Assembly (NCBI RefSeq): GCF_003857035.1
Contig: NZ_QGSY01000282.1
Location: forward strand, 1-64,000
Length of the DNA stretch: 64,000 nt
Reading direction: 5' to 3'
From: Micromonospora arida
GTDB taxonomy: Bacteria; Actinomycetota; Actinomycetes; Mycobacteriales; Micromonosporaceae
Shown here: positions 1-64,000 of the stretch, one piece after another
Layout of the letters: every line of letters starts with the position of its first letter
How positions within the stretch are numbered: the stretch's first letter is position 1
Notes under the pieces: model-generated
Told to the model about the DNA's origin: nothing
The model's input: only the letters and a program-made list of their open reading frames with translations
Database searches by the model: none
Position numbers and translations under genes: made by a program

Positions 1-99
1 TCGGGTTGCAGGGCACGTACGGCTCCAGCGGTGGCACGCCGTTCAGGCTGAACCCGGTCGGCGCGCCACCGCTGGAGCCGTACGTGCCCTGCAACCCGA
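1..99. repeat. Near-perfect 40-bp inverted repeat at the window edge
   Basis: Positions 1-40 and 60-99 are reverse complements with one mismatch in 40. The 19-bp spacer itself contains the small palindrome GTTCAGGCTGAAC. The right arm reads as ordinary CBM2 coding sequence on the minus strand, whereas the left arm does not, so the left arm looks like a fold-back copy. It starts exactly at base 1 of the window, as expected for a contig end. Confidence 0.85.
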
Positions 100-442
100 A
101 CTCGGTGGAGCCGCCGGCCGGGATACTGCCGTTGTACGACGCGTTGCGAGCGGTCACCGTCGCGCCGGACTGGCTGACCGTGGCGTTCCAGCCGTTGGTG
201 ACCCGCTCGTCCCCGGCGTACGTCCAGGTGACGGTCCAACTGGAGACGGCCGCGTCTCCCGGGGAGACCTTGACGGTGGCGGTGAATCCGCCGGGCCACT
301 GGTTGGGCGTGTAGTCGACCCGGCAGCCCTGGGCGGCTGCGGCCGGGCCGGTGAGCAGGGCCGCTCCGGTGGTGGTCACGGCGGTGGCCAGCGCGGCGGC
401 GACCACCAGGGTCGCGGCGGGGCGGGCACGGAAAATCGTCAT
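1..442 (-). CDS. Secreted CBM2 (cellulose-binding) protein, 3' end off the window
   Basis: Reading leftwards from the ATG at 442, the protein starts with a signal peptide (MTIFRARPAATLVV, hydrophobic core, then GPAAAAQG). A family 2 carbohydrate-binding module follows, recognised by CRVDYTPNQWPGGFTATV, WTVTWTYAG, VTNGWNATVSQSG and SIPAGGSTEFGLQGTY. CBM2 binds crystalline cellulose or xylan and is usually fused to a secreted glycoside hydrolase or LPMO; any catalytic part would lie beyond position 1. After FSLNGV the translation becomes PPLEPYVPCNP, which is not CBM2-like and comes from a reverse-complement copy of the preceding bases (positions 1-40 against 60-99). The last part is therefore suspect as sequence. 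The family call is firm; the full product is unknown. Confidence 0.8.
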   Translation of the reverse strand, partial: MTIFRARPAATLVVAAALATAVTTTGAALLTGPAAAAQGCRVDYTPNQWPGGFTATVKVSPGDAAVSSWTVTWTYAGDERVTNGWNATVSQSGATVTARNASYNGSIPAGGSTEFGLQGTYGSSGGAPTGFSLNGVPPLEPYVPCNP

Positions 443-643
443 GAAGGGTCCTTCTGCCATCGAGCTGAGCGGAGGCGGCACGGCGGCGCGTCCTGGACGG
501 ACGCGGCGCGACAACGTGCCCTGGATGCGGCGCGGCGGTGCGCCACAGCGACCGGTCGCGCGTACGACCGAAATGCCCGGCTCGGGGTGGACCTGTCAGT
601 CGCCGACGGTCCGGTCCCCCGGACCCCGGCGGCGCCCACCCTC

Positions 644-672
644 AATCTATTGACGAACGCCTATTGAATCAA
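644..672 (-). promoter_or_regulatory. Candidate sigma-70-type promoter for the CBM2 gene
   Basis: On the minus strand TTGATT (672-667) and TAGATT (649-644) are separated by 17 bp, a housekeeping-type promoter pattern. It would start transcription near 637 and leave a leader of about 195 nt before the ATG at 442. The rest of the gap from 443 to 878 holds no gene I can support; the short frames there are shadows. Confidence 0.35.
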
Positions 673-802
673 GCGTCGGCGGCGCTCCCCCGCCGCGTCG
701 ATCATGCAGTTTCAGTTGTCGACATAGGCGGGATGCCCCTTATGCCGGGACAGCAAGTGCAAGATCGCGGAGCAGGGACAGGGAAAGAATGGTCCGGGCT
801 CG

Positions 803-829
803 TGTCGATCCGTGGGCTGCCCGTTCGAC
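803..829 (+). promoter_or_regulatory. Predicted ECF42-type promoter
   Basis: TGTCGA (803-808), 17 bp, then CGAC (826-829). The published ECF42 target promoter has TGTCGA at -35 and CGA/TC at -10, in front of DGPF-protein genes. This copy lies about 50 nt upstream of the DGPF start at 879 and the ECF42-type sigma gene follows, so autoregulation is likely. The motif is seen; the sigma assignment rests on the known family. Confidence 0.65.
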
Positions 830-878
830 GTGGGGATGCTGGGGCCGGGAGACGGCCCCGTCGGATGAGGAGAACGCG

Positions 879-1265
879 ATGTCGAAGTACATGTTGATCA
901 TGCGGGGCACCGATGAGACGAACTCGGCCATGATGGCCAACCTCGACGAGATGATGGCCACCACCCGCCAGTTCATCGAGGACATGATGAAGGCCGACGT
1001 TCTCGTCGCGGCCGAAGGGCTGGACGATCCGCGCCAGGGCGTCGTGGTCGACTTCGGTGGCGAGGCACCGGTGGTCACCGACGGTCCGTACGGCGAGACC
1101 AGGGAGTTGTTCGGCGGCTACTTCCTGCTCGATGTCGCCACGAAACAGGAGGCGGTCGAGTGGGCCAGGCGGGTCCCGGCGGTCCGCGGGTCCAAGATCG
1201 AGGTCCGACGGGTGGCCGAGGCCGACGAGGTCCCGCAGGGCGGCGAGAGCAACGGCCAGGTCTGA
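879..1265 (+). CDS. DGPF/YCII-domain protein partner of an ECF42 sigma factor
   Basis: A protein of 128 residues beginning MSKYMLIMRGTDE, with the signature DGPYGETRELFGGYFLLD that defines the YCII-related DGPF family. These are small dimeric alpha/beta proteins of unsettled biochemical role, typically encoded next to and controlled by ECF42 sigma factors. An upstream in-frame start at 789 exists, but 879 is preferred because GAGGAG lies about 7 nt before it and homology begins there. Its TGA overlaps the ATG of the sigma gene by one base (TGATG), so the two are translationally coupled. It is probably transcribed from the ECF42 promoter at 803-829. Confidence 0.88.
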   Translation: MSKYMLIMRGTDETNSAMMANLDEMMATTRQFIEDMMKADVLVAAEGLDDPRQGVVVDFGGEAPVVTDGPYGETRELFGGYFLLDVATKQEAVEWARRVPAVRGSKIEVRRVAEADEVPQGGESNGQV

Positions 1266-2479
1266 TGGGTACGGCCGACGTCGAGGCCGTCTGGCGGATC
1301 GAGTCGGCGCGGATCGTGGCCGCGCTGACCCGGTTCACCGGCGACTTCGGGCTGGCCGAGGACGCCGCCCAGGAGGCGGTGGCCGAGGCGCTGGTGTCCT
1401 GGCCACGTGCCTCTCCGGCCAACCCGGCCGGGTGGCTGATGGCCACGGCCCGGCGGCGGGCGATCGACGCGATCCGCCGCCGGGTCGCCCTCCACGAGCG
1501 ATACGCCCTGTTGGCGGCCGATCCCGCGCTCGATCAGGAGATCGACCCCGACCGGATCGACGACGATGTGCTGGCGCTGATGTTCGTCAGCTGCCACCCG
1601 GTGCTCTCCCGCGAGGCGCGGGTGGCGCTGACCCTGCGGGTGGTCGGCGGCCTGTCCACCGAGGAGATCGCCCGTGCGTTCCTGGTGCCGGTGCCGACCG
1701 TGCAGGCCCGCATCACCCGGGGCAAGAAGGCGATCGCGGCGGCCGGAGTGCCGTTCGAGCAGCCACCGGCCGGCGAGCGCCGGGAGCGGCTGGGCGGCGT
1801 GCTCAGCGTCCTCTACGTGATCTTCACGGAGGGGTCGACGGCCACGTCGGGCGACCGGCTGCTGCGCCCCGACGTGGCGTACGAGGCGATCCGGCTGGCC
1901 CGCACACTTGCCGCGCTACAGCCGGACGAGCCGGAGGTGCACGGCCTGCTCGCGCTGTGCGAGCTGACGGCCGCGCGCTTCCCGGCCCGGACCGACCCGG
2001 ACGGCACTCCGATCCTCCTTGAGGACCAAGACCGCCGGCTGTGGGACTTCCCGGCGATCCGCCGTGGGCTGGCCGCACTGGCCAGGGCATCGCAGCGCGG
2101 CCTCGGCCCCTACGGTCTACAGGCCGCGATCGCGGCAACGCACGCGTCGGCACCCTCGGTCGAGAAGACCGACTGGGCCCGGATCGTCCGGCTCTACGAG
2201 ACTCTCGGCCGGGTCGCGCCCTCGCCGGTGGTCGAACTCAACCGGGCCGTCGCCGTCGCCATGACCTCGGGTCCGGCGCCAGCCCTGGCCATCGTGGACG
2301 AGCTGATCGCCTCCAACCGGCTCCCCGGGTCACACCTCGTCCCGACCGTACGCGGCGAGCTGCTGACCCGCCTCGGCCGGCTTCCGGAGGCGCGCGCCGA
2401 GCTGGAACTGGCCGCCCGGCTCTGCGCCAATCAGCGCGAACGCGCGGTGCTGCTCGGCAAGGCGGCCGCGCTGAGCTGA
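1265..2479 (+). CDS. RNA polymerase sigma factor, ECF42 group (DUF6596 extension)
   Basis: 404 residues. Region 2 is visible at DFGLAEDAAQEAVAEAL and WLMATARRRAIDAIRRR, and region 4 at RVALTLRVVGGLSTEEIARAFLVP with VQARITRGKKAI. A roughly 200-residue C-terminal extension follows (LYVIFTEGSTATSGD, then EPEVHGLLALCEL, WDFPAIRRGL and VVELNRAVAVAM), the TPR-like DUF6596 part typical of ECF42. No anti-sigma gene is adjacent; in this group the extension is thought to regulate activity. The start ATG overlaps the stop of the DGPF gene. The family is unambiguous; the inducing signal is unknown. Confidence 0.9.
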   Translation: MGTADVEAVWRIESARIVAALTRFTGDFGLAEDAAQEAVAEALVSWPRASPANPAGWLMATARRRAIDAIRRRVALHERYALLAADPALDQEIDPDRIDDDVLALMFVSCHPVLSREARVALTLRVVGGLSTEEIARAFLVPVPTVQARITRGKKAIAAAGVPFEQPPAGERRERLGGVLSVLYVIFTEGSTATSGDRLLRPDVAYEAIRLARTLAALQPDEPEVHGLLALCELTAARFPARTDPDGTPILLEDQDRRLWDFPAIRRGLAALARASQRGLGPYGLQAAIAATHASAPSVEKTDWARIVRLYETLGRVAPSPVVELNRAVAVAMTSGPAPALAIVDELIASNRLPGSHLVPTVRGELLTRLGRLPEARAELELAARLCANQRERAVLLGKAAALS

Positions 2480-2537
2480 CTGCTCCAGCACCGCCGACCG
2501 AACCCCGAAGGCCGCTCGCCCGCCCGTGGTCGCAGGC

Positions 2538-3200
2538 TCAGATCTGCGTTCTCGCCTGCTCGATGTGCCGGGCGATGGCGTGCGCGCCGTGCGTACGTGC
2601 GATGACGTGCGCCTCGTCGAGGATGGCGAGGGCGTCCGCTCCGCGGTCCTGGGCGGCGGCGATGTAAGCCAGCCCGACCATGTTGGAGGCCACGCCCGCC
2701 AGCGCTCCGACCTCCCGGCGCAGCCGGGTCGACTCCTCAAGCCGCTCGCGCGCCTCGTCCAGCCGGCCGGCGGCGTGCGCCGCGATGCCCAAATGCCGGA
2801 GCGCCTCCGACCGGGTCGGCTTGTCGCCGGTCTGCGCCGCCAGCCGGCAGGACCGCTCCAGGTACGGAACCGCGGTTTCGTCGTCACGTCGGATGAACTG
2901 GTGCAGACAACCAATCCAGAACAACGCCTCGGCCTCCCCGCGCGGGTCCCCCAGCGCCCGGTACAGCTCGAGCGCACGCTCGAACAGCGGCAGCTCGGCG
3001 GGATCCTCGGTAGGCGACGAGCCGGCGTCGGCGGGCGCGTTCTGAAACCGGGCGTGCAGGATCATCCCCCGCGCCAACGCCGCATCGGCCTCGACGGCGT
3101 GCAGACCCTGCTCGGCGCCTCTCAGCCCGCTGGCGTCGCCGCCGAACACCGCCCGTTCATAGATCTCTCGGGCCCGTACGATCCGATCGTCGGTGCTCAT
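2538..3200 (-). CDS. Tetratricopeptide-repeat protein
   Basis: 220 residues from the ATG at 3200 (MSTDDRIVRAREIYERAV); an in-frame start at 3218 is also possible. The sequence is a run of helical pairs with TPR spacing: ELPLFERALELYRALGDPRGEAEALFWIG, then TAVPYLERSCRLAAQTGDK, GRLDEARERLEESTRLRREVG and ADALAILDEAHVIART. No enzymatic motif, signal peptide or membrane segment is seen, so it is probably a cytoplasmic scaffold. GGGGGCGAGG lies immediately upstream of 3200. It is transcribed towards the sigma gene, so it is not part of that operon. Confidence 0.75.
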   Translation of the reverse strand: MSTDDRIVRAREIYERAVFGGDASGLRGAEQGLHAVEADAALARGMILHARFQNAPADAGSSPTEDPAELPLFERALELYRALGDPRGEAEALFWIGCLHQFIRRDDETAVPYLERSCRLAAQTGDKPTRSEALRHLGIAAHAAGRLDEARERLEESTRLRREVGALAGVASNMVGLAYIAAAQDRGADALAILDEAHVIARTHGAHAIARHIEQARTQI

Positions 3201-3245
3201 CCTCGCCCCCGCTGGCATCGCCGCTACCGTCCTGGGCCCGGCAGC

Positions 3246-3353
3246 CTAATCGGCAGACGCGCCCACGGCCCGGTCGAGTCGGGCGTCATCGGCTGCCCCG
3301 AGGATCAGGATCAGCTCGTAGAACCCGCCGGTCCAGTTCTCGGCATCGCTCAT
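3246..3353 (-). CDS. Small hypothetical protein, possibly a truncated gene
   Basis: 35 residues from the ATG at 3353 (MSDAENWTGGFYELILILG). Longer in-frame starts exist at 3386 and 3428, but the codons upstream of 3353 lose the G/C third-position bias, whereas those downstream show it strongly. It ends at TAG soon after the conserved-looking ENWTGGFYEL stretch, which makes it look like the surviving front of a larger protein. It sits head-to-head with the VOC gene at 3446. No function can be assigned. Confidence 0.35.
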   Translation of the reverse strand: MSDAENWTGGFYELILILGAADDARLDRAVGASAD

Positions 3354-3445
3354 GTCGTCGGCTGCCACCGCGTCAGGATCGGCCATGGCGAGTGCTGTGT
3401 CAGGCGGATAATCAGGGGCCTCAGACATCCGAGCTGGAGGTCCGC

Positions 3446-3799
3446 ATGCGCGTCATCCGCATTCTGCCCAACCTTCCGGTGGCTGACGTCAGCGCCGCGA
3501 AGGGCTTCTACACCGACTTTCTCGGTTTGAGCGCCGAGGCATTCAACCTGGGTTGGGTGGCCCGCTACACCTCGCCCGACCCCGACGTGGCCGTGCAGCT
3601 CGTCTCCGGCGACGCGACCGCACCCGAGGACTCGGTCATCAGCGTGCAGGTGGATGACGTGGACGGCGCATATGTCGAGGCACAGCGGCTCGGCTACGAG
3701 ATCGTGCACCCGCTGACCACCGAGCCGTGGGGTGTGCGCAGGTTCTTCGTCCGCGCTCCGGACGGCAATGTCATCAACGTGGCGGCTCACCGCACCTGA
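3446..3799 (+). CDS. VOC-family (glyoxalase/bleomycin-resistance-like) protein
   Basis: 117 residues, beginning MRVIRILPNLPVADVSAAKGFYTDFLGL, the usual first beta-alpha unit of a vicinal-oxygen-chelate domain. The second half continues with VDDVDGAYVEAQRLGYEIVHPLTTEPWGVRRFFVRAPDGNVINV. Such single-domain proteins act as dimers, as metal-dependent enzymes or as drug-binding proteins; the substrate cannot be deduced. The start at 3446 is chosen over upstream codons because GGAGG lies 5 nt before it. Confidence 0.82.
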   Translation: MRVIRILPNLPVADVSAAKGFYTDFLGLSAEAFNLGWVARYTSPDPDVAVQLVSGDATAPEDSVISVQVDDVDGAYVEAQRLGYEIVHPLTTEPWGVRRFFVRAPDGNVINVAAHRT

Positions 3800-3838
3800 G
3801 GTGATCTCGACAATTCTGACCGCGGGCCGGACCACGGC

Positions 3839-4315
3839 CTAGCGCAGTTCCACGATCCTGGCGCGGGTGTTGGCTGGTGCTTCGGGGTGCCCGCGCTCGA
3901 CGTCGGCCCGGACGTCGGCAACGGTCTTACCGGCCAACTCCCGCCGCCAGGCCAGGTCGGCGCCGCGCATGGCCTGGGCGAACGCGCAAGACTGTCGATA
4001 GTCGACGCCCGCGTGCTCGCCCGGGCCCTTGCGGAGGATCTGGTCGCACTGGAACAGCTCCTCGGGGCCTTCGATCGCGGCCACGATGTCCAGCAGGGAG
4101 ACCTCCGCCGGGGTGCGGGCGAGCTGAAAGCCCCCGCGCGGCCCCGAGGTCGACGTCAGGATGCCGGCTCGGACCAGGGCCTGAAGCTGCTTGTTCAGGT
4201 ACGCCGGCGGTAGCTCGTAGAAGGCGGCGAGGGTGCTGGTCGGCACCGGCGCGTCCAGCCAGCTCAGGTTGAGGCACGTGTGGAGGGCCCATTCGACACC
4301 CTGACTCATCCGCAT
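3839..4315 (-). CDS. Rrf2-family transcriptional regulator
   Basis: 158 residues from the ATG at 4315 (MRMSQGVEWALHTCLNLSWL). It has the Rrf2 winged-helix layout: recognition region STLAAFYELPPAYLNKQLQALVRAG, wing TSTSGPRGGFQLARTP, then the dimerisation helix SLLDIVAAIEGPEELFQC. Only scattered cysteines follow (QCDQ, QSCAFA) rather than the three-cysteine cluster of Fe-S members such as IscR or NsrR, so it may sense something else. An operator-like palindrome sits just before its start and a second one lies before the divergent cupin gene, which suggests autorepression and control of the cupin. A start at 4309 is also possible. Confidence 0.88.
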   Translation of the reverse strand: MRMSQGVEWALHTCLNLSWLDAPVPTSTLAAFYELPPAYLNKQLQALVRAGILTSTSGPRGGFQLARTPAEVSLLDIVAAIEGPEELFQCDQILRKGPGEHAGVDYRQSCAFAQAMRGADLAWRRELAGKTVADVRADVERGHPEAPANTRARIVELR

Positions 4316-4317
4316 GT

Positions 4318-4340
4318 TCCTGGACTCTACCTGTCCAGGA
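4318..4340. promoter_or_regulatory. Candidate Rrf2 operator 1
   Basis: A perfect inverted repeat: TCCTGGAC (4318-4325), 7-bp spacer, GTCCAGGA (4333-4340). It ends 3 bp before the rrf2 start and covers the likely -10 region (TAGAGT on the minus strand). It matches the second site at 4377-4400. Confidence 0.6.
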
Positions 4341-4376
4341 TTTGGGACGTCGGTCATGAACGGTGGCGTCATCTTA

Positions 4377-4400
4377 TTCTGGATATCTAATGTCTAGGAA
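4377..4400. promoter_or_regulatory. Candidate Rrf2 operator 2, cupin promoter
   Basis: TTCTGGA (4377-4383) and TGTCTAGGA (4391-4399) repeat the half-sites of the operator at 4318-4340 (TCCTGGA and TGTCCAGGA). It lies 27 bp before the cupin start, where the promoter of that gene is expected. Confidence 0.5.
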
Positions 4401-4426
4401 CCGTTTGAACGACGAAGGAGCCGACA

Positions 4427-4894
4427 ATGACTTTGGTACGCGCAGCCCAGGCCGAGGTTCTCGACAGCGACCCGTCCAGCGTGATCACGCTGCTCCTCGA
4501 CCCCGAGCACACCGGCGGCGCCCTGACCAGCAACCGCACCCTGCTCAAGCACGGCAGCGACGGTGCTCCGCCACACCTGCACACCCAGTCCGGCGAGCTG
4601 TTCTTCATCCTCGACGGCGCCCTCGACATGCTCGTCGACGACAAGGTGCGCACCCTGCGCAAGGGAGACACGCTGTTCGTTCCGCCCCGCACCCGGCACG
4701 CCTTCGCCCCCGCCGACGGCCAGGATGCCGACTTCCTCGTCGTGATCACCCCTGGCAAGCCTCGGTTCGACTACTACCGACTGCTCGAGAAGGTGCACCA
4801 GGGCGAAGCCACCTGGCAGGACGTCGCCGAGACCCAGGACCGTTACGACAACCACTACGTGGACAGCCCGTTGTGGGCCGGCCGACGGGGCTGA
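4427..4894 (+). CDS. Cupin-domain protein
   Basis: 155 residues with a single double-stranded beta-helix. Cupin motif 1 is seen around GAPPHLHTQSGELFFILDGAL (metal-ligand candidates His, His and Glu) and motif 2 around TLFVPPRTRHAFAPAD. These are usually small metal-dependent enzymes or quercetinase-like proteins; the substrate is not evident. GAAGGAG lies 7 nt before the ATG. The divergent arrangement with the Rrf2 gene and the matched operator pair make it the probable target of that regulator. Confidence 0.85.
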   Translation: MTLVRAAQAEVLDSDPSSVITLLLDPEHTGGALTSNRTLLKHGSDGAPPHLHTQSGELFFILDGALDMLVDDKVRTLRKGDTLFVPPRTRHAFAPADGQDADFLVVITPGKPRFDYYRLLEKVHQGEATWQDVAETQDRYDNHYVDSPLWAGRRG

Positions 4895-4921
4895 CCGGCG
4901 CGACCTGTTCGTGCAGAAGTC

Positions 4922-4956
4922 GCCCCGTCGGCGCGGGTGGTCCGCACCGACGGGGC
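4922..4956. terminator. Bidirectional hairpin between convergent genes
   Basis: GCCCCGTCGG (4922-4931) and CCGACGGGGC (4947-4956) form a perfect 10-bp stem with a 15-nt loop, in the 80-bp gap between the stops of the cupin and carboxypeptidase genes. No T-tract is present, as is common for actinobacterial terminators. Confidence 0.6.
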
Positions 4957-4974
4957 AACGATTGCCGTGGGGCG

Positions 4975-7455
4975 CTACCTCTTGGCGATCTTGATCGTCG
5001 CGGTGCGGTAGTTGTTGCGCTTGTCGTTCTTCGTCGGGTCGTAGTTCTTCTCGATGTTGCCGGCGCTGTCGACCGAGAACCAGCGGAACGTCGTCGTCTC
5101 GGTCACGTGGAACACCTGCCCTGGCTCACGGAACTCGGTCGCCGCGTAGCGGGGCGACTGGAGCGTGGGCCGGCTGCCATCGGTCGTGTAGTAGATGGTG
5201 GCCGGCTCGCTGGTCTCGAAGTGCACGTCGACAGGCCCGGAGTAGCGCCCCGCACCGGGCACCAGCTGGGACGTCGGGTTCTTGTTGTCCCTGCCCCAGT
5301 CCGCCGCGACCCGGAACATCTCCATGATCCCGTTGGCGTACTCCATCGTCTCGGCGTGGCCACTGACGAGCTCGGGGTTCCCGTCCCACTCCGGCTGGAA
5401 CGAACCGCCCTGCCAGTCGCCGGTGGCCGGGTTGTAGACGGAGCCGCCGACCTCCCAGCCGAACGCGTAGATCCCGTAGGTGTGGTACAGATCCTCGCGT
5501 ACGTTGCCCGCCGAGGAGTAGAGGACGTCGGACGAGCCGCCGACGTTCTCCGGCGTGACGACAGTTTCCCGGTGCGCCTTGACCTGCGACAGGATCCGGG
5601 CGGCGGACTGCCAGTAGAACGCCTCGTCACCCAGTGGCGGACGTGGCGTGGTGATCCGGCCGTCCGCGATGTAGGCACCGGGCTGCCAGAAGAGCTGGCC
5701 GCCGTTGGAGTGCACCGACATCATGAACTTGATGTTCTTGTACTTTTCGACCAGCCAGATGATGTTCTTCGACTCGGGCTCGGACAGCTCCCCCGGCCCC
5801 TGGTAGGTGCCACTGACGCAGTTGGTCGACCCTCCCGCGTAGCCGTCGTGGCCCGACCCGACCCGGTAGTTCCGGTTCAGGTCGACGCCCCAGGAGTTCC
5901 GCTGCGCCGGATCGGCGCTCGCGTCCGGGCAGTGGTTCGTCATGTTCTTACGCTGCGAGGCGAAGTTGTAGAAGCTGTAGTTCGCCCCGTCGGGGTTGTT
6001 GGACAGGATGAAGAAGACGTCGGTGTTCTCGACGATCTTCTTCGTCTCCCGGTCGGACCGGTAGTTGTGCACCAGACGTTCGGCCGACTCCAGGCTGGTC
6101 GTCGCCGGCACCCACTCGCGGGCGTGGTCCTGCGCCTGGATGAGGACACCAGGCTTCTTACCGTCACGATGCTTGCCGATCCGCAGGACCGGGATCGTCG
6201 CGGGGCCGCGCGGCACCTCGCCCTCCGGTGCCCCGACGCGCTTCTGGTCGAGGAAGTCGGTCAGCGCGACCGGGCCGGCCGTCGGAGCGACGATGCCGGT
6301 GCCCTCGTTGGTGCGGTACGGGTGCGCCCGGTCGATGAGCCCCGCAGAGCGGGTCCGCAGCGCCTCGGCCACCTCGGCGGCCGTGCTCGTCGGCGCACCC
6401 GAGGCGTCCGTGGCGAGCAGGACACGAACCGCCTTGCCGGTGACCTCCACCGCGAGCGGAAGGTTCGCGTCGGGCCGGTCCACGAAGTCCACTGTGATGT
6501 CGTTGCCGCCCTGGTGACCCCATGCCGCCGAGGTGACGACGACCGCTGCCTGCCCCGTACCACCGATCTGGGCCTGCGCCTTGCGTTGGTACCCGTTCGT
6601 CTGGTTCGGCAGGTAGACGATCTCGGCGATGTCCGGGTACTGACGGGCGATCTCCATGGCACGGCTGTAGAGCTGCTGCGGGTGACGGTAGCCGTCCACG
6701 AAGTCCGACTTGTAGGACGGGTTCGCCGTCAGCGGCGGCGGGGCGTCCTCGAGCCAGTTCGAGACGACGCCGGTCGCGACGCCACCGGTGGAACTCGTCA
6801 GCTTGATCTTGTTGGGGCGTACGTCGAGCTTGAACAGGTTCCGGTGGAACATGTACTGCCCCGAATCGACGAACCGGCTCATCGTCCGGGCGAAGCCGAA
6901 CGGCGTGCCCTTCCCCGAGTCGTTCTCCAACTGCATCCCGACGATCGGGTCCGCCTGCTGCCCCTCGGTGGTCCGCGCCTCGACGTAGAGGAAGCCCTGA
7001 CCCTTTGTGGTGAACCAGTCGGCGCGAACCACGCGTACCGTCGCGTCGTGGCTGGCCGGCTGGGCCGCCCGCGCGCTGGCCGCGCCGATGCCAATGCCAC
7101 CGTCGGCCTCGTTGCTCCAGGCGAAGCCCGCGTCGTCGCCGAGCAGCTCGACGCCCATCGCCGTGAGTTCGGTGGCCTGCTCGGCGGTCACCACCGCTTC
7201 GCCCTCGATGCCGTTCGGCACGCGCCGGAGGCCATGTTCGAGGTCGAAGCCGGCCGCGGCCACCTTGTCCAGCATGTCCGCGCCGGTCAGCCTGACGTGT
7301 ACGAGGCGTACCGACTCACGATCCTCAGGCTGGGATCGGCTCGCGGCGGCTGACGACCCCGTGGGATCCGCGCCCGCAGGGCCGGTCGTCACGAGGATGC
7401 TACCCACCAGGGTGGACAGCGCGAGTAGCGCGATGCGCCGTTGTGATCGCCGCAT
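4975..7455 (-). CDS. Secreted M14-family zinc carboxypeptidase with C-terminal beta-sandwich
   Basis: 826 residues. An N-terminal signal peptide (MRRSQRRIALLALSTLVGSILV, then GPAGADP) is followed by a propeptide-like region. The peptidase domain has the zinc site QDHAREW near residue 443, the Arg/Asn substrate pair in DLNRNYR, the third zinc ligand in MSVHSNGGQLFW near 581 and the catalytic Glu in YAFGWEVGG near 668. The last ~100 residues (PATIYYTTDGSRPTLQSP and FRWFSVDSAGNIE) form a chitobiase-C/FN3-like module often found on secreted hydrolases. It is expected to cleave C-terminal residues of peptides outside the cell. AAGGAGG precedes the ATG. Confidence 0.93.
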   Translation of the reverse strand: MRRSQRRIALLALSTLVGSILVTTGPAGADPTGSSAAASRSQPEDRESVRLVHVRLTGADMLDKVAAAGFDLEHGLRRVPNGIEGEAVVTAEQATELTAMGVELLGDDAGFAWSNEADGGIGIGAASARAAQPASHDATVRVVRADWFTTKGQGFLYVEARTTEGQQADPIVGMQLENDSGKGTPFGFARTMSRFVDSGQYMFHRNLFKLDVRPNKIKLTSSTGGVATGVVSNWLEDAPPPLTANPSYKSDFVDGYRHPQQLYSRAMEIARQYPDIAEIVYLPNQTNGYQRKAQAQIGGTGQAAVVVTSAAWGHQGGNDITVDFVDRPDANLPLAVEVTGKAVRVLLATDASGAPTSTAAEVAEALRTRSAGLIDRAHPYRTNEGTGIVAPTAGPVALTDFLDQKRVGAPEGEVPRGPATIPVLRIGKHRDGKKPGVLIQAQDHAREWVPATTSLESAERLVHNYRSDRETKKIVENTDVFFILSNNPDGANYSFYNFASQRKNMTNHCPDASADPAQRNSWGVDLNRNYRVGSGHDGYAGGSTNCVSGTYQGPGELSEPESKNIIWLVEKYKNIKFMMSVHSNGGQLFWQPGAYIADGRITTPRPPLGDEAFYWQSAARILSQVKAHRETVVTPENVGGSSDVLYSSAGNVREDLYHTYGIYAFGWEVGGSVYNPATGDWQGGSFQPEWDGNPELVSGHAETMEYANGIMEMFRVAADWGRDNKNPTSQLVPGAGRYSGPVDVHFETSEPATIYYTTDGSRPTLQSPRYAATEFREPGQVFHVTETTTFRWFSVDSAGNIEKNYDPTKNDKRNNYRTATIKIAKR

Positions 7456-7571
7456 TCCCCCTCCTTCTGCCTACGACGGGTGATTGCCGGCGGACCGGTC
7501 CGGTGAGCGTATGTGCGTTCGCGGCTCCAGTGGCTGGCCTCGATCGAATTTGAGCATTCCTTGAGGCGACC

Positions 7572-7679
7572 GTCGCCGGCCCCGCACCGCCCGCGTCCGT
7601 ACCCCGGATGGCCTTCCCCCGGCAGAGGGAGTGCTTCCCCATCTGTCGGGGAGGAGAGCTGATACGCAGCCGGCGATCG
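7572..7679. other. Nested inverted repeats in a divergent intergenic region
   Basis: GTCGCCGGC (7572-7580) can pair with GCCGGCGAT (7671-7679), allowing G-U. An inner hairpin pairs CCCCGGCAGA with TCTGTCGGGG at about 7617-7652. The 263-bp gap separates the divergent carboxypeptidase and membrane-protein genes. It could be an mRNA leader structure on either strand, but I recognise no known riboswitch. Confidence 0.3.
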
Positions 7680-7718
7680 TAGACACGGCCATGACCGCCT
7701 AGCCGGATCGGAGCGTCC

Positions 7719-8246
7719 ATGAACCTCGCTGACTCTGCCCATGTCTCGACCGCCGCCCCGCCGCCCTGGGCGATCTGGGCCGCCTACGCCGTCCCGCTCT
7801 GCGTCCTGCCGTCCGCGCTCTGGCGCCTGTCGTTGGTGTTCACCGACGATGCCGTCACACCGTGGTACATGATCTTCTTATCCGCCCTGTCGATGGGACT
7901 GGCCCTGTTGACACTCGGGCTGGTGCACAGGTGGGGACAGCGATTTCCGCCCTGGCTACCCCGCGTTGGAGGCCGCCGCATACCCGCGCGTCCGATCGTG
8001 CGCGTCGCGCTGATCGGCGGCTGGTCGCTGGTCGCCATCTGCGTCTACTTCCTCCTGAACCAGAGGTTCCACTTCGTGCAGAGCACCTGGGTAGGCATCG
8101 GCGACGACGAACCGGTGCACCCGCCTCCCGGCTGGGAAGTGCTCCGCTACTACGCCCCGATGCTCGGGTGGGGACCGCTCGTCATCGCCGTGGCGGCCGA
8201 CTACGGCCGGCGCGCAGCCAATGTTCGAAGAATGGAGAAGCCATGA
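7719..8246 (+). CDS. Hypothetical membrane protein with four predicted helices
   Basis: 175 residues with hydrophobic segments near 17-37 (AIWAAYAVPLCVLPSALW), 50-68 (MIFLSALSMGLALLTLGLV), 94-112 (VALIGGWSLVAICVYFLL) and 144-160 (MLGWGPLVIAVAA). The tail RRAANVRRMEKP is positively charged. I do not recognise the family. The start at 7719 has GGAG upstream. Its stop overlaps the ATG of the secreted protein at 8243 by four bases (ATGA), so the two are co-translated. Confidence 0.7.
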   Translation: MNLADSAHVSTAAPPPWAIWAAYAVPLCVLPSALWRLSLVFTDDAVTPWYMIFLSALSMGLALLTLGLVHRWGQRFPPWLPRVGGRRIPARPIVRVALIGGWSLVAICVYFLLNQRFHFVQSTWVGIGDDEPVHPPPGWEVLRYYAPMLGWGPLVIAVAADYGRRAANVRRMEKP

Positions 8247-8920
8247 CAATCCGCGGGTTGCTTGTCGCCGTACTCAGCGGGGCCGTGGTGCTCGTCGGTG
8301 CCCCGGGATCGGCGCGGGCCGACGACCAGGACCCACCCCAGGTGCCGGCCACGCCGGGTGCGTGGATCGCCGGCATCGGCGGATTCGTCTACGACGAGCC
8401 GGGGACGGTCGGTCATCAGATCCGGTTTGGCGTCCTGGGCTGGGTCGACCGCCACGGGACAGGCCACGGCGTGTTCCGTTTCCGGCACGCGCTGCCCGAC
8501 GGGAGCGTGGTGAGCGAGGGGCACGCCGAGGTGACGTGCGTCAGCATGGTGGGCGACACCGCACTGGTGACCGCCGTCGTCCCGGAAGGCGGCAGCCCGA
8601 TGGTCAACCACGTCTTCATTGTCAAGATCATTGAGGGTGGTCCGGGTCGAGCCGACCAGATCGACGCAGTGGAACAACCTCACCGATGGTGCCGCGCGCC
8701 GCGTCACCGAGGAGATCGCCGACCGGCACGGTCTGACCGTGCCGGTGCCATCGTCTGTGGCGGCGATGGCGGCAGCACCACCTGCGGAGGCAGCGGTTTC
8801 TTCCTGGGGTGGCTCGCCCTCGCCACCGCCTACCGGGACGAGGATCTCGGCCAGTGGCTCGCCTCTGACGACGGGTACGCCGACGAGATCCTGACCCGAC
8901 CCGTCCTGGAGCTGAGCTGA
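8243..8920 (+). CDS. Secreted protein of unknown function, apparently frameshifted twice
   Basis: The open frame of 225 codons starts with a signal peptide (MTIRGLLVAVLSGAVVLVG, then GSARADDQ). A beta-rich part follows (IAGIGGFVYDEPGTVGHQIRFGVLGW and FRFRHALPDGSVVSEGHAEVTC), the layout of small secreted actinobacterial proteins. Between about 8675 and 8750 the annotated frame loses the G/C third-position bias and reads Arg/His-rich, while the +1 frame has strong bias and reads WNNLTDGAARRVTEEI. From about 8765 the original frame is good again (FFLGWLALATAYRDEDLG). This pattern fits two compensating indels. The ORF is unbroken, so it may still be expressed. Confidence 0.6.
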   Translation: MTIRGLLVAVLSGAVVLVGAPGSARADDQDPPQVPATPGAWIAGIGGFVYDEPGTVGHQIRFGVLGWVDRHGTGHGVFRFRHALPDGSVVSEGHAEVTCVSMVGDTALVTAVVPEGGSPMVNHVFIVKIIEGGPGRADQIDAVEQPHRWCRAPRHRGDRRPARSDRAGAIVCGGDGGSTTCGGSGFFLGWLALATAYRDEDLGQWLASDDGYADEILTRPVLELS

Positions 8921-8963
8921 GCAACGCGGCAAGCCCCCGCCGCGCCCGCGTACGCCTTCCCGG

Positions 8964-9917
8964 TCAGAACGTCGCGATCGGGTTGACCGGGCTGCCTGAC
9001 GTGCCGGCGAAGCGGACCGGTGCGATCGCCAGGTGAAAGTCCCACTGGCCAAGCTCGGCAGCCGTCGTCGCGCACGCCTCCAGGTCGCAGTTGTCGAGCA
9101 TCCACAGGCCCATCGCGACGAGGCTCACGGCGTGGACCGGCATCAACACGTCGTCGTACCCCGACGGCTGAACGTCCTGGGGGGTGTCGGCGCCGATCAG
9201 GGCCACCCCCCGTTCGTGCAGCCACGGCAGGCAGGACGCGTGCCAGCCCGCCTGCGTGAAGCCGCTGGCCGCACCGTTCTCGTGCCGGAAACGGCCGTAG
9301 CCGGTCCGCAGGAGTACCGCGTCGCCGGATTGCACCTGCACCCCCTGGCGACGCTCGGTCTCCTCGAGATCGTCGGGATGCACGCCCTCCCCCGGCTCCA
9401 GCCACGGCACGCCGCGGGCCGCGGCAACGTCGAGCAGGACACCACGCGTGATGATCCCGTTCGCGGCCGCCGTGACGGCCGCCCACGCCGAGCCCGTCGA
9501 GGCGTCGACCAACGAGTGCGACCGCCCGTTGTACATCGTGCCGTCCCAGTAGATGTGGCACGGCGAGTCGAGGTGGGTGAGGGTGTTGCCGTGGAACGAG
9601 ATGCCGAGCCGCTCGGACGAGAAGCCCCAGCGCCGGTCGGCGTGGAAGGCGGGCGGCATGTTCTCCGCACCCGGCATGTCGGCGGTGCACGGGCACGTCG
9701 TCGTCGACCGCTCCATGTCTTCCGGTGCGACGACCTCCCACGCGCAGGACACACTCCTGCCGTGCCGCACGGCCCGCGCCGCCGCAAGCCGGACGTCGTC
9801 GGTGATGTGGTTCAGCGTTCCGAGTTCGTCGTCGTCGCCCCACCGCCCCCAGTTGGACAGCGTGTCGAAGTACCCGAGCACTCCGTCCTGGGTCGGCGTC
9901 GGTCGCCCTGCCGTCAT
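8964..9917 (-). CDS. Cyclase-family protein (kynurenine-formamidase-like hydrolase)
   Basis: 317 residues from the ATG at 9917 (MTAGRPTPTQDGVLGYFDTLSNWGRWGDDDELGTLNHI). It carries the metal-binding segment HGNTLTHLDSPCHI of the cyclase (PF04199) family, with GDAVLLRTGYGRFR and GVALIGADTPQD further on. Members hydrolyse amide, lactone or formamide bonds with Mn or Zn; some are isatin hydrolases or kynurenine formamidases. The neighbours do not reveal the substrate. An in-frame start at 9956 lacks support; GAGGAG lies upstream of 9917. Confidence 0.85.
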   Translation of the reverse strand: MTAGRPTPTQDGVLGYFDTLSNWGRWGDDDELGTLNHITDDVRLAAARAVRHGRSVSCAWEVVAPEDMERSTTTCPCTADMPGAENMPPAFHADRRWGFSSERLGISFHGNTLTHLDSPCHIYWDGTMYNGRSHSLVDASTGSAWAAVTAAANGIITRGVLLDVAAARGVPWLEPGEGVHPDDLEETERRQGVQVQSGDAVLLRTGYGRFRHENGAASGFTQAGWHASCLPWLHERGVALIGADTPQDVQPSGYDDVLMPVHAVSLVAMGLWMLDNCDLEACATTAAELGQWDFHLAIAPVRFAGTSGSPVNPIATF

Positions 9918-10028
9918 GTCAGCATCGACTCCTCTGGTCACGCGGTGTCGAGGCACCGCAGGTCAGGGTAGCCGGCCGCTTGATCGTCGGACGGCCGTAG
10001 GCAGCGCAGGTGTGCTGCCGTCGCTGTT

Positions 10029-10916
10029 CTACTCACTGAAATCGGTCACGGAGAGCGCCTCGCCCAGCCGACCGGCGGCCAGGTCGTCGTGGCGGATGAC
10101 GAAACTGCCGTAGTAGTACCCATCGGCCAGCGGAAACCGGGCGAGCGACACCCATTCGCTCGTCAGCCGGTGCTTTTCCTGCTCCACCTGGGAATACCAC
10201 TGCGCCACCGGGACGACGATCTCACCGGCCTTCTCCCGCCCGGCGAGGGTCTGCTCGGCGATATTCCTCATCACCTCGTCGTCGGCATATCCGCCGATAT
10301 CGGCGCTGGCAAGCCCTTCATCGGGCGGCCAGAGGTCGTCGGCCAGCGCACGGAGCTCCTCCAGATGCGGCAGGTCACGCTCCAGGTCACGGGCCAACTG
10401 CTGCTGGAAGGGCGACAGGTCGTCCTCGTCGCCCTCGTCCTCGTCGTCGTGCGTTGTGATCCAAGGGGGCAGTTCCGCGCCAAGTCTCGCGCGGAGGTCG
10501 TACTGCTCGCCGACGAAGGTGGGGAGGCTGGGGTCCTCCGCCACCTCGGTTTCGGTGTCGGCCGGTACGTACACGACGCGCGCGTACCTCCGGTCTCCGG
10601 TGCCACCGGCCAGGTGGTCCTCCGCGTGGTCGAGGAAGAAGAGCAGCGAGCCGTCCGCCGGCAGGCCGAAGCCGTCGACTCTCGGCAACGCCGCACAGTC
10701 GACGGAGAAAATGAACGGCAACGGACCGGCACCGGCGCTCGGCCAGTCCACGCCCACCGGCAGCCGGGGCAGCCCGCCGAACTGCCCGACCGGGGCACCG
10801 CCGGAGCCGCCGCCCAACCGGATCGACAGACGCAGGTGCCCGGTGAACCGGCTGATCTCGTCGTCCGGGATGCTCAACTCGCGCGCGGCACGACCAAACT
10901 GCCCCTGATGATCCAT
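10029..10916 (-). CDS. DUF1963 (YwqG-like) protein
   Basis: 295 residues from the ATG at 10916 (MDHQGQFGRAARELS). The pattern GGLPRLPVGVDWPSAGAGPLPFIFSVDCAALP followed by LLFFLDHAEDH and ARVVYVP is characteristic of DUF1963/YwqG. An acidic linker (THDDEDEGDEDDLSPF) sits in the middle. The function of the family is not established; members are cytoplasmic and often found near polymorphic toxin systems or as orphans. In-frame starts exist at 10934 and further upstream; none has a clear ribosome-binding site. Confidence 0.75.
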   Translation of the reverse strand: MDHQGQFGRAARELSIPDDEISRFTGHLRLSIRLGGGSGGAPVGQFGGLPRLPVGVDWPSAGAGPLPFIFSVDCAALPRVDGFGLPADGSLLFFLDHAEDHLAGGTGDRRYARVVYVPADTETEVAEDPSLPTFVGEQYDLRARLGAELPPWITTHDDEDEGDEDDLSPFQQQLARDLERDLPHLEELRALADDLWPPDEGLASADIGGYADDEVMRNIAEQTLAGREKAGEIVVPVAQWYSQVEQEKHRLTSEWVSLARFPLADGYYYGSFVIRHDDLAAGRLGEALSVTDFSE

Positions 10917-11068
10917 GGGCCAGCATGATGCCATGAGGACATCGATGTGAGGACGAACCCGGCGACCGGGGGCGCCGGAGGCTGTGTCCGACCTCGACCA
11001 GACATCCGTCCGGGTCGCGCTGGTCGCGGTGGCCCCGCCCCCCGCCGGCCACACCAGATACAGCCCAC

Positions 11069-11137
11069 CTTTGCTCTGCACCCGCCCATGCGCCAGTTAC
11101 GGACCGTGCCTGGTGCATGGGCGGGTGCAGAGCAAAG
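11069..11137. repeat. Perfect 23-bp inverted repeat (REP-like hairpin)
   Basis: Arms 11069-11091 and 11115-11137 are exact reverse complements (left arm begins CTTTGCTCTGCACCCGCCC), with a 23-nt spacer that can itself pair partly. The element stands alone in the 371-bp gap between the divergent DUF1963 and amidohydrolase genes. Its length and lack of a T-tract differ from the terminators elsewhere in the window. It may belong to a dispersed repeat family, which only a genome search can show. The rest of the gap holds nothing I can name. Confidence 0.8.
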
Positions 11138-11287
11138 GGCGGATTCCCGGCGCGGAACACCATGCGGCGGGCCGCTAACCCGGCTGGGGGACGAGACATC
11201 GCCCTGGCGAGGGAGGCTGCGCGCGCTCGGCGGTGCGATGGTCAGGCCATGACCGGTGGTAACTGCGCCGAGCGGGGGTGGGCTGGG

Positions 11288-12475
11288 ATGACGATGACGA
11301 AACATGCGGTCCGGGTGGCCCGGATGTTCGACGGCGAACGGCTCGTGGACGGTGGGGCGCTGGTCCTGCTCGACGGCGGACGCATCGCCGACGTGCGCCG
11401 GGACAGGGCTGCGGTGCCGGAGGGCTGGCCGGTGCGCGACGAGCCGAACGGCACCCTGCTACCCGGCTTGGTGGACGCACACGTACACCTCTGTGCCGAC
11501 GCCGGACCGGACGCGCTCGGTCGGCTCGCCGAGCAGCGCGAGGCGGGCCTCGACGCGGTCGTCGAGGCGTCACTGCGCAAACATCTGGCCGCTGGCGTGA
11601 CGACGGTCCGGGACCTGGGCGACCGGCGAGGCGCGGTGCTGCGCTGGCGGGATCGGCGGGTGCGGGACGACCTACCAACGGTGGTGGGGTCCGGCGCACC
11701 GCTCACCAGCGTCGGCGGGCACTGCTGGTCGTTGGGAGGTGAGGCGAGCGGTGTCGACGGGGTTCGCGAGGCCGTACGTCTGCGGGCGGCGGCGGGTGCC
11801 GATCTGGTGAAGGTCATGGCCAGCGGTGGGGTGTTCACCCCGGGCACCGACACCACGAGGCCGCAGTTCACCGACGAGGAGCTGACCGCCGCACTGGCGC
11901 AGGCCCACGATCTGGACCTGCCGGTGACCGCGCACGCGCTCAGCGCGGTCGAGCAGGCGCTGCGCGTCGGTGTGGACGGCATCGAGCACTGCACCTGCGT
12001 CACCGTGACCGGCGCTCGTGTTCCCGCTGAGCTCGCGGACCGACTGGCCGCTTCCGGGGTGGCGGTCTGTGCCACGCTCGGCACCGACCCGGCCGTGGTC
12101 ACGCCACCGGAGGTGGTGGAGATGGCGGCGCGGGCCGGGCTCAGCGAGGCAGCGCTGCGCGAGGGCGTTGCCACCCTGCACCGGGCCGGGGTCCGCCTGG
12201 TGGCCGGTTCGGACGCGGGCCTCGGCCCTGCGAAGCCGCACGGGATCCTGCCCGAGACGCTCGTCGAGTACGTGGCCTGCGGCATTCCCGCCACCGTCGC
12301 CCTCGCCGCGGCCACGTCGGTCGGCGCCGAGGTGTGTGGCCTGGGGCGACGCAAGGGCCGGGTCCGCCCCGGGTTCGAGGCCGACCTGTTGATCGTGGAC
12401 GGCGACCCGACGAGCGACATAACGGTGTTGCGCCGCCCGCTCGCGGTGTACCGCGCCGGTGTGCCGGTGAGATGA
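11288..12475 (+). CDS. Metal-dependent amidohydrolase (prolidase/imidazolonepropionase-like)
   Basis: 395 residues from the ATG at 11288 (MTMTKHAVRVARMFDGERLVDGGALVLLDGGRIADV). The amidohydrolase TIM-barrel signature is complete: DAHVHL metal site, KVMASGG with the bridging Lys, VTAHALSA and GIEHCT for the beta-strand 5/6 histidines, and VAGSDAGLG with the catalytic Asp. The C-terminal strand KGRVRPGFEADLLIVDGDP completes the composite domain. It is probably a cytoplasmic dipeptidase or lactam hydrolase; the substrate is unknown. The longer frame from 11117 runs through the upstream repeat and is not credible. Confidence 0.87.
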   Translation: MTMTKHAVRVARMFDGERLVDGGALVLLDGGRIADVRRDRAAVPEGWPVRDEPNGTLLPGLVDAHVHLCADAGPDALGRLAEQREAGLDAVVEASLRKHLAAGVTTVRDLGDRRGAVLRWRDRRVRDDLPTVVGSGAPLTSVGGHCWSLGGEASGVDGVREAVRLRAAAGADLVKVMASGGVFTPGTDTTRPQFTDEELTAALAQAHDLDLPVTAHALSAVEQALRVGVDGIEHCTCVTVTGARVPAELADRLAASGVAVCATLGTDPAVVTPPEVVEMAARAGLSEAALREGVATLHRAGVRLVAGSDAGLGPAKPHGILPETLVEYVACGIPATVALAAATSVGAEVCGLGRRKGRVRPGFEADLLIVDGDPTSDITVLRRPLAVYRAGVPVR

Positions 12476-12479
12476 AGGG

Positions 12480-12914
12480 TCAGGATGCGCGGAGCTGCTC
12501 GCGGACCCAGGCCCGGTCGGGGTTCACGACAGCCTGATCGCCGAGCACGACGGTGGGCACTGTCTCGTTGCCGTCGGCTACCGCCCGGACGGCGGCGGCA
12601 GCGGCCGGGTCGCGCCAGATGTCCACCCAGTGCGCCCGCCGGGCGAGCCGGCCGAGGGAGAACCGCAGCCGCAGGCAGTAGTGACAGCCGGGACGCCAGT
12701 ACACGATCGGCCGGCCGTCCACCGCGCTGGCCCGTTGCGCCTCGGCGGCGCCCATCGAGCGGGGGAAGGCCCACGGCGACAGCAGCAGCGCCAACGCCAG
12801 GAAGACCAGCAACTCGACGCCGCCGACGACGGGCAGACCGGCGGCCAGTTGCGTCACCGCCACCAGCACGCCGCACGCCGCCATCAGGATCGCCAGAACC
12901 CATCGTCGCAGCAC
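12480..12914 (-). CDS. Membrane-anchored glutaredoxin (mycoredoxin-like)
   Basis: 144 residues from a GTG start. Two hydrophobic N-terminal segments (LAILMAACGVLVAVTQLAAG and ELLVFLALALLLSPWAF) are followed by a glutaredoxin fold with active site YWRPGCHYCLRLR, cis-Pro region ETVPTVVLGD and the end helix DRAWVREQLRAS. The CxxC and WRPGCxYC context resemble actinobacterial mycoredoxins, which reduce mycothiol mixed disulfides; the membrane anchor would place it at the inner face. It converges with the amidohydrolase gene, whose stop is only 4 bp away. Confidence 0.85.
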   Translation of the reverse strand: MLRRWVLAILMAACGVLVAVTQLAAGLPVVGGVELLVFLALALLLSPWAFPRSMGAAEAQRASAVDGRPIVYWRPGCHYCLRLRFSLGRLARRAHWVDIWRDPAAAAAVRAVADGNETVPTVVLGDQAVVNPDRAWVREQLRAS

Positions 12915-12978
12915 GCCGAGGACCCTACCCCCAGGTACGCGATGGCGCTCTTCCGGCCAGGTCGGCGGCCATCAAGCC

Positions 12979-13007
12979 TTGACATGTATCGATGTTAACG
13001 CCAACAT
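12979..13007 (+). promoter_or_regulatory. Promoter with LacI-type operator before the GH43 gene
   Basis: TTGACA (12979-12984), 17 bp, then CAACAT (13002-13007). The palindrome ATGTTAACGCCAACAT (12992-13007) overlaps the -10. Its core TGTTRRCGYYAACA has the central CG typical of LacI-family operators and recurs exactly at 52162-52175, before the other glycosidase locus. No LacI gene is in the window. Confidence 0.6.
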
Positions 13008-13172
13008 GAACTCCGCCACCTGGTAGCAACGCCACCGTCACATTCCCAGCCCTTCGCGCTTCTCCCCCGGTCCTGCCCGACGCCACCGCTCGACGTCGAC
13101 CGGACCGGCCATGGCATCGCGGCGGCGCTACAGGTGCTGGTCAATGGCCGTTCCCAATCTCGCGGAGGACAC

Positions 13173-14687
13173 ATGCCGCTGCCATTCCCTCGAACCGACC
13201 CGAACACCCGTCGGGCCGTCCGCCGGGGGTCTGCCGGCCACGGTGTCCCTCGACGTCTGCGGTCGGCGCTGGCCGCGGCGCTGGTGGTGCTGGCCGTGTC
13301 GGCCGGCCTGCCCGCGGCCGCGCCGGCGCACGCCGCGCCAGCCGTCAACTTCACCAACCCGTTGGTGAACCAGCGGGCCGACCCGCACATCTTCCGGCAC
13401 ACCGACGGCTACTACTACCTGACCGCTACGGTGCCGCAGTACGACCGGATCGTGCTGCGCCGGGCGACCACCCTGCAGGGGTTGGCAACGGCCGCGGAGA
13501 CGACGATCTGGAGCCGTCACACCAGCGGAGAGATGGGCGCCCACATCTGGGCGCCGGAGATCCACTTCATCAACAACCGGTGGTACGTCTACTTCGCCGC
13601 GGGCCGGACCGACGACGTGTGGCGGATCCGGATGTACGTGTTGGAGAACGCCAACGCGAATCCGCTGACCGGTCTGTGGACGGAACGCGGCCGGATCACG
13701 ACACCCTGGGACACCTTCAGCCTGGACGCCTCGACCTTCGTCGCCAACGGAGTGCGCTATCTGACCTGGGCACAGCAGGAGCCGTCGATCGGAAACAACT
13801 CCAACGTCTACCTCGCCCGAATGGGTGCCAACCCGTGGCAGATCACCGGCACCGTGACCCGACTCGTCGTGCCGACGTACGACTGGGAGACCCGCGGTTA
13901 CCGGGTTGCCGAGGGACCGGCGGTAATCCAACGAAACGGCCGGATCTTCCTGACCTACTCGGCCAGTGCCACGGACGCCAACTACTGCCTCGGGATGCTG
14001 AGCGCCTCCGCCAGCGCGAACCTGCTCGACGCCGCTTCCTGGAGCAAGAGCCCCAGCCCGGTGTTCGCCAGCAACGCGGCCACCGGCCAGTACGGCCCCG
14101 GCCACAACTCGTTCACCGTCTCCGAGGACGGGCAGAGTGACGTCCTCGTCTACCACGACCGGAACTACCGCGACATCACCGGCGATCCGCTCAACGACCC
14201 GAACCGACGCACCCGGCTACAGAAGGTGTACTGGAACGCCGACGGCACCCCGAACTTCGGCATCCCGGTGCCCGACGGGGTCACACCGGTGCGGCTGCGG
14301 TCCCATGACCAGGCCGGCAGCTTCATCCGGCACTACGACTACCGGGCACGGATCGAGCCGAACGTGACCAACCTGGCCGACTCCCAGTTCCGCATCGTCA
14401 CCGGCCTCGCTGGCGGCGGTTCGGTGTCGCTGGAGTCGACCAACTTCCCCGGTTACTACCTACGCCACCGGGGCTACGCCCTGTACGTGGAGAAGAACGA
14501 CGGCTCGGCGCTGTTCGGCGGCGACGCGAGCTTCCGTCGTCAAGCCGGCCTCGCCGACAGCGCCGGGATCTCCCTGGAGTCGCAGAACTTCCCGGGCCGC
14601 CACGTGCGCCACCGCGACGGACTGCTCTACATCGAGGCGGTCACTTCGAGCGCCGAGCGCGCCTCGGCCACCTTCCACCTCGAGTAG
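13173..14687 (+). CDS. Secreted GH43-family arabinanase/xylosidase with AbfB domain
   Basis: 504 residues from the ATG at 13173, with GGAGG 5 nt before it. A long Arg-rich signal peptide ends in PAAAPAHAAPAV. The five-bladed propeller of family 43 starts at NPLVNQRADPHIFRHTDGYYYL (base Asp near residue 70), continues with GAHIWAPEIHFINNRWYVYFAAG and the acid Glu in VAEGPAVIQRNGRIFLTYS, and ends with GPGHNSFTV. From about residue 378 an AbfB/CBM42-like beta-trefoil follows (SFIRHYDYRARIEPN, NFPGYYLRHRGYALYVEKND, NFPGRHVRHRDGLLYIE), which binds arabinose side chains. It should act on arabinan or arabinoxylan outside the cell. A LacI-type operator overlaps its promoter. Confidence 0.9.
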   Translation: MPLPFPRTDPNTRRAVRRGSAGHGVPRRLRSALAAALVVLAVSAGLPAAAPAHAAPAVNFTNPLVNQRADPHIFRHTDGYYYLTATVPQYDRIVLRRATTLQGLATAAETTIWSRHTSGEMGAHIWAPEIHFINNRWYVYFAAGRTDDVWRIRMYVLENANANPLTGLWTERGRITTPWDTFSLDASTFVANGVRYLTWAQQEPSIGNNSNVYLARMGANPWQITGTVTRLVVPTYDWETRGYRVAEGPAVIQRNGRIFLTYSASATDANYCLGMLSASASANLLDAASWSKSPSPVFASNAATGQYGPGHNSFTVSEDGQSDVLVYHDRNYRDITGDPLNDPNRRTRLQKVYWNADGTPNFGIPVPDGVTPVRLRSHDQAGSFIRHYDYRARIEPNVTNLADSQFRIVTGLAGGGSVSLESTNFPGYYLRHRGYALYVEKNDGSALFGGDASFRRQAGLADSAGISLESQNFPGRHVRHRDGLLYIEAVTSSAERASATFHLE

Positions 14688-14748
14688 GTACCGCGGTCGT
14701 CGACACCCGTCCAGGTTCGCCCGGAGCCCATTCCAGCCAGGAGGAGCC

Positions 14749-16407
14749 ATGCCCTTCAGCATCACCAGAAGACCGTCCAGCGGCGGATCGATTTGTCGCG
14801 GCCGGCGTACGGGCCTGGTGTTCGCCATGATCACCACGCTGGTCGGCACGGCCGGTGCCACTCTGGTCGGCGCACCGCCGGCAGCGGCGGCGAGCATCGA
14901 CACCAACGCCTACTACGTCCTGGTCAATCGGAACAGCGGCAAGGTCCTCGACGTCCGGGACACCTCGACGTCAGACGGCGCAGTGATCCAGCAGTGGTCC
15001 CGTAACGACGGCGCGTGGCAACAGTTCCAGTTCGTCTCGTCCGGCGGCGGCTACTACCGCCTCAAGGCCCGGCACAGCGGCAAGGTCGTCGACCTCTGGG
15101 AGTGGAACACCGCCGACGGCGCCGAGTACCGCCAGTGGTCCGATCTCAACGGCACCAACCAGCAGTTCCAGGTCCTCGACTCCGACGGCGGCTACGTCCG
15201 GCTGATCAACCGCCACTCCGCCAAGGCACTTGAGGTCTGGGAGCGGTCCACCGCCGACGGGGGCCGGATCAGTCAGTACGCCGACCTCAACGGCCCGAAC
15301 CAGCAGTGGCAGCTGGTCGCGGTAGGTGGCGGCAGCACGCCACCGACCACCGGCTGTGGCAGCGGGTCGAGCAACGCCGAGGCCGTACTGAGCGGGAGCA
15401 CCTGGACGGCCCGCAATGGCTCGTCGACGGTCTACTCGGGCGCGGACATGCTGTCGGCGATGCAGGCGGCGGTCAACTCGCTCTCGGCGGGCCGTACGTC
15501 GAAGCAGCGGGTGGTGGTTCGCGGCTCCGGCTCGATGAGCGCGGGTTCGCGGTTGTCGCTGCCGTCGTACACGACCCTGGCCGTCTGCGGCACGATCAAC
15601 GTGACCGGGTCGGGTTCGGGTGACCAGGCGCCGGTGTACTCGCGGGGCACCACGGACGTCGAGGTGCAGAACCTCACGCTGACCGGTGCGCCGTTGTACG
15701 GGATCTTCATGCGCAACGTGAACAACCTGACTCTCGGGCAGATCGACATGCGGCTCTCCGCCGGTCTGGGCGTACGCATCGACAACCACGGTGGAGATCG
15801 AGCGGTCAAGGTGCGCAACGTCCGCATCGACAACGTGTACGTGTCGGGGACCGGCACCCACGGGGTGGAGACGTACGGCGTGGACGGTCTGACGATCGGC
15901 ACGGTCACGGCCCGGAACACCCGGGACTCCGGCCTGCTGCTCAATGACACGATCAACGCCACTGTGGGCACCGTCGACGCGCAGGGCGCCGGGGCCGGGA
16001 CCGGGTACGCCGCGTTCCGGATGGCCAACCGCAACGGCCGGGTGGGCAACTCGTACCCGACCAACATCCGGGTCGGAACCGTGCTCGCGTCCGGCGGTGG
16101 TCGGGGAATCTTCTGCGTGTCGGAGTCCGGTGGCGCGGTCATCGACCGGGTGACGATCTCCAACACGGGGAACAACTCGATTCTGGTGGAGAACTGCTAC
16201 AACGTCGTGATCGCCGGGGTGTCCGGGACGGTGACGGGCGGCGGCGAGGTGCGGATCGCGGCCCGGAGCGAGTTCCCGATCTCCTCCGGCATCCGATTCC
16301 AGAATCTGACCGTCAGCGGCACCAACATCACCCAGAGCCCGTGCGGTGGAGCGAACAACACGATCAGCAACGTCACGCGGGTCAACTCGACGCTGACGTG
16401 GTGTTGA
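14749..16407 (+). CDS. Secreted ricin-B-lectin / right-handed beta-helix protein (pectate-lyase-like)
   Basis: 552 residues, with AGGAGG close to the ATG. A signal peptide ending PPAAAASID is followed by a ricin-type beta-trefoil (CBM13) with three repeats carrying NSGKVLDV, HSGKVVDLWE and HSAKALEVWE, each with a Q-x-W turn. After a Gly/Ser/Thr linker, residues ~205-552 form a parallel beta-helix (VEVQNLTLTGAPLYGIFMRNVNNLTLGQIDM and repeated xGTVxAxNT rungs), as in polysaccharide lyases or polygalacturonases. The exact lyase or hydrolase family is not clear and no catalytic residues are identified. It lies 61 bp behind the GH43 gene and is probably co-transcribed. Confidence 0.82.
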   Translation: MPFSITRRPSSGGSICRGRRTGLVFAMITTLVGTAGATLVGAPPAAAASIDTNAYYVLVNRNSGKVLDVRDTSTSDGAVIQQWSRNDGAWQQFQFVSSGGGYYRLKARHSGKVVDLWEWNTADGAEYRQWSDLNGTNQQFQVLDSDGGYVRLINRHSAKALEVWERSTADGGRISQYADLNGPNQQWQLVAVGGGSTPPTTGCGSGSSNAEAVLSGSTWTARNGSSTVYSGADMLSAMQAAVNSLSAGRTSKQRVVVRGSGSMSAGSRLSLPSYTTLAVCGTINVTGSGSGDQAPVYSRGTTDVEVQNLTLTGAPLYGIFMRNVNNLTLGQIDMRLSAGLGVRIDNHGGDRAVKVRNVRIDNVYVSGTGTHGVETYGVDGLTIGTVTARNTRDSGLLLNDTINATVGTVDAQGAGAGTGYAAFRMANRNGRVGNSYPTNIRVGTVLASGGGRGIFCVSESGGAVIDRVTISNTGNNSILVENCYNVVIAGVSGTVTGGGEVRIAARSEFPISSGIRFQNLTVSGTNITQSPCGGANNTISNVTRVNSTLTWC

Positions 16408-16414
16408 CCCGGTG

Positions 16415-16448
16415 CGGAGCGGCCGCCCGTATCGGGGCGGCCGCTCCG
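16415..16448 (+). terminator. Strong hairpin terminator after the beta-helix gene
   Basis: CGGAGCGGCCGCCC (16415-16428) and GGGCGGCCGCTCCG (16435-16448) form a perfect 14-bp stem with a 6-nt loop, starting 8 nt after the stop codon. There is no T-tract. Confidence 0.8.
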
Positions 16449-16517
16449 AGCCGGATCGCGCCAGCCCGGACCGGTAGCGGGGTTTCGTCCGCTGGCGCTT
16501 GCGGGTAGCGATGGCCC

Positions 16518-17042
16518 ATGAACCGCAATCTCGTCAAGGCTCTGCAGGTCGCGTGGGAGTTGCCGGAGTTCCGCACCGGGGTGCGACACGTCGTCGATCT
16601 CGATGAGGTCGCGGTGCTGCTGGCCACGCTGTCCGTTCCGGACCATGACCACGAGGTGGAACGCAGCCTGCTGAGCCTGCTGCGGTCCGCCCTGGACACT
16701 GTCGAGATCCGCGAAGCGGTGTTGCTGCTGCTGGAGCAGGACGAGGTGCGCAGGCCGCTCGTCGCGGCGGCGGTGGAGCCGCTGGCGGACCGGCCGGGTC
16801 AGGCTGCCGCCATCGCGTCGGCGGCCGAGGATCCTGTGGTGCGGCGTGAGGTGCGGGCGGTGCTGGCCAGCGCCAAGGTGCGCGAGCTGATCTGGCAGGC
16901 GATCGAGAACCAGCTGAGCGAGGACCGGTTCGGTCTGATCCGCCGGGCGGCGGTGCTGTTCGTGCGGCACCCGAGCGTCCGGCGCCTCGCCTGGGCCCTG
17001 CGCCGGCACGGGGTGTTGCGGGAACTAGGCCGCAACCGGTGA
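16518..17042 (+). CDS. Hypothetical all-helical protein
   Basis: 174 residues (MNRNLVKALQVAWELPEFRTGVRHVVDLDEVAVLL). The sequence is almost entirely amphipathic helix with a recurring unit, seen in VEIREAVLLLLEQDEVRRPLV and VVRREVRAVLASAKVRELIWQAI, reminiscent of HEAT-like repeats. There is no signal peptide or membrane segment. I do not recognise the family. It stands between two hairpin terminators and is therefore probably its own transcription unit. Codon bias supports a real gene. Confidence 0.65.
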   Translation: MNRNLVKALQVAWELPEFRTGVRHVVDLDEVAVLLATLSVPDHDHEVERSLLSLLRSALDTVEIREAVLLLLEQDEVRRPLVAAAVEPLADRPGQAAAIASAAEDPVVRREVRAVLASAKVRELIWQAIENQLSEDRFGLIRRAAVLFVRHPSVRRLAWALRRHGVLRELGRNR

Positions 17043-17047
17043 TCGGC

Positions 17048-17076
17048 GCCAGCCGGTGCCACCGGCACCGGCTGGC
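17048..17076. terminator. Bidirectional terminator hairpin
   Basis: GCCAGCCGGTGCC (17048-17060) and GGCACCGGCTGGC (17064-17076) form a perfect 13-bp stem with a 3-nt loop, in the 52-bp gap between the convergent helical-protein and esterase genes. Confidence 0.8.
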
Positions 17077-17094
17077 ATGACCCTGGACGGCAGA

Positions 17095-18360
17095 TCACCG
17101 ACGACGGCGGGCCATCCACTGCCAGATGTGGGTGCCGTTGAGGCTCGGGTCGTTGCGGGCCACGTAGATCCAGGACCAGTGGCCGGGGAACTGGTAGCCG
17201 TTCCAGACGACGTTGTCGTACAGGCTGACCAGGGATCCCGGGATGAGGTCGTGGGCGTGGATCGTGTTGGTCTGGGGCGGCACCGTGTCGTCGTCGAGCG
17301 AGGTGACCAGCCAGGTCGGGGTCTGGATCTGCGCCAGTTCCGCGTCGGTGATCAGCGGCGGGCCCTCCCCGCTGAGCGGCTGGACGACGCCGCAGATCGG
17401 CACCGACGCGGCGAACAGGTCGGGGTAGGCGACTGTCATCTCCAGTGACATGTAGCCACCGTTGCTGCACCCGACCACGTAGATCCGGTCCGGATCGACA
17501 CGCTTGCGGCGGACGAGGTCCTGGACGATCTCGCGGATCAGCGGGGCGAACCGGGGGCCGTCCTCCATCCAGTAGGAGGTGCTCTGCGGAGCGACGACGT
17601 ACGCGCCGGAGAAGATCCGCTGGGCCTGCGGGGTGGCGAAGCCGAGTGCGCCCCGGTTGGCGCGCAGCGTGGTCTCGTTGTCGTAGTAGTCGTCGGGCAG
17701 TGAGGCGCCCTCGCCGCCGCCGTGCAGCCAGACGATCAGGGGTCGCCTACCGTGCCGGGGCGAGTGGTCGGGAGAGTAGAGCCGGTACTTCAGACCCGAA
17801 CCCGAGACGTGGTGGCTGAAGGCGTCGACCTCGGGGTTGGACAGCCGCCCCTGCACGAAGCGCGTGATGGTGAGCGGCGTGCCGTGGCGCCGGACGATCG
17901 GGGTGTTCTGGGTGATGGTGTAGACGAGGTCCAGCCGGACGTTGCGGCCCCTGCTCAGGATGTACCCGAGGGTGCCACCGCCGGGTTGGCCCTCGGCGTG
18001 GCTCAGCTCCAGCACGATGTTGCCGTGCCGGTCGAGCCGGGCGGCGGTCACCGTGCGGTCCAGGTCGTACTCGCTGAAGATCAGGTCGCCGGGGGCGATC
18101 GGGATCGGGCTGGTGGCCTTGGCGTGCACGCTGAACGTGCGCGGGGTCAGCCCGGCCGGGTCGATCGGCCCGAGCCGGGCGGTGTCGAGGGTGACCGAGG
18201 TGACCTGCTCACCGCCGTCGAGCGTTCTCGCGTCGAGGGTGAACCTCACGCTGGTGGGGTGGTGACCACCGGCGTGGGCGGCGACGCTGGGCAGGGCCAG
18301 GCCGATGGCGGCACCGGCCCCTCCGGCCAGAACGGTGCGACGAGTGACAGGCGTGGACAT
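17095..18360 (-). CDS. Tat-exported alpha/beta-hydrolase (PHB-depolymerase/esterase-like)
   Basis: 421 residues from the ATG at 18360. The signal MSTPVTRRTVLAGGAGAAIGLALPSVAAHAGG has a Tat-type twin-Arg motif (TRRTVL). A beta-rich N-terminal domain of about 170 residues precedes the hydrolase domain: oxyanion region PLIVWLHGGGEG, nucleophile elbow VVGCSNGGYMS, the acid Asp in TSLDDDTVPP and the likely catalytic His in WNGYQFPGHWSWIYVARND. Members of this prolyl-oligopeptidase/esterase group include feruloyl and acetyl xylan esterases, which would fit the neighbouring plant-polysaccharide enzymes; that role is inferred. The palindrome GACGATCGTC at 18385-18394 lies upstream. Confidence 0.85.
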   Translation of the reverse strand: MSTPVTRRTVLAGGAGAAIGLALPSVAAHAGGHHPTSVRFTLDARTLDGGEQVTSVTLDTARLGPIDPAGLTPRTFSVHAKATSPIPIAPGDLIFSEYDLDRTVTAARLDRHGNIVLELSHAEGQPGGGTLGYILSRGRNVRLDLVYTITQNTPIVRRHGTPLTITRFVQGRLSNPEVDAFSHHVSGSGLKYRLYSPDHSPRHGRRPLIVWLHGGGEGASLPDDYYDNETTLRANRGALGFATPQAQRIFSGAYVVAPQSTSYWMEDGPRFAPLIREIVQDLVRRKRVDPDRIYVVGCSNGGYMSLEMTVAYPDLFAASVPICGVVQPLSGEGPPLITDAELAQIQTPTWLVTSLDDDTVPPQTNTIHAHDLIPGSLVSLYDNVVWNGYQFPGHWSWIYVARNDPSLNGTHIWQWMARRRR

Positions 18361-18534
18361 GCGGCCCCCGTACCTCACGATTTAGACGATCGTCGATGGC
18401 ATCTCAACGTAACGCGGTGGAGATCAGCTGGCAACCGGTGTGGGGCACTGGACTCCACTCCGCCTGATCCACCGGCAACCAGGCCGCCCGCCTCGTACTT
18501 TGGGACGATCTGGAGTCGCACCACCGTTCGTACG

Positions 18535-19683
18535 ATGAATGCCATGCACCCTCGCCTGCACGCGGTTTTGGCCGAGCCGCGTGTCTCCCCCGCCCCGTCG
18601 CGGACGTGGCGCGACTGGGCGGTGATCGTCGTCCTCGGGCCGGCGATCGTGGTGGAAGGGATCGTCCGACCTGATCTGCCCTGGCGGGTGGGCTGCGTCG
18701 TCGTCGTGCTCGCGCTGCTGCCCACGCTCCTGTGGCGGCGTACGGCGCCGCTCGCGATGGTGGTGATCGCGTTCGGCTGCACGACGGTCGCGCCGTTCGT
18801 GCTGCCCGGCGATCCGTGCCAACTGTTCACGGCGAGCTTCCTGGTTGTCCTGGTGCACGCGCTGTTCCGCTGGGGTTCCGGCCGGGATGCCGTGATCGGC
18901 TCGTTCTTCGTGGTGGCCAAGGTGACGACCGCTGGTCTGGTCGGGTCGGTCGACGGTGGCGAGTTGGTCGCCGGCTTCGCGGTGATGTTCGCCGCCGCCA
19001 CGCTGGGTGTCGCGATCCGCTTCCGCGCCGCCGCCCGGCTGCGCGAACTCGATCAGGTGAAGCTGTTGGAGCGGGAGCGGCTCGCCCGTGACCTGCACGA
19101 CACTGTGGCGCATCACGTGTCGGCGATGGCGATCCGCGCCCAGGCCGGCATCGCCGCGTCGGCGACCCAGCCGGGTGCCGCCGTCGAGGCACTGCACACC
19201 ATCGAGGCCGAGGCGTCCCGTGCGCTGGCCGAGATGCGCGCGATGGTCCGCGTCCTGCGCCGCGACGAGCCCGCCGACCTGGCGCCCAACCCGCAGGTCG
19301 CCGACATCGGGCGGCTCGCCGGGCAGTTCCGCACCGGGCCCGCCGTGGACGTGGAGCTGTGCGGCGACCTCGGCGACCTTCCGCCCACTGTCGGCTCCGC
19401 GCTCTACCGCCTGGCCCAGGAGTCGGTCACCAACGCCCGTCGACACGCCCGCCACGCCACCCGCATCGAGGTCAGCGTCGCGGCCGACGACACGTCCGTG
19501 CGCCTGCGGGTCAGCGACGATGGCGAGGTCGGCGCCGCCCGTCCGGCCGGCCCTCCCGGTTTCGGCCTGGTCGGAATGAAGGAGCGCGCCGACCTGCTCG
19601 GCGGCACCTGCGAGGCCGGCCCCGATCCCGACCGCGGATGGACCGTCACGGCCGTGCTTCCGCGCGAGGGGGTCGGCGCGTGA
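18535..19683 (+). CDS. Two-component sensor histidine kinase, NarL/DesK type
   Basis: 382 residues from the ATG at 18535 (another ATG at 18544). Four to five membrane segments lie in the first ~165 residues (WAVIVVLGPAIVVEGIV, VVVVLALLPTLLW, APLAMVVIAFGCTTVAPFVL, FLVVLVHALF and LVAGFAVMFAAATLG). The dimerisation/phosphoacceptor helix LERERLARDLHDTVAHHVSAM (His near 190) is of the HisKA_3 class. The HATPase domain has ALYRLAQESVTNARRHA, RLRVSDDGEVG and GFGLVGMKERADLLGGT. The four-base overlap with the response-regulator gene confirms pairing. The signal is unknown. Confidence 0.93.
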   Translation: MNAMHPRLHAVLAEPRVSPAPSRTWRDWAVIVVLGPAIVVEGIVRPDLPWRVGCVVVVLALLPTLLWRRTAPLAMVVIAFGCTTVAPFVLPGDPCQLFTASFLVVLVHALFRWGSGRDAVIGSFFVVAKVTTAGLVGSVDGGELVAGFAVMFAAATLGVAIRFRAAARLRELDQVKLLERERLARDLHDTVAHHVSAMAIRAQAGIAASATQPGAAVEALHTIEAEASRALAEMRAMVRVLRRDEPADLAPNPQVADIGRLAGQFRTGPAVDVELCGDLGDLPPTVGSALYRLAQESVTNARRHARHATRIEVSVAADDTSVRLRVSDDGEVGAARPAGPPGFGLVGMKERADLLGGTCEAGPDPDRGWTVTAVLPREGVGA

Positions 19684-20342
19684 CGGTTCGCGTGCTCGTG
19701 GCGGACGACCAGGAGATCGTCCGTACCGGCCTCACCATCATCCTGAACACGCAGCCCGGCATCGAGGTCGTCGGTGGTGCCGGCGACGGCCGCCACGCGG
19801 TCGAACTCGCCCGGCGGCTCCGCCCCGACGTGTGTCTGTTCGACATTCGGATGCCGGGCATGGACGGCATCGAGGCCACCCGGGCGCTCGCCGGGCCAAC
19901 GGTCCCGGAGCCGCTCGCGGTGGTCGTCATCACGACCTTCGACCTCGACGAGTACGTGTACGCGGCGCTGCGGGCCGGCGCCCGCGGCTTCCTGCTCAAG
20001 GAGGCCGGACCTGACCTGCTCAGCCAGGCCGTGCACGCCGCCGCCAACGGGGACGCGCTGATCGCGCCGAGCGTCACCACGCGGCTGCTGAAGGCGTTCG
20101 CCGACGCGGATCCGGCCGCACCGCGCACGCAGCCCATCGAGGCGCTCACCGACCGGGAGGAGCAGGTCCTGGTCGCCGTCGCGCGCGGACGCACCAATCA
20201 GGAGATCGCCGACGAGCTCTACATCACGTTGAGCACGGTCAAGTCGCACGTCACCAGCCTGATGACCAAGCTGGGGGTGCGTAACCGGGTCGAGTTGGCG
20301 ATGTGGGCGTACGAGACCAACCGCCGCCGACGGCACTGGTGA
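19680..20342 (+). CDS. NarL/LuxR-family response regulator
   Basis: 220 residues from a GTG start that overlaps the kinase stop (GTGA). The receiver domain has LVADDQEIV, the phospho-Asp in CLFDIRMPGMDG near residue 53, the switch Thr in VVITTFDLDEYV and the Lys in FLLKEAGPD. The C-terminal LuxR helix-turn-helix is LTDREEQVLVAVARGRTNQEIADELYITLSTVKSHVTSLMTKLGVRNRVEL. It is the partner of the upstream DesK-type kinase. Targets cannot be told from this window; the DUF2306 membrane gene 98 bp downstream is a candidate. Confidence 0.95.
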   Translation: MTVRVLVADDQEIVRTGLTIILNTQPGIEVVGGAGDGRHAVELARRLRPDVCLFDIRMPGMDGIEATRALAGPTVPEPLAVVVITTFDLDEYVYAALRAGARGFLLKEAGPDLLSQAVHAAANGDALIAPSVTTRLLKAFADADPAAPRTQPIEALTDREEQVLVAVARGRTNQEIADELYITLSTVKSHVTSLMTKLGVRNRVELAMWAYETNRRRRHW

Positions 20343-20440
20343 CCGGCGGAAGTACGACGACGGCGTCCGACCATGGGCCGACCCGATCGCGGCCCTTGTG
20401 CCGATGAGCGAGGGCGGGTGCGGCGACCACCATCGGTGGC

Positions 20441-21085
20441 ATGACGATGCGCGAGTGGCGGCTACCGGCCGCGTTGATCCTGCTGGGCCTGATCCCGATG
20501 CTCGCCGGCGCGGGACGCCTCACCGAGCTGGGCAGCGGACCGGAGATCACCCCGGCCAATGCGCGCTTCGTCGCCGATCCGCTGCCGGTGGTGCTGCACA
20601 TCGTCGGCGCGGTGGTCTACACGATCCTCGGCGCGTTCCAGTTCGTGCCCCGTCTGCGCCGCCACTCCTGGCATCGCCGGGCCGGCCGCGCGCTCGTCCC
20701 CTGCGGGCTGACGGTCGCCTTCACCGGCCTGTGGATGGCCGTCGCGTACGACCTGCCGGCCCACGACAACGACGTGCTCGCCGGCATGCGACTCGTTTTC
20801 GGCTCGGCCATGGCCGGCGCGATCCTGCTCGGTCTCGCCGCCGTGCTACGCCGGGACATCGCCCGGCACCGCAGGTGGATGGCGCGCGGTTACGCGATCG
20901 GCCTCGGTGCCGGCACCCAGGCGTTCACCCACGCGCCGTACCTCATCGCGACCGGCGAGCAGCCCGACGGGAACGTCCGGGCCGGGCTGGTGGTCGCCGG
21001 CTGGTTGATCAACCTTGCGGTGGCTGAGTGGTACCTGCGCCGTCCGGCGCGGGTCGTCACCGCGCCGGCCCTCAGGCTGAGCTGA
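20441..21085 (+). CDS. DUF2306 integral membrane protein
   Basis: 214 residues, starting MTMREWRLPAALILLGLIPMLAGAGRL (alternative ATG at 20447). About six hydrophobic segments follow, among them VVLHIVGAVVYTILGAFQFVP, LTVAFTGLWMAVAYDL, MAGAILLGLAAVL and VAGWLINLAVAEWYL. The conserved HSWHRRAGR and RHRRWMARGYAIGLGAG motifs mark the DUF2306 family, whose function is not established. The stop overlaps the convergent IclR gene by 14 bp. Confidence 0.8.
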   Translation: MTMREWRLPAALILLGLIPMLAGAGRLTELGSGPEITPANARFVADPLPVVLHIVGAVVYTILGAFQFVPRLRRHSWHRRAGRALVPCGLTVAFTGLWMAVAYDLPAHDNDVLAGMRLVFGSAMAGAILLGLAAVLRRDIARHRRWMARGYAIGLGAGTQAFTHAPYLIATGEQPDGNVRAGLVVAGWLINLAVAEWYLRRPARVVTAPALRLS

Positions 21086-21893
21086 GCCCGCCGGCCGTCG
21101 GTGACCGGCTCAGGCCACCCCGGATGTCCTCCTCGATCCGCTTCGCGGCGGCCAGCAGCGGCGGGAGCAGCTCTCGACGGATCATCTCGAAGGACCCCCG
21201 GCTGGCGTGCGCGGAGACGTTCACCGCGGCGATCACCGACCCGTTCTCGCCGTGGATCGGCGCGGCCACCGAACGCAGCCCCTCCTCCAACTCCTGGTCC
21301 ACGATGGCGTAGCCCTGAGCGGCGATCTTCGTCAGGACGGCGCGCAGCTTGGCCGCGTCGGTGACGGTGCGCCGGGTCAGCGGCCGCAGCTGCGCGCTGG
21401 CGAGGTAGTCGTCCAGCCACTGCACCGGTTGAGCGGCAAGCAGCACCCGGCCCATGGAGGTGGCATACGCGGGGAACCGGGTGCCGACGCTGATCCCCAC
21501 GGTCATGATCCGCTTGGTGGGCACGCGGGCGACGTAGACCACCTCGTCGCCGTCGAGCACGGACACCGAGCAGGACTCGTGCACCTGCGCGACCAGCGCC
21601 TCCATGTGCCGCTGCGCGACCTCGGGCAGGCTCAGGCTGGACAGGTAGGCGTAGCCGAGTTCGAGGATCCGGGCCCGCAGCGAGAAGAGCCGGCCGTCGG
21701 TGTGCACGTAGCCCAACTCGACCAGGGTGAGCAGGAACCGGCGCGCCGCGGCCCGCGTCAACCCGGTCCGCCTGGCCACCTCGCTGAGCGTGAGCTGCGG
21801 ATGTTCGCCGTCGAACGCCCGGATCACCGCGAGACCGCGCTCCAGCGACTGAACGAACTCCGGCGACCTCGTCGCCTCATCGCTCACGCTCAC
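21072..21893 (-). CDS. pcaR: IclR-family regulator of the protocatechuate operon (PcaR-like)
   Basis: 273 residues from a GTG that overlaps the pcaC stop (GTGA). N-terminal winged helix: FVQSLERGLAVIRAFDGEHPQLTLSEVARRTGLTRAAARRFLLTLVELGYV. The effector-binding IclR domain carries LLAAQPVQWLDDYLA and AAQGYAIVDQELEEGLRSVAAPI. It resembles PcaR/PobR-type regulators, which respond to protocatechuate or 3-oxoadipate. Encoded last in the pca operon, it would be autoregulated. Candidate binding sites GTTCG-N5-CGRAC lie at 27311-27325 and 27469-27483. Function is inferred from family and context. Confidence 0.9.
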   Translation of the reverse strand: MSVSDEATRSPEFVQSLERGLAVIRAFDGEHPQLTLSEVARRTGLTRAAARRFLLTLVELGYVHTDGRLFSLRARILELGYAYLSSLSLPEVAQRHMEALVAQVHESCSVSVLDGDEVVYVARVPTKRIMTVGISVGTRFPAYATSMGRVLLAAQPVQWLDDYLASAQLRPLTRRTVTDAAKLRAVLTKIAAQGYAIVDQELEEGLRSVAAPIHGENGSVIAAVNVSAHASRGSFEMIRRELLPPLLAAAKRIEEDIRGGLSRSPTAGGLSSA

Positions 21894-22270
21894 CCGGCCT
21901 CCTGCCGCAGGGTCTCCCGGGCCACCTTGAACGCCCGGTTCGCCGCCGGTACACCAGCGTAGACGCCGACCTGGAGCAGGACCTCCGCCACCTCCTCCGG
22001 GCTGAGCCCGTTGCGCAGCGCGGCCCGGACATGCATCGCCAACTCCTCGTCGTGGTGCAGGGCGGCGAGCACGGCGAGGGTGACGCAACTACGGGTCCGC
22101 CGGTCGAGGCCCGGCCGGCTCCACACCTCCCCCCAGGCGTAGCGGGTGATGAAGTCCTGGAAGTCGGCGGTGAACTCGTCCGTGCCGGCGATCGCCCGGT
22201 CCACGTGCGCGTCACCCAGCACCTGTCGACGTACCGTCATGCCCGCCTCGTGCCGCTCGCGGTCGTTCAT
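21890..22270 (-). CDS. pcaC: 4-carboxymuconolactone decarboxylase
   Basis: 126 residues (MNDRERHEAGMTVRRQVLGDAHVDRAIAG). It matches the carboxymuconolactone decarboxylase family along its full length, with FQDFITRYAWGEVWSRPGLDRRTRSCVTLAVLAAL, the conserved LHHDEELAMHVRAALRNGLSPEEVAEVLLQVGVYAGVPAANRAF and a short tail. It converts 4-carboxymuconolactone to 3-oxoadipate enol-lactone with loss of CO2. In many actinobacteria PcaC is fused to PcaD as PcaL; here the two are separate, joined by a one-base TGATG overlap. Confidence 0.95.
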   Translation of the reverse strand: MNDRERHEAGMTVRRQVLGDAHVDRAIAGTDEFTADFQDFITRYAWGEVWSRPGLDRRTRSCVTLAVLAALHHDEELAMHVRAALRNGLSPEEVAEVLLQVGVYAGVPAANRAFKVARETLRQEAG

Positions 22271-23046
22271 CAGTCACCACGTCCCTCGTGGAAGTGCTCC
22301 AACAGGAGTCGGCACACCTGCTCGGGCTGCTCGACGTTGGCCAGGTGCGCCGCCGCGTCGACCACCGCCAGCCGGGCCCGTGGGATGCGCCAGACGATCT
22401 CGCGGGCGTGCTCCACCGGGGTGGCCGGGTCGTCCGCGCCGGCGATGACCAGCGTCGGCGCGGCGACCCGGCCGAGGTCGGGTCGGAGGTCCATCGCGGC
22501 TATCGCTTCGCAGCAGGCGGCGTATCCGGCCGGCGACGTCGCGGTCAGCATGGCGCGGTGGGTGGCGACCACCTCCGGCCGGGCGGCGGCGAAGGCCGGG
22601 GTGAACCAGCGGGCCACCACCGCGTCGGCGATCGCCGGCATTCCCCTGGCGCGTACCGTCGCGGCTCGGGCCCGCCACTGCTCGGCGGGGCCGAGCGACG
22701 CCGACGTGCAGAGCAGCGCCAGCCGCCGCACCCGGTCGGGCGCGTACGTCGCGAGCCACATGCCCACCATGCCGCCGAGGGACAACCCCGCGTAGTGGAC
22801 CCACGGCACGTCGAGGTCGTCCAGCGTCCGCAGCAACTCCCGGCCCAGCAGGTCCAGCGTGTACGGCCCGGGCGGCACCGCCGAGCGGCCGTGGCCCAGG
22901 TGGTCGTATCGGATGACCCGGAACCGTTGGGCGAGCGCCGACACCTGGGGTTCCCACATCGCGGCGGCGGTGCCGAGTGAGCTGCCCAGCAGCAGCACCG
23001 GCGCGGCGGCCGGGCCGTCGACGGTGAGATGCAACCGGGTGGTCAT
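22270..23046 (-). CDS. pcaD: 3-oxoadipate enol-lactonase
   Basis: 258 residues, an alpha/beta-hydrolase. LLLGSSLGTAAAMW forms the oxyanion region, FRVIRYDHLGHGRS follows, the nucleophile is in YAGLSLGGMVGMWLA, the acid in VIAGADDPATP and the His in VVDAAAHLANVEQPEQV. It hydrolyses 3-oxoadipate enol-lactone to 3-oxoadipate. The start overlaps the pcaB stop by four bases (ATGA). Size and context are standard for PcaD. Confidence 0.93.
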   Translation of the reverse strand: MTTRLHLTVDGPAAAPVLLLGSSLGTAAAMWEPQVSALAQRFRVIRYDHLGHGRSAVPPGPYTLDLLGRELLRTLDDLDVPWVHYAGLSLGGMVGMWLATYAPDRVRRLALLCTSASLGPAEQWRARAATVRARGMPAIADAVVARWFTPAFAAARPEVVATHRAMLTATSPAGYAACCEAIAAMDLRPDLGRVAAPTLVIAGADDPATPVEHAREIVWRIPRARLAVVDAAAHLANVEQPEQVCRLLLEHFHEGRGD

Positions 23047-24383
23047 CCGCCCGCTCCCCGGACGGCGGCCAGGGCGCGGTCGACGAACCGGCCGGCCGAG
23101 CCGAGCCAGCGGTACGGGTCGAGCGCCTCGGCCAGGTCCGTGTCGGACAGGTGGGCGCGGACCTCGGGGTCGGCGAGCAGCGCGGCGCGGAACGAGGGTT
23201 CGGCGGCGGCGCGGGTCACCAGATCGTGTGCGACGCGGCGGCCGACGGCGGGCGCCAGGCGCGCGGCGACCGCCTCGGCGAGCAGGAGGCCGCCGGTCGC
23301 GTCGAGGTTCTCCCGCATCCGCTCCGGACGGACCTGGAGCCCGGTCAGCATCCGGGCGCACCGGGCGGTGGCCCCACCGGTCAGGTGCAGCAGATCGAGG
23401 AGCGGCTCCCACTCGGCGTGCCAGCCGCCCGCGGCCCGCTCGTGCTCCTGCACCGCCGCGGCGAACAGGGTGGCGACGAGACCCGGACCGCGTCGCGCCG
23501 CGGCGGTGACGAGGATCGAGTCAACCGGGTTGCGCTTGTGCGGCATGGCCGAGGAGCCGCCTCGTCCGGCGCCGCCCTCGGCGACCTCACCCACCTCGTT
23601 CTGGGCGAGCAACCCGACGTCGAGCGCGATCTTGCCGGCGGCCACCAGGAGCCCACCGAGGGCGGCGGCCAGGTCGAGCCAGGGTTGACGGCGGGTGTGC
23701 CAGGGCAGCGGGCTGGGCGGGAGGCCCAGGTGCGCCGCGAACCGCTCGATGACCTCGGCGCCGGCCGGGCCGAACGCGGCCAGGGTGCCGACCGCGCCGC
23801 CGAGTTGCGCGGGCTGTGCGGCGCGGACCTGACGCAGTCGGTCCCGGGCCTGGACCAGACCGGTCAACCAGCCAGCGGCCTTGAGCCCGAAGGTGCTGGG
23901 TGCCGCCTGCTGCCCGAGTGTCCGGGCGACCATCACGGTGTCCCGGTGGGCATGGGCCAACCGGGCGGCGGCGTCCACTGCCCCGTCGAGGTGAGCCAGC
24001 AGCGGCCCGAGCGCCCGCACCGCCACCAGGACCAGCGCGGTGTCCAGCACATCCTGGCTGGTCGCTCCGCAATGCACCCAGGCTCGGGCGTGCTCCGGCA
24101 CGGCGGCGGTCAGCTCTCCCACGAGCGGGACGACCGGGTTTCCGGTGGCGTCGGCGGCCCGGCCCAGCGCCGCCGGGTCGTACCGCTCGGCACGGCACTG
24201 TTCGACGATCGCCTCGGCCGCCGACACGGGCACGATGCCGGCGTCCGCCGCGGCCCGGGCGAGCGCGGCCTCCACGTCGAGCATCGCCTGGAGCAGGGCC
24301 TGGTCGCTGAGTTCCGCGTCGACGTCCGGGGCACCGGAGAGGCCGCCGAGCAGGCCGTCAGAGGGCGAAGAAGACGGTCTCAT
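23043..24383 (-). CDS. pcaB: 3-carboxy-cis,cis-muconate cycloisomerase
   Basis: 446 residues from the ATG at 24383 (MRPSSSPSDGLLGGLSGAPDVDAELSDQALLQAMLDVEAALARA), overlapping the end of pcaG by 26 bp. It belongs to the fumarase/aspartase superfamily: HCGATSQDVLDTALVL, TLGQQAAPSTFGLKAAGWL and the signature loop GGSSAMPHKRNPVDSI near residue 285, with the catalytic Ser. It lactonises 3-carboxymuconate to 4-carboxymuconolactone. Residues after 360 carry the usual C-terminal helices. No anomaly is seen. Confidence 0.95.
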   Translation of the reverse strand: MRPSSSPSDGLLGGLSGAPDVDAELSDQALLQAMLDVEAALARAAADAGIVPVSAAEAIVEQCRAERYDPAALGRAADATGNPVVPLVGELTAAVPEHARAWVHCGATSQDVLDTALVLVAVRALGPLLAHLDGAVDAAARLAHAHRDTVMVARTLGQQAAPSTFGLKAAGWLTGLVQARDRLRQVRAAQPAQLGGAVGTLAAFGPAGAEVIERFAAHLGLPPSPLPWHTRRQPWLDLAAALGGLLVAAGKIALDVGLLAQNEVGEVAEGGAGRGGSSAMPHKRNPVDSILVTAAARRGPGLVATLFAAAVQEHERAAGGWHAEWEPLLDLLHLTGGATARCARMLTGLQVRPERMRENLDATGGLLLAEAVAARLAPAVGRRVAHDLVTRAAAEPSFRAALLADPEVRAHLSDTDLAEALDPYRWLGSAGRFVDRALAAVRGAGG

Positions 24384-24930
24384 GGTCGCCCTGAAGGTGG
24401 ATGTCGAACCGGAACCCGTCCACGGCGGGACTCGCCAGCAGAGTGCCACGGCGGTCGGCGTCGACGCTGCGCAGCACGGGGTCGGCAGCGTTCGCCGTCG
24501 ACTCGTCGGGGAAGTAGAGCCGGGTGACGAGGCGGTGCAGCAGCCCGCGCCCGAAGACCGACAGGGTCAGGTGGGGGGCTTCGGTGCCGCCGTCCGGCTC
24601 GGGCAGCGCACCGGGCTTGACGGTCAGCAGCCGGTACCACCCCTGCCCGTCGGTCTCGCTCCGCCCGAATCCGCGAAAACCCGCGAGCGCGGACGGCCGG
24701 GCCCCCCGGGGGTCGTCCGGATGGTCGAACCAGCCCTCCGGGTCGGCCTGCCAGCTCTCCACCATCGCGTCGACCACCGGCGTCCCGGTGCCGTCGACGA
24801 TCCGACCGCTGATCCAGAACGCGCCCGGCGTGCCCTCGGGCACCACGTACGGGCCGTCGGGCCAGCGCAGGCCGATGTGCAGGTACGGCCCGACGGTCTG
24901 CGCGGGCATGACGCCCAACTGCTCACTCAT
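24358..24930 (-). CDS. pcaG: Protocatechuate 3,4-dioxygenase alpha subunit
   Basis: 190 residues (MSEQLGVMPAQTVGPYLHIGL). The intradiol dioxygenase core shows ISGRIVDGTGTPVVDAMVESWQADPEGWFDHPDD, then GWYRLLTVKPGALP, PHLTLSVFGRGLLHRLVTRLYFPDE and FDIHLQGDHETVFFAL. As usual for alpha subunits, it lacks the Tyr/Tyr/His/His iron ligands that the beta subunit carries. With PcaH it opens protocatechuate between its hydroxyls. The start overlaps the end of pcaH by 8 bp. Confidence 0.95.
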   Translation of the reverse strand: MSEQLGVMPAQTVGPYLHIGLRWPDGPYVVPEGTPGAFWISGRIVDGTGTPVVDAMVESWQADPEGWFDHPDDPRGARPSALAGFRGFGRSETDGQGWYRLLTVKPGALPEPDGGTEAPHLTLSVFGRGLLHRLVTRLYFPDESTANAADPVLRSVDADRRGTLLASPAVDGFRFDIHLQGDHETVFFAL

Positions 24931-25672
24931 CGTCGTCCTCGTCCTCGAAAGGGGTGCTCTCCCGGCCGCGCAGCACGATGTCGAACTCGTACGCCAGCGC
25001 CCACTCCGGTGCGGTGCTGGTGTGGTCGTACCGGGCGATCATCCGTTCCCGGGCCTTCGGGTCGCGGACCGCGTTGAAGATCGGGTCCTGGAAGAAGAGC
25101 GGGTCGCCCGGGAAGTACATCTGCGTCACCAGCCGCTGAGTGAACGCGCGGCCGAAGAGGGAGAAGTGGATGTGCGCCGGCCGCCAGGCGTTGTCGTGGT
25201 TACGCCAGGGGTAGGCGCCGGGCTGCACGGTGATGAACCGGTAGCGCCCCTGGTCGTCGGTGAGCGCCCGGCCCACCCCTTCGAAGTGGGGGTCGAGCGG
25301 CGCCGGCCAGGTGTCCCGTGCGTCGCGGTACCGACCGGCGGCGTTGGCCTGCCAGATCTCGACCAGCGTGTGGGGTACCGGTCGGCCGTCACCGTCGCGG
25401 ACCCGCCCGTGCACGATGATCCGCTGTCCCTGCGGCTCACCGTCGTGCTGGCGGGTCAGGTCGTGGTCGAGCGCACCGAGCCGCCCCTCCCCCAGCAACG
25501 GCCCGGTGACCTCGGTCAGCCGCTGCGGCAGGTAGACCAGTGGGTGTCTCGGCGCCCGCGCCACTGTCGACTTGTAGCCGGGGCTGAGCAGGGGTGGGTG
25601 GGCGTCGACGTCGTCGCGCCGGTACCGCGGTAGCACCAGCGCGCTGCTGGCCTGGGTGTCCTGCGTGGTCAT
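24923..25672 (-). CDS. pcaH: Protocatechuate 3,4-dioxygenase beta subunit
   Basis: 249 residues. It starts MTTQDTQASSALVLPRYRRDDVDAHPPLLSPGYKSTVARAPRHPLVYLP as in PcaH. The intradiol core is IIVHGRVRDGDGRPVPHTLVEIWQANAAGRYRDARD, with iron-ligand regions GRYRDAR (Tyr) and YRFITVQPGAYPWRNHDNAWRPAHIHFSLFGRAFTQRLVTQMYFPGDP (Tyr, His, His). Non-haem Fe(III) catalysis gives 3-carboxy-cis,cis-muconate. The ATG overlaps the pcaJ stop (ATGA). Confidence 0.96.
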   Translation of the reverse strand: MTTQDTQASSALVLPRYRRDDVDAHPPLLSPGYKSTVARAPRHPLVYLPQRLTEVTGPLLGEGRLGALDHDLTRQHDGEPQGQRIIVHGRVRDGDGRPVPHTLVEIWQANAAGRYRDARDTWPAPLDPHFEGVGRALTDDQGRYRFITVQPGAYPWRNHDNAWRPAHIHFSLFGRAFTQRLVTQMYFPGDPLFFQDPIFNAVRDPKARERMIARYDHTSTAPEWALAYEFDIVLRGRESTPFEDEDDDE

Positions 25673-26454
25673 GGTCGTCTCCCGTCGGACTTCGTCGCCT
25701 CCAGCGCCCGCAGCGCCGCGAGTTCGCGTGCCGTCGGCGGCGCACCGGTTGCCAGTCCGTCGGCGACGGCGAGGTCCCAGCCGGTGGCCGCCCGCGCCTG
25801 CTCCCGGGTCACGCCGGGGTGCAGGTGGGTCAGGGTGAGTTCGCAGGTGACCGGATCGGGTTCGAGGACGCCGAGGTCGGTGATCACCACTCGGGGGCCT
25901 CCGCCCCGCAGACCGAGTCGCTCCCGGTCGCCCGGGCCCGTCCCGTACCCGACCGAGGTGACGAAGTCGACCCGTTCGGTGAACGTCCGGAGGTCCTGCC
26001 GGACGATCACCACGACCTCGCCGCAGGAGGCGGCGATCTCCGGGGCGCCACCGGCGCCGGGCAGCCGGACCGTCGGGGCGTCGTAGTCGCCGCCGACGAC
26101 CGTGGTGTTGATGTTGCCGTAGCGGTCGAGCTGCGCGGCGCCGAGGAAGCCCACGTCGATCCGGCCGGGCTGGAGCCAGTAGTTGAACACCTCGGGCACC
26201 GAGACGACCGCGTCAGCGGTGTCGGCGAGGATCCCGTCTCCGATGGAGAGCGGAAGCCGGTCCGGCTTCGCGCCGAGGCACCCGGATTCGTAGATGAGCA
26301 CCAGGTTCGGGGCGTGGGTCGCCCGGGCGAGATTCGCCGCCGTGCTGGGCAACCCGATCCCGACGAAACAGGCGGCGCCGTCGCGTAGTTGCCGTGCTGC
26401 GGCGACGGTCATCATCTCGTCCGCGGTCCAGCCGGTCGTCAGTTCGTCGGTCAC
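25669..26454 (-). CDS. pcaJ: 3-oxoadipate CoA-transferase subunit B
   Basis: 261 residues from a GTG overlapping the pcaI stop (GTGA). Family I CoA-transferase beta subunit: MMTVAAARQLRDGAACFVGIGLPSTAANLAR, the catalytic glutamate region LVLIYESGCLGAKPDRLPLSIGD and LGAAQLDRYGNINTTVVG. It transfers CoA from succinyl-CoA to 3-oxoadipate together with PcaI. Homologues include IpdB-type subunits of steroid catabolism, but the operon context favours PcaJ. Confidence 0.92.
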   Translation of the reverse strand: MTDELTTGWTADEMMTVAAARQLRDGAACFVGIGLPSTAANLARATHAPNLVLIYESGCLGAKPDRLPLSIGDGILADTADAVVSVPEVFNYWLQPGRIDVGFLGAAQLDRYGNINTTVVGGDYDAPTVRLPGAGGAPEIAASCGEVVVIVRQDLRTFTERVDFVTSVGYGTGPGDRERLGLRGGGPRVVITDLGVLEPDPVTCELTLTHLHPGVTREQARAATGWDLAVADGLATGAPPTARELAALRALEATKSDGRRP

Positions 26455-27269
26455 GCCGGCGCCCCGGCCTTGTGCACGTGCTCGTCCACCCAGGCGCGGA
26501 AGGTGTCGCGGTGCCGGCTGACGGCGTCCCAGTCGCGGTAGAAGTCGTTGTCGCGCACCGAGTAGCCGTGGGCGTAGGAGGGGTGCGCGCCTCCGGGCAC
26601 CTCGGCCACCGCGGTGACCGCCCAGCCGGGCAGGACCACCTGCCCGGGTACGGGTTCCCACTCGTCCACGATCTCCTCGACGGTGACCAGTGACCGATGG
26701 GCGGCGAGCACCGCCTCCTTCTGCACCCCGGTGATGCCCCACATCTGCACGTTGCCGTTCCGGTCGGCGCGCTGGGCGTGCACCACCGTCACGTCCGGAC
26801 GCAGGGCGGGGACGGCGGTCAGCGTCTCTCCGGTGAACGGGCAGGTGATGGGCCGGATGTTGGTGGTGTGCCCGGGCAGGTCGGTGCCGGTGTAGCCGCG
26901 CAGGACGGCGAACGGCAGCCCGGACGCCCCGGCGACGTACCGGTTGGCCATGCCCGCGTGACTGTGCTCCTCCAGTTCGAGTGGACGTGGCCAGGCGTGC
27001 TGCACGGCGTCCCGGAAGCGGTGCAGCGACCCGACGCCCGGGTTGCCACCCCAGGAGAAGACCAGGCGACGCGCGCAGCCCGCCCCGATCAGCTGGTCGT
27101 AGATGACGTCGGGGGTCATCCGCACGAGGGTCAGATCCTGCCGCCCCTGGCGGATGATCTCGTGACCGGCGGCGAACGGAATGAGGTGCGTGAACCCTTC
27201 CAGGGCCACCACGTCGCCGTCGCGGACCAGGTGCGCCACGCCGTCGGTCAGCGAGACGAGCTTCGCCAT
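26451..27269 (-). CDS. pcaI: 3-oxoadipate CoA-transferase subunit A
   Basis: 272 residues (MAKLVSLTDGVAHLVRDGDVVALEGFTHLIPFAAGHEIIRQGRQDLTLVRM), the alpha-subunit fold of family I CoA-transferases. Further motifs are FSWGGNPGVGSLHRFRDAV and VHAQRADRNGNVQMWGITGVQKEAVLAA. It is the first gene of the pca operon, with GGGGAGG just before the ATG and a promoter at about 27342-27370. The tail is longer than in proteobacterial PcaI but typical for actinobacteria. Confidence 0.92.
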   Translation of the reverse strand: MAKLVSLTDGVAHLVRDGDVVALEGFTHLIPFAAGHEIIRQGRQDLTLVRMTPDVIYDQLIGAGCARRLVFSWGGNPGVGSLHRFRDAVQHAWPRPLELEEHSHAGMANRYVAGASGLPFAVLRGYTGTDLPGHTTNIRPITCPFTGETLTAVPALRPDVTVVHAQRADRNGNVQMWGITGVQKEAVLAAHRSLVTVEEIVDEWEPVPGQVVLPGWAVTAVAEVPGGAHPSYAHGYSVRDNDFYRDWDAVSRHRDTFRAWVDEHVHKAGAPA

Positions 27270-27310
27270 GGGCCTCCCCGCCTCCTGCGTGAACCGTGCT
27301 GCCGCCAGCC

Positions 27311-27370
27311 GTTCGCTATGCGGACTGCCGTACTCATCTCGAACGTACGACGGGGAACGACATCCGTCAA
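27311..27370 (-). promoter_or_regulatory. pca operon promoter with IclR-type operator
   Basis: On the minus strand TTGACG (27370-27365), 17 bp, TACGTT (27347-27342). Just downstream lies GTTCGCTATGCGGAC (27311-27325 on the plus strand), a GTTCG-N5-CGRAC palindrome close to the PcaU/PobR box GTTCGATAATCGAAC known from Acinetobacter. An extra half-site CGAAC at 27340-27344 touches the -10. Confidence 0.6.
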
Positions 27371-27468
27371 CGACGGGCCGGACCGCCGTCCACAGTGACC
27401 GGCAATCACGCCGAGCGATGCGTTGACGCGAGCGGGACCACGTGCCAACGTTCATGGAGAGAACGGCC

Positions 27469-27483
27469 GTTCGGTAAGCGAAC
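27469..27483 (+). promoter_or_regulatory. IclR-type operator before the aldehyde dehydrogenase-pobA unit
   Basis: GTTCGGTAAGCGAAC is a perfect GTTCG-N5-CGAAC palindrome, differing from the Acinetobacter PcaU/PobR box only in the centre. It overlaps a second palindrome GAACGGCCGTTC (27461-27472). It lies 84 bp before the dehydrogenase start, downstream of a possible -35 TTGACG at 27423, the same relative place as in the pca promoter. Confidence 0.6.
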
Positions 27484-27566
27484 ACCTCCGGGCCCTTCAT
27501 GAGCGGAAGTCCGCCCGGTCACCCCGGGACCAGCCCACCGGCCCCCACGCTCCGAGGAGGACCGCC

Positions 27567-29027
27567 ATGACACTGCTGGACGTCACGACCTGGCAGGGCA
27601 CCCTGCACAGCGACGGCTGGGTGGAACCGGCCGGCGGCACGGCACCGGTGCGATCCCCCGCCACCGGCGAGGAGATCGGCCGGGTCGGCGTGGCGAACGC
27701 CGAGGACGTGACGCGCGCCTGCGCTCGTGCCGCTGCCGCTCAGCGCGCCTGGGCCGCCACCGGCTACGCCGAGCGGGCCGCGGTGCTGCGCCGGGCCGGG
27801 CAGCTGTTCGAGCAGCACGCCGCCGAAATCGGCGACTGGATCGTGCGGGAGTCCGGGTCCATCCCACCCAAGGCCGGCGTCGAGACCGACACTGCGGCGC
27901 AGGAATGCTACGAGGCGGCGGCGCTGGCCTCGCACCCGCTCGGCGAGATCGTCCCGAGCGCGCAACCGCGGCTCAGCCTGGCTCGCCGGTTGCCCGTCGG
28001 CGTCGTCGGGGTCATCGCGCCGTTCAACTTCCCGCTCATCCTGGCCACCCGTTCCGTCGCCCCGGCCCTGGCGCTGGGCAACGCCGTGGTGCTCAAGCCC
28101 GATCCGCGCACGGCGGTCTGCGGCGGTGTCTCGATCGCCCGAGTCTTCGAGGAGGCCGGCCTGCCCGACGGGCTGCTGCACGTCCTTCCCGGCGGGGTCG
28201 AGGTCGGGGAGGCGCTGGTGGCCGACCCGAACGTACGGGTGATCAGCTTCACCGGGTCGACCGCTGCCGGCCGCAAGGTCGGCGAGGCGGCAGCACGCCA
28301 CCTCAAACGCGCACACCTCGAACTCGGTGGCAACTCGGCGCTGATCGTGCTCGACGACGCAGACCTGGACCTCGCGGTCTCCGCTGGCGCCTGGGGGTCG
28401 TTCCTGCACCAGGGCCAGATCTGCATGACCACCGGCCGCCACCTGGTGCACGAGAGTCTGTCCGAGCGGTACGTCGAGCGGCTGGCGGAGAAGGCGAACC
28501 ACCTGCCGGTCGGCGACCCGGCGAAGGAGCAGGTGGCGCTCGGGCCGATCATCGACGAGCGCCAGCGCGACAAGGTCCACGCACTGGTCACGGCGAGCGT
28601 CGACGCGGGTGCCCGACTGGCGGCCGGGGGCACGTACGAGGGGCTGTTTTATCGGCCGACGGTGCTCACCGACGTCACCCCCGCGACCCCGGCGTACGCC
28701 CAGGAGGTCTTCGGCCCGGTCGCGCCGGTGATCACCTTCGCCGACCAGGACGAGGCCGTGCAGTTGGCGCGGCAGACCGAGTACGGCCTGTCGTTGGGCA
28801 TCCTGGGCCGCGACGTGATGAGGGCGATGGCCATCGCCGACCGGATCCCCAGCGGGATCGTGCACATCAACGATCAGACAGTGAGCGACGAGGCGGTGGC
28901 GCCGTTCGGTGGGGTGGGGGCGTCCGGCACCGGCTCCCGGTTCGGTGGGGCCGCGGCGAACGTCGAGGCGTTCACCGAGACCCAGTGGCTCACCGTGCAG
29001 GGCGCCATCACGCGGTACCCGTTCTGA
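27567..29027 (+). CDS. Aromatic aldehyde (benzaldehyde/vanillin-type) dehydrogenase
   Basis: 486 residues, with GAGGAGG before the ATG at 27567; the longer frame from 27423 runs through the operator. NAD(P)-dependent aldehyde dehydrogenase motifs: VIAPFNFPLILATRSVAPALALGNAVVLKPDPRT, FTGSTAAGRKVGEAAA, the catalytic Glu in HLELGGNS and the catalytic Cys in HQGQICMTTGRHLVHE, then EVFGPVAPVITF. The pattern is that of benzaldehyde/vanillin dehydrogenases. Being divergent from the pca operon and followed by pobA, it would oxidise vanillin, 4-hydroxybenzaldehyde or protocatechualdehyde to the acids. The preferred substrate is inferred. Confidence 0.88.
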   Translation: MTLLDVTTWQGTLHSDGWVEPAGGTAPVRSPATGEEIGRVGVANAEDVTRACARAAAAQRAWAATGYAERAAVLRRAGQLFEQHAAEIGDWIVRESGSIPPKAGVETDTAAQECYEAAALASHPLGEIVPSAQPRLSLARRLPVGVVGVIAPFNFPLILATRSVAPALALGNAVVLKPDPRTAVCGGVSIARVFEEAGLPDGLLHVLPGGVEVGEALVADPNVRVISFTGSTAAGRKVGEAAARHLKRAHLELGGNSALIVLDDADLDLAVSAGAWGSFLHQGQICMTTGRHLVHESLSERYVERLAEKANHLPVGDPAKEQVALGPIIDERQRDKVHALVTASVDAGARLAAGGTYEGLFYRPTVLTDVTPATPAYAQEVFGPVAPVITFADQDEAVQLARQTEYGLSLGILGRDVMRAMAIADRIPSGIVHINDQTVSDEAVAPFGGVGASGTGSRFGGAAANVEAFTETQWLTVQGAITRYPF

Positions 29028-29045
29028 CGCCGGGAGGAGAGGAGC

Positions 29046-30227
29046 ATGTCGGGAATGCGTACCCAGGTCGGCATCGTCGGCGCCGGGCCGGCGGGGCTCA
29101 TGCTGTCGCACCTGCTGCACCTGCGCGGAATCGAGTCGGTGGTGCTGGAGAGCCGCAGCCGCGACCACGTCGAGCACCGGCTCCGGGCCGGGGTCCTCGA
29201 ACAGGGCTCGGTCGACCTGCTCTGCCGCAGCGGCGTCGGTGAGCGGCTGCGACGGGAGGGGCTGCGCCACGAGGGCATCGAGCTGCGCTTCGCCGGGGAG
29301 TCACACCGGGTGCCGATGGCGGATCTGACCGGGCGGGCGATCACCGTCTACGGGCAGCAGGAGGTGGTCAAGGACCTGATCGCCGCCCGACTCGCGGCCG
29401 GTGGCTCGATCCTCTTCGAGGCCGACGCGGTCGGCCTGGACGGTCTCGACTCGGACTCGCCGGTCGTCCACTTTCGACACGACGGGCGGGACGAGGAGCT
29501 GCACTGCGATTTCGTGGCCGGCTGCGACGGGTTCCATGGAGTGAGCCGCGGCGCGGTGCCCGAGGGGGTGCTGACCACCTACGAGCGGGCGTACCCCTTT
29601 GCCTGGTTGGGCGTCCTCGCCGCCGCGGCGCCGGCAGTGGACGAACTCATCTACGCCAACCACGAACGGGGCTTCGCCCTCTACAGCATGCGTTCCCCCG
29701 AGATCTCTCGGCTGTACCTACAGGTCGCGCCGGACGAGGACATCGCCGCGTGGCCGGACGAGCGGATCTGGGCGGAGCTGCGTGCCCGGTTGGAGACGGT
29801 GCCGGGATGGTCGCTCAACGAGGGGCCGATCCTGGAGAAGTCCATCACCGGAATGCGCAGCTTCGTGGTCGAGCCGATGCGGTGGGAGCGGTTGTTCCTG
29901 GCCGGGGACGCCGTGCACATCGTCCCACCCACCGGCGCGAAGGGCATGAACCTTGCCCTCGCCGACGTCGCGCTGCTCGGGGACGCGTTCGCCGCGTGGT
30001 ACGACGGGGGCCGCACCGATCTGCTGGATGCCTACTCGGCCACGGCGTTGCGCCGGGTCTGGCGGGCCCAGCACTTCTCCTGGTGGATGACCTCGATGCT
30101 GCACCGGCTGGAGCGCGACGACCCGTACGAGACGAAGCTGCAGACCGCCACGCTGAGGTACGTCGCCACCTCCGAGGCGTACGCCAGGAGCCTGTCCGAG
30201 AACTACGTGGGCCTGCCCGAGGTCTGA
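29046..30227 (+). CDS. pobA: 4-hydroxybenzoate 3-monooxygenase
   Basis: 393 residues, 18 bp after the aldehyde dehydrogenase, with GGAGAGGAGC before the ATG. FAD-binding Rossmann motif VGIVGAGPAGLMLSHLLHLRGIESVVLESRSRDHVEHRLRAGVLEQG, middle GCDGFHGVSRGAVP (GD/CD fingerprint) and RLFLAGDAVHIVPPTGAKGMNLALADVALL. The RAGVLEQ segment and overall length are diagnostic of PobA among aromatic hydroxylases. It makes protocatechuate from 4-hydroxybenzoate with NAD(P)H and O2, feeding the divergent pca operon. Confidence 0.94.
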   Translation: MSGMRTQVGIVGAGPAGLMLSHLLHLRGIESVVLESRSRDHVEHRLRAGVLEQGSVDLLCRSGVGERLRREGLRHEGIELRFAGESHRVPMADLTGRAITVYGQQEVVKDLIAARLAAGGSILFEADAVGLDGLDSDSPVVHFRHDGRDEELHCDFVAGCDGFHGVSRGAVPEGVLTTYERAYPFAWLGVLAAAAPAVDELIYANHERGFALYSMRSPEISRLYLQVAPDEDIAAWPDERIWAELRARLETVPGWSLNEGPILEKSITGMRSFVVEPMRWERLFLAGDAVHIVPPTGAKGMNLALADVALLGDAFAAWYDGGRTDLLDAYSATALRRVWRAQHFSWWMTSMLHRLERDDPYETKLQTATLRYVATSEAYARSLSENYVGLPEV

Positions 30228-30277
30228 GCGCGAGCCGGTGCGACGCCTCCACAGCAGAGCGTTGTTCAACTTATTCA

Positions 30278-30289
30278 TGACGGGCGTCA
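30278..30289. promoter_or_regulatory. Palindrome TGAC-N4-GTCA before the ABC importer operon
   Basis: TGACGGGCGTCA lies in the AT-richer 206-bp gap between pobA and the substrate-binding-protein gene. A near-identical palindrome occurs at 38735-38749 in the promoter of the SDR operon, so one regulator, for example the PaaX-type protein encoded between them, could control both. No other feature is seen in this gap. Confidence 0.4.
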
Positions 30290-30433
30290 GAAATTATTGA
30301 CTTTCAATGCCGGGGTGACTGACCATGGCCAACACAGCGGCGTGCGCCCCCACGCAGCGGTAGTTCACCTGCAGATCCGAGGCATCCGCCGACTTCCGAC
30401 GCACCCACCACCCGCCCAGGAAGGGCCTCGTCA

Positions 30434-31408
30434 ATGAAGAAGGTCATGGCTCTCGGGCTGATCGCCGCTACCGCGATCGCCCTCACCGGATGTACCGACT
30501 CCGACGCGTCCAAACAGTCCGACCAGCCCTCGGACGACCTGCGCAAGGTCCGGGTCGCGGCGCTGCCCATCACCGAGACCGCCGCGCTCTGGGGCGGCGT
30601 CAAGGCAGGCATCTTCGCCGAGCGCGGGCTCCAGGTCGAGGTACTGCCCGCCCAGGGCGGCGCGCAGGCCATTCCAGCACTCATGAACGGCGACATCGAC
30701 TTCGCGATCGGCCAGCCCTTCGGCCCGTTCCGGGCCGACCTGCGGGATCTCGGCGTCGTCATCATCGGCAACTACGCCTCCTCGTACGCCGACGGCGACG
30801 ACATCAACGCCGTTGTCGCCTCGGCGAAATCCGGCATCAAACGACCGGCCGACCTCGCCGGCAAACGGGTCTCGGTCAACAGCCTGGGCGCGGCCGGCGA
30901 CGTGACGATCATGGCGGCGGTCGAGAAGGACGGCGGTGACCCGTCGACAATCAAGTTCGTCGAGGTCGCCTTCCCGGACGCCCCGGCCCAACTCGAATCC
31001 AGCAACATCGACGCCGCCTGGGTGCCGGAGCCCTTCGTCACCCAACTGAAGACCCGCGGCGACACCTTCATCGTCGCGCCCTACCAGGCGGTGGTGCCCG
31101 GCCTGACCACGCTCACCACCATCACCACCAAGGAACGCACCGAGAAGGACGCCAAGCTGGTCGAGGACTTCACCGCAGCGATGAAGAAGACGCTGGAGTG
31201 GGCCAAGGACCCCGCCAACGAGGCATCCCTGCGCCAGGCCATCAAGGACAACCTGGAGCTGCCGCCACCGGTGGCCGAGTCGGTGCGGCTGCCGGCCTTC
31301 GGTTGGGAGGTCGACCGGTCGAGCCTGCAGACGCTCGCCGAGCTCGCGCAGAAGTACAAGGTTCTCGACAAGCAACCCAACTTCGATCGTCTCATCCAGC
31401 AGCAGTAG
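30434..31408 (+). CDS. ABC transporter substrate-binding lipoprotein (NitT/TauT type)
   Basis: 324 residues. A lipoprotein signal MKKVMALGLIAATAIALTGC with lipobox LTGC means the protein is anchored outside the membrane. The SsuA/THI5-like fold is seen in VRVAALPITETAALWGGVKAGIFAERGLQVEVLPAQGGAQAIPALMNGDIDFAIG and ADLAGKRVSVNSLGAAGDVTIMAAV, with WVPEPFVTQL near the end of lobe 2. Such proteins bind sulfonates, taurine, nitrate or small aromatic acids. Next to aromatic degradation genes an aromatic acid is plausible, but this is inferred. Confidence 0.9.
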   Translation: MKKVMALGLIAATAIALTGCTDSDASKQSDQPSDDLRKVRVAALPITETAALWGGVKAGIFAERGLQVEVLPAQGGAQAIPALMNGDIDFAIGQPFGPFRADLRDLGVVIIGNYASSYADGDDINAVVASAKSGIKRPADLAGKRVSVNSLGAAGDVTIMAAVEKDGGDPSTIKFVEVAFPDAPAQLESSNIDAAWVPEPFVTQLKTRGDTFIVAPYQAVVPGLTTLTTITTKERTEKDAKLVEDFTAAMKKTLEWAKDPANEASLRQAIKDNLELPPPVAESVRLPAFGWEVDRSSLQTLAELAQKYKVLDKQPNFDRLIQQQ

Positions 31409-31421
31409 CTGGCGCGTCCCC

Positions 31422-31451
31422 GCCCTCCCCGACCCCCGGATCGGGGAGGGC
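31422..31451 (+). terminator. Hairpin between the binding-protein and permease genes
   Basis: GCCCTCCCCGA (31422-31432) and TCGGGGAGGGC (31441-31451) form a perfect 11-bp stem with an 8-nt loop. As it lies inside the operon it probably acts as a partial terminator or 3' stabiliser, giving more binding protein than permease. Confidence 0.7.
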
Positions 31452-31480
31452 CTCGCCGCCCGCCTGACGACGGGAGTGAC

Positions 31481-32281
31481 ATGCGAGTGTTCCCCACCCG
31501 ACGCCTGCGCGCGTTGCGCAAAGCGATGCTGGGTGTCGTCGGCCTGACCGGGTTCCTCGTCGTCTGGCAGCTGATCCCGACACTGGGCCTGATCAACCCG
31601 CTGTATCTGCCGTACGTGACGGACGTGCTGGCGCGGCTGTTCGAGCAGCTCGTCGACCTCGCGTTCTGGCGGCGGCTGGGCAGCACCATGACGTCCTGGG
31701 CGATCGGCCTGACGGTGGCGACGGTCGCCGCCGTCATCCTCGGCACGGTCGTCGGGCTGGTGCCGTTCCTTCGGCGCGCGACCCACACCATGGTCGAGTT
31801 CCTGCGACCGATCCCATCGGTCGCCCTCATCCCGCTCGCCGTGCTGATGTTCGGCATCCAGCGGCAGGCCGCCCTCGTCATCATCATCTACGCGTCGTTC
31901 TGGCAGGTGTTCGTGCAGGTGATCTACGGTGTCGCCGACGTCGACGCGGTGGCGCGCGACACCGCCCGCAGTTTCGGTCTGACCCGGCGGGAACAGCTGT
32001 CGCACCTCGTCCTGCCCACCACCCTGCCGTACCTCATGACGGGCCTGCGCCTCGCGGCGGCGGTGGCGCTCATCCTCGCCATCACCGCGGAGATGGTGAT
32101 CGGTAACCCCGGCCTCGGGCGCATGATCGAGCTTTCCCGGTCCGCCGGAGACGCCGCCGGCCTGTACGCGCTGGTCGTGGTCACCGGCCTGCTCGGGCTC
32201 ATGGTGAACATCGTCTTCCGGTTCATCGAGCGTCGGGTGCTGTCGTGGCACCAGTCGGTACGAGGAGAGGAGCCGTTGTGA
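31481..32281 (+). CDS. ABC transporter permease (NitT/TauT type), first copy
   Basis: 266 residues with six predicted membrane segments, starting with VVGLTGFLVVWQLIPTLGL. The binding-protein-dependent transport signature is SFGLTRREQLSHLVLPTTLPYLMTGLRLAAAVALILAITAEM (EAA-type loop). It pairs with the second permease that begins at 32278 with a GTGA overlap, so the channel is a heterodimer rather than the usual homodimer of SsuC-like systems. Confidence 0.92.
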   Translation: MRVFPTRRLRALRKAMLGVVGLTGFLVVWQLIPTLGLINPLYLPYVTDVLARLFEQLVDLAFWRRLGSTMTSWAIGLTVATVAAVILGTVVGLVPFLRRATHTMVEFLRPIPSVALIPLAVLMFGIQRQAALVIIIYASFWQVFVQVIYGVADVDAVARDTARSFGLTRREQLSHLVLPTTLPYLMTGLRLAAAVALILAITAEMVIGNPGLGRMIELSRSAGDAAGLYALVVVTGLLGLMVNIVFRFIERRVLSWHQSVRGEEPL

Positions 32282-33102
32282 CCGCGTACACCGGGCGGAT
32301 CGCCACCACGACACGCAGCCGGACGGTCGGATCCCGGATCGCGGCGAGCGTGCTCTACCCGTTGGGGTTGCCGACGCTGCTGCTGGTGCTCTGGGGTCTG
32401 GTGGCGACGAGGTCGACGAATCGGTTCTTCCCCGACCCGTTGACGATCGCCGAGGCTTTCAGGGAGACCTGGATCGGCCCGGCGTTCGTCGAGGACGTGC
32501 TGCCCAGCCTCGCCCGCCTCGGCCTCGGTGTCGCGGCGTCGATCGTGCTCGGCATCGCCGCCGGCACCGTCATCGGCCTGACCCGCTGGTTGCGCGAACT
32601 CCTCGAACCGCTGCTGGAGTTCCTCCGGGCCATCCCGCCACCGGTGCTGATTCCGGTGGCGATGCTCCTGCTCGGGATCACCGACACCATGAAGATCGTC
32701 GTGATCGTCTCCGGCGCGATCTGGCCGATCCTGCTGAACACGATCGAGGGTGTCCGGGGGACGGACAGCGTCATGACGGAGACCGCGGAATCATTTCAGG
32801 TCACCTGGTGGGAGCGGCTCTGGTTCCTCGTGCTCCCGGCCGCCAGCCCACGGATCATGGCCGGGGTCCGGCAGGCCCTCTCGGTAGCGCTGATCCTGAT
32901 GGTCATCTCCGAGATGTTCGCCTCCTCCTCCGGCCTCGGCTACCGGATCGCCTACTTCCAGCGCAACTACCTGATCGCCGAGATGTGGAGTGGCATCCTC
33001 CTCCTCGGTCTCGTCGGCGTCTTCCTCGCCGTAGCTTTCGGTCTCGTCGAACGGCGTGTTCTGCGCTGGTACCACGGAATCAGGGAGGTCAACCGTGCCT
33101 GA
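32278..33102 (+). CDS. ABC transporter permease (NitT/TauT type), second copy
   Basis: 274 residues from a GTG overlapping the previous stop. Membrane segments include LGLPTLLLVLWGLVA, LGLGVAASIVLGIAAGTVIGL and ILLLGLVGVFLAVAFGLVE. The permease signature is in SFQVTWWERLWFLVLPAASPRIMAGVRQALSVALILMVISEMF. It forms the importer with the first permease and the ATPase. Eight bases overlap with the next gene. Confidence 0.92.
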   Translation: MTAYTGRIATTTRSRTVGSRIAASVLYPLGLPTLLLVLWGLVATRSTNRFFPDPLTIAEAFRETWIGPAFVEDVLPSLARLGLGVAASIVLGIAAGTVIGLTRWLRELLEPLLEFLRAIPPPVLIPVAMLLLGITDTMKIVVIVSGAIWPILLNTIEGVRGTDSVMTETAESFQVTWWERLWFLVLPAASPRIMAGVRQALSVALILMVISEMFASSSGLGYRIAYFQRNYLIAEMWSGILLLGLVGVFLAVAFGLVERRVLRWYHGIREVNRA

Positions 33103-33907
33103 TCGGAGCACGCTGCTGCGGGTGGAGCACCTGCGGAAGGTCTACGAGTCGGCGACCGGCACCGTCGAGGCGATCGGGGACATCAGCTTCACCATGGACG
33201 CCGGTGAGCTCGTCTGCATCGTCGGGCCGTCCGGTTGTGGCAAGACCACCCTGCTGAAGTGCCTCGCCGGCCTGCTGCGGCCCACCAGCGGCGTGGTCGA
33301 GATGGACGGCTCGCCGGTGACCGGGCCCAGCCCGGCCATGGCCGTCGTGTTCCAGGAGTACGGTCGCAGCCTCTACCCCTGGCTGACGGTGCGCGGGAAC
33401 GTCGAGCTGCCACTGCGGCACAAGAAGCTCACCCGCGCGGCCCGGGACAAGCTGGTCGTCGACGCTCTTGAGGCGGTGGGGCTCGCGCACGCCGCGCGAA
33501 GCCACCCGTGGCAGCTGTCTGGGGGGATGCAACAGAGGGTGGCGATCGCGCGGGCGATCGCCTACCAGCCCGACGTCCTGATCATGGACGAACCGTTCGC
33601 CGCCGTCGACGCGCAGACCCGGGCCGACCTGGAGGACCTGGTCCGCGAACTGCACGCCAGCCGCACCATCTCGGTTGTCTTCGTCACCCACGACATCGAC
33701 GAGTCGGTCTATCTCGGTCAGCGGGTTCTAGTATTGTCCACGTCGCCGACCTGGGTCCAGGAGGACCTCGCGATCGACCTGCCGCCGGAGCGCGATCAGA
33801 TCACGACCCGCGCTCTGCCCCGTTTCACGGAATTGCGGACGCACGTCTACGACCAGATCCAGCGGGCCAAGCGCGGGCAGGCTGTGGCCCCGCGATCCGC
33901 GCGGTGA
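33095..33907 (+). CDS. ABC transporter ATP-binding protein (NitT/TauT type)
   Basis: 270 residues from a GTG at 33095 inside the end of the permease gene. It has the Walker A motif IVGPSGCGKTTLLKCLAGLL, a Q-loop in VVFQEYGRSLYPWLTV, the signature WQLSGGMQQRVAIARAI, Walker B VLIMDEPFAAVD and the switch His in VFVTHDIDESVYL. It powers the importer encoded just upstream; the four genes form one operon. Confidence 0.95.
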   Translation: MPDRSTLLRVEHLRKVYESATGTVEAIGDISFTMDAGELVCIVGPSGCGKTTLLKCLAGLLRPTSGVVEMDGSPVTGPSPAMAVVFQEYGRSLYPWLTVRGNVELPLRHKKLTRAARDKLVVDALEAVGLAHAARSHPWQLSGGMQQRVAIARAIAYQPDVLIMDEPFAAVDAQTRADLEDLVRELHASRTISVVFVTHDIDESVYLGQRVLVLSTSPTWVQEDLAIDLPPERDQITTRALPRFTELRTHVYDQIQRAKRGQAVAPRSAR

Positions 33908-33946
33908 TCGGCGGCCAGGCCAACGAGTTCGCCGAAGGGAAGCGCT

Positions 33947-34834
33947 GTGGGTAGTCGTCAGCCGAAGCAGTTGTTGCTCGCCTTCTTCGGCGAACACGTC
34001 GTCGACGCCGCCACCGGACCCATCCGGGCAAGCGCTCTGATCAACGTGCTGGAAGGCGCGGACGTCGCCGCGCCGGCCACCCGCGCGACCCTCGACCGTC
34101 TCGTGCACAGCGGCATCCTCGCCCGCAGCAGGAACGGCCGGGAGACGCTGTTCTCACTGACCGAGCACGGGTCCGCGGTGCTGCGCGAGGCGACGTACCG
34201 CGTTCGCGGGCCACGGCCGTTCGACCCACAGGGCAGCGGGTGGACCCTGGTCACCTTCTCGATCCCGGAGGGCCAGCGGATGCTGCGGCACCGGCTGCGT
34301 TCCACCCTCACCTGGGAGGGCTTCGCGCCGCTCCGGGACGGGCTCTGGCTGGCGCCCGGCGAGGTCGACCTCGCCGGGTCGTTGGAGCGGCTGCGGCAGG
34401 ACCTCGCACCCAACACCGTGGTCGCCTTCCACGCCCGCGAACTCGCCGGCTTCCCGATCGGCGAGAGCGTGCGCGCGGCCTGGGACATCGAGGCGATCCG
34501 ACGCGCGCACCTCGCCTTCATCGAGGTGTGGGACGACCCGTCCGCGCTGGCGATGGCGCCGAGCGCCCTCACCGTACGAACCATGCTCGTGGCGGACTGG
34601 CTCGCGCTGCTGCGCGCCGACCCGAGGCTGCCGGCCGAGTTCATGGACGCGGAGTGGCCCGCCGCGAGATCGGTGCGGACCTACCGCCGAATGCACGACA
34701 AGCTGGCCGAGGCGTCCGCGGCGGAATTCGCCGAACTCGTCGCGGCCCGGCCCGCGACTAGGCGCCGAACCGGGTCCGCAGATCGGCCTTCCGCACCTTC
34801 CCCGACGCCGTCCGCGGCAGCTCGTCCACGATGA
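33947..34834 (+). CDS. PaaX-family transcriptional regulator
   Basis: 295 residues from a GTG at 33947 (SRQPKQLLLAFFGEHVVDAATGPIRASALINVLEGADVAAPATRATLDRLVHSGIL). The N-terminal winged helix is followed by the central Cas2-like PaaX domain (GSGWTLVTFSIPEGQRMLRHRLRSTLTWEGFAPLRDGLWLAPGEVD) and the C-terminal domain (ADWLALLRADPRLPAEFMDAEWPA). PaaX proteins repress aryl-CoA catabolic genes and are released by the aryl-CoA. It probably controls the ABC operon and/or the convergent acyl-CoA ligase operon. Its last 26 codons overlap the 3' end of the ligase gene. Confidence 0.88.
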   Translation: MGSRQPKQLLLAFFGEHVVDAATGPIRASALINVLEGADVAAPATRATLDRLVHSGILARSRNGRETLFSLTEHGSAVLREATYRVRGPRPFDPQGSGWTLVTFSIPEGQRMLRHRLRSTLTWEGFAPLRDGLWLAPGEVDLAGSLERLRQDLAPNTVVAFHARELAGFPIGESVRAAWDIEAIRRAHLAFIEVWDDPSALAMAPSALTVRTMLVADWLALLRADPRLPAEFMDAEWPAARSVRTYRRMHDKLAEASAAEFAELVAARPATRRRTGSADRPSAPSPTPSAAARPR

Positions 34835-36287
34835 CGACGTTCTTCGGGAGCTTGTAGCGCGCAATCCTGCCGTCCAGGCGGGCCCGAACGGTGGCGGTGT
34901 CCACCGACGCCCCCTCCCGTACGGTCACGATCGCCCACGGCACCTCCCCCCAACGCTCGTCCGGCACGCCGATGACCGCCGCCGAGGTCACCCCGTCGAC
35001 CTCGGTGAGCAGCTGCTCGAGTTCGAGCGGGTAGATGTTCTCGCCCCCCGAAATGATCATGTCCTTGAGGCGGCCGGAGATGTAGAGGTAGCCGTCGGCG
35101 TCCAGGTGGCCGAGGTCGCCGGAGCGGAACCACCCGTCGGCCGTGAACGCCTCGGCGGTCGCCTCCGGCAACTCGTGGTAGCCGGGGAAGACGTTGGGAC
35201 CGGCCACCTCGATCTCACCGACAGCGCCGGCGGGCAGCACGGCACCGGCCGCATCGGTGATCCGCACGTCGGTGAAGAAGTGCGGCAGACCGACACTGCC
35301 CTGCTTGACGCGGGTCATCGTGGGCGGCAGCGCGGTGGCGCCCGGCGCGGCCTCGGTCATTCCGTAACCCTGGGAGAACGACAGGCCCCGCGCCTCGTAC
35401 GCGTTGAGGATGCGGGCCGGCACCGCCGAACCTCCGCAGGTGAGCTTCGTCAACGTCGAGAGGTCGGTCGACGCCCAGGCGGGGTGGTCGGCCAGCAGCT
35501 GGTAGGTGGTTGGCACACCGCTGAGCATGGTGACCCCGTGCCGCTCGATCTGCGCGAGCGCGCGGCCCGGCTCGAAGCCCCTCTCGATGACCATCGTGGC
35601 GCCCTTGAGGATGACGGGCAGGGCGCCCATCCCGAGCGAGGCGACGTGGAACAGCGGCGAGATCATGAGGGCGACGTCGGTGGAGACGACGTCGTAGTCG
35701 ACCACACAGTTGAGCGCCACCCAGGTGAGGTTGCCGTGGGTCAGCACCGCACCCTTGGCCCGGCCGGTCGTGCCCGAGGTGTAGACGATCGCGGCCGGAT
35801 CCTCGTGGGCGGTGTCGGCGTGGTCGATGAACGGGGTGGCGGCGACCCGGGCCAGGTGGGCCAGCCCGGGCCGGTCCACGCTGCCCGCACCGTTGACGAT
35901 GATGTACGGGGTCTGGGCGGTCGCCGCGGCGGAGGCCACCGGCACCGCGAAGTCCGGGTCGTGGATCAACACCCGCGCGGCACAGTCGGCGAGGACGTAG
36001 CCGATCTCGGGTGCGGCGAGTCGGGTGTTGACCGGCACGAAGACCGCCCCTACCTGCGCCGCCCCGAACATCACCTGGAGGAGTTCGGGGCTGTTCTCGC
36101 CCAGGTAGGCGACGGAGTCGCCGTTGCCGACGCCCCGCTCGCGCAGCACCGCCGAGATCCGGTCCGCGGCGTCGGCGAACTGGCGGTACGTCATGGGCGA
36201 CCGGTCGCCGTGGATGATCGCGATCTGGTCCGGGGACTTGAGCCGGCGCTTGGCCAGCCAGGCGCCAATTCCGTGCTGGTGCATCAT
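34758..36287 (-). CDS. Acyl-CoA synthetase (class I adenylate-forming ligase)
   Basis: About 509 residues; three tandem ATGs (36290, 36287, 36284) follow AGGAGA, and 36287 or 36284 has the better spacing. Motifs: P-loop IVYTSGTTGRAKGAVLTHGN, SQGYGMTEAAPGATALP, SGDLGHLDADGYLYISGRLKDMIISGGENIYP and the catalytic Lys in LPRTASGKVRKADLR. It activates a carboxylic acid to its CoA thioester. With MaoC, amidohydrolase and SDR genes upstream it would start degradation of an aromatic or alicyclic acid; the substrate is unknown. It is the last gene of the operon. Confidence 0.92.
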   Translation of the reverse strand: MMHQHGIGAWLAKRRLKSPDQIAIIHGDRSPMTYRQFADAADRISAVLRERGVGNGDSVAYLGENSPELLQVMFGAAQVGAVFVPVNTRLAAPEIGYVLADCAARVLIHDPDFAVPVASAAATAQTPYIIVNGAGSVDRPGLAHLARVAATPFIDHADTAHEDPAAIVYTSGTTGRAKGAVLTHGNLTWVALNCVVDYDVVSTDVALMISPLFHVASLGMGALPVILKGATMVIERGFEPGRALAQIERHGVTMLSGVPTTYQLLADHPAWASTDLSTLTKLTCGGSAVPARILNAYEARGLSFSQGYGMTEAAPGATALPPTMTRVKQGSVGLPHFFTDVRITDAAGAVLPAGAVGEIEVAGPNVFPGYHELPEATAEAFTADGWFRSGDLGHLDADGYLYISGRLKDMIISGGENIYPLELEQLLTEVDGVTSAAVIGVPDERWGEVPWAIVTVREGASVDTATVRARLDGRIARYKLPKNVVIVDELPRTASGKVRKADLRTRFGA

Positions 36288-36342
36288 CATTCTCCTGGGG
36301 TGGAGGTGGTGTGCTCGCCCGGCTCGACGGATGCCCCCGGGA

Positions 36343-36795
36343 TCAGGCGTAGAAGCGGTACAGCCCGCGCGCGACGACCGCCGGCTTGGTCCCGCCCTCG
36401 ATCTCGACCGTCTGGTCGACGGCGAGCTGGTAGCCGCCGCGGACCTCGACGACCTCGACGACGGTGGCCCGCATCCGCACCCGCGCCCCGACCACGACCG
36501 GCGCGGGGAAACGCACCTTGTCGAGGCCGTAGTTCACCTTCGTGGTCACGCCCTTGACCTCGAGCAGCTCGGTCCAGAAGGGAACCGCCAGGGAGAGGGT
36601 GAGGAAGCCGTGCGCGATCGGTGCGCCGAACGGGCCGGTCCTCGCCCGTTCCGGGTCGACGTGGATCCACTGGTGGTCGTCCGTGGCGTCCGCGAACAGG
36701 TCCACCTGGTCCTGGGTGACCGTGCGGTACCCGGTGTAGCCGAGATCGGTGCCGGCGAGGTCGCCGAGCCGGTCGTAGGTGATGGTCGTCGTCAT
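36343..36795 (-). CDS. MaoC-family dehydratase (enoyl-CoA hydratase 2 type)
   Basis: 150 residues (MTTTITYDRLGDLAGTDLGYTGYRTVTQDQVDLFADATDDHQWIHVDPERARTGPFGAPIAHGFLTLSL). The hot-dog fold carries the hydratase 2 motif, with the catalytic Asp and His in ADATDDHQWIHVD and GAPIAHGFLTLSL. It probably hydrates an unsaturated acyl-CoA made by the adjacent ligase. The next gene starts 55 bp downstream. Size and motifs are typical. Confidence 0.92.
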   Translation of the reverse strand: MTTTITYDRLGDLAGTDLGYTGYRTVTQDQVDLFADATDDHQWIHVDPERARTGPFGAPIAHGFLTLSLAVPFWTELLEVKGVTTKVNYGLDKVRFPAPVVVGARVRMRATVVEVVEVRGGYQLAVDQTVEIEGGTKPAVVARGLYRFYA

Positions 36796-36812
36796 GGCGT
36801 TTCCTCTCGTCG

Positions 36813-37694
36813 TCACCGGGCCAGGCCCAGCAGTCGGGCCGCGTTGTCCTTCAGGATGCCCGGGAGCACGTCCGGCCTGAGGTCGGTCGCCTGCACGTCG
36901 CGAAGCCACCGGTCCGGGGTGAGCATCGGGTAGTCGGTGCCGAAGAGCACCCGTCGCTTCAGCAGCGAGTTCGCGTAGCGCACCAGCTCGGGCGGGAAGT
37001 ACTTCGGGCTCCAGCCGGACAGGTCGATCCAGGTGTTGTGCTTGTGCGTGGCCACCGACAACGCCTCGTCCTGCCAGGGCACCGACGGGTGGGCCATGAT
37101 GATCTGGAGGTCGGGGAAGTCGGCCGCGATCGGGTCGAGCAGGATCGGGTTCGACCGGCCAAGGCGCAGGCCGTAGCCGCCTGGCGTACCCGCGCCGATG
37201 CCGGTCTGCCCGGTGTGGAAGAGCGCCGGGACGCCGGCCTGCTCCAGTAGGCCCCACAGCGGCGCGTACTCGTCGTGGCTGGGGTCGAAGCCCTGCACAG
37301 TGGGGTGGAACTTGAAGCCGCGAACGCCCTCCTCCCGGATCAACCGATCGGCGAGTTCGAGGGCCGCTCCCCCGGTGCGCGGATCGACCGACCCGAACGG
37401 GATGAGCACGTCGGCGTGCTCGGCCGCCGCGCGGGCGATGGCGACGCTCGACAGTGGCTGGTGCTTCAGTTGAGTGCGCGCGTCCACGGTGAAGACGACC
37501 GCCGCCATGTGCCGCTCGCGGTAGTACCGCGCCACCGCCTCGACGGCGGGCCGTGGGCCGTCCGTCTTGAAGTACGCCGACGCCGCCGCCACGAGTGGTT
37601 CGGGCAGTGAGGTGTGACCGTGGTCGTCGACCTCGATGTGCACGTGCATGTCGATCGCCGTGACGTCGTCGAGGTCGATCGCGGGCTGGTACAT
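36813..37694 (-). CDS. Amidohydrolase-family protein (ACMSD/resorcylate-decarboxylase-like)
   Basis: 293 residues with GGAGG before the ATG. Metal sites of amidohydrolase_2: AIDMHVHIEVDDHGH at the N-terminus, GFKFHPTVQGFDP and VPALFHTGQTG in the middle, LQIIMAHPSVPWQDEAL and LFGTDYPMLTP near the end. The family includes ACMSD and gamma-resorcylate decarboxylases and cyclic-ketone or diketone hydrolases. In this operon it could open a ring or decarboxylate an intermediate; which one cannot be read from the sequence. Confidence 0.88.
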   Translation of the reverse strand: MYQPAIDLDDVTAIDMHVHIEVDDHGHTSLPEPLVAAASAYFKTDGPRPAVEAVARYYRERHMAAVVFTVDARTQLKHQPLSSVAIARAAAEHADVLIPFGSVDPRTGGAALELADRLIREEGVRGFKFHPTVQGFDPSHDEYAPLWGLLEQAGVPALFHTGQTGIGAGTPGGYGLRLGRSNPILLDPIAADFPDLQIIMAHPSVPWQDEALSVATHKHNTWIDLSGWSPKYFPPELVRYANSLLKRRVLFGTDYPMLTPDRWLRDVQATDLRPDVLPGILKDNAARLLGLAR

Positions 37695-37730
37695 GGGGCC
37701 AACCTCCGTCGGCGGGTCTGTTCGGGCCGG

Positions 37731-38657
37731 TCAGGACGGCGCGGGCTCGAACTCCTCGGGGAGTTCCGGGAAGCGTTCGCCGACACTCTGCGCGGCACCG
37801 GCGAACGTCGTCGGCCAGGCCTCCAGCAGCGCGTCGTACGTCCAGCCGCCCTCGCGGTGCGCGGTCAGCGCCGCCTCCGGGTGGGTCCAGATCTGCAGGC
37901 GGTCCCCGCCGACACCGATCACCTGCCCGGTCACCGAGGCCGCCGCGTCGGAGCCGAGGAACGCGACGAGCCCGGCTACGTCGTCCGCCGTGCCGAATCC
38001 CAGCTCATGTCGGAAGAACGCGGGCATCGGCTCGCCGTTCGCCTCGGCCCGCACCGCCGCCGCGAAGTAGGGAACGGTGGCGGTCATCGCGGTCGCGGCG
38101 ACCGGGACGACGGTGTTGGCGGTGATGCCGGCCCGCTTCAGCTCCAGTGCCCAGGTCCGGACCATGCCGACAATGCCCGCCTTGGCGGCCGCGTAGTTGG
38201 TCTGGCCGAAGTTGCCCCGCTGCCCGGTGGGTGACCCGACGCAGATGATCCGCCCGCCCTCGCCGGCCTGCCGCATGTGTTGCACCGCCTCGCGCACGGT
38301 GGTGAACGTGCCACGCAGGTGCACGTTGATGACGGTGTCGAAGTCGTCGTCGCTCATCTTCCACAGCACCGTGTCGCGCAGCACGCCGGCGTTGGTGACG
38401 AGGATGTCCAGCCGTCCGAAGTGCTCGACCGCCGTGCTGACGAGTTCCTTCGCGGTCTCAGTCGGGCCGACCGGTGCGACCACCGCGACGGCCCGACCGC
38501 CGGACGTCTCGATCGTCGCCACGGTGTCGGCGGTGGCCTCGGCGTCGACGTCGTTGACCACGACCGAGGCGCCCCGCCGCGCCAACTCCTGCGCGTAGGC
38601 GAGGCCGAGACCCCGCCCGGCCCCGGTGACGATGGCGACTTTGCCGTCCAGTGACAT
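37731..38657 (-). CDS. Short-chain dehydrogenase/reductase
   Basis: 308 residues, the first gene of the operon. NAD(P) binding VAIVTGAGRGLGLAYAQELARRGASVVVNDVD, then LVTNAGVLRD and the catalytic set with Ser in IICVGSPTGQRGNFGQTNYAAAKAGIVGMVRTWALEL (Tyr-x3-Lys). The C-terminal extension of ~60 residues (GGDRLQIWTHPEAALTAHREGGWTYDALLEAWPTTFAG) resembles the 17-beta-HSD4/FabG-like subgroup that acts on 3-hydroxyacyl-CoA. This fits a beta-oxidation-like role with the MaoC hydratase. AAGGGAG precedes the ATG. Confidence 0.92.
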   Translation of the reverse strand: MSLDGKVAIVTGAGRGLGLAYAQELARRGASVVVNDVDAEATADTVATIETSGGRAVAVVAPVGPTETAKELVSTAVEHFGRLDILVTNAGVLRDTVLWKMSDDDFDTVINVHLRGTFTTVREAVQHMRQAGEGGRIICVGSPTGQRGNFGQTNYAAAKAGIVGMVRTWALELKRAGITANTVVPVAATAMTATVPYFAAAVRAEANGEPMPAFFRHELGFGTADDVAGLVAFLGSDAAASVTGQVIGVGGDRLQIWTHPEAALTAHREGGWTYDALLEAWPTTFAGAAQSVGERFPELPEEFEPAPS

Positions 38658-38734
38658 GAGTGCTCCCTTTCGTCGATGCCGATCTGCGCACGAAGGTGGG
38701 GAGTAACACGCGCACCGGCAACGTAATGCAGAAT

Positions 38735-38749
38735 TTGACCGGGCGTCAA
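38735..38749 (-). promoter_or_regulatory. SDR operon promoter with palindrome over the -35
   Basis: The palindrome TTGACCGGGCGTCAA (38735-38749) contains, on the minus strand, the -35 TTGACG (38749-38744); a -10 TTACGT follows after 17 bp. The core TGAC-N5-GTCA repeats the motif at 30278-30289. Confidence 0.45.
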
Positions 38750-38769
38750 CGATTTGCAGTCTGTCTACA

Positions 38770-39531
38770 TCAGACGGCAGGGCGGGTGGAGTTGTTCAGC
38801 GCCCGGGAGACCACCCGGCCGGCGGCCTGGACCAGCGGCGCCAACGCCACCGGGTCCGCCCGGTCGTGGGCGACCACCAGCGAGATCGCCGCCACCACAC
38901 CCTCTGGTACGCGGATCGGCGCGGCCACCGAGAGGGCGTCCATCGTGACCTGACGGTCGCTGACCGCGTACCCGGCCCGGCGTACCTCGGCGAGGCAGCG
39001 ACGCAGCCGCTTCGGGTCGGTGATGGTCAGTTCGGTGTACCGCTCCAGCGGCGCGGCCAGCACCTGCTCCTGGACCTCGGCGGGCGCGTGAGCGAGCAGG
39101 ACCAGCCCGACGCCGGTGGCGTGCAGCGCGAAGCGACCCCCCACCCGGGTGAGCACGGGCACCGCGTGTCGCCCGGCGATCCGTTCGATGAAGACGAGTT
39201 CGAGATCCTGCCGGACGGCGAGCTGAACGTTCTCGTGGGTCACCTCGTACAGGTCCTCCATCACCGGCAGGGCCAGCTCCCGCAGCCCCAGGCCCCTGGG
39301 GGCGAGCGAGCCCACCTCCCACAGCCGCAGACCGATCCGGTACCGCCCGTCGTCGCCGCGTTCCAGTGCCCCCCACGCGACCAGCTCCGCGGCCCGCCGG
39401 TACACGGTGGGCAGTGGCATCCCGGTGCGACGCGCCAACTCGCTCAGGGTCAACGCCGGGGTGGCCGGGCTGAACGCGTCGAGCAACGCCAGCACTTTGC
39501 TCGTCACCGACCGTCCCGGTTCTGCGCGCAC
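38770..39531 (-). CDS. IclR-family regulator of the vanillate-demethylase-like operon
   Basis: About 253 residues from the GTG at 39531; another in-frame GTG at 39552 is possible. Winged helix: VTSKVLALLDAFSPATPALTLSELARRTGMPLPTVYRRAAELVAWGALE. The effector domain carries LRELALPVMEDLYEVTHENVQLAVRQDLELVFIERIAG and AEVRRAGYAVSDRQVTMDALSVAAPI. It is the last gene of the vanA-like unit (31 bp after the reductase gene), the same layout as pcaR at the end of the pca operon. The palindrome CTTTCACTGAATGAAAG at 41847-41863 is a possible target. Confidence 0.88.
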   Translation of the reverse strand: MRAEPGRSVTSKVLALLDAFSPATPALTLSELARRTGMPLPTVYRRAAELVAWGALERGDDGRYRIGLRLWEVGSLAPRGLGLRELALPVMEDLYEVTHENVQLAVRQDLELVFIERIAGRHAVPVLTRVGGRFALHATGVGLVLLAHAPAEVQEQVLAAPLERYTELTITDPKRLRRCLAEVRRAGYAVSDRQVTMDALSVAAPIRVPEGVVAAISLVVAHDRADPVALAPLVQAAGRVVSRALNNSTRPAV

Positions 39532-39561
39532 CCCGTCATCATCCCCGCCCACGCCGGGCGC

Positions 39562-40515
39562 TCACAGCTCCAGCACGAGTCGGGGCGTACGGGCCCGGGA
39601 GACGCAGATCATCATGGTGTCCCCGACGGCCCGCTCCTCGGCGGTGAGCAGGCTGTCGCGATGCTCCGGCACACCGGCGAGCACCGGCGTCTCGCAGGTG
39701 CCGCAAGTGCCCTCCCGGCAGGACGAGAGGACGTGGACTCCGGCCTCCTCCACCGCTCGCAGGATCGGCGTGCCCGGCGGCACGGTCACCGTCCGCTGCG
39801 AGAGCGCGAGTTCGACCTCGATTGTCGTCTCCGGCGCGCCGGTGTCGCCCCGGGCGGTGAAACGCTCGACGTGCAGGCAGCCGGGTGGCCAGCCGCGGCA
39901 GTGCTCCTCGACCGCGGTGATCAATGGTTCCGGGCCGCAGCAGTAGACGAGCCCGGTGCCGGGCCGGCCCAGCAACCCGGCCAGGTCGAGCAGCCCGGTC
40001 TCGTCCTGCGGGTGCAGGCTCACCCGGTCGCCGTACTTCTCCCGCAGGGCGGTGGCGAAGGCCATGGTGGCGCGGCTGCGTCCGCCGTACACCAGCCGCC
40101 AGTCGGCGCCCGCGGCGTCGGCCGCGGCGACCATCGGTACGACGGGGGTGATACCGATGCCGCCGGCAATGAAGAGGTAGCGGCGTGCCGCGACCAGCGG
40201 GAAGGTGTTGCGGGGTCCGCTCACCCGGACGGTCGAGCCGACGGTGAGCCGCTCGTGCGCCAGCCGGGAGCCGCCGCGCCCGTTCGGTTCGCGCTGCACC
40301 GCGATCCGCAGGACGGACCGCTCCGCCGGGTCACCGCAGAGGGAGTACTGACGGGCCAGCCCGACGCCCAACTCCAGGTCGATGTGCGCGCCCGGCGCCC
40401 ACTCGGGCAGGTCACCGCCGTCCGCACGACAGAGGCGTATCGCCACCACCTCGGCCGCCACCTGATCGCGGCCGGCGACCATCAGCTCGACACCGGTCAG
40501 CACGTCCGCCGTCAC
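39562..40515 (-). CDS. vanB: Vanillate-demethylase-type reductase (PDR/VanB family)
   Basis: 317 residues from a GTG overlapping the preceding stop (GTGA). Domain order is flavin-binding (LARQYSLCGDP, with RxYSL), NAD-binding (FIAGGIGITPVVPMV and VYCCGPEPLITAV) and a C-terminal plant-type [2Fe-2S] domain with ligands in SSCREGTCGTCETPVLAG and a final Cys in MMICVSRA. It passes electrons from NAD(P)H to the Rieske oxygenase encoded upstream. The family also serves phthalate and other dioxygenases, so the exact substrate is tied to the oxygenase. Confidence 0.9.
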   Translation of the reverse strand: MTADVLTGVELMVAGRDQVAAEVVAIRLCRADGGDLPEWAPGAHIDLELGVGLARQYSLCGDPAERSVLRIAVQREPNGRGGSRLAHERLTVGSTVRVSGPRNTFPLVAARRYLFIAGGIGITPVVPMVAAADAAGADWRLVYGGRSRATMAFATALREKYGDRVSLHPQDETGLLDLAGLLGRPGTGLVYCCGPEPLITAVEEHCRGWPPGCLHVERFTARGDTGAPETTIEVELALSQRTVTVPPGTPILRAVEEAGVHVLSSCREGTCGTCETPVLAGVPEHRDSLLTAEERAVGDTMMICVSRARTPRLVLEL

Positions 40516-40730
40516 TCGCGCATCGCCAGCCGCCTCGGCGGTCCGGGCACCGGCACGGCCGCACCCTGGTGGCCCTGCGGGTGGCCGAGCAGCCACTCCC
40601 ACAACTCGACCGGTTCCTCGGTGCGGCGCTCGGCCCCGCAGTGGCAGATCCCGCGCAGGGTGTCGGTGCCCGGCACCCAGTGGATCCGGTAGACCCGGTC
40701 CCCGGTGCGGGAGCCTGCCCGAGGCCTCAT
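40512..40730 (-). CDS. Small CxC protein between oxygenase and reductase genes
   Basis: 72 residues (MRPRAGSRTGDRVYRIHWVPGTDTL, then RGICHCGAERRTEEPVELWEWLLGHPQGH). It overlaps the oxygenase gene by four bases (ATGA) and the reductase gene by four bases (GTGA), so all three are translationally coupled. The CHC motif and terminal His could bind a metal. Codon bias is strong. I do not recognise the family; a helper for the oxygenase complex is a reasonable guess only. Confidence 0.7.
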   Translation of the reverse strand: MRPRAGSRTGDRVYRIHWVPGTDTLRGICHCGAERRTEEPVELWEWLLGHPQGHQGAAVPVPGPPRRLAMRE

Positions 40731-41770
40731 CGCGCCGCTCCCACCGTCCCCGACCCGACCATCCGCGCCAGCAGCCGCCGGGCGGCCAGGCCACCGGTGT
40801 CGATGTTGATGCTCAGCTCCTGATACCTGTCCGGCTCGGTCGCGATCACCTGCTCCAGGATGTTGAGCGCGGTCACGTCCTGCATGACGACTGTGTGATT
40901 GCTGTGGTGGAGGTATTCGCTGACCGACTCGTCGTCGATCGCGAAGTCGCGCGCCACCGCCCAGAAGTCATAGGTGGTGTGCTCCGTCGACGGGGTGATG
41001 GCGTACACGATCTCGGCGTGGAACGCTTCGCGGTCCTCGCCCTCCGCGGGCGGGTAGACACCCTGCGGGGCGATCCGGCTGTGCAGCAGGTAGAGGCAGG
41101 GCGGGTGGTACTCGATGTCCTGCCACCGGGTGATCCGGCCCTGGATGCCGGTGGAGCGCGCGTAGAACGGGGGGCACTCGGCGTCGTCCATGTGCCGACT
41201 GACGTAGACGATCCCCCGGTCCTCGTCCACTTCGGTGGTGATCGGGGTGTTCGCCACCTCCGGCGTGCCGATGTAACCGCCGTGCAGATAGGTCTCGTGG
41301 GACAGGTCCAGGAGGTTGTCGACCAGCAGGCCGTACCGTGCGTTCAGTGGCGCCATGCCCCGCACCACCGCGTAGCGCGGATCGGCCAGCCACGGTGCGC
41401 GGGGGATCGCAGCCGGGTCGGCCCGGTCCAGGTCACCGATCCAGACCCAGATGAAGGAGTCCTGTTCGACCACCGGGAACGAGACCACCCGCGCGGTGCG
41501 CGGGATGCGCTGTTGACCGGGTACGAAGACGCAGGCGCCGGTCGGATCGTAGGTGAAGCCGTGGTAGCCGCAGACGATCGTGTCGCCGTCGAGGCGGCTC
41601 TCCGACAGCGGGAAGCGCCGGTGTACGCACCGGTCGGCGAGCGCCACCGCCTGCCCGGCACCGGTGCGGTACAGCACCAGCGGCTCACCGAGCACCGTCC
41701 GGGCGAGCAGGTTTCGCCCCACCTCACTGCCGTAGGCGGCCACATACCACTGGTTTCGCGCGAATGTCAT
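40727..41770 (-). CDS. vanA: Rieske oxygenase, vanillate O-demethylase-like
   Basis: 347 residues from the ATG at 41770 (MTFARNQWYVAAYGSEVGRNLLARTVLGEPLVLYR); the frame upstream of it crosses a terminator and is not credible. Rieske [2Fe-2S] ligands lie in CVHRRFPLSESRLDGDTIVCGYHGF (CxH and CxxH). The catalytic-domain iron site region is VDNLLDLSHETYLHGGYIG, and the C-terminus QELSINIDTGGLAARRLLARM matches VanA-type demethylases. It would convert vanillate to protocatechuate plus formaldehyde, feeding the pca operon. The substrate is inferred; related oxygenases demethylate other aryl ethers. Confidence 0.87.
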   Translation of the reverse strand: MTFARNQWYVAAYGSEVGRNLLARTVLGEPLVLYRTGAGQAVALADRCVHRRFPLSESRLDGDTIVCGYHGFTYDPTGACVFVPGQQRIPRTARVVSFPVVEQDSFIWVWIGDLDRADPAAIPRAPWLADPRYAVVRGMAPLNARYGLLVDNLLDLSHETYLHGGYIGTPEVANTPITTEVDEDRGIVYVSRHMDDAECPPFYARSTGIQGRITRWQDIEYHPPCLYLLHSRIAPQGVYPPAEGEDREAFHAEIVYAITPSTEHTTYDFWAVARDFAIDDESVSEYLHHSNHTVVMQDVTALNILEQVIATEPDRYQELSINIDTGGLAARRLLARMVGSGTVGAAR

Positions 41771-41846
41771 GCGACCGGACCTCCATGCCGACGGACGTCG
41801 ATGGAGCCGGATCGTCCCGTGCGGAGTCCCCGCTGGGGAACCGGAG

Positions 41847-41863
41847 CTTTCACTGAATGAAAG
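41847..41863. promoter_or_regulatory. Palindrome upstream of the vanA-like gene
   Basis: CTTTCA and TGAAAG flank a 5-bp centre (CTGAA), 77 bp before the oxygenase start. It is a candidate operator for the IclR protein at the end of this operon. No second copy was found. Confidence 0.4.
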
Positions 41864-41883
41864 GCCGGGCTCTCGCACCTGAC

Positions 41884-41920
41884 GGTGTGGCTGCCGTGCC
41901 GGCGGTACGGCAGCCACACC
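41884..41920 (-). terminator. Terminator hairpin after the TraR/DksA-type gene
   Basis: GGTGTGGCTGCCGT (41884-41897) and ACGGCAGCCACACC (41907-41920) form a perfect 14-bp stem with a 9-nt loop, 7 bp past the stop of the TraR/DksA-type gene. It isolates that gene from the oxygenase operon in the same direction. No T-tract is present. Confidence 0.8.
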
Positions 41921-41926
41921 CGGGCG

Positions 41927-42259
41927 TCACCTGTTCTGCTTCTCCTGGCACGGCACGCAGAAGCGAGCGTGCGGGAGAATTTCGAGCCGCTCGGCCGGGA
42001 TGCTCTGGCCGCACCTCTGGCAGGCACCGTAGGTGCCGTCGCTGATCCGGTTCAGCGCACCGGTGATCTGCTCGATGTTCTGGCGGGTGGCCAGCAGCAG
42101 CGCGGCCTGGTTGTGGGCCTCGCCGGGGTCGCCGGTGTCCGCGTTGAGCTCGGTCAGTTCCCGCAGCCGAGCCGTCTGGGTGGCGAAGTCGTCCGCCAGG
42201 GACGCTCGTAGGTCAGCCAGCCAACTCTGGTCGAGAGTAGGACGATGATCGACGCTCAT
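41927..42259 (-). CDS. TraR/DksA-type zinc-finger protein
   Basis: 110 residues from the ATG at 42259 (MSVDHRPTLDQSWLADLRASLADDFATQTARLRELTE), with GGAAGG before it. A coiled-coil hairpin (residues 10-75) is followed by the C4 zinc finger CQRCGQSIPAERLEI, with the second pair in HARFCVPCQ. DksA-like proteins bind in the RNA polymerase secondary channel; in actinobacteria related proteins modulate rRNA and stress transcription. The gene follows an unusual leader containing an intrinsic terminator and a long upstream ORF, which suggests attenuation. Confidence 0.9.
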   Translation of the reverse strand: MSVDHRPTLDQSWLADLRASLADDFATQTARLRELTELNADTGDPGEAHNQAALLLATRQNIEQITGALNRISDGTYGACQRCGQSIPAERLEILPHARFCVPCQEKQNR

Positions 42260-42533
42260 GATCTGCCTTCCAGGGAAAACGGGTGGGAAAAACAAAAAGG
42301 GCCGAAGCTTGGATAGCTTCGCCCTGGCGGTCGTTCTGGGTATGCAACGACTCCGCAGGTGGGCCTCGGCCGGTTCGCATCGGGCTCGACGTTGTGCGCG
42401 CGGGCGCGGTGTGCGGCGCGCGGACAACCGGCACCCGCATGTCGGCCTTGGGACGGGTCGCCGTCGGCACGCGCACAGCACCGCCCACCGCCACCTCGGT
42501 GGCGGCGGGCGAGCGGAAGGTCACCGGCGGCAT
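42213..42533 (-). CDS. Leaderless upstream ORF running through the attenuator
   Basis: 106 codons (MPPVTFRSPAATEVAVGGAV) starting at the predicted transcription start of the promoter at 42540-42568, so the mRNA would begin with AUG. Third-position G/C is high in the first half and falls later. The frame passes through the terminator stem (42298-42325) and ends 46 nt inside the TraR/DksA gene. A ribosome moving along it would melt the terminator. Whether the peptide itself has a role is unknown. Confidence 0.4.
   Translation of the reverse strand: MPPVTFRSPAATEVAVGGAVRVPTATRPKADMRVPVVRAPHTAPARTTSSPMRTGRGPPAESLHTQNDRQGEAIQASALFVFPTRFPWKADHERRSSSYSRPELAG
42288..42325 (-). terminator. Intrinsic terminator (attenuator) in the leader of the TraR/DksA-type gene
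   Basis: On the minus strand AGGGC-GAAGCT pairs with AGCTTC-G-GCCCT (42325-42298, one bulged base, 5-nt loop), followed directly by TTTTTGTTTTT (42298-42288). This is a classic stem plus U-tract, the only one of that kind I see in the window. It lies upstream of the gene's ribosome-binding site, so it would block expression unless bypassed. Confidence 0.75.
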
Positions 42534-42539
42534 GCCCCA

Positions 42540-42568
42540 ACCATAGAGTGGCGTTGCCCTAATGCCAA
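42540..42568 (-). promoter_or_regulatory. Strong promoter of the TraR/DksA-type leader
   Basis: On the minus strand TTGGCA (42568-42563), 17 bp, TATGGT (42545-42540), close to the sigma-70 consensus. The expected start site coincides with an ATG at 42533. Confidence 0.65.
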
Positions 42569-42683
42569 CGTTCGCGGCGGGACCTCGTTCCGGCCACGAA
42601 CTGCCACTTTTCGCCGTAATAGGGCCGTTGCCCGAATCGATCGACGCCGTCCGGTTCTCCGTTGGCACGGTGTCGCCGGTTGG

Positions 42684-43418
42684 TCAGCCCGGTGTGAGGA
42701 GGCAGAACTCGTTGCCCTCCGGGTCGGCGAGCACCCGCCACGGGACGTCCTGCCCCAGGTCGATGGGGGTCGCACCGAGACTCCGCAGCCTGGCCGCCTC
42801 GACCTCCGGGTCGTCACCGGGGTACGGGCGGACGTCGAGGTGGACGCGGTTCCACCCGCTCTTCACGTCAGGGGTACGGACGAACTCCAGATAGGGGCCG
42901 ACACCCTTGGCGGAGCGCAGTCTCGCACCCTGATCGGTCACCTCGTGCAGGGTCCAGTCCGTGGCCTCGCTCCAGAACCGGGCCATGGCTCGCGGATCGG
43001 CGCAGTCGACCACCACGGCGGCGATCGGTCCGGTGTCCCGGTAGAGCGCCCGGGGCTCCAGCACGCAGAACTCGTTGCCCTCCGGGTCGACCATGACCGT
43101 CCACGGCACACCGCCCTGGCCCACGTCGGCGGCGGTTGCGCCGAGATCCGTCAGGCGGGCGACCACCTGCGCCTGGTGGGCCGCCGAGGTGGTGGCGAGG
43201 TCCACGTGCACGCGGTTCTTCACCGTCTTGGGCTCCGAGGAGACGATGAGGTCGACGCAGACAGCGACGGGGTCAGGGTAGACGAAGCCCTCGGGTTCGA
43301 GGTTGGTCACGCCGGGTCCCTCACTGGAGATTTCCCAGCCGAGCGCCTGCGCCCAGAATCCGCCCAGCGTGGAGTCGTCCCGAGCCTTCATGTTGATCTG
43401 AACAAGCCGTGTCGCCAT
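42684..43418 (-). CDS. Two-domain VOC (glyoxalase-like) protein
   Basis: 244 residues with two tandem vicinal-oxygen-chelate domains. Domain 1: MATRLVQINMKARDDSTLGGFWAQALGWEISSEGP up to VMVDPEGNEFCVLEP. Domain 2: GPIAAVVVDCADPRAMARFWSEATDWTLHEV up to VLADPEGNEFCLLTPG. The repeated DPEGNEFC ending is the Glyoxalase_6 hallmark in actinobacteria. The function is unknown; such proteins often confer drug tolerance or act as small hydrolases. Confidence 0.85.
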   Translation of the reverse strand: MATRLVQINMKARDDSTLGGFWAQALGWEISSEGPGVTNLEPEGFVYPDPVAVCVDLIVSSEPKTVKNRVHVDLATTSAAHQAQVVARLTDLGATAADVGQGGVPWTVMVDPEGNEFCVLEPRALYRDTGPIAAVVVDCADPRAMARFWSEATDWTLHEVTDQGARLRSAKGVGPYLEFVRTPDVKSGWNRVHLDVRPYPGDDPEVEAARLRSLGATPIDLGQDVPWRVLADPEGNEFCLLTPG

Positions 43419-43475
43419 GCCGCGATGCTAGGGCCTGTGCCCACGTCTCGCTGACCGTCGTCGCCGCCTAGCGCA

Positions 43476-43835
43476 CTACCGTCCGCGATCGTCCGGGAGC
43501 TGCTCCTTCGTCAGGTGGAGCAGCCACCCCTCGCCGGTGCGGATGAGCGCGTATCGCCGGCGACCGGTGCGGCCGTGCAACGTGAACAGCATCCGGCGGT
43601 CGGTGCGATCATGCTCCTCCCAGGTGCCGATGTCGGCGATCGACTTGTCGACGTCCTCGTAGGTGAGGTGAGCGAGGTCGTGGTCGGGCACGGCGATCGC
43701 GAGCCGGTTGTCGCTGGGGCTGTCCGGTAGACCGCGAGGCACCGCCCACGAGCGCAGCACACCATCTTCCTCGAGCCGCAGGTCGAAGTGCGGTCGTGGT
43801 TTGCGGTGGTGGTGCAGGACGAAGGCGGGTGCCAC
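43476..43835 (-). CDS. Stand-alone LigD 3'-phosphoesterase-domain protein
   Basis: 119 residues from a GTG start. It carries the PE-domain pattern FVLHHHRKPRPHFDLRLEEDGVLRSWAVPRGLP (catalytic His, Asp and Arg region) and DRRMLFTLHGRTGRRRYALIRTGEGWLLHLTKEQ. In bacterial NHEJ the LigD PE domain trims 3' ends of DNA breaks; free-standing versions of this size are known in actinobacteria. No Ku, ligase or polymerase gene is adjacent, so the context does not help. Confidence 0.87.
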   Translation of the reverse strand: MAPAFVLHHHRKPRPHFDLRLEEDGVLRSWAVPRGLPDSPSDNRLAIAVPDHDLAHLTYEDVDKSIADIGTWEEHDRTDRRMLFTLHGRTGRRRYALIRTGEGWLLHLTKEQLPDDRGR

Positions 43836-43916
43836 TCCCCCATTGTCGGCGCAGGCCGGCCCTCCCGCCTGTCGACGCGATCACCTCACGCGGCCGAACC
43901 CACCGTCAGTCACTTT

Positions 43917-43948
43917 TTGCGTGACACGCATATTTGCGTGTCACGCAA
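43917..43948. promoter_or_regulatory. Doubled TetR-type operator
   Basis: Arms of 14 bp (43917-43930 and 43935-43948) are perfect reverse complements around TATT. Each half is itself a palindrome, TGCGTGACACGCA (43918-43930) and TGCGTGTCACGCA (43935-43947), with centres 17 bp apart, as if for two dimers. It overlaps the -35 of a promoter whose -10 TAGCGT (43956-43961) puts the start site at the TetR ATG. Confidence 0.75.
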
Positions 43949-43967
43949 TTTGTGCTAGCGTGGCGGC

Positions 43968-44588
43968 ATGACGGGGCTGCGGGAGCGCAAGAAGGCCGAG
44001 ACGCGGGCGGCGCTTGGTTGGGCTGCGATCCACCTCACCGCGGAGCGTGGCTACGACAACGTCCGCGTCGAGGACATCGCCGAGGCTGCCGGCGTCTCCC
44101 CGCGTACCTTCAACAACTACTTCTCCAGCAAGGCCGAGGCGATCGCCTCCCGCCACCTCGACCGCAGCCTGCGCACCGCCGCCGCGCTGCGCGAACGTCC
44201 CGCCGACGAGCCGCTCTGGGTGGCGCTCACCCAGGCCGCGCTGGATCAGTTCACGCGCGGTCCCGAGGTCGAGGCGATGCCCTCCCCCGACCATGCCCGG
44301 TGGGTGGCCGGCGTACGCACCATGCTCGCCGAGCCCGCGCTACAGGGCGAGCGGCTGCGCGCCACCGCCCTCGCCGAGGCCGAGCTTGCCGCGGCGGTCG
44401 CCGAGCGCACCGGCACCGACCTCGCCACCGACATGTACCCGAGGCTCGTCGCGGCCGCCGCCAGCGCCGCCGTCGTCGTCGCCATGCAGCACTATCTCGA
44501 CAGCGCCGACCCACCCGCCCCGATCGAACGCCTCATCACCGACGCCTTCACCCAGGTCGCCGCCGGCCTCCCGGCCCCACCCCGCTGA
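43968..44588 (+). CDS. TetR-family regulator
   Basis: 206 residues (MTGLRERKKAETRAALGWAAIHLTAERGYDNVRVEDIAEAAGVSPRTFNNYFSSKAEAIASRHL), a canonical TetR DNA-binding domain with the NYFSSK recognition helix. The variable C-terminal ligand domain ends ERLITDAFTQVAAGLPAPPR. The mRNA is predicted leaderless. The doubled operator over its promoter indicates strong autorepression. The FAD monooxygenase 122 bp downstream is the probable partner gene, so the ligand may be an aromatic compound or drug. Confidence 0.92.
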   Translation: MTGLRERKKAETRAALGWAAIHLTAERGYDNVRVEDIAEAAGVSPRTFNNYFSSKAEAIASRHLDRSLRTAAALRERPADEPLWVALTQAALDQFTRGPEVEAMPSPDHARWVAGVRTMLAEPALQGERLRATALAEAELAAAVAERTGTDLATDMYPRLVAAAASAAVVVAMQHYLDSADPPAPIERLITDAFTQVAAGLPAPPR

Positions 44589-44710
44589 AGCTCCGCCCTC
44601 ACGCAGGCACCACCTCACCCACGTCTCCAGCCGCATCACAGTCCCGCGGCGGGCCGGCCACGTGCCGCGCCTGCCGTGGCGATGACGCGCACCCCGAAGG
44701 GATCACGACC

Positions 44711-46210
44711 ATGATCGACGTCGCCATCGTCGGAGCCGGCCCCAACGGCCTCATGCTCGCCTGCGAACTGGCCCTCGCCGGCGTGCACCCCGTCGTCCTC
44801 GAACGCCACGCCGCGCCCACCGGCGAGCCCCGCGCCAACGGCCTCGTGGGACAGGTCGTCCGCCTGCTCGACCGACGCGGCCTCTACGCGCGGCTCAGCG
44901 GTGAGAGCACCCCGCCGGCCCCTCAACCGGCCTTCACCTTCGGCGCGTTCCCGCTGGATCTCACAATGCTCGCGGAGAACCCGCACTACGTGCTCGGAGT
45001 GCCGCAAGCCCAGCTCGAGGCCGGTCTCGCCGTCCGAGCCGCCGAGCTCGGAGTCGACCTGCGCCGCGGCCACGAGGTCGTCGACCTCCGCCAACGCCTC
45101 GACGCGGTCGAGGTCCACCTCGCCGACGGTACGCAGCTCACCAGTCGCTTCGTCGTTGGTGCCGACGGCGGCCGCAGCGTGGTGCGCCGCCTCGCCGGTA
45201 TCGACTTCCCCGGTGTCACCAACGACCGGTCGATCTCCCGCACCGCCACGGTGACCGTGCCTGCGTCGTCCCTCGACCCTGAGACAGGCGGCCTGCGCGT
45301 CCCCGGTTACGGTGTCGTCCCGCCGTTCCAGCACACCCGCACCACGCGTGGCCTGATCGCCTGGGCCCCGTTCCCCGGCCGCCCGGCGATCCTGAGCACG
45401 ACGGAGTGGCCCGACCCGCCAACGAACGACGAGACCCCGATGAGCCTGGCGGAACTCCGCGCCAGCGTCGCCCGGGTGCTCGGTGCCGACATCCCCCTCG
45501 GCCCGCCTGACGGCCCCGGCCTGCTGCGGCGCTTGACCGGCCGCAACACCCGCATCGCCGCCCGCTACCGCGCCGACCGGGTGCTGCTGGTTGGCGACGC
45601 CGCGCACGTGCACCCCGCGATGGGCGGCCCTGGCCTCAACCTGGGCCTACAGGACGCGGTCAACCTGGGTTGGAAGCTCGCCGCCACGGTGCGCGGCTGG
45701 GCACCGAAGGGCCTGCTCGACACCTACGAAAGCGAGCGTCGCCCCGTCGCCGAACGGGTCGTCATGTCCACCCAGGCGCAGTCGGCGCTCATCGGCCCTG
45801 GCGACGAGATCAGCGGCTTGCGGGAACTCTTCGCCGAACTGCTGCGCAAGCCGGAGGTGACCGGGCACATCGCGGCGCTGATGTCCGGTGCGGACATCCG
45901 CTACCCCGCCGATCCCGCCGACCCTCTGGCCGGCCGCTGCGCGCCCGACGTGGTCGTGCACACCGAGCACGGTGCGACACGCCTCGCCGAGCTGACCCGC
46001 ACCGCCCGGCCGCTGCTGCTGGACTCCACGGGTGCCTACGCCGGGATCGCCGCACCATGGCGAGACCGGGTCGACGTGGTCACCGGCTCACTGGAGGGCA
46101 CGACAGCGGCCGCGTTGCTCGTACGCCCCGACTGCTTCATCGCCTGGTCCGCCGGGGACGCCGGCACGCTGCGCGCCTCGCTCGCCCACCACTTCGGCCT
46201 TCCACGATGA
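44711..46210 (+). CDS. FAD-dependent aromatic/polyketide-type monooxygenase
   Basis: 499 residues from the ATG at 44711; the longer frame from 43934 is a shadow of the TetR gene. FAD binding MIDVAIVGAGPNGLMLACELALAGVHPVVLERH, GD-type motif SRFVVGADGGRSVVRRLAGIDFPG and second FAD motif DRVLLVGDAAHVHPAMGGPGLNLGLQDAVNLGWKLA. The thioredoxin-like C-terminal end is short. It resembles rifampicin and anthracycline hydroxylases, so antibiotic inactivation is possible. Control by the TetR gene just upstream is likely. Confidence 0.88.
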   Translation: MIDVAIVGAGPNGLMLACELALAGVHPVVLERHAAPTGEPRANGLVGQVVRLLDRRGLYARLSGESTPPAPQPAFTFGAFPLDLTMLAENPHYVLGVPQAQLEAGLAVRAAELGVDLRRGHEVVDLRQRLDAVEVHLADGTQLTSRFVVGADGGRSVVRRLAGIDFPGVTNDRSISRTATVTVPASSLDPETGGLRVPGYGVVPPFQHTRTTRGLIAWAPFPGRPAILSTTEWPDPPTNDETPMSLAELRASVARVLGADIPLGPPDGPGLLRRLTGRNTRIAARYRADRVLLVGDAAHVHPAMGGPGLNLGLQDAVNLGWKLAATVRGWAPKGLLDTYESERRPVAERVVMSTQAQSALIGPGDEISGLRELFAELLRKPEVTGHIAALMSGADIRYPADPADPLAGRCAPDVVVHTEHGATRLAELTRTARPLLLDSTGAYAGIAAPWRDRVDVVTGSLEGTTAAALLVRPDCFIAWSAGDAGTLRASLAHHFGLPR

Positions 46211-46238
46211 CCACGAACCCATCTCGGGCTGGCCCTCT

Positions 46239-47360
46239 TCAGCGTGTCTTTGCGGCGTCGTACGCCTTCCAGTCCTCGAGCGGAGTGAGCGGAACCGGCA
46301 CGGGCCGCTGTGCCGTCGTCGTCAGCTCGATCCGCTGGCCTTCGCTCGCCGACCGGAGCAGGCTGGTCATGGTTTCGAGTACGTGCAGTGCGACGTCGCC
46401 GTCAGCGCGCGGGGGACGCTGACCGTCGGCCCTGACAAGGTCGATCAGACCGATGCCCCGGGAAGCCTTGGCGTAACCAGCCTGCGGTTCGAGAGCGCGC
46501 CATTCGGTGCCGCCGAGCGGGAAGAGGCGGACCTCACCGTCGAAGTAGTTGGGATCGGGTACGGCGAGCGTGCCGGTCTCCCCGTGCACCTCGATCGGCG
46601 CGGCCGTCGTCCTGACGCCGTCGAAGCTGGTCGTGATGGTGGAGAGCGCACCGTTGGCGTGCTCCAGTACGCCGGTGAGGTGGGTGTCCACATCCACCGG
46701 GATCCGCTGGCCGGTGCGGGGGCCCGAGCCGATGACGCGCTCGGCGCGTAGACGGCTGGAGGCTCCGGTCACCGCCCGGACCGGCCCGAGCAGGTGGATG
46801 AGCGCCGAGATGTAGTACGGCCCCATGTCCAGCATCGGGCCACCGCCCGGGGCGTAGTAGAAGTCGGGATTGGGATGCCAGCGTTCGTGTCCCGGAGTGA
46901 CCATGACGGCCGACGCGGACATCGGGCGGCCGATGAGCCCGCCGTCGATCGCCGCCCGCGCCGTCTGCGTACCCGTACCCAGGACGGTGTCCGGCGCGCA
47001 CCCGACGCGCACGCCCGCCGACGCGGCCCGATCGATGATCGAGCGGCCGTCCGAAAACGTCACGGCGAGCGGCTTTTCCACATACACGTTCCTGCCGGCG
47101 TCGATCGTGGCCAGCGAGATGTCGGCATGCGCCGCGGGGATGGTGAGGTTGAGCACCGTCTGCACGTCCGGGCGGGCGAGCAGGCGCTCGACGCTCATCG
47201 CCTCGGCTCCAGGAATCGTGGCCGCGACCTCGGCCGACCGGGAGGCGTCGAGGTCGGCCACCGCGACGATGTTGACCTCAGGGTGGTCCGCGAGTGTGTC
47301 CAGGTACGCGCGGGAGATGACCCCGAGACCTATGACGCCGACGCGGTGCGGGTCGCCCAC
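46239..47360 (-). CDS. Gfo/Idh/MocA-family oxidoreductase
   Basis: 373 residues from a GTG at 47360 inside the end of the ThuA gene. NAD-binding RVGVIGLGVISRAYLDTLADHPEVNIVAVADLDASRSAEVA, the family EKP motif in NVYVEKPLAVTF, and a substrate domain with YYAPGGGPMLDMGPYYISALIHLLGPV (catalytic Asp/Tyr/His region). Members oxidise sugars or inositols. The pairing with ThuA, a recurrent partner in trehalose/sucrose-analogue catabolism, suggests a disaccharide derivative. No sugar transporter is nearby. Confidence 0.9.
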   Translation of the reverse strand: MGDPHRVGVIGLGVISRAYLDTLADHPEVNIVAVADLDASRSAEVAATIPGAEAMSVERLLARPDVQTVLNLTIPAAHADISLATIDAGRNVYVEKPLAVTFSDGRSIIDRAASAGVRVGCAPDTVLGTGTQTARAAIDGGLIGRPMSASAVMVTPGHERWHPNPDFYYAPGGGPMLDMGPYYISALIHLLGPVRAVTGASSRLRAERVIGSGPRTGQRIPVDVDTHLTGVLEHANGALSTITTSFDGVRTTAAPIEVHGETGTLAVPDPNYFDGEVRLFPLGGTEWRALEPQAGYAKASRGIGLIDLVRADGQRPPRADGDVALHVLETMTSLLRSASEGQRIELTTTAQRPVPVPLTPLEDWKAYDAAKTR

Positions 47361-48040
47361 ACCATCCCCCTCTCGATCACGGTACGGACATCCGCGTGCT
47401 CCAGCACGTCGAGGCTGTGCCCAGGGGTGGTCACGACGATGCGCCCGGCACCCCACTGCCGGGTCCAGATCGCCGGTGAGGTGACCGGGCGATGCCACGG
47501 ATGCCACGCCTGCGTCGGGTGGGTGGTCACGGCCAGCACGTCGATCAGGTCATCGTGCAGCACCCAGTACTGTTCGGTGACCAGGTCGAAGGCCTCGATG
47601 CCCGCAGTGATCGGGTGCTCCCGGCCGAGGTCGATGACGCGCACCGTGTGTGGCAGGAAGTTGTCCTCCGGGCCGCCGTGACGCTCACACGGCTCCAAGC
47701 CCGGATGGGTCGCGAACTGGCCGCCCACCAGGTGCAGGTATTCCGATGACGCGCGGAACGAGTCCACGATGCCGCCGTGCCAGCCGGTGAAGCCCGTGCC
47801 GGCGATGACCGCCGCGCTGAGGCCCGCCACCTGGTCCGCGGTGATCTGCGACATCGTCATGCACTGCACGACGAGGTCGGTCTCGGCCATCTCGGCGGCG
47901 TCGGCGTAGATCTCCGTCGACTCCTCGACCCGTACGGCATAGCCGCTTCGTTCGAGGAAGGGGAGGAACAATTCCGTCGCCTTGACCGGCTGGTGCCCCT
48001 CCCAACCGCCCCGAACCACCAATGCTCTCCGCTGCGCCAC
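47330..48040 (-). CDS. ThuA-domain protein
   Basis: 236 residues from a GTG at 48040 with GGAGGGAGC before it. ThuA/glutamine-amidotransferase-like fold: RRALVVRGGWEGHQPVKATELFLPFL, VIAGTGFTGWHGGIVDSFRASSEYLHLVGGQFATHPG, WGAGRIVVTTPGHSLDVLEHADVRTVIERGMVWAT. The ThuA family acts on 3-keto-sugars in disaccharide degradation. It overlaps the downstream oxidoreductase by 31 bp, and the two are probably one operon. Confidence 0.88.
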   Translation of the reverse strand: MAQRRALVVRGGWEGHQPVKATELFLPFLERSGYAVRVEESTEIYADAAEMAETDLVVQCMTMSQITADQVAGLSAAVIAGTGFTGWHGGIVDSFRASSEYLHLVGGQFATHPGLEPCERHGGPEDNFLPHTVRVIDLGREHPITAGIEAFDLVTEQYWVLHDDLIDVLAVTTHPTQAWHPWHRPVTSPAIWTRQWGAGRIVVTTPGHSLDVLEHADVRTVIERGMVWATRTASAS

Positions 48041-48369
48041 CGTCGCTCCCTCCCACGGTCCGTCGCCACCGGGCTGGCCCTTCCCGCCCCGACGACATGC
48101 CGCCGATGCCCGTACGTGTCGAGCACCGAAACCGTACCCGTGGTCGCCGACAAAGCCGACGTACGCCGGCTTCCGGATTCCACTTTGCCCGGTCGGCAGT
48201 CGCCGCACCACTGACGAAACCGGTGCTGGACCGGCGCAGAGGGGTCGGGGCCGGTCGGGTTGGATCGTGAGCATCGCGGCGGAGACGCCACAGGGCTCAC
48301 GACCGGCATCGACATGAGCTGACGACCGTGTCGATCACGGGTTTTCGCTGACGAAGCGCCCGTCGCGGA
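48041..48369. other. Gap without recognisable gene
   Basis: This 329-bp stretch lies upstream of the ThuA gene and past the end of the small basic-protein gene. Frames across it have poor third-position bias and no homology I can name. It presumably holds the thuA promoter, but I see no convincing boxes. Confidence 0.5.
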
Positions 48370-48597
48370 TCAGCCGCTACGGCGGTTACCCCACTGGCGA
48401 GGGCTCTGGACCGAGCCCCGGCCGCCGAAGTGCTGGCCCTTTCCGTGTGGTTGGGGCGAGGCCACCTTGCCCTTCGCGCGCCGGGCAGCCCGATTCGCCG
48501 GAACGGCCGGCGGCTCGGTCTCGGTCTCGGTTTCGGCCGCTGGTGAGGTCTCGGCAACCACCGTGGGGTCGTCCTGGGCGGGCTCAGGCTCCGGCAT
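48370..48597 (-). CDS. Small disordered, C-terminally basic protein
   Basis: 75 residues from the ATG at 48597, with AAGGAGAA in ideal position. The N-terminal half is acidic and Pro/Glu/Thr-rich (MPEPEPAQDDPTVVAETSP) and the C-terminal half basic (ANRAARRAKGKVASPQPHGKGQHFGG, ending RQWGNRRSG). No globular fold is expected. The NRAARRAKGK segment recurs in short actinobacterial proteins of unknown function and could bind nucleic acid. The longer frame to 48879 lacks support. Confidence 0.65.
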   Translation of the reverse strand: MPEPEPAQDDPTVVAETSPAAETETETEPPAVPANRAARRAKGKVASPQPHGKGQHFGGRGSVQSPRQWGNRRSG

Positions 48598-48776
48598 CGG
48601 GTTCTCCTTGGATCTGGTGGGGTCCTGCGGGCCATCGACGGCTGGCGGACGCGGACTGTCGGCGCCGGGGCGCGCGCCTTGACGGTAGCGCAACGCCAGG
48701 CCCCGCTCAGTGCTCCCCCACTCCGACGGGACAGTCGTTACCTGCTGGCCGCCGGCGCGGACGGCGTCTTCAGAAT

Positions 48777-48857
48777 TTCCGGGTACACGGGGATCAGATC
48801 GTCGAGCTCCACCTCTACGAGGACTCATTCCAGGTGGCCGACGCCTACGCCGAATGA
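48777..48857 (+). pseudogene. C-terminal fragment of a SnoaL-like (NTF2-fold) protein
   Basis: The last 26 codons before TGA read FRVHGDQIVELHLYEDSFQVADAYAE, the typical end of SnoaL/ketosteroid-isomerase-like proteins (FRV-x-DGxIV and a final short helix). Upstream the frame has no homology or start, so only the tail survives. It is the only recognisable feature in the 343-bp gap between 48597 and 48941. Confidence 0.5.
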
Positions 48858-48940
48858 CCGGCGTCACTGCGGCCCGCACATCCCGAGTACCGGGTTGTGC
48901 GGGCCGGAGGGTGGCTCAGTGGCACCGTCGAGACGACAAT

Positions 48941-50416
48941 TCAGACGGCCGTGCGGGACCACTGCTGGTTGGTGCCGGAGTTGCACGAATACTGCTTGAG
49001 GACCACTCCGTCCGCGGTCGCCGCGGCCGGCACGTCCACGCACTTGTTGCTGTGTCGTGCCCGGAGCTGGAAGTAACCGCCGTTGGCGACCATCTGGAAC
49101 TGCTGGTTGGTGCCGGTGCCGCAGGTGTACTGGACGAGCTCGGCGCCGTCGGCGGTCGATGCGCTCACCACGTCGAGGCACTTCCCGCTGTGCCGGCTGA
49201 CGATGCGCCAGTAGCCACTGCCGGCGTCCTGGAACTGCCACTGCTGCCAGGCACCACCGCCGTACGTGTACTGCCCCACGCGCGCGCCGTTGTCGGTGTT
49301 GGGCTGCTGGACGTCCATGGCCTTGCCGCTGTGCCGCACGTCGATCCGGTAGAACGTCCCCGTCGATGGCGGGGGTGTCGTCGGGCCGTCGCCGACGGTG
49401 TCACCCCACGCGTACCGGATCCGGTCCGCGCCGGAGGTGTTGCGGACGGTGAGATTGAGGTTGGTGCCGCTGCCGCTGAGGGCGAACATCGAGTACCAGT
49501 CGTAGCCGATGGTGCCCGTCTTGCCGCCGAGGGCGGGCCAGTAGGTGCCGCCCATCTGGTTGTCCCGCATGACCTGGGCCATGGCCCGGATGTAGCGCAC
49601 GAAGTTGTCGGTGCTGCCCGCGTCGGCGTAGTTGCGACCGTCGTTCATCGGTGCGCCGAACTCGGTGGCGACCGCGCGGGAGGCGCAGTTGCCGAGGCGG
49701 GCCTGGATGTGGCTGCGGAAGGCGTCGTAGGTCATCGCGCCGTAGAAGAAGGCGTAGTAGTGGAAGGAAAGCAGCGTCGAGTTGAAGCGGCTGTCGTTGC
49801 AGATGTCGCGCAGGTCCTGGCTGAAGCCGGTACCGCCGATCAGCACCCGGCCGGGCACCGCCGAGTAGTGGTAGCTGAGCCAGTTCGCCGCGACGTTGCG
49901 CCACTCCGCCGAGCTGTAGCCGTGCGGCTCGTTCATCGGCTCGAAGTAGACGTTGGTGTTCGTGCCGTACGTGTTGGTCACGGTGGACCACATCGCGTTC
50001 CACGCGGCGAGGTTCGTGATCCTGCCGCCGGACGCGGCGCCGTCCTCCCAGTAGGCGAGGATGACCTTGAAGCCGCGGGCGGTGGCCGCGTCGATGGCGC
50101 CTCGGTACGCCTCCCACCAGGCCGTCCCCACAGTGTGGGTGTTGATGGGCAGCCGGATGGTGTTGACCCCCATGGTGGAGGCCATGTCGTCGTAGAGGGC
50201 ATTGGCCTTGGCCCGCACCGTCGCGTTGCTGTCGGACATGCTGAGGCCCTGCACGACGAGCGGGCTGGTCTTGAAGTTGTCACCCAACATGGCCCAGTTC
50301 ATGCCGCGGAACTGGTTGGTGGCGGCAGTGGCCGGCGACGACGCGACGGCGACGACGCCAACCATCGCCGTCAACGCGGCCACCAGGGCGCAGAGCACCC
50401 GTCGATGTGGTGCCAC
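48941..50416 (-). CDS. Secreted GH5-type glycosidase with ricin-B lectin domain
   Basis: 491 residues from a GTG with AAGGAG before it. Signal peptide VLCALVAALTAMVGVVAVASSPATAA. The catalytic domain opens FRGMNWAMLGDNF; the acid/base Glu is in VYFEPMNEPHGY near residue 164 and the nucleophile Glu in VATEFGAPMNDG near 255, in the usual GH5 arrangement. After a TTPPPSTG linker a ricin-type beta-trefoil with three repeats (HSGKAMDVQQ, HSGKCLDVVS and HSNKCVDVPA, each with a Q-x-W turn) covers residues ~360-491. It probably cleaves a beta-1,4-linked plant polysaccharide. It follows the GH43 gene by 29 bp and is likely in the same operon. Confidence 0.88.
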   Translation of the reverse strand: MAPHRRVLCALVAALTAMVGVVAVASSPATAATNQFRGMNWAMLGDNFKTSPLVVQGLSMSDSNATVRAKANALYDDMASTMGVNTIRLPINTHTVGTAWWEAYRGAIDAATARGFKVILAYWEDGAASGGRITNLAAWNAMWSTVTNTYGTNTNVYFEPMNEPHGYSSAEWRNVAANWLSYHYSAVPGRVLIGGTGFSQDLRDICNDSRFNSTLLSFHYYAFFYGAMTYDAFRSHIQARLGNCASRAVATEFGAPMNDGRNYADAGSTDNFVRYIRAMAQVMRDNQMGGTYWPALGGKTGTIGYDWYSMFALSGSGTNLNLTVRNTSGADRIRYAWGDTVGDGPTTPPPSTGTFYRIDVRHSGKAMDVQQPNTDNGARVGQYTYGGGAWQQWQFQDAGSGYWRIVSRHSGKCLDVVSASTADGAELVQYTCGTGTNQQFQMVANGGYFQLRARHSNKCVDVPAAATADGVVLKQYSCNSGTNQQWSRTAV

Positions 50417-50445
50417 AGTCGGAACTCCTTGGAGAGGGACCAGGT

Positions 50446-51885
50446 TCAGCTGGTCACGCGGAAGGTGGCGTCGGCACGGCTCTGCGCGTCGGACACCGGG
50501 TCGAGCCGGAGCAGGTAGCTGTAGTGCCGGAGGTAGCGGTCCGGATGGCTGTAGGACTGGAACGACGTCCACGATGAGTTGGCGAGGCCGGCGACCTGTC
50601 GGAAGGTGGCGTCGGCGGCGAAGGTGGCGGTGCCGTCGTTGGCTTCCAGCCGGAAGTCGTATCCGTAGTGGCGCAGGTAGTGGCCCGGGTAGTTGACCGA
50701 CTGGATGGAGACGGTGCCGGAGCCGACCAGGCCGGGCACCAGCCGCCACTGGCCGTCCTGGGCAGGGCTGACGTTCGGGTCGATGCGGACGTCGTAGTCG
50801 TAGTGCCGCACGTACCGGTCCTGGAAGTTGTACGACTGGATCCGGTTGACCGCGGTGGCGGGCCAGCGGGCGAGCACCCGGTTCTGTTCGGCCGCGGTCA
50901 GGTTGAGGATCGTTCCGTGCCGTTTCTTGGTGCCGCCCATCGCGTACGAGCCGGACGCCGGCAGTCGGTAGCTGCCCGGGTTCGACGGATCGGTGGTCAG
51001 GACCGGCAGGTAGCCGCGCCCGCTGGAGTACTGGTCGAGGTAGAGGACCCACTCGTTGCGGGTGTTCGTCTTCATCCACATCGGGCCTTCGACCTGCGCG
51101 CCGGTCAGCCCGATGCCGGAGAGGTTTCCGAGGCTGGTCCAGGTGCCGAGGATGGAGTTGCTGCCTTCGATCGCGATCTGGCCGTCCCGGGAGGCCCGGA
51201 CGTAGCGGTAGGCGCCGACTCCGGCCGGCACCTCGACGATCTGGGTGTCGATGATCTCCTGGTTACCGGGTCGGTTGATGTAGGCCTGCGGTGTGGTGAT
51301 GCTGCGGAAGTTCGCCGTCCGTGCGGAGTAGATGCGGTGCTTGGTCGCACCGTTGAGCGGGACGTTCGTCGCCCAGTAGAGGACGTAGTCGCCGGTGGCC
51401 GGGTTCCAGATCGCCTCCGGAGCCCAGGCGTTGCGCCCGTCTGGAATTGCGCCGGCGACGTTCAGCAGCCACGGCGCCGACCAGTTGACCAGGTCGGTGG
51501 ACTCCCACACGACGAGGTTGCGGCTGCCGTTGTTGATCGCGGTCGACCAGTCCTGGCCGCAGCCGATGCACAGGTCGGTGGCGATGATCCAGTACCGGTC
51601 GCCGGCCGGCGAGCGCACCAGGGCGGGGTCGCGGACGCCGCGGGTGCCGACGGTGGACCGCAGCACGAGCCCACCGTTGTTGAGGTCGGTCCAGCGTAGG
51701 CCGTCGGTGCTGTGGGCGAAGTAGATCTGCTGGTCGGTCGACGACTCGCCGGTGAAGTGCGCCATCAGGTAGCCGACGGTCGGGTCCAGCGCGGCCGCCT
51801 CCTTCGGTGTCGCCGCCGACCAGGTGGTGAACAGCAGACAAGCGGCGACCATGACCGCGCAGAGCCGGGCGAGGACTCTCGACAT
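50446..51885 (-). CDS. Secreted GH43-type glycosidase with AbfB domain
   Basis: 479 residues. Signal peptide MSRVLARLCAVMVAACLLF, cleaved near AAALDP. The five-bladed propeller is recognised from VGYLMAHFTGESSTDQQIYFAHSTDGLRWTDLN, RGVRDPALVRSPAGDRYWIIATD, NAWAPEAIWNPATGDYVLYWAT and GAQVEGPMWMKTNTRNEWVLYLDQ. From about residue 345 an AbfB/CBM42-like trefoil follows (YVRHYDYDVRIDPN, NYPGHYLRHYGYDFRLEAND, HPDRYLRHYSYLLRLDP). Likely substrates are arabinan or arabinoxylan. Its promoter region includes the LacI-type operator at 52162-52175. Confidence 0.88.
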   Translation of the reverse strand: MSRVLARLCAVMVAACLLFTTWSAATPKEAAALDPTVGYLMAHFTGESSTDQQIYFAHSTDGLRWTDLNNGGLVLRSTVGTRGVRDPALVRSPAGDRYWIIATDLCIGCGQDWSTAINNGSRNLVVWESTDLVNWSAPWLLNVAGAIPDGRNAWAPEAIWNPATGDYVLYWATNVPLNGATKHRIYSARTANFRSITTPQAYINRPGNQEIIDTQIVEVPAGVGAYRYVRASRDGQIAIEGSNSILGTWTSLGNLSGIGLTGAQVEGPMWMKTNTRNEWVLYLDQYSSGRGYLPVLTTDPSNPGSYRLPASGSYAMGGTKKRHGTILNLTAAEQNRVLARWPATAVNRIQSYNFQDRYVRHYDYDVRIDPNVSPAQDGQWRLVPGLVGSGTVSIQSVNYPGHYLRHYGYDFRLEANDGTATFAADATFRQVAGLANSSWTSFQSYSHPDRYLRHYSYLLRLDPVSDAQSRADATFRVTS

Positions 51886-51921
51886 GTGTCTCTCTCCTTC
51901 GCGCAGGGGCTTACCAGTCAG

Positions 51922-52108
51922 CTAGAGCGTTGGTACGACGGGCCGGATGGTGCCGTCGGTGCTGAACTCCATCCGGTCGATGGCGGTCTCGCGGTTGGTG
52001 CCGTTGCCGATCGGCACGGCGAAGCGGTGGTAGGCGATGCGGGTCGGCGACCACCACGACAGCCACGGCGGCCACGGCGGAGAGCACGAGGAGGGCACGT
52101 AGACGCAT
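51922..52108 (-). pseudogene. Remnant of a GH43 gene: signal peptide joined out of frame to the C-terminus
   Basis: From the ATG at 52108 the first frame gives a clean signal peptide (MRLRALLVLSAVAAVAVVVVA). A few codons later homology switches to another frame, TRIAYHRFAVPIGNGTNRE then MEFSTDGTIRPVVPTL, ending at TAG (51922). This is the typical C-terminal end of GH43 arabinanases/xylosidases. The whole catalytic middle is missing, consistent with an internal deletion that also changed frame. It sits between the operator at 52162 and the intact GH43 gene, so the old promoter probably drives the genes downstream. Confidence 0.7.
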
Positions 52109-52161
52109 CGTCGATGCTCCCGACAGAACCACCATCCCGGCCCCTCTCGCAAGATCATCTA

Positions 52162-52175
52162 TGTTAGCGTTAACA
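52162..52175. promoter_or_regulatory. LacI-type operator of the second glycosidase locus
   Basis: TGTTAGCGTTAACA fits TGTTRRCGYYAACA exactly, the same palindrome class as at 12993-13006 before the other GH43-AbfB gene. It is 54 bp upstream of the GH43 remnant and about 280 bp upstream of the intact GH43 gene. Confidence 0.6.
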
Positions 52176-52332
52176 AGAGCAGGCGGCGTCCGGTCTCAGG
52201 CCTGGGCGGCCCTGGCAACCGGGTGGAGTGTTCGCAGCGGGGCCTCTGGCGCTTCACACGACCACAGACGCAATGTGTTCGGCTCGTTAAGTTCGCGTTG
52301 CGGACAAGTGTTAGCGATCGCATCTACGAGTG

Positions 52333-52872
52333 TCAAGGGATCGACCGTGGCCGCTCCCCTGCGACCTGAATCCATCGATGGACGACGGCGAAGTCCGCCT
52401 CGGTCAGGCCCGTGTACGGGTCAACGCGATACAGCAGCGCCCGTGCCGGGTGGTGAGCCCTCACCCATCGGCGGTCGGCGTCGGTGATTTCGTCGTCAAG
52501 CCAGACGAAGGGGCCTCCTGCTGCCCACTGGGTCAGGAACGCGGTCTTCCAGTGCAGGCCACGCCCCGTCTCCTCGTCGTCGTCGGGCCAATCGACGACG
52601 GGCAGGTTCGGAAGCCCGAGCCGGGGGGAGACGACCTCGTTCGCCTCCGCCATCCACGTCGTTGCCCAGACCAACCGGCAGCCCAGGGCGAGCAGCCGAC
52701 GACCGTCATCCGGGTTGAGACGATCAAGGAGGGGATTGCCGGTGTCTTCCGACTGCCGCTTGGCGGTACCGCCCGACGAACGTCTCCGGCCAACCGGTCG
52801 GGCCTTGAACGGGATCAGTGGTCCGTCCACGTCGAGGAAGATGACCGGACGTCGGTCGACGCCGGGAGTCAC
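52333..52872 (-). CDS. HAD-like hydrolase-domain protein
   Basis: 179 residues from a GTG that overlaps the stop of the NADAR gene (GTGA). HAD motif I is RPVIFLDVDGPLIPF (nucleophile DxD), motif II lies in LVWATTWMAE (T) and the acidic motif IV in FVWLDDEITDADRRW. This is the short HAD-domain type common in actinobacteria, of unknown substrate. Translational coupling with NADAR suggests that the two work on the same nucleotide or ADP-ribose-related substrate. Confidence 0.85.
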   Translation of the reverse strand: MTPGVDRRPVIFLDVDGPLIPFKARPVGRRRSSGGTAKRQSEDTGNPLLDRLNPDDGRRLLALGCRLVWATTWMAEANEVVSPRLGLPNLPVVDWPDDDEETGRGLHWKTAFLTQWAAGGPFVWLDDEITDADRRWVRAHHPARALLYRVDPYTGLTEADFAVVHRWIQVAGERPRSIP

Positions 52873-53453
52873 GCCGGAACCGTCCCCTGCCGACCTTGAT
52901 CGTCGAGCACCTCACGCACCTGCATGAGCGCGAAGCCGAGCAGGTTGAGCCCTCGCCAACAGCCGGGGTCACCCGCAGCAGGATCGTCGCGGTTCAGGCC
53001 GATGCCCCAGATCCGGTCGACCGGGCTGGCCTCCACCAGGACTCGCTGCCGGGTGGCAAGCAGAAACGCCCGGAGCGCGGGATGCTGATCGAATTTCGCG
53101 AGGTTGCCGGCCACCACGATCGCAAAGCGGTGTTCACTCCAGGTCTGCTGATCGAAACCCGCGACGCGTCCCCCCAGCACCTTCGCGGCGTGGGGATGCG
53201 GCGCGGCGAGGATCTGTTCCGCCATCGCGCGGTCGCCGAAAAGGGTGGCCTTGCGCCACATCATGTAGTGCTCCGCAGTGGCGAACCGCATGTCGTCGGC
53301 GGTGAACGGCGCCGGCCACCACTGGCTCAGGCAGCCTGCACCGACACCCCCGTCACGTTCGGGCTGGTGCCCCCAGAAGAACAGAATTTTGACCTGATGA
53401 CCCTGCGCCTGCGCAGCGGCCAGATCCGCGACGCTACGAACCGATGCCAGCAT
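52869..53453 (-). CDS. NADAR-family protein
   Basis: 194 residues from the ATG at 53453 (MLASVRSVADLAAAQAQGHQVKILFFWGHQPERDGGVGAGCLSQWWPAPFTADD). The family hallmarks FATAEHYMMWRKATLFGD, KVLGGRVAGFDQQTWSEHRFAIVVAGNLAKFDQHPALRAFLLATRQRVLVEASPVDRIWGIGL are all present. NADAR proteins include N-glycosidases acting on riboflavin-pathway intermediates and enzymes that remove ADP-ribose from guanine. Role here is open. It is the first gene of a two-gene unit with the HAD protein. Confidence 0.9.
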   Translation of the reverse strand: MLASVRSVADLAAAQAQGHQVKILFFWGHQPERDGGVGAGCLSQWWPAPFTADDMRFATAEHYMMWRKATLFGDRAMAEQILAAPHPHAAKVLGGRVAGFDQQTWSEHRFAIVVAGNLAKFDQHPALRAFLLATRQRVLVEASPVDRIWGIGLNRDDPAAGDPGCWRGLNLLGFALMQVREVLDDQGRQGTVPA

Positions 53454-53613
53454 GATGGCGAGTGTGCGGCACCGGCGCTCCGCGTACCCCCGTATTTTCG
53501 ACCGCGACCACGTGCTCGCGGCCGCCGCGACGCCGGGCATGCCCACAGCGCTGTGACATATTGCCCACGTCCGGCGGCCATCGAACCCGACGGCCGATAC
53601 CTACAGTCGGACC

Positions 53614-54147
53614 ATGACCATCGACGACGGCGTGCGGGTCTGGCTCCGCCGGCAGGGAGCTGAGCAGATCGCCCATCCCGGAGGCAACCTGTACGTCCAC
53701 CTCTGTCGAGTCAGCGAACGACTCGCCGTGCTCGGCTGCGCCCATGACGTGCAAGCAGCGGGCCTCACCCACGCCGTCTACGGGACCGACGGGTTCGACG
53801 TCACCCTGGTTGATCGGGCCGATCGTGCGGTGCTACGGGATCTCGTTGGCGCCGACGCCGAGGAGCTCGTCTATCTGTACGGCGCCTGCGACCGTGGACG
53901 CAGCTGGCAGGAGCTGGCGAGGACCGGCGAGGTGTTCGACCGCTTCACACGTCAGGTGCGGACGCCCGGTGAGACTCAACTTCGGTCGCTCGTGGACCTG
54001 AGCATCGTCAACGAGCTGGACGTCATCGAGCACGATCCTGCGGTGGCGGACCGGCACGGGGTCTACTTCCGGGAGCTGTTCGCGTCGTGGGCCCCGATCG
54101 CCTCGGAGCAGGTCATCAGCGATGCGCAGCGGGTCCTGCGGCAGTGA
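53614..54147 (+). CDS. DUF6817-type protein
   Basis: 177 residues (MTIDDGVRVWLRRQGAEQIAHPGGNLYVHLCRVSERLAVLG). The pattern HPGGNLYVHLCRV followed by CAHDVQAAGLTHAVYGTDGF and YLYGACDRGRSW is that of the DUF6817 family (HD-like His/Asp positions: HLxRV, AGLxHAxYGT). These may be phosphohydrolases, but activity is not established. A -10 TACAGT at about 53600-53605 places the start of the message at the ATG, so it is probably leaderless. Confidence 0.75.
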   Translation: MTIDDGVRVWLRRQGAEQIAHPGGNLYVHLCRVSERLAVLGCAHDVQAAGLTHAVYGTDGFDVTLVDRADRAVLRDLVGADAEELVYLYGACDRGRSWQELARTGEVFDRFTRQVRTPGETQLRSLVDLSIVNELDVIEHDPAVADRHGVYFRELFASWAPIASEQVISDAQRVLRQ

Positions 54148-54262
54148 CGTGGTCGGCCACCGCCACCTGGAATCCCGCAGCACGGGCCGCCTCAGCCTCG
54201 GCCACGAAGTGCTCGTCCGGGCGGCGTGGACGCAGCGGGTTCGCGGGAACGATCAGGATCAC
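54116..54262 (-). pseudogene. N-terminal fragment of an ATP-grasp-like protein
   Basis: From the GTG at 54262 the frame reads ILIVPANPLRPRRPDEHF, then a helix AEAEAARAAGFQVAVADH, resembling the first strand-helix-strand of actinobacterial ATP-grasp proteins, then runs out in AAGPAAHR and a stop. The rest of such a protein (about 250 residues) is missing and the end overlaps the DUF6817 gene on the other strand. Confidence 0.4.
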
Positions 54263-54323
54263 CCCCCGTATCCTGCCCCGGAAACCGGTTGCCCGTCGCC
54301 GGGGTCGCGCCAAAGATCAGTCG

Positions 54324-55010
54324 ATGCCCAGTGACCAGGCAACCCCCGACTTCTCAATCAAACCCACCCTCACTGGTGAGCGGGTGATCCTGCGTCCCTT
54401 CGTCGACGACGACCTGGACACCTTCCGGGCGGCGGTGGCAGACCCCGAGGTGGCCAGGCTGACCGGCAGCCCGGCCGACGACGTACCCGACGAGGAACGG
54501 TTGCGTTCCTGGTACGGCAGCCGCAACGCGCAGACCGACCGACTCGACCTGGCCGTCGTGGACCGCGCCACCGGGGCCTGCGTCGGCGAGGTCGTCCTCA
54601 ACGACTGGGACCCCGCCAACCGGAACTGCAACTTCCGCACCCTGCTCACCGCCGCCGGCCGCGACCGCGGCCTGGGCACCGAGGCGGTACGCCTGATCGT
54701 CGGCCACGGTTTCGAGAGGCTCGGCCTGCATCGCATCTCGCTGGAGGTGTTCGCCTTCAACCCCCGGGCCCGGCGGGTGTACGAGAAGGTCGGCTTCGTT
54801 GCCGAGGGTGTGCTGCGGCAGGTCCTGAGCGACGGCGACGACTGGGTTGACGCCACGGTGATGTCGATCCTCGCGCCCGAGTGGGCGGAGCACCGGGGAC
54901 GCCCGAGCGCCGATGATGGGCGGCAGCCCCCACACGCTCGATGCGAACCCGCCGCCACCCCCCTATCTTGCGACGTCGCGGAACGGCTGCCCGTCCTCGA
55001 TGGTCGGTAA
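54324..55010 (+). CDS. GNAT-family N-acetyltransferase (RimJ/RimL type)
   Basis: 228 residues from the ATG at 54324. N-terminal LTGERVILRPFVDDDLDTFRAAVADPEVARLTGSP and the acetyl-CoA site GRDRGLGTEAVRLIVGHGFERLGLHRISLEVFAFNPRARRVYEKVGFVAEG are typical of GNATs that modify ribosomal proteins or drugs. The last ~30 residues after APEWAEHRG are Arg/Pro-rich and overlap the convergent gene at 54963, so the natural end may be unusual. The substrate is unknown. Confidence 0.87.
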   Translation: MPSDQATPDFSIKPTLTGERVILRPFVDDDLDTFRAAVADPEVARLTGSPADDVPDEERLRSWYGSRNAQTDRLDLAVVDRATGACVGEVVLNDWDPANRNCNFRTLLTAAGRDRGLGTEAVRLIVGHGFERLGLHRISLEVFAFNPRARRVYEKVGFVAEGVLRQVLSDGDDWVDATVMSILAPEWAEHRGRPSADDGRQPPHARCEPAATPLSCDVAERLPVLDGR

Positions 55011-55367
55011 GGCTGCGCTTCTCGCGATCCAGCGGTCGACGTAGGTCTTCAACCCGTCGGCGTTACGCGCCGTGGTCATCCAGTCCCAGGCAGCGTCGCG
55101 GATCTCACGTTGGGCGATCATCTCAGTACCGTCGCCGTAGTCGAACGGGAAGCCGTCGACGATGTCCGACAGGTCCCCGAATAGTGGGTAGAGCTTGCCA
55201 ACACTCCCCTCGCTGACCTCGCTGACCTCGGCGTTCAGCTCGGTCAGCGCCCCCATCAGCTCCCCGATCACCAGCACCGAATCCTCTGCGCCCTTCAGCA
55301 CGCGGTACATGTACTCATCGACGAGTTCGATCACAGCAGGCAGCGAAGCCGGTACGGTGTCGGTCAC
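54963..55367 (-). CDS. Hypothetical helical protein
   Basis: 134 residues from a GTG start (TDTVPASLPAVIELVDEYMYRVLKGAEDSVLVIGELMGALTELNAEVSEVSEGSV). Mostly acidic helices with no signal or membrane segment; ends TYVDRWIARSAALPTIEDGQPFRDVAR. The -10-like GACAAT immediately upstream suggests a leaderless message. I do not recognise the family. The 3' end overlaps the convergent GNAT gene by 48 bp. Codon bias supports a real gene. Confidence 0.65.
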   Translation of the reverse strand: MTDTVPASLPAVIELVDEYMYRVLKGAEDSVLVIGELMGALTELNAEVSEVSEGSVGKLYPLFGDLSDIVDGFPFDYGDGTEMIAQREIRDAAWDWMTTARNADGLKTYVDRWIARSAALPTIEDGQPFRDVAR

Positions 55368-55481
55368 GCTCGCATTGTCGTCGGCGGTGCCACCCGCGTC
55401 GCATCTGCCCCGGCAGCACAGAACGCCTCAGCCGGGAGCGGGCGCAGGACTCGTACCCGGGCACCAGCGGCGGTGGTGGAG

Positions 55482-56108
55482 CTACGCGAAGGTGAGGCCG
55501 TCGGACCGGGCGCGTTTGAGCTCGGAGAAAGCCCGGCAGCCGGCGAGCAGGCGAGCGCCGTCGAAGACGCGGACGGCCTCCTCACCACGAGGGACCGAGG
55601 TCAGCACGGGGCCGAAGAAGGCCACGTCGTCGACGACGACCGTCGGGGTGCCGAGGTCCTCGCCCACCAGTTGCTGTGCGTGGGCGGTGCTCGCCCGCAT
55701 CTGCGGGTCGAGGTCGCTGCGGTGGGCGGCGTCGGCCAGGTCGGCAGGGAGGCCGGCCTCGGCCAGCGCCAGCGGGACGACGGTGTCGAAGTCCTTGTCG
55801 CCGGCGTCGTGGATCCGGCGGCCGAGCGCCGGGTACAGCCGTGCGAGGGCGGCGGAGCCGTGTTGCGCGGCGGCCGCCACACACACCCTGGCCGGACCCC
55901 ACGCCCGGTCGTTGAATTCGCGGTACCAGGGCTCCAGATCACGATGCTCGTTGATCACCGCGAGGCTCATCACCTCGAACCGCAGGGTGAGCGGCCGCAT
56001 CTTGGCGACCTCCATGAGCCAGCGGGAGGTGATCCAGGCGAACGGGCAGGACGGATCCACGTACGCCGTGACCACCGGAGCTGACGTTCGAGTCGAGTTG
56101 TCTTCCAT
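55482..56108 (-). CDS. DsbA-like mycothiol-dependent reductase (Rv2466c type)
   Basis: 208 residues from the ATG at 56108, which lies inside a MarR-type operator. Thioredoxin fold with insertion: VVTAYVDPSCPFAWITSRWLMEVA (active site CPFxW), MSLAVINEHRDLEPWYREF and the cis-Pro region LGTPTVVVDDVAFFGPVLTSVP. In mycobacteria the orthologous type reduces nitro-compounds with mycothiol and responds to oxidative stress. It is divergent from a MarR gene and both share two operators. Confidence 0.88.
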   Translation of the reverse strand: MEDNSTRTSAPVVTAYVDPSCPFAWITSRWLMEVAKMRPLTLRFEVMSLAVINEHRDLEPWYREFNDRAWGPARVCVAAAAQHGSAALARLYPALGRRIHDAGDKDFDTVVPLALAEAGLPADLADAAHRSDLDPQMRASTAHAQQLVGEDLGTPTVVVDDVAFFGPVLTSVPRGEEAVRVFDGARLLAGCRAFSELKRARSDGLTFA

Positions 56109-56117
56109 GGAAGACAA
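56098..56117. promoter_or_regulatory. MarR-type operator 1
   Basis: TTGTCTTCCATGGAAGACAA is a perfect 20-bp palindrome. It includes the start codon of the reductase gene, so binding would block its transcription start. It matches the second site at 56119-56138. Confidence 0.75.
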
Positions 56118-56118
56118 G

Positions 56119-56138
56119 TTAGCTTCCTCGGAAGGTAA
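56119..56138. promoter_or_regulatory. MarR-type operator 2
   Basis: TTAGCTTCCTCGGAAGGTAA repeats the CTTCC-N2-GGAAG core of operator 1, with centres 21 bp apart (two helical turns). It lies 9 bp before the start of the MarR gene. Confidence 0.7.
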
Positions 56139-56147
56139 CATGCAACA

Positions 56148-56675
56148 GTGGATGACGACCGGATCGCCGACATCGTTGGGCAGTGGGGTCGCGAGCGACC
56201 AGACCTCGACCCCACCCCGTTGCTGATCATCGGCCGCATCCAGCAGCTGGCCGCCGTACTCGATGTGGCCCTGCGGCCGCCGTTCGCCGCGGCGGACCTC
56301 GGCAACGGCGACTTCGACGTGCTCGCGGCGCTGCGACGCGAGGGCGAGCCCTACACGCTCACGGCGGGCCAGCTGAGCCAACGGATGCTCGTGACCACGG
56401 GAGCCGTGACCAAGCGGGTGGACCGGCTGATCGCCCGCGGCCTCGTGTCGCGCTCGGTCTCCGCAGCCGACGCGCGCGGCAGGGTGGTCGGGCTGACGTC
56501 GGCCGGCGTGGCGTTGACCGACCGGCTCATCGAGGAACATCTGGCCAACGAGGCGGCCATCCTTCGCGGCCTGACCGACAGCGACCGCAGAACCCTCGAG
56601 CGCCTACTGGCGGCGATGAATCGGACCCTGGCCTCCCGAGGTTTTGGCCCTGAGGGCGAGAGCCAGGCCCGATGA
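56148..56675 (+). CDS. MarR-family regulator
   Basis: 175 residues from a GTG at 56148 (DDDRIADIVGQWGRERPDLDPTPLLIIGRIQQLAAVLDVALRPPFAAADL). The winged helix is LTAGQLSQRMLVTTGAVTKRVDRLIARGLVSRSVSAADARGRVVGLTSAGVAL, with the wing arginines in DARGR. The dimerising helices flank it. It is likely an oxidant- or phenolic-responsive repressor of itself and the divergent mycothiol-dependent reductase. Confidence 0.92.
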   Translation: MDDDRIADIVGQWGRERPDLDPTPLLIIGRIQQLAAVLDVALRPPFAAADLGNGDFDVLAALRREGEPYTLTAGQLSQRMLVTTGAVTKRVDRLIARGLVSRSVSAADARGRVVGLTSAGVALTDRLIEEHLANEAAILRGLTDSDRRTLERLLAAMNRTLASRGFGPEGESQAR

Positions 56676-56718
56676 TCGCCTCGGTAGTGGTCGGCCAGCC
56701 ACGGATTATCATTCCGCC

Positions 56719-57249
56719 ATGGACGACACCACTCGCGGCGTACTCATCAGGGGTGGCGGCCCGGCCGACGCGCCTGCCGTACTGGCCATGCTCGACTCCG
56801 CGGTGGTCTGGATGAACGACCACGGCAACACCGAGCAGTGGGGCACGACGCCGTTCTCTGACCAGCCCGCAAGGGTGGAGCAGGTCGATCGGTACCTGAC
56901 CGAGAACCTCCCGTTCATCGCGGAAGTGGATGGAACGCCGGCCGCAGCGCTGGTGTTGGGTTCCGGGCCCGATCCGCGCGTACCGATCGCGCCTGCGGAA
57001 GAACCCGAGCGGTACGTCCGCCTCCTGGTCTCCGACCGCCGATTCGCCGGCCAGAAACTCGGGTCGGCCCTGTTGGCACACGCCGTCGAGGAAACCCGGC
57101 GAGCCGGCGTGCGGTTGCTACGGGTCGACTGCTGGGCGGGCAGCGGTGGCGAATTGGTGGCGTACTACGAGCGCAACGGGTTCACTCCCACCGAAACCTT
57201 CCTGGCCGGGACCTGGCCGGGGCAGGTGCTGGCCCAGCGGGTCGACTGA
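56719..57249 (+). CDS. GNAT-family N-acetyltransferase
   Basis: 176 residues from the ATG at 56719 (MDDTTRGVLIRGGGPADAPAVLAMLDSAVVWMNDHGNTEQWGTTPFSDQP). The acetyl-CoA loop and following helix are RRFAGQKLGSALLAHAVEETRRAGVRLLRVDCWAGSGGELVAYYERNGF. A -10-like TTATCA at 56706-56711 implies a leaderless message. Substrate unknown. Confidence 0.87.
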   Translation: MDDTTRGVLIRGGGPADAPAVLAMLDSAVVWMNDHGNTEQWGTTPFSDQPARVEQVDRYLTENLPFIAEVDGTPAAALVLGSGPDPRVPIAPAEEPERYVRLLVSDRRFAGQKLGSALLAHAVEETRRAGVRLLRVDCWAGSGGELVAYYERNGFTPTETFLAGTWPGQVLAQRVD

Positions 57250-57352
57250 GCCCCACTCCTGGGTCAACCGCCCCACTCGTCTCGGACGACCGGCTCCAGG
57301 ACGCCCGACAATGCTTGCCGGAAGCCGATCGGCTTGCCGTCAAGGCCGCCGC

Positions 57353-57898
57353 ATGGCGGACGATGGATGCGTGATCGGTGACCGGTGGGGCGTGACCAAC
57401 AGCGAGACCTTGCGTACCTATCCCTGTGACGACTTCGTCGTCTCACCCACTCTCCAGGCATGGCGGGGAGTGCGGATCGACGTGCCCGCCCCGGCGGTGT
57501 GGCCGTGGGTAGCCCAACTGAGGCTTGCCCCGTACTCGTACGACTGGATCGACAACCTCGGCCGCCGCTCACCTCGACAACTGGAGGGCCTACCCGAGCC
57601 CCAGGTCGGAGAGTCGTTCACCACCGCTGGCGGACGAAAGTTGGGCAGGATCGTCGCGGTCGACCCCGGCAGACAACTGACGAGCACCATCATGGGTGCC
57701 TTCATGTCCTACGTCCTCGTGCCTCAGGAGCAGGGCACGACACGCTTGCTGCTCAAGGTCGTCATGCAGACGACCCGCTGGGTCGCCCCCGGGCTGTCCG
57801 TCGGCGACCTGATCATGGCTCGGCGACAGTTGCTCAACCTGAAGAAGCTCGCCGAGGGCAGCGGGCCAGGTCTTGAGCCCTGGAAGCCACCTCGTTGA
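57353..57898 (+). CDS. SRPBCC-family protein
   Basis: 181 residues from the ATG at 57353; a GTG at 57371 is an alternative. The pattern YPCDDFVVSPTLQAWRGVRIDVPAPAVWPWVAQLRLAPYSYDWIDNLGRRSP opens a START/Bet v 1-like fold, continuing with VGESFTTAGGRKLGRIVAVDPGRQL and TRLLLKVVMQTT. Proteins of this fold bind hydrophobic ligands; this subgroup has no assigned function. Upstream (57250-57352) nothing is evident. Confidence 0.75.
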   Translation: MADDGCVIGDRWGVTNSETLRTYPCDDFVVSPTLQAWRGVRIDVPAPAVWPWVAQLRLAPYSYDWIDNLGRRSPRQLEGLPEPQVGESFTTAGGRKLGRIVAVDPGRQLTSTIMGAFMSYVLVPQEQGTTRLLLKVVMQTTRWVAPGLSVGDLIMARRQLLNLKKLAEGSGPGLEPWKPPR

Positions 57899-58128
57899 GC
57901 TGACCGGAATGCCGGTGCTCCCTGCTACGAGCGCGTGGCCTGGTACTCGAGGAAGTCGCGGGCCTCCGTGAGGTTTCGCCTCATGATCGAAGTTTACGGC
58001 GACCCGAGAAGACACGTCGTGACACTCGCGCTCGTGTGCGTCATGCGGATGAGGTGGGCGCCACGTGTCGGTCGGGCGGACCAATAATCGGGCGTCTCGC
58101 CGGGGTGCGTCCACTAGCGTCCCGCCTC

Positions 58129-58749
58129 ATGGAGAACACCACCGTACGCACTGAACGCCTCGAGCTTCGCCCGGTGCGGGACGAGGACGTCGACCGGATC
58201 CTGGAGTACCGCAATCTGCCGCAGGTCACGCGCTGGCTACTCCGCACGCGGGTCGACCCTGCGTCCTTCCGCGCGGCATGGCGACACGCGGCCGCAGACC
58301 CCGACGACCACAGCGTGGCGGCCACGCTCGACGGCGTGGTGATCGGAACCGTCTCGCTCGACGTCGTCGACGGCATGGGTCAACCCGGCATGCCACCACG
58401 GACCGAGGCCCAGCTCGGCTACATCTTCGATCCAGCCTACGGCGGAAACGGGTACGCGACCGAGGCGGTGACCGCGGTGGTGGCGCACGCATTCGACCGG
58501 CTGGGCATTCGGAGAATCACCGCCGGCTGCTTCGCGGACAACCTCGCCTCGGTGCGAATCCTCGAGAAGGTCGGCATGCGTCGTGAACAGCACGGCGTCG
58601 GCGATTCCTGGCACGCCGAACTGGGCTGGGTGGACGGCTACACCTACGCCCTCATCGCCGAGGCATGGCATCGAGCCGGGGCATGGCATCGAGAGGCAGC
58701 ACCGTCGGAACAGCCGATCGCGTCCGTACCGGTGCCGCGGGCGCGGTGA
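58129..58749 (+). CDS. GNAT-family N-acetyltransferase (RimJ type)
   Basis: 206 residues from the ATG at 58129 (MENTTVRTERLELRPVRDEDVDRILEYRNLPQVTRWLLRT). Acetyl-CoA binding AYGGNGYATEAVTAVVAHAFDRLGIRRITAGCFADNLASVRILEKVGM. TAGCGT at 58115-58120 acts as a likely -10 and gives a leaderless message. It is the third GNAT in 4.5 kb; the three are not close duplicates of each other. Substrate unknown. Confidence 0.88.
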   Translation: MENTTVRTERLELRPVRDEDVDRILEYRNLPQVTRWLLRTRVDPASFRAAWRHAAADPDDHSVAATLDGVVIGTVSLDVVDGMGQPGMPPRTEAQLGYIFDPAYGGNGYATEAVTAVVAHAFDRLGIRRITAGCFADNLASVRILEKVGMRREQHGVGDSWHAELGWVDGYTYALIAEAWHRAGAWHREAAPSEQPIASVPVPRAR

Positions 58750-58808
58750 ACCACCAGCGCATCCTCGACGGCGCCTGTGCTATCCCGGCCGGGCCCGCCG
58801 CGACGAGG

Positions 58809-59348
58809 CTAGCCGCTGGTGGACTCCAGCTGATCGAAGGCCATGCTCCACCAGGACTTCGGGTCGGCGAACGCGGACGAGTCGACGCCCATCAGTTCCT
58901 CGCGGATCGCGGCGGCGCGGGCCGCGCGGGCCCGACCGCCCGGGTCCGTGGCGATGAGCCCTCCGAGTCGGTAGAGGAACTCGACGAACGCGGCGAAGGT
59001 CGCGTTGACCGCCTCGAAGTTGGGGGTCTCCAGATCCAGCAACACGACACCGCCGGTCAGCGCGTCGAGGCAGAAGAGCAGCTGCGGGTCCTCGGGCGAG
59101 CTGCCGAGGACGATGTGGATGCGCGGGCTGGCCTCGCCGATCTCGATCTTCAGCTTGGAGAACAACTCCAGGCCGGGCACGTCGACGTCGACGGTGAACA
59201 GGATCGGCACGTCGACCGGGATGGCCCCGAACGGCGGGAAGACCTCTGGCGTCAGCGGGCCGAGGACGTCGTCGAACCGGTCGACCGGGAAGTAGATCAT
59301 CCCATCGGCGCCCCAGAGCGCCGTGAGCTCCTCATGTGTCGCGGTCAA
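58809..59348 (-). CDS. SUKH-type candidate immunity protein (distal gene of toxin locus)
   Basis: 179 residues from a TTG that overlaps the previous stop (TTGA). It begins TATHEELTALWGADGMIYFPVDRFDDVLGPLTPEVFPPFGAIPVDVPILFTVD and continues with LLFCLDALTGGVVLLDLETPNFEAVNATFAAFVEFLYRL. The pattern of a short N-terminal helix, beta-strands and LDxxTGxVxxLD followed by a final helix (SL-x-FVEFLYRL) is that of the SUKH superfamily (SUKH-4-like). Acidic overall, as expected for a nuclease inhibitor. Assignment to the toxin is by position. Confidence 0.8.
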   Translation of the reverse strand: MTATHEELTALWGADGMIYFPVDRFDDVLGPLTPEVFPPFGAIPVDVPILFTVDVDVPGLELFSKLKIEIGEASPRIHIVLGSSPEDPQLLFCLDALTGGVVLLDLETPNFEAVNATFAAFVEFLYRLGGLIATDPGGRARAARAAAIREELMGVDSSAFADPKSWWSMAFDQLESTSG

Positions 59349-59887
59349 TCGTCCGCCTCCTCGTCATCGTCACCGGGCGTGGTGAGGCCGTGCTCGTCGA
59401 GGAAGCCCCACCACTCGTCGTCGTCGGAGCCGATCTCGCCGTACCCGGCGCCGAAGACGTAGTAGGCGAGGAACGAGTCGAGGTCCGGCGCGACGTCGAG
59501 GAACATCTCACGCATGAACCACTCGTCGGTGGTCTCCGCCGGGAAGTACCAGACCGCGCCGGTGTCGCGTCGGATCAGCAGCGGCTCGTCGTTCAGTGTG
59601 CCGATGACCAGCCACTCGGCGGGTTCGTCGGCGACGCCGGTGAACTCGGGCATCTGCTCGAGGTAGTACTGGATGTCGTCGAGATCCGCGACCGCGGGCA
59701 GGTCGAACGCGCCGGCCAGGATGCCGTTGGCGGTCTCCAGCAGCTCCCGGACCGGCTGCGGCAGCTCAGCGGGAATCTGGTCGGCCGGAGCGCCCTCGTT
59801 GATCTGGGCCCAGGCCAGCGTCGCCGGCTGGTCCGCTTCCAGGTCGGTACGCAGCTCCGCGATGAGCTCCCGCAACTCGGGATTCAA
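59345..59887 (-). CDS. SMI1/KNR4 (SUKH)-like candidate immunity protein
   Basis: 180 residues, very acidic, from a TTG overlapping the toxin stop (TTGA). It starts NPELRELIAELRTDLEADQPATLAWAQINEGAPADQIPAELPQPVRELLETANGI, then EWLVIGTLNDEPLLIRRDTGAVWYFPAETTDEWFMREMF and ends in a run of Asp/Glu. The WxVIG-x-PLxIxxDTGxVWYFP arrangement is SUKH-like. Lying directly behind the nuclease gene with a coupled start, it is the more likely cognate immunity protein. Confidence 0.8.
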   Translation of the reverse strand: MNPELRELIAELRTDLEADQPATLAWAQINEGAPADQIPAELPQPVRELLETANGILAGAFDLPAVADLDDIQYYLEQMPEFTGVADEPAEWLVIGTLNDEPLLIRRDTGAVWYFPAETTDEWFMREMFLDVAPDLDSFLAYYVFGAGYGEIGSDDDEWWGFLDEHGLTTPGDDDEEADD

Positions 59888-60414
59888 TCCACTACCTCTA
59901 TTCGGATCGGTGTGCCATCGGGCAGGTTCATGATCTGACGCCAGATTTGCCCGCCGACATCCCAGTTTGTTCTGCCGTGCAGAAGCTTCAGATTACTAAC
60001 GTCGTCGGCGCCGCCAAGTTGCAGCTCCCACACATGGTCGGGCTGCTGCTTGCGGAGTCGGGCGGCGAGGGCGTTCGCCATCTTCTTGTCGTGGGGCCAG
60101 TACTTGTCGAAGATCTTCTGCCGGATGCGCTTCTTGTAGTCGGCCGTGATCTTCTTGTCCCGAGCGACCGGGTTCGCCTGCTTGAACAGCTTGCCCTCGT
60201 CGCTGAGCTTCTTCAGCGCGTTCATCTTGCGGTCAAACTGTCCGCGCGCGTGGAACGACTTGCGCTGCACCTTGATCGTGACCTCGGGCAGGTCGTTGTT
60301 GCGCACCACCGGCTTGGCGGCGGCCTTCTTCACCGCCGCGCGGACACCCTTACCGACCTTCGGCTTACCCGCGCCACCGCGCTTCTTCGAGCTCTTCGGC
60401 GCCCTGCTAGGCAT
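59884..60414 (-). CDS. Candidate nuclease toxin (HNH/endonuclease-VII-like), T7SS-associated
   Basis: 176 residues. A Lys/Ala-rich N-terminus (MPSRAPKSSKKRGGAGKPKV) is followed by a basic helical part (RDKKITADYKKRIRQKIFDKYWPHDKKMANALAARLRKQQ). The C-terminal module PDHVWELQLGGADDVSNLKLLHGRTNWDVGGQIWRQI resembles the HNH/endonuclease-VII-type cores of polymorphic toxins, with DH, N and LxxLxxxxN spacing. Basic, Lys-rich composition contrasts with its neighbours. Its ATG overlaps the stop of the WXG100-like gene by 8 bp. Nuclease activity is predicted, not shown. Confidence 0.75.
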   Translation of the reverse strand: MPSRAPKSSKKRGGAGKPKVGKGVRAAVKKAAAKPVVRNNDLPEVTIKVQRKSFHARGQFDRKMNALKKLSDEGKLFKQANPVARDKKITADYKKRIRQKIFDKYWPHDKKMANALAARLRKQQPDHVWELQLGGADDVSNLKLLHGRTNWDVGGQIWRQIMNLPDGTPIRIEVVD

Positions 60415-60901
60415 CGAGGAGCTCCTGGATCACCTGGTCGATCAGCAGACCGACGATCTCTCGCGTGATCATCTGGAAGATCGGGACCTCGGCCAGCGAC
60501 GCGCCGAACGTGACGACGGCGGTGGCAATCGCCTGAGCCACCGCGAAGGCGAGGATCGCGAGCTGCACGATCACTTGGATCTTCAGCGCGAGCACGATCG
60601 CGGCGGCGATGATCAGCCCCGTCCCGATCAGCATCGCGGCCTGGGAGTAGTCCGGCAGCGTTCCGGGACCGCTCTCCGGGTTGGACCACCACTTCTGGAA
60701 CGCCTGCATCGACTCGCCCTGGTGCTGCGACCAGATCGCCGCCGCAGCCGAACCGGCCTCCCCGGAGGCGTCGGCGACCGTGCCGGAGAAGTCCAGCCAG
60801 GCCTGGCCCATCTCGAACAGCTTTTCCTCGTCGGCCTCGGGCCAGCTGTAGCCGATCCAGCCGAGTGCCGTGATCAGTTCACCTGGCAGTTGGAGTCCCA
60901 T
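60407..60901 (-). CDS. WXG100-like/LXG-type trafficking protein of a T7SS toxin locus
   Basis: 164 residues. The opening MGLQLPGELITALGWIGYSWPEADEEKLFEMGQAWLDFSGTVADAS is the N-terminal domain found at the front of actinobacterial T7SS polymorphic toxins (CpnT- and RHS-type). AIWSQHQGESMQAFQKWW follows with the W-x-G-like turn. Two hydrophobic stretches (MLIGTGLIIAAAIVLALKIQVIV and LAILAFAVAQAIATAVVTFG) come next. Here the protein stops at LLDA and the nuclease is encoded in another frame, giving a two-piece toxin or a frameshifted one. Confidence 0.8.
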   Translation of the reverse strand: MGLQLPGELITALGWIGYSWPEADEEKLFEMGQAWLDFSGTVADASGEAGSAAAAIWSQHQGESMQAFQKWWSNPESGPGTLPDYSQAAMLIGTGLIIAAAIVLALKIQVIVQLAILAFAVAQAIATAVVTFGASLAEVPIFQMITREIVGLLIDQVIQELLDA

Positions 60902-60905
60902 GCCG

Positions 60906-61229
60906 TCACCCCAGCATTCCCTGGATGTCCCGCAGCGCGCCCGCGGCGGCGTCCTCGACCAGCTCGAAGTTGTCGGCCATCTTCGTCAGGTCGCTGCCGG
61001 CCGAGCCGATCTCCTCGGCGGCCACGCCGATGCAGTCCAGAACCCAGGTGGACGCCTCCGTGTACGCGATGCCGATCAGCGAGCCGATGTCGTCGGCACC
61101 CCACGGCTCGCCGTACCCCTGCATCCTCGCCTCGAAGCTCTCCAACTGCCCGATGAAGCGTTCGGCGGCGCCGATGACCTCATCGCCGCCGGAACGCAGC
61201 AGCGCGGGCTCGACCTCGAAGCCGTTCAC
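60906..61229 (-). CDS. WXG100-family (ESX-like) protein
   Basis: 107 residues from a GTG overlapping the YbaB-like stop (GTGA). Helical hairpin of ~100 residues: NGFEVEPALLRSGGDEVIGAAERFIGQLESFEARMQGYGEPWGADDIGSLIGIAYTEAS, with the W-G turn (PWGADD) and ending GALRDIQGMLG. Such proteins pair with LXG/WXG toxins as co-exported chaperones for type VII secretion. No core Ecc genes lie in the window. Confidence 0.82.
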   Translation of the reverse strand: MNGFEVEPALLRSGGDEVIGAAERFIGQLESFEARMQGYGEPWGADDIGSLIGIAYTEASTWVLDCIGVAAEEIGSAGSDLTKMADNFELVEDAAAGALRDIQGMLG

Positions 61230-61648
61230 CGGGACCCGCCTCGGGCCATTCGCTCCTGCGCGTCCGTGAGCGCCTGCAGGAACGCGCCGAGCCGCGGCAC
61301 GGCCGTGTCACGAACCTGCTCCAACTGCTCGGTGAGCTGCGAGAGGTCGCCGGAGGCCACCGCCGGGCCGCCGCCGCGCATCGAGTCGATCGCCGTGTTC
61401 ACGGCTGCGATCACGTGGTCGCAGACCTCGGCCGCGCCGAGCCGCATCATCCGTGGGTCCAGCGTCAGCGACTCCAGCCGGCCATCGGCGCCGAACTCGG
61501 CACGGACCTGCCCCTCGGCGGACTCACCGACCCGACGCAGCCGCGCCGCTTCCTCGTCCTCCGGCGCAGCGCCGGCGGCGCGCAACGCGCCAACCGTCGC
61601 GTCCAGCATGCGAGCGAACTCTCCGCTCGCCGGCTCATTCACCGACAT
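61226..61648 (-). CDS. YbaB/EbfC-like protein (first gene of the toxin locus)
   Basis: 140 residues from the ATG at 61648 (MSVNEPASGEFARMLDATVGALRAAGAAPEDEEAARLRRVGESAEGQVRAEFGADGRLESLTLDPRMMRLGAAEVCDHVIAAVNTAIDSMR). The central strand-strand-helix with VRAEFGADGRLESLTLDP is typical of YbaB-fold proteins. Copies of this kind regularly precede WXG100 genes in actinobacterial T7SS toxin loci, where their role is not known. The 190-bp gap upstream should hold the promoter. Confidence 0.8.
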   Translation of the reverse strand: MSVNEPASGEFARMLDATVGALRAAGAAPEDEEAARLRRVGESAEGQVRAEFGADGRLESLTLDPRMMRLGAAEVCDHVIAAVNTAIDSMRGGGPAVASGDLSQLTEQLEQVRDTAVPRLGAFLQALTDAQERMARGGSR

Positions 61649-61838
61649 GCGCCCTCCATCGATCGCGTCCGAGACAGTGGAAAGCGTAGTCAGATCCGGC
61701 CAACAGTGTGGACCCACGATGTGGACCTTCCATCGATGGTTATCGACTGCTGAGAGCCGTCGACGGGCCTGGGAGACGACGGGTACGCCCTGCGCACGGT
61801 GTGGGAGAAGCTGGCCGACAGCGCCGCCGAACGTGGCC

Positions 61839-62855
61839 TCAGGCGGTGGCCAGGCGGACCATGAACTGGCAACCGTCGGGGGTGTTGCGCACCTCGACCC
61901 GACCGCCGTGCGCCTCCACCAGGCCATGAACGATGGCCAGGCCGAGCCCTCCGGACGCCCCACCGTCGCCGGGGCCGGGCGAACGGGCCGGCTCACCACG
62001 GAACGCGATGTCGAACACCCGGGGAAGGTCGGCCGGGGGAATGCCGCCACAGGTGTCGGCAACCGACAGCCAGGCGTGGTCGTCCTCCCGGCCGGCTTCG
62101 ATGCGTACGGTGCCGTCGGCCGGGGTGTAGCGGACCGCGTTGAGCAGCAGGTTCGCCACGACCCGGGCCAACTCCGGTTCGCTCGCGGCGACCGTCGGCC
62201 ACCCCGACTCGCTGGCGATCAACTTGATCCTGCGAGCGTCGGCCAACGGGATGGTGCTGGCCAGCGCGTCCGAGACCACCTCTCCGAGCGGCACCGCCGT
62301 CAACGACAACCGCAACGCTCCCGCGTTGATCCGGGACAGCTCGAACAGGTCGTCGACGAGTCGGGTCATCCGGTCGGTCTCCAGTCGGATGCGCCGGTGG
62401 TACTCGTCGACCGTGTCCGGATCACGCACCACCCGGTCCTCCAGCGCCTCCGCCATGGCCCTCAGCCCGGCGAGCGGGGTCCGCAGGTCGTGGGAGACCC
62501 AGGCGACCAGGTCGCGCCGGCCCTTCTCCAGTTGCCGTTCCCGCTCCCGGGCCTGGTCGCGCCAGACCGCGGCGCGGGCCAGTCGCCGGCCGAAGTGCCC
62601 GCCGACGGCGATGCTGACCACCGCTGCCGCCGCGACGGTGATCAGAACCACCTCAAGGTCGTGCGCGGAGAGGAACATCGCTTCCGCGACCGCCATCACC
62701 CCGACGGCGACGGCGACCACAGTGGTGGTGAGCAGCACGTTGAGGTGCACGGTGATCGAGCTGCGTCGAAGCGCGCGGAGCAGCACCGCACCGGCGAGCC
62801 CGATGCCGAGTGCCGCGCCGAGGGCGATCGCGAAGATCAGGAGTACGTCACGCAT
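61839..62855 (-). CDS. Sensor histidine kinase (OmpR-system partner)
   Basis: 338 residues. Three hydrophobic N-terminal segments (LIFAIALGAALGIGLAGAVLL, VLLTTTVVAVAVGVMAVAEAM and VVLITVAAAAVVSIAVG) with almost no extracytoplasmic sensor domain. HisKA motif LVAWVSHDLRTPLAGLRAMAEAL near residue 120; HATPase with NLLLNAVRYTPADG, VADTCGGIPPADLPRVFD and GGLGLAIVHGLVEAHGG. It overlaps the response-regulator gene by 8 bp. With little outside the membrane it may sense a membrane-borne signal. Confidence 0.93.
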   Translation of the reverse strand: MRDVLLIFAIALGAALGIGLAGAVLLRALRRSSITVHLNVLLTTTVVAVAVGVMAVAEAMFLSAHDLEVVLITVAAAAVVSIAVGGHFGRRLARAAVWRDQARERERQLEKGRRDLVAWVSHDLRTPLAGLRAMAEALEDRVVRDPDTVDEYHRRIRLETDRMTRLVDDLFELSRINAGALRLSLTAVPLGEVVSDALASTIPLADARRIKLIASESGWPTVAASEPELARVVANLLLNAVRYTPADGTVRIEAGREDDHAWLSVADTCGGIPPADLPRVFDIAFRGEPARSPGPGDGGASGGLGLAIVHGLVEAHGGRVEVRNTPDGCQFMVRLATA

Positions 62856-63543
62856 CGGCCGGCTCGTAGCGGTAGCCGACGCCCCAGACGGTCACGATCC
62901 GCTGCGGATCGGCCGGGTTGGCCTCGATCTTCTCTCGCAGCCGGCGTACGTGCACGGTCACGGTCGAGTGGTCCCCGAAGTTCCAGCCCCAGACCTGCTC
63001 AAGAAGTTCGGCCCGGCCGAACACCCGGGACGGATGTCGCATGAGGTGGACGAGCAGGTCGAACTCGCGCAACGTCAGGGCCAGATCCGCACCGGCGAGG
63101 CGGGCGGTTCGGGAGGCCGTGTGCACCACCAGGTTGCCGTCGGTGAGCGCCTCCGGCCGCTCGGGTGGCGTTCCACCGCCGGCGCGCCGCAGCACCGAAC
63201 GGACCCGCAGCACCAGTTCCCGGGGTGAGAAGGGCTTGGTCAGGTAGTCGTCCGCGCCGAGTTGCAGCCCGAGGACCCGGTCGGACTCGTCACCGCGCGC
63301 GGTGAGCATGACGATCGGTACGCCGTCCGGCCGTACCCGCAGCGCCCGGCACACCTCCAGACCGTTGATCAGCGGCAGCATGAGGTCGAGCACGACCAGG
63401 TGTGGCGCCTGCCGCTCCACGGCTGCCAGTGCCGCCGCACCGTCGGCCGCGAGGCTCACCTGGAAACCGTCGTTCTCGAGGTAACGACGGATGACGTCGC
63501 TCACGGTCTGATCGTCGTCGACCACCAGCACGCGCTGTGTCAC
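62848..63543 (-). CDS. OmpR/PhoB-family response regulator
   Basis: 231 residues from a GTG with GGGGAAGG before it. Receiver: VLVVDDDQTVSDVIRRYLENDGF, phospho-Asp in LVVLDLMLPLINGLEV near residue 52, Thr in IVMLTARGDESD and Lys in DDYLTKPFSPREL. The winged helix is LALTLREFDLLVHLMRHPSRVFGRAELLEQVWGWNFGDHSTVTVHVRRLREKIEANP, ending VWGVGYRYEP. It is the first gene of the pair with the kinase downstream. Target genes are not visible. Confidence 0.95.
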   Translation of the reverse strand: MTQRVLVVDDDQTVSDVIRRYLENDGFQVSLAADGAAALAAVERQAPHLVVLDLMLPLINGLEVCRALRVRPDGVPIVMLTARGDESDRVLGLQLGADDYLTKPFSPRELVLRVRSVLRRAGGGTPPERPEALTDGNLVVHTASRTARLAGADLALTLREFDLLVHLMRHPSRVFGRAELLEQVWGWNFGDHSTVTVHVRRLREKIEANPADPQRIVTVWGVGYRYEPADA

Positions 63544-63702
63544 GGACCTTCCCCGTTCCGCCCCGTCAACGTCTCGCCCAGATGTCCATCGGCCCAGCGT
63601 AGCCACGCGGCAGACTCCACCCGCACCAGCAAACCTTGCGAGGTTCTTACGGCTGGACCCGGAAACCCGCTCGGGCGTACGCGAGGTCATACGGTGACCG
63701 GA

Positions 63703-64000
63703 ATGCGGATCCTTGTCACCGGTGCGGCCGGGTTCATCGGCTCACACGTCGCCGACCTGCTCACCGACGCCGGGCACGAAGTGGTGGCCGTGGACGCGCT
63801 GCTGCCTGAGGCGCACGGTGCGACGGCGCCGCCCTGGACCGAGCGGCACGACCTGGTGGTCGGCGACGTACGCGACGGCGAACTGCTGACCCGGCTACTG
63901 GCCGGGGTCGACGCGGTCTGCCATCAGGCGGCCATGGTCGGCCATGGCATCGACCCGGCCGACGCCCCCCGGTACGCCGCGCACAACGACCTCGGCACTG
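63703..64000 (+). CDS. NAD-dependent epimerase/dehydratase, 5' part only
   Basis: At least 99 codons, cut by the right edge. The ATG at 63703 starts MRILVTGAAGFIGSHVADLLTDAGHEVVAVDALLPEAHG, the Rossmann GxxGxxG of extended SDRs; an in-frame GTG at 63694 is possible. VVGDVRDGELLTRLLAGVDAVCHQAAMVGHG follows. Sugar-nucleotide epimerases or dehydratases share this start; the exact activity depends on the missing part. Confidence 0.85.
   Translation, partial: MRILVTGAAGFIGSHVADLLTDAGHEVVAVDALLPEAHGATAPPWTERHDLVVGDVRDGELLTRLLAGVDAVCHQAAMVGHGIDPADAPRYAAHNDLGT

Follow-up and report, generated by a model that had tools for sequence, protein, structure and literature searches.

In Micromonospora arida, a TraR/DksA-type gene is preceded by a conserved leader that almost certainly contains a translated, leaderless upstream open reading frame (uORF) and an intrinsic terminator, and that we hold with fair confidence to be a ribosome-dependent attenuator. 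In the favoured reading, to which we give a probability of roughly 0.6, ribosomes that halt at a conserved R-x-P-P motif within the uORF would attenuate transcription, such that a ribosome on the motif keeps the gene off and ribosome failure turns it on. The sign of this control, with translation that reaches the motif meaning OFF, is put forward with moderate confidence and the halt at R-x-P-P with less, while we infer both the trigger of the switch and the function of the product. The leader lies on the minus strand of contig NZ_QGSY01000282.1, within the 64,000-nucleotide stretch of DNA analysed here (the window).

The leader and its distribution

Comparison between genomes establishes, at the level of sequence, the leader, its start codon, its motif and its terminator, together with their linkage to the gene. 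A preliminary description of the window had named a promoter, a leaderless ATG, a 106-codon frame, a terminator and a TraR/DksA-type gene, and on re-reading the coordinates each of these was found in its place (Table 1). The uORF ATG occupies 42533-42531 (minus strand), seven bases past the -10 box, and from the promoter spacing the transcript is predicted to start at or next to 42533. A search of 34-50 kb returned a single sigma-70-type promoter match where shuffled sequences lead to an expectation of 0.6, so this lone match is weak on its own and draws its weight only from conservation. TTGG or CTGG was present as the -35 element at a spacing of 17-18 nt in 28 of 30 alignable representative promoters, and TATGGT was present in 71 of 76 leaders; among the other five, L042 had been assigned an internal start in the same frame, and its usual ATG was confirmed and TATGGT found. 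No promoter-like match was found for L091. The 30 promoters share no strong conserved position upstream of the -35 element, and an AT-rich box of the WhiB7 type was therefore rejected.

Table 1. Coordinates of the leader and its gene in the window (M. arida, NZ_QGSY01000282.1)
Feature	Position	Strand	Remarks
-35 element TTGGCA	42563..42568	-	sequence match
-10 element TATGGT	42540..42545	-	N17 from -35
Leaderless uORF, 106 codons + stop	42213..42533	-	terminates at 42213, within the TraR/DksA gene (42259-41927); in-frame conservation only up to R-G-P-P
Arg-Gly-Pro-Pro codons CGA GGC CCA CCT	42357..42368	-	RAPP-like candidate arrest motif; first Pro codon 42362-42360
GCCC, candidate antiterminator 5' basal arm	42361..42364	-	within the Gly and first Pro codons
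Candidate antiterminator upper stem, GCGG/CCGC + UCGUU/AACGA	42327..42356	-	
Intrinsic terminator	42288..42325	-	stem 42325-42298, U-tract to 42288; U-tract ends 28 nt 5' of the TraR/DksA start codon
GGGC	42324-42321	-	common to terminator and candidate antiterminator
Shine-Dalgarno-like GGAAGG before TraR/DksA start	42266..42271	-	sequence
TraR/DksA-type C4 zinc-finger protein, 110 aa	41927..42259	-	PF01258

The product of the gene matched PF01258 (dksA/traR C4 zinc finger) at 52.4 bits against a cutoff of 24.9. Its scores lay below the NCBIfam cutoffs for the DksA equivalogs (60.6 bits versus 105 for NF033459; 55.4 versus 115.5 for TIGR02420), and the protein is therefore named DksA-type and not DksA proper. 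Solved chains of DksA and TraR match it by sequence (E 1e-7 to 1e-3), and its family membership suggests that it may bind RNA polymerase. A few bases past its stop codon, at 41884-41920, lies a strong palindrome without a T-tract, which is likewise found in L002, L003 and L007; this is probably the end of the transcript, in which case the gene may be monocistronic in the window.

A first protein search covered 61 genomes and yielded 30 loci, in which promoter, ATG and terminator were sought without a filter on the peptide. All 28 loci of close same-genus orthologues (57-100% identical) carried the promoter, the leaderless ATG and the terminator; the other two of the 30, homologues of about 50% identity (L029 and L030), were without this set. 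A second, named genome collection yielded a further 30 loci, 22 of them from the Micromonosporaceae (genera Micromonospora, Pseudosporangium, Jidongwangia, Amorphoplanes and Nucisporomicrobium), and the leader was present in 21 of the 22, the exception being a relic copy (L047). Five of these 21 (L031, L033, L037, L038 and L039) duplicate loci of the first set; both copies are included in the total of 49 loci, and the duplicates were removed for counts of 44 leaders.

R1, a covariance model built on the 3' portion of the leader, matched 114 of 300 Micromonosporaceae genomes, representing 11 of 44 genera. Stem and ORF start, whose conservation in relatives the preliminary description had proposed as a check, are conserved locus by locus, and the 3' portion of the leader is so at the scale of the family. 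Across the 300 genomes, an R1 match lay no more than 300 nt upstream and on the same strand for 113 of the 118 protein matches of at least 100 bits, and for none of the 15 weaker matches. The five orthologues without a leader comprise the relic copy L047 (G226:C297) and four others that, when read individually, have no complete leader, two of which (L137 and L138) retain degenerate terminator-like stems. In the relic, a second copy in M. orduensis, the terminator tail and flank are retained, the leader is gone and AAG replaces the usual ATG.

Seven of the 120 R1 matches in the family were not upstream of a listed protein match. Two weak family matches (L092 and L093) were taken to be chance terminators, having other genes nearby and no motif. 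The leader at L096 precedes a TraR-type gene that appears to be internally deleted, and at L132 a uORF with RGPP stands before a TraR-type start that lacks a complete zinc-finger frame. The single-contig genome G151 (L100) holds two equal-scoring copies of leader and gene at its opposite ends (C1:50920 and C1:6742609), which may represent a terminal duplication.

Outside the family, R1 matched 32 of 298 genomes at the level of the order, 31 of them from its own genus and one weak (E 0.022), and 12 of 296 at the level of the class, two from its own genus and ten weak (E 2.8e-4 to 0.047). Nothing convincing thus points to a spread of the leader beyond the Micromonosporaceae, the 11 weak order- and class-level matches being known by score alone. 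Searched against Rfam, the 64-kb window gave no match at gathering scores, and the interval 42240-42600 gave below-threshold matches at chance level only.

The leader is also found in front of a second type of gene. At the remaining three of the seven matches, each in a different genome (G237, G274 and G294; L131/L139, L133/L140 and L134/L141), it precedes an MreB/Mbl-like gene of 243-267 aa that matches PF06723 (E 1e-12 to 1e-16), and in two of the three the uORF is very short (22 and 33 codons), with its stop right after DRGPP. At 243-267 aa, this protein looks shorter than full MreB. At L144 and L154 the leader is followed first by the TraR/DksA-type gene and then by the MreB-like gene, and 14 of 39 MreB-like matches lay within 400 nt of a TraR-type match on the same strand. 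The occurrence of the leader before TraR/DksA-type or MreB-like genes suggests a cassette that heads a small cluster of changing membership.

The uORF and its R-x-P-P motif

Eighty distinct leaders were assembled, four of which received no automatic uORF call, leaving a set of 76; this set was chosen for R[GSDA]PP, so that invariance at R, P and P is built into it and the unfiltered evidence for the motif is that of the 49 loci. In these, all 49 uORF peptides contain R-[G/S/D]-P-P (40 RGPP, 8 RSPP and 1 RDPP). Two leaders were read individually: L097 carries the motif when read by hand from its ATG, and L106 reads RSPR in its place. R-[A/G]-P-P is described in the excerpts of PMC10987492 as an arrest motif of nascent peptides encoded upstream of secretion genes in many phyla, and structures of RAPP-type arrest peptides are available (PMC10951233, in excerpt). 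Within the selected set, 61 of the 76 motifs fall within the consensus of the RQH family, (R/Q/H)-(A/G/D)-(P/G/S)-(P/G), with R followed by G (57), D (3) or A (1) and then PP, and the remaining 15 carry Ser, which lies outside that consensus. The same excerpts report that ribosomes were not stalled by most of the RAPP-like motifs taken for testing from proteins of E. coli and B. subtilis (PMC10987492), and they list A-to-S among the variants of the arrest peptide ApdP that do not stall (PMC10951233). The likeness of four residues to the RAPP type should accordingly be taken as a lead and not as proof.

The codons of the motif are unusual at two of its positions. CGU or CGA encodes the motif Arg in 18 of 30 representatives, compared with 39 of 317 Arg codons in the downstream genes (p = 1e-8), and CCU or CCA encodes the first Pro in 20 of 30, compared with 10 of 142 (p = 7e-12); at the second Pro no enrichment of rare codons was found (2 of 30). 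Pausing in E. coli is tuned by the choice of codon within proline pairs (PMC8129111, in excerpt), and an Arg upstream of proline runs favours stalling (PMC4176338, in excerpt). Rare codons for Arg and the first Pro, followed by an ordinary codon for the second, count in favour of a programmed pause at the motif, which is thereby supported but not proven. In 75 of 76 leaders the Gly/Ser codon ends in C or T, either of which can pair with G.

Coding constraint is concentrated around the motif. Over the seven codons ending in it, codon positions 1, 2 and 3 differ at rates of 0.18, 0.10 and 0.55 (30 representatives, motif-selected), and amino-acid identity near the motif is 0.52 in frame versus 0.34 and 0.33 in the other two frames, again in the motif-selected set. 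Past R-x-P-P the frame is not conserved. The distance from ATG to Arg varies from 27 to 121 codons, yet that from Arg to GGGC and the terminator is 40-52 nt (76 leaders chosen for R[GSDA]PP). Across the same leaders the uORF ranges from 36 to 288 codons in length, and the 106-codon frame, which the preliminary description had treated as a unit, is in its length best regarded as an accident of GC content. At L002, L004, L032 and L034 the uORF enters the TraR/DksA gene in frame without a stop, making a read-through fusion protein possible; as the frame differs in other species, this looks accidental.

Terminator, candidate antiterminator and sign of control

The terminator of the window folds at -16.5 kcal/mol (z = -3.28), a stability equalled by 1 of 200 shuffled sequences. 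Across leaders its sequence hardly varies and its pairing amounts to 97.3%, and the two-sided changes seen in relatives were reached by none of 500 shuffles, in an alignment fitted to the terminator structure. Runs of at least five T occur at three places in all, counting the two strands of the 64 kb together (minus 42298 and 42292; plus 43914). The claim that U-tract terminators are otherwise absent from the window nearly holds, as a scan for hairpins followed by a T-tract found the leader terminator to be the only strong one, with two much weaker plus-strand candidates at 5279 and 5738. Hairpins listed separately included one of 14 pairs at 43917-43948 (plus strand), with TTT behind it, and three short ones. 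The former is an inverted repeat of 14 pairs, TTGCGTGACACGCA..TGCGTGTCACGCAA, located just 5' of a TetR-family gene at 43968, and looks like an operator.

When the strand was folded only up to the 5' arm of the terminator, GCCC paired with GGGC in many species, enclosing a linker stem. The linker is more stable than shuffled versions of itself, with a mean z of -1.12 and negative values in 66 of 76 leaders, and the mean probability of the GCCC:GGGC pairing was 0.50 versus 0.26 in shuffled sequences, exceeding 0.5 in only 40 of the 76. In an alignment-free comparison of 30 representatives of less than 70% identity, the two halves of the linker paired at -12.4 kcal/mol within species versus -9.9 kcal/mol across species, a difference reached in none of 20000 permutations. 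When 45 leaders were aligned with MAFFT, 98.3% of the basal GCCC:GGGC cells were paired, some C-to-U changes preserving the pairing as G-U, and this helix showed no two-sided change; the upper helices were 64-66% paired. Covariation in this alignment was marginal, its score being reached by 11 of 500 shuffles and equalled by a slide of -1 column. In the window itself the antiterminator fold does not stand out from chance (z = -0.50; 62 of 200 shuffled sequences reached its stability) and the pairing probability of GCCC with GGGC in the trimmed segment is 0.12. In several leaders (for example L012, L019, L026, L027 and L112) the preferred fold is a GUGGCC:GGCCAC hairpin in which GGGC takes no part. 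Taken from sequence, a GCCC:GGGC antiterminator is likely but not proven. A 9-bp duplex between the motif and the 3' arm of the terminator was rejected as the main antiterminator, since in the alignment, judged by eye, many species have bases at third codon positions that disrupt it.

In the favoured reading, transcription would begin at the AUG of the leaderless uORF and ribosomes would translate it until one halts, presumably with the first Pro of Arg-Gly/Ser-Pro-Pro in its P site. A ribosome of the usual footprint size at this position would cover GCCC together with most of the upper stem on its 5' side and so block the antiterminator; GGGC, 38 nt downstream in the window, would be left free, the terminator would form about 40 nt on, and RNA polymerase would leave (OFF). 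Where the motif is not reached, as when translation is inhibited or ribosomes are few, GCCC would pair with GGGC below the covarying upper stem and strip the terminator of its basal stem, and the TraR/DksA-type gene would be transcribed (ON). A ribosome held further upstream, or an absent one, would likewise leave the antiterminator free, and in some genomes an MreB-like gene would join or replace the TraR/DksA-type gene as the ON output. For arrest peptides of the RQH family, the excerpts of PMC10987492 report that ribosomes stop when the third residue of the motif occupies the P site. The position of the candidate antiterminator at the motif gives this scheme the opposite sign to that of the preliminary description, in which translation was to melt the terminator. 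The broader proposal that a RAPP-like arrest peptide acts here outside protein secretion as a default brake, with translation failure releasing a DksA-type factor and its MreB-like partner, is offered tentatively, at somewhat short of even odds.

The earlier sign is retained as a rival, albeit an unlikely one, on account of a precedent in E. coli, where polyproline upstream of the pyrL terminator raises termination in the absence of EF-P (PMC5021804, in excerpt). Under such a pyrL-like scheme, a ribosome close behind RNA polymerase would turn the gene on and a halted or missing ribosome would leave it off, and the motif would serve as a checkpoint on the translation of proline motifs, for example on EF-P capacity. 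The uORF frame indeed crosses the U-tract without a stop in 69 of 76 leaders, but the other two frames are equally free of stops (74 and 66 of 76), and the phase between motif and terminator is evenly spread (11, 10 and 9 of 30 representatives), so that the constraint on frame openness predicted by this scheme is absent. Moreover, the uORF stops before the terminator in 7 of the 76 leaders, 2-8 codons past the motif, and also in the MreB-like leaders L133 and L134, and the covarying linker stem is given no role. Translation through the terminator was accordingly rejected as a selected feature. Of the earlier proposal, the leaderless uORF, the intrinsic terminator and a control that should depend on ribosomes are supported, with the elements conserved across the Micromonosporaceae; the melting of the terminator by translation is not supported.

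Two further schemes are improbable. Classical attenuation by amino-acid supply, with the charging of Arg or Pro tRNA sensed through the rare codons CGA/CGU and CCU/CCA, could draw on the fixed positions of these codons; the uORF peptides, however, contain no run of a single regulatory amino acid, the downstream gene is not biosynthetic, and a ribosome waiting on the rare codons would cover the antiterminator and turn the gene off rather than on. A reader other than the ribosome, for example the TraR/DksA-type product acting on RNA polymerase at its own terminator, also has little to recommend it: autoregulation of this kind would fit a protein whose family binds RNA polymerase and a leader that, in the 300 family genomes, nearly always adjoins a TraR/DksA-type gene, but leaves the coding constraint and codon choice at the motif unexplained, and in three genomes the leader stands before an MreB-like gene. 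The notion that an open frame and a T-tract are meaningless in a genome of 70% GC, to which the many long open frames of the window and a single promoter match near chance might have lent weight, is already contradicted by conservation in 49 loci and linkage in 113 of 118 cases and can be dismissed.

Relation to known leaders and significance

The leader resembles those of the RAPP-like (RQH) peptides ApdA, ApdP, ApcA and SecM-like in having a uORF, an R-[A/G]-P-P motif, a variable sequence before it and a regulated gene behind it, and ApdA and ApcA are themselves actinobacterial (PMC10951233 and PMC10987492, in excerpt). In contrast to these peptides, the uORF described here is leaderless, 15 of 76 motifs carry Ser and the output is a transcription terminator. 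The targets also differ, as the RQH survey covered the regions upstream of secA, secDF and yidC (PMC10987492, in excerpt), whereas here they are TraR/DksA-type or MreB-like genes. Peptides of the RQH family also carry an N-terminal localization signal, and their motif sits near the C-terminus of the uORF. Here the uORF ends shortly after the motif in no more than 7 of 76 leaders, to which L133 and L134 can be added; in most, among them that of the window, the frame continues, often far past the motif. With the defining context and the C-terminal position both lacking, and with arrest here only a candidate, the leader is not filed in the RQH arrest family.

A closer parallel in layout is provided by the whiB7/wblC and lmrC leaders of Actinobacteria, which likewise place a uORF, an intrinsic terminator and an alternative antiterminator (here a candidate) before the gene. 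The likeness to whiB7-type leaders had already been drawn in the preliminary description and is borne out by the conservation of leaderless uORF and terminator across the Micromonosporaceae; that the leader works as these do, as a ribosome-dependent attenuator, is held with fair confidence. The lmrC uORF overlaps the terminator and loss of its start codon makes expression constitutive (PMC8546547, in excerpt), and stalling in the whiB7 uORF induces the gene (PMC13236596, in excerpt); the sign proposed here is that of both. It differs from them in the class of its gene, the lack of an Rfam family match and the conserved arrest-like motif that lies on the candidate antiterminator. The ilvBNC attenuator of Corynebacterium and the ilvB1 attenuator of Mycobacterium likewise have a uORF that runs over the 5' arm of an antiterminator which excludes the terminator (PMC11109978 and PMC13236596, in excerpt), the antiterminator of the present leader being a candidate, but here the leader has no run of codons for a pathway amino acid and the target is not biosynthetic.

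Adjacent genes of the same two types are found in S. coelicolor, where SCO6164-SCO6166 are dksA-like, dksA-like and mreB/mbl2; the pairing is similar, orthology is not implied, and the excerpts of PMC6629963 and PMC5069765 describe no such leader there. Within the open-access literature, subscription papers being mostly outside it, no description was found of such a leader before a DksA/TraR-type gene.

The leader is compact, conserved and present in cultured relatives of antibiotic producers, and the model makes clear predictions for mutants of the start codon, the motif and the stems. If right, it would join RAPP-type arrest peptides, known mainly from secretion genes, with the drug-sensing attenuators of Actinobacteria, which stand apart in the literature found, and it would provide a route other than the alarmone ppGpp from the state of the ribosome to the level of a DksA-type RNA polymerase factor. 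The comparative evidence suggests that Micromonospora and related soil bacteria may use the state of the ribosome to control transcription and, if this is true, a portable leader cassette would report ribosome failure directly to RNA polymerase in the cells of the Micromonosporaceae.
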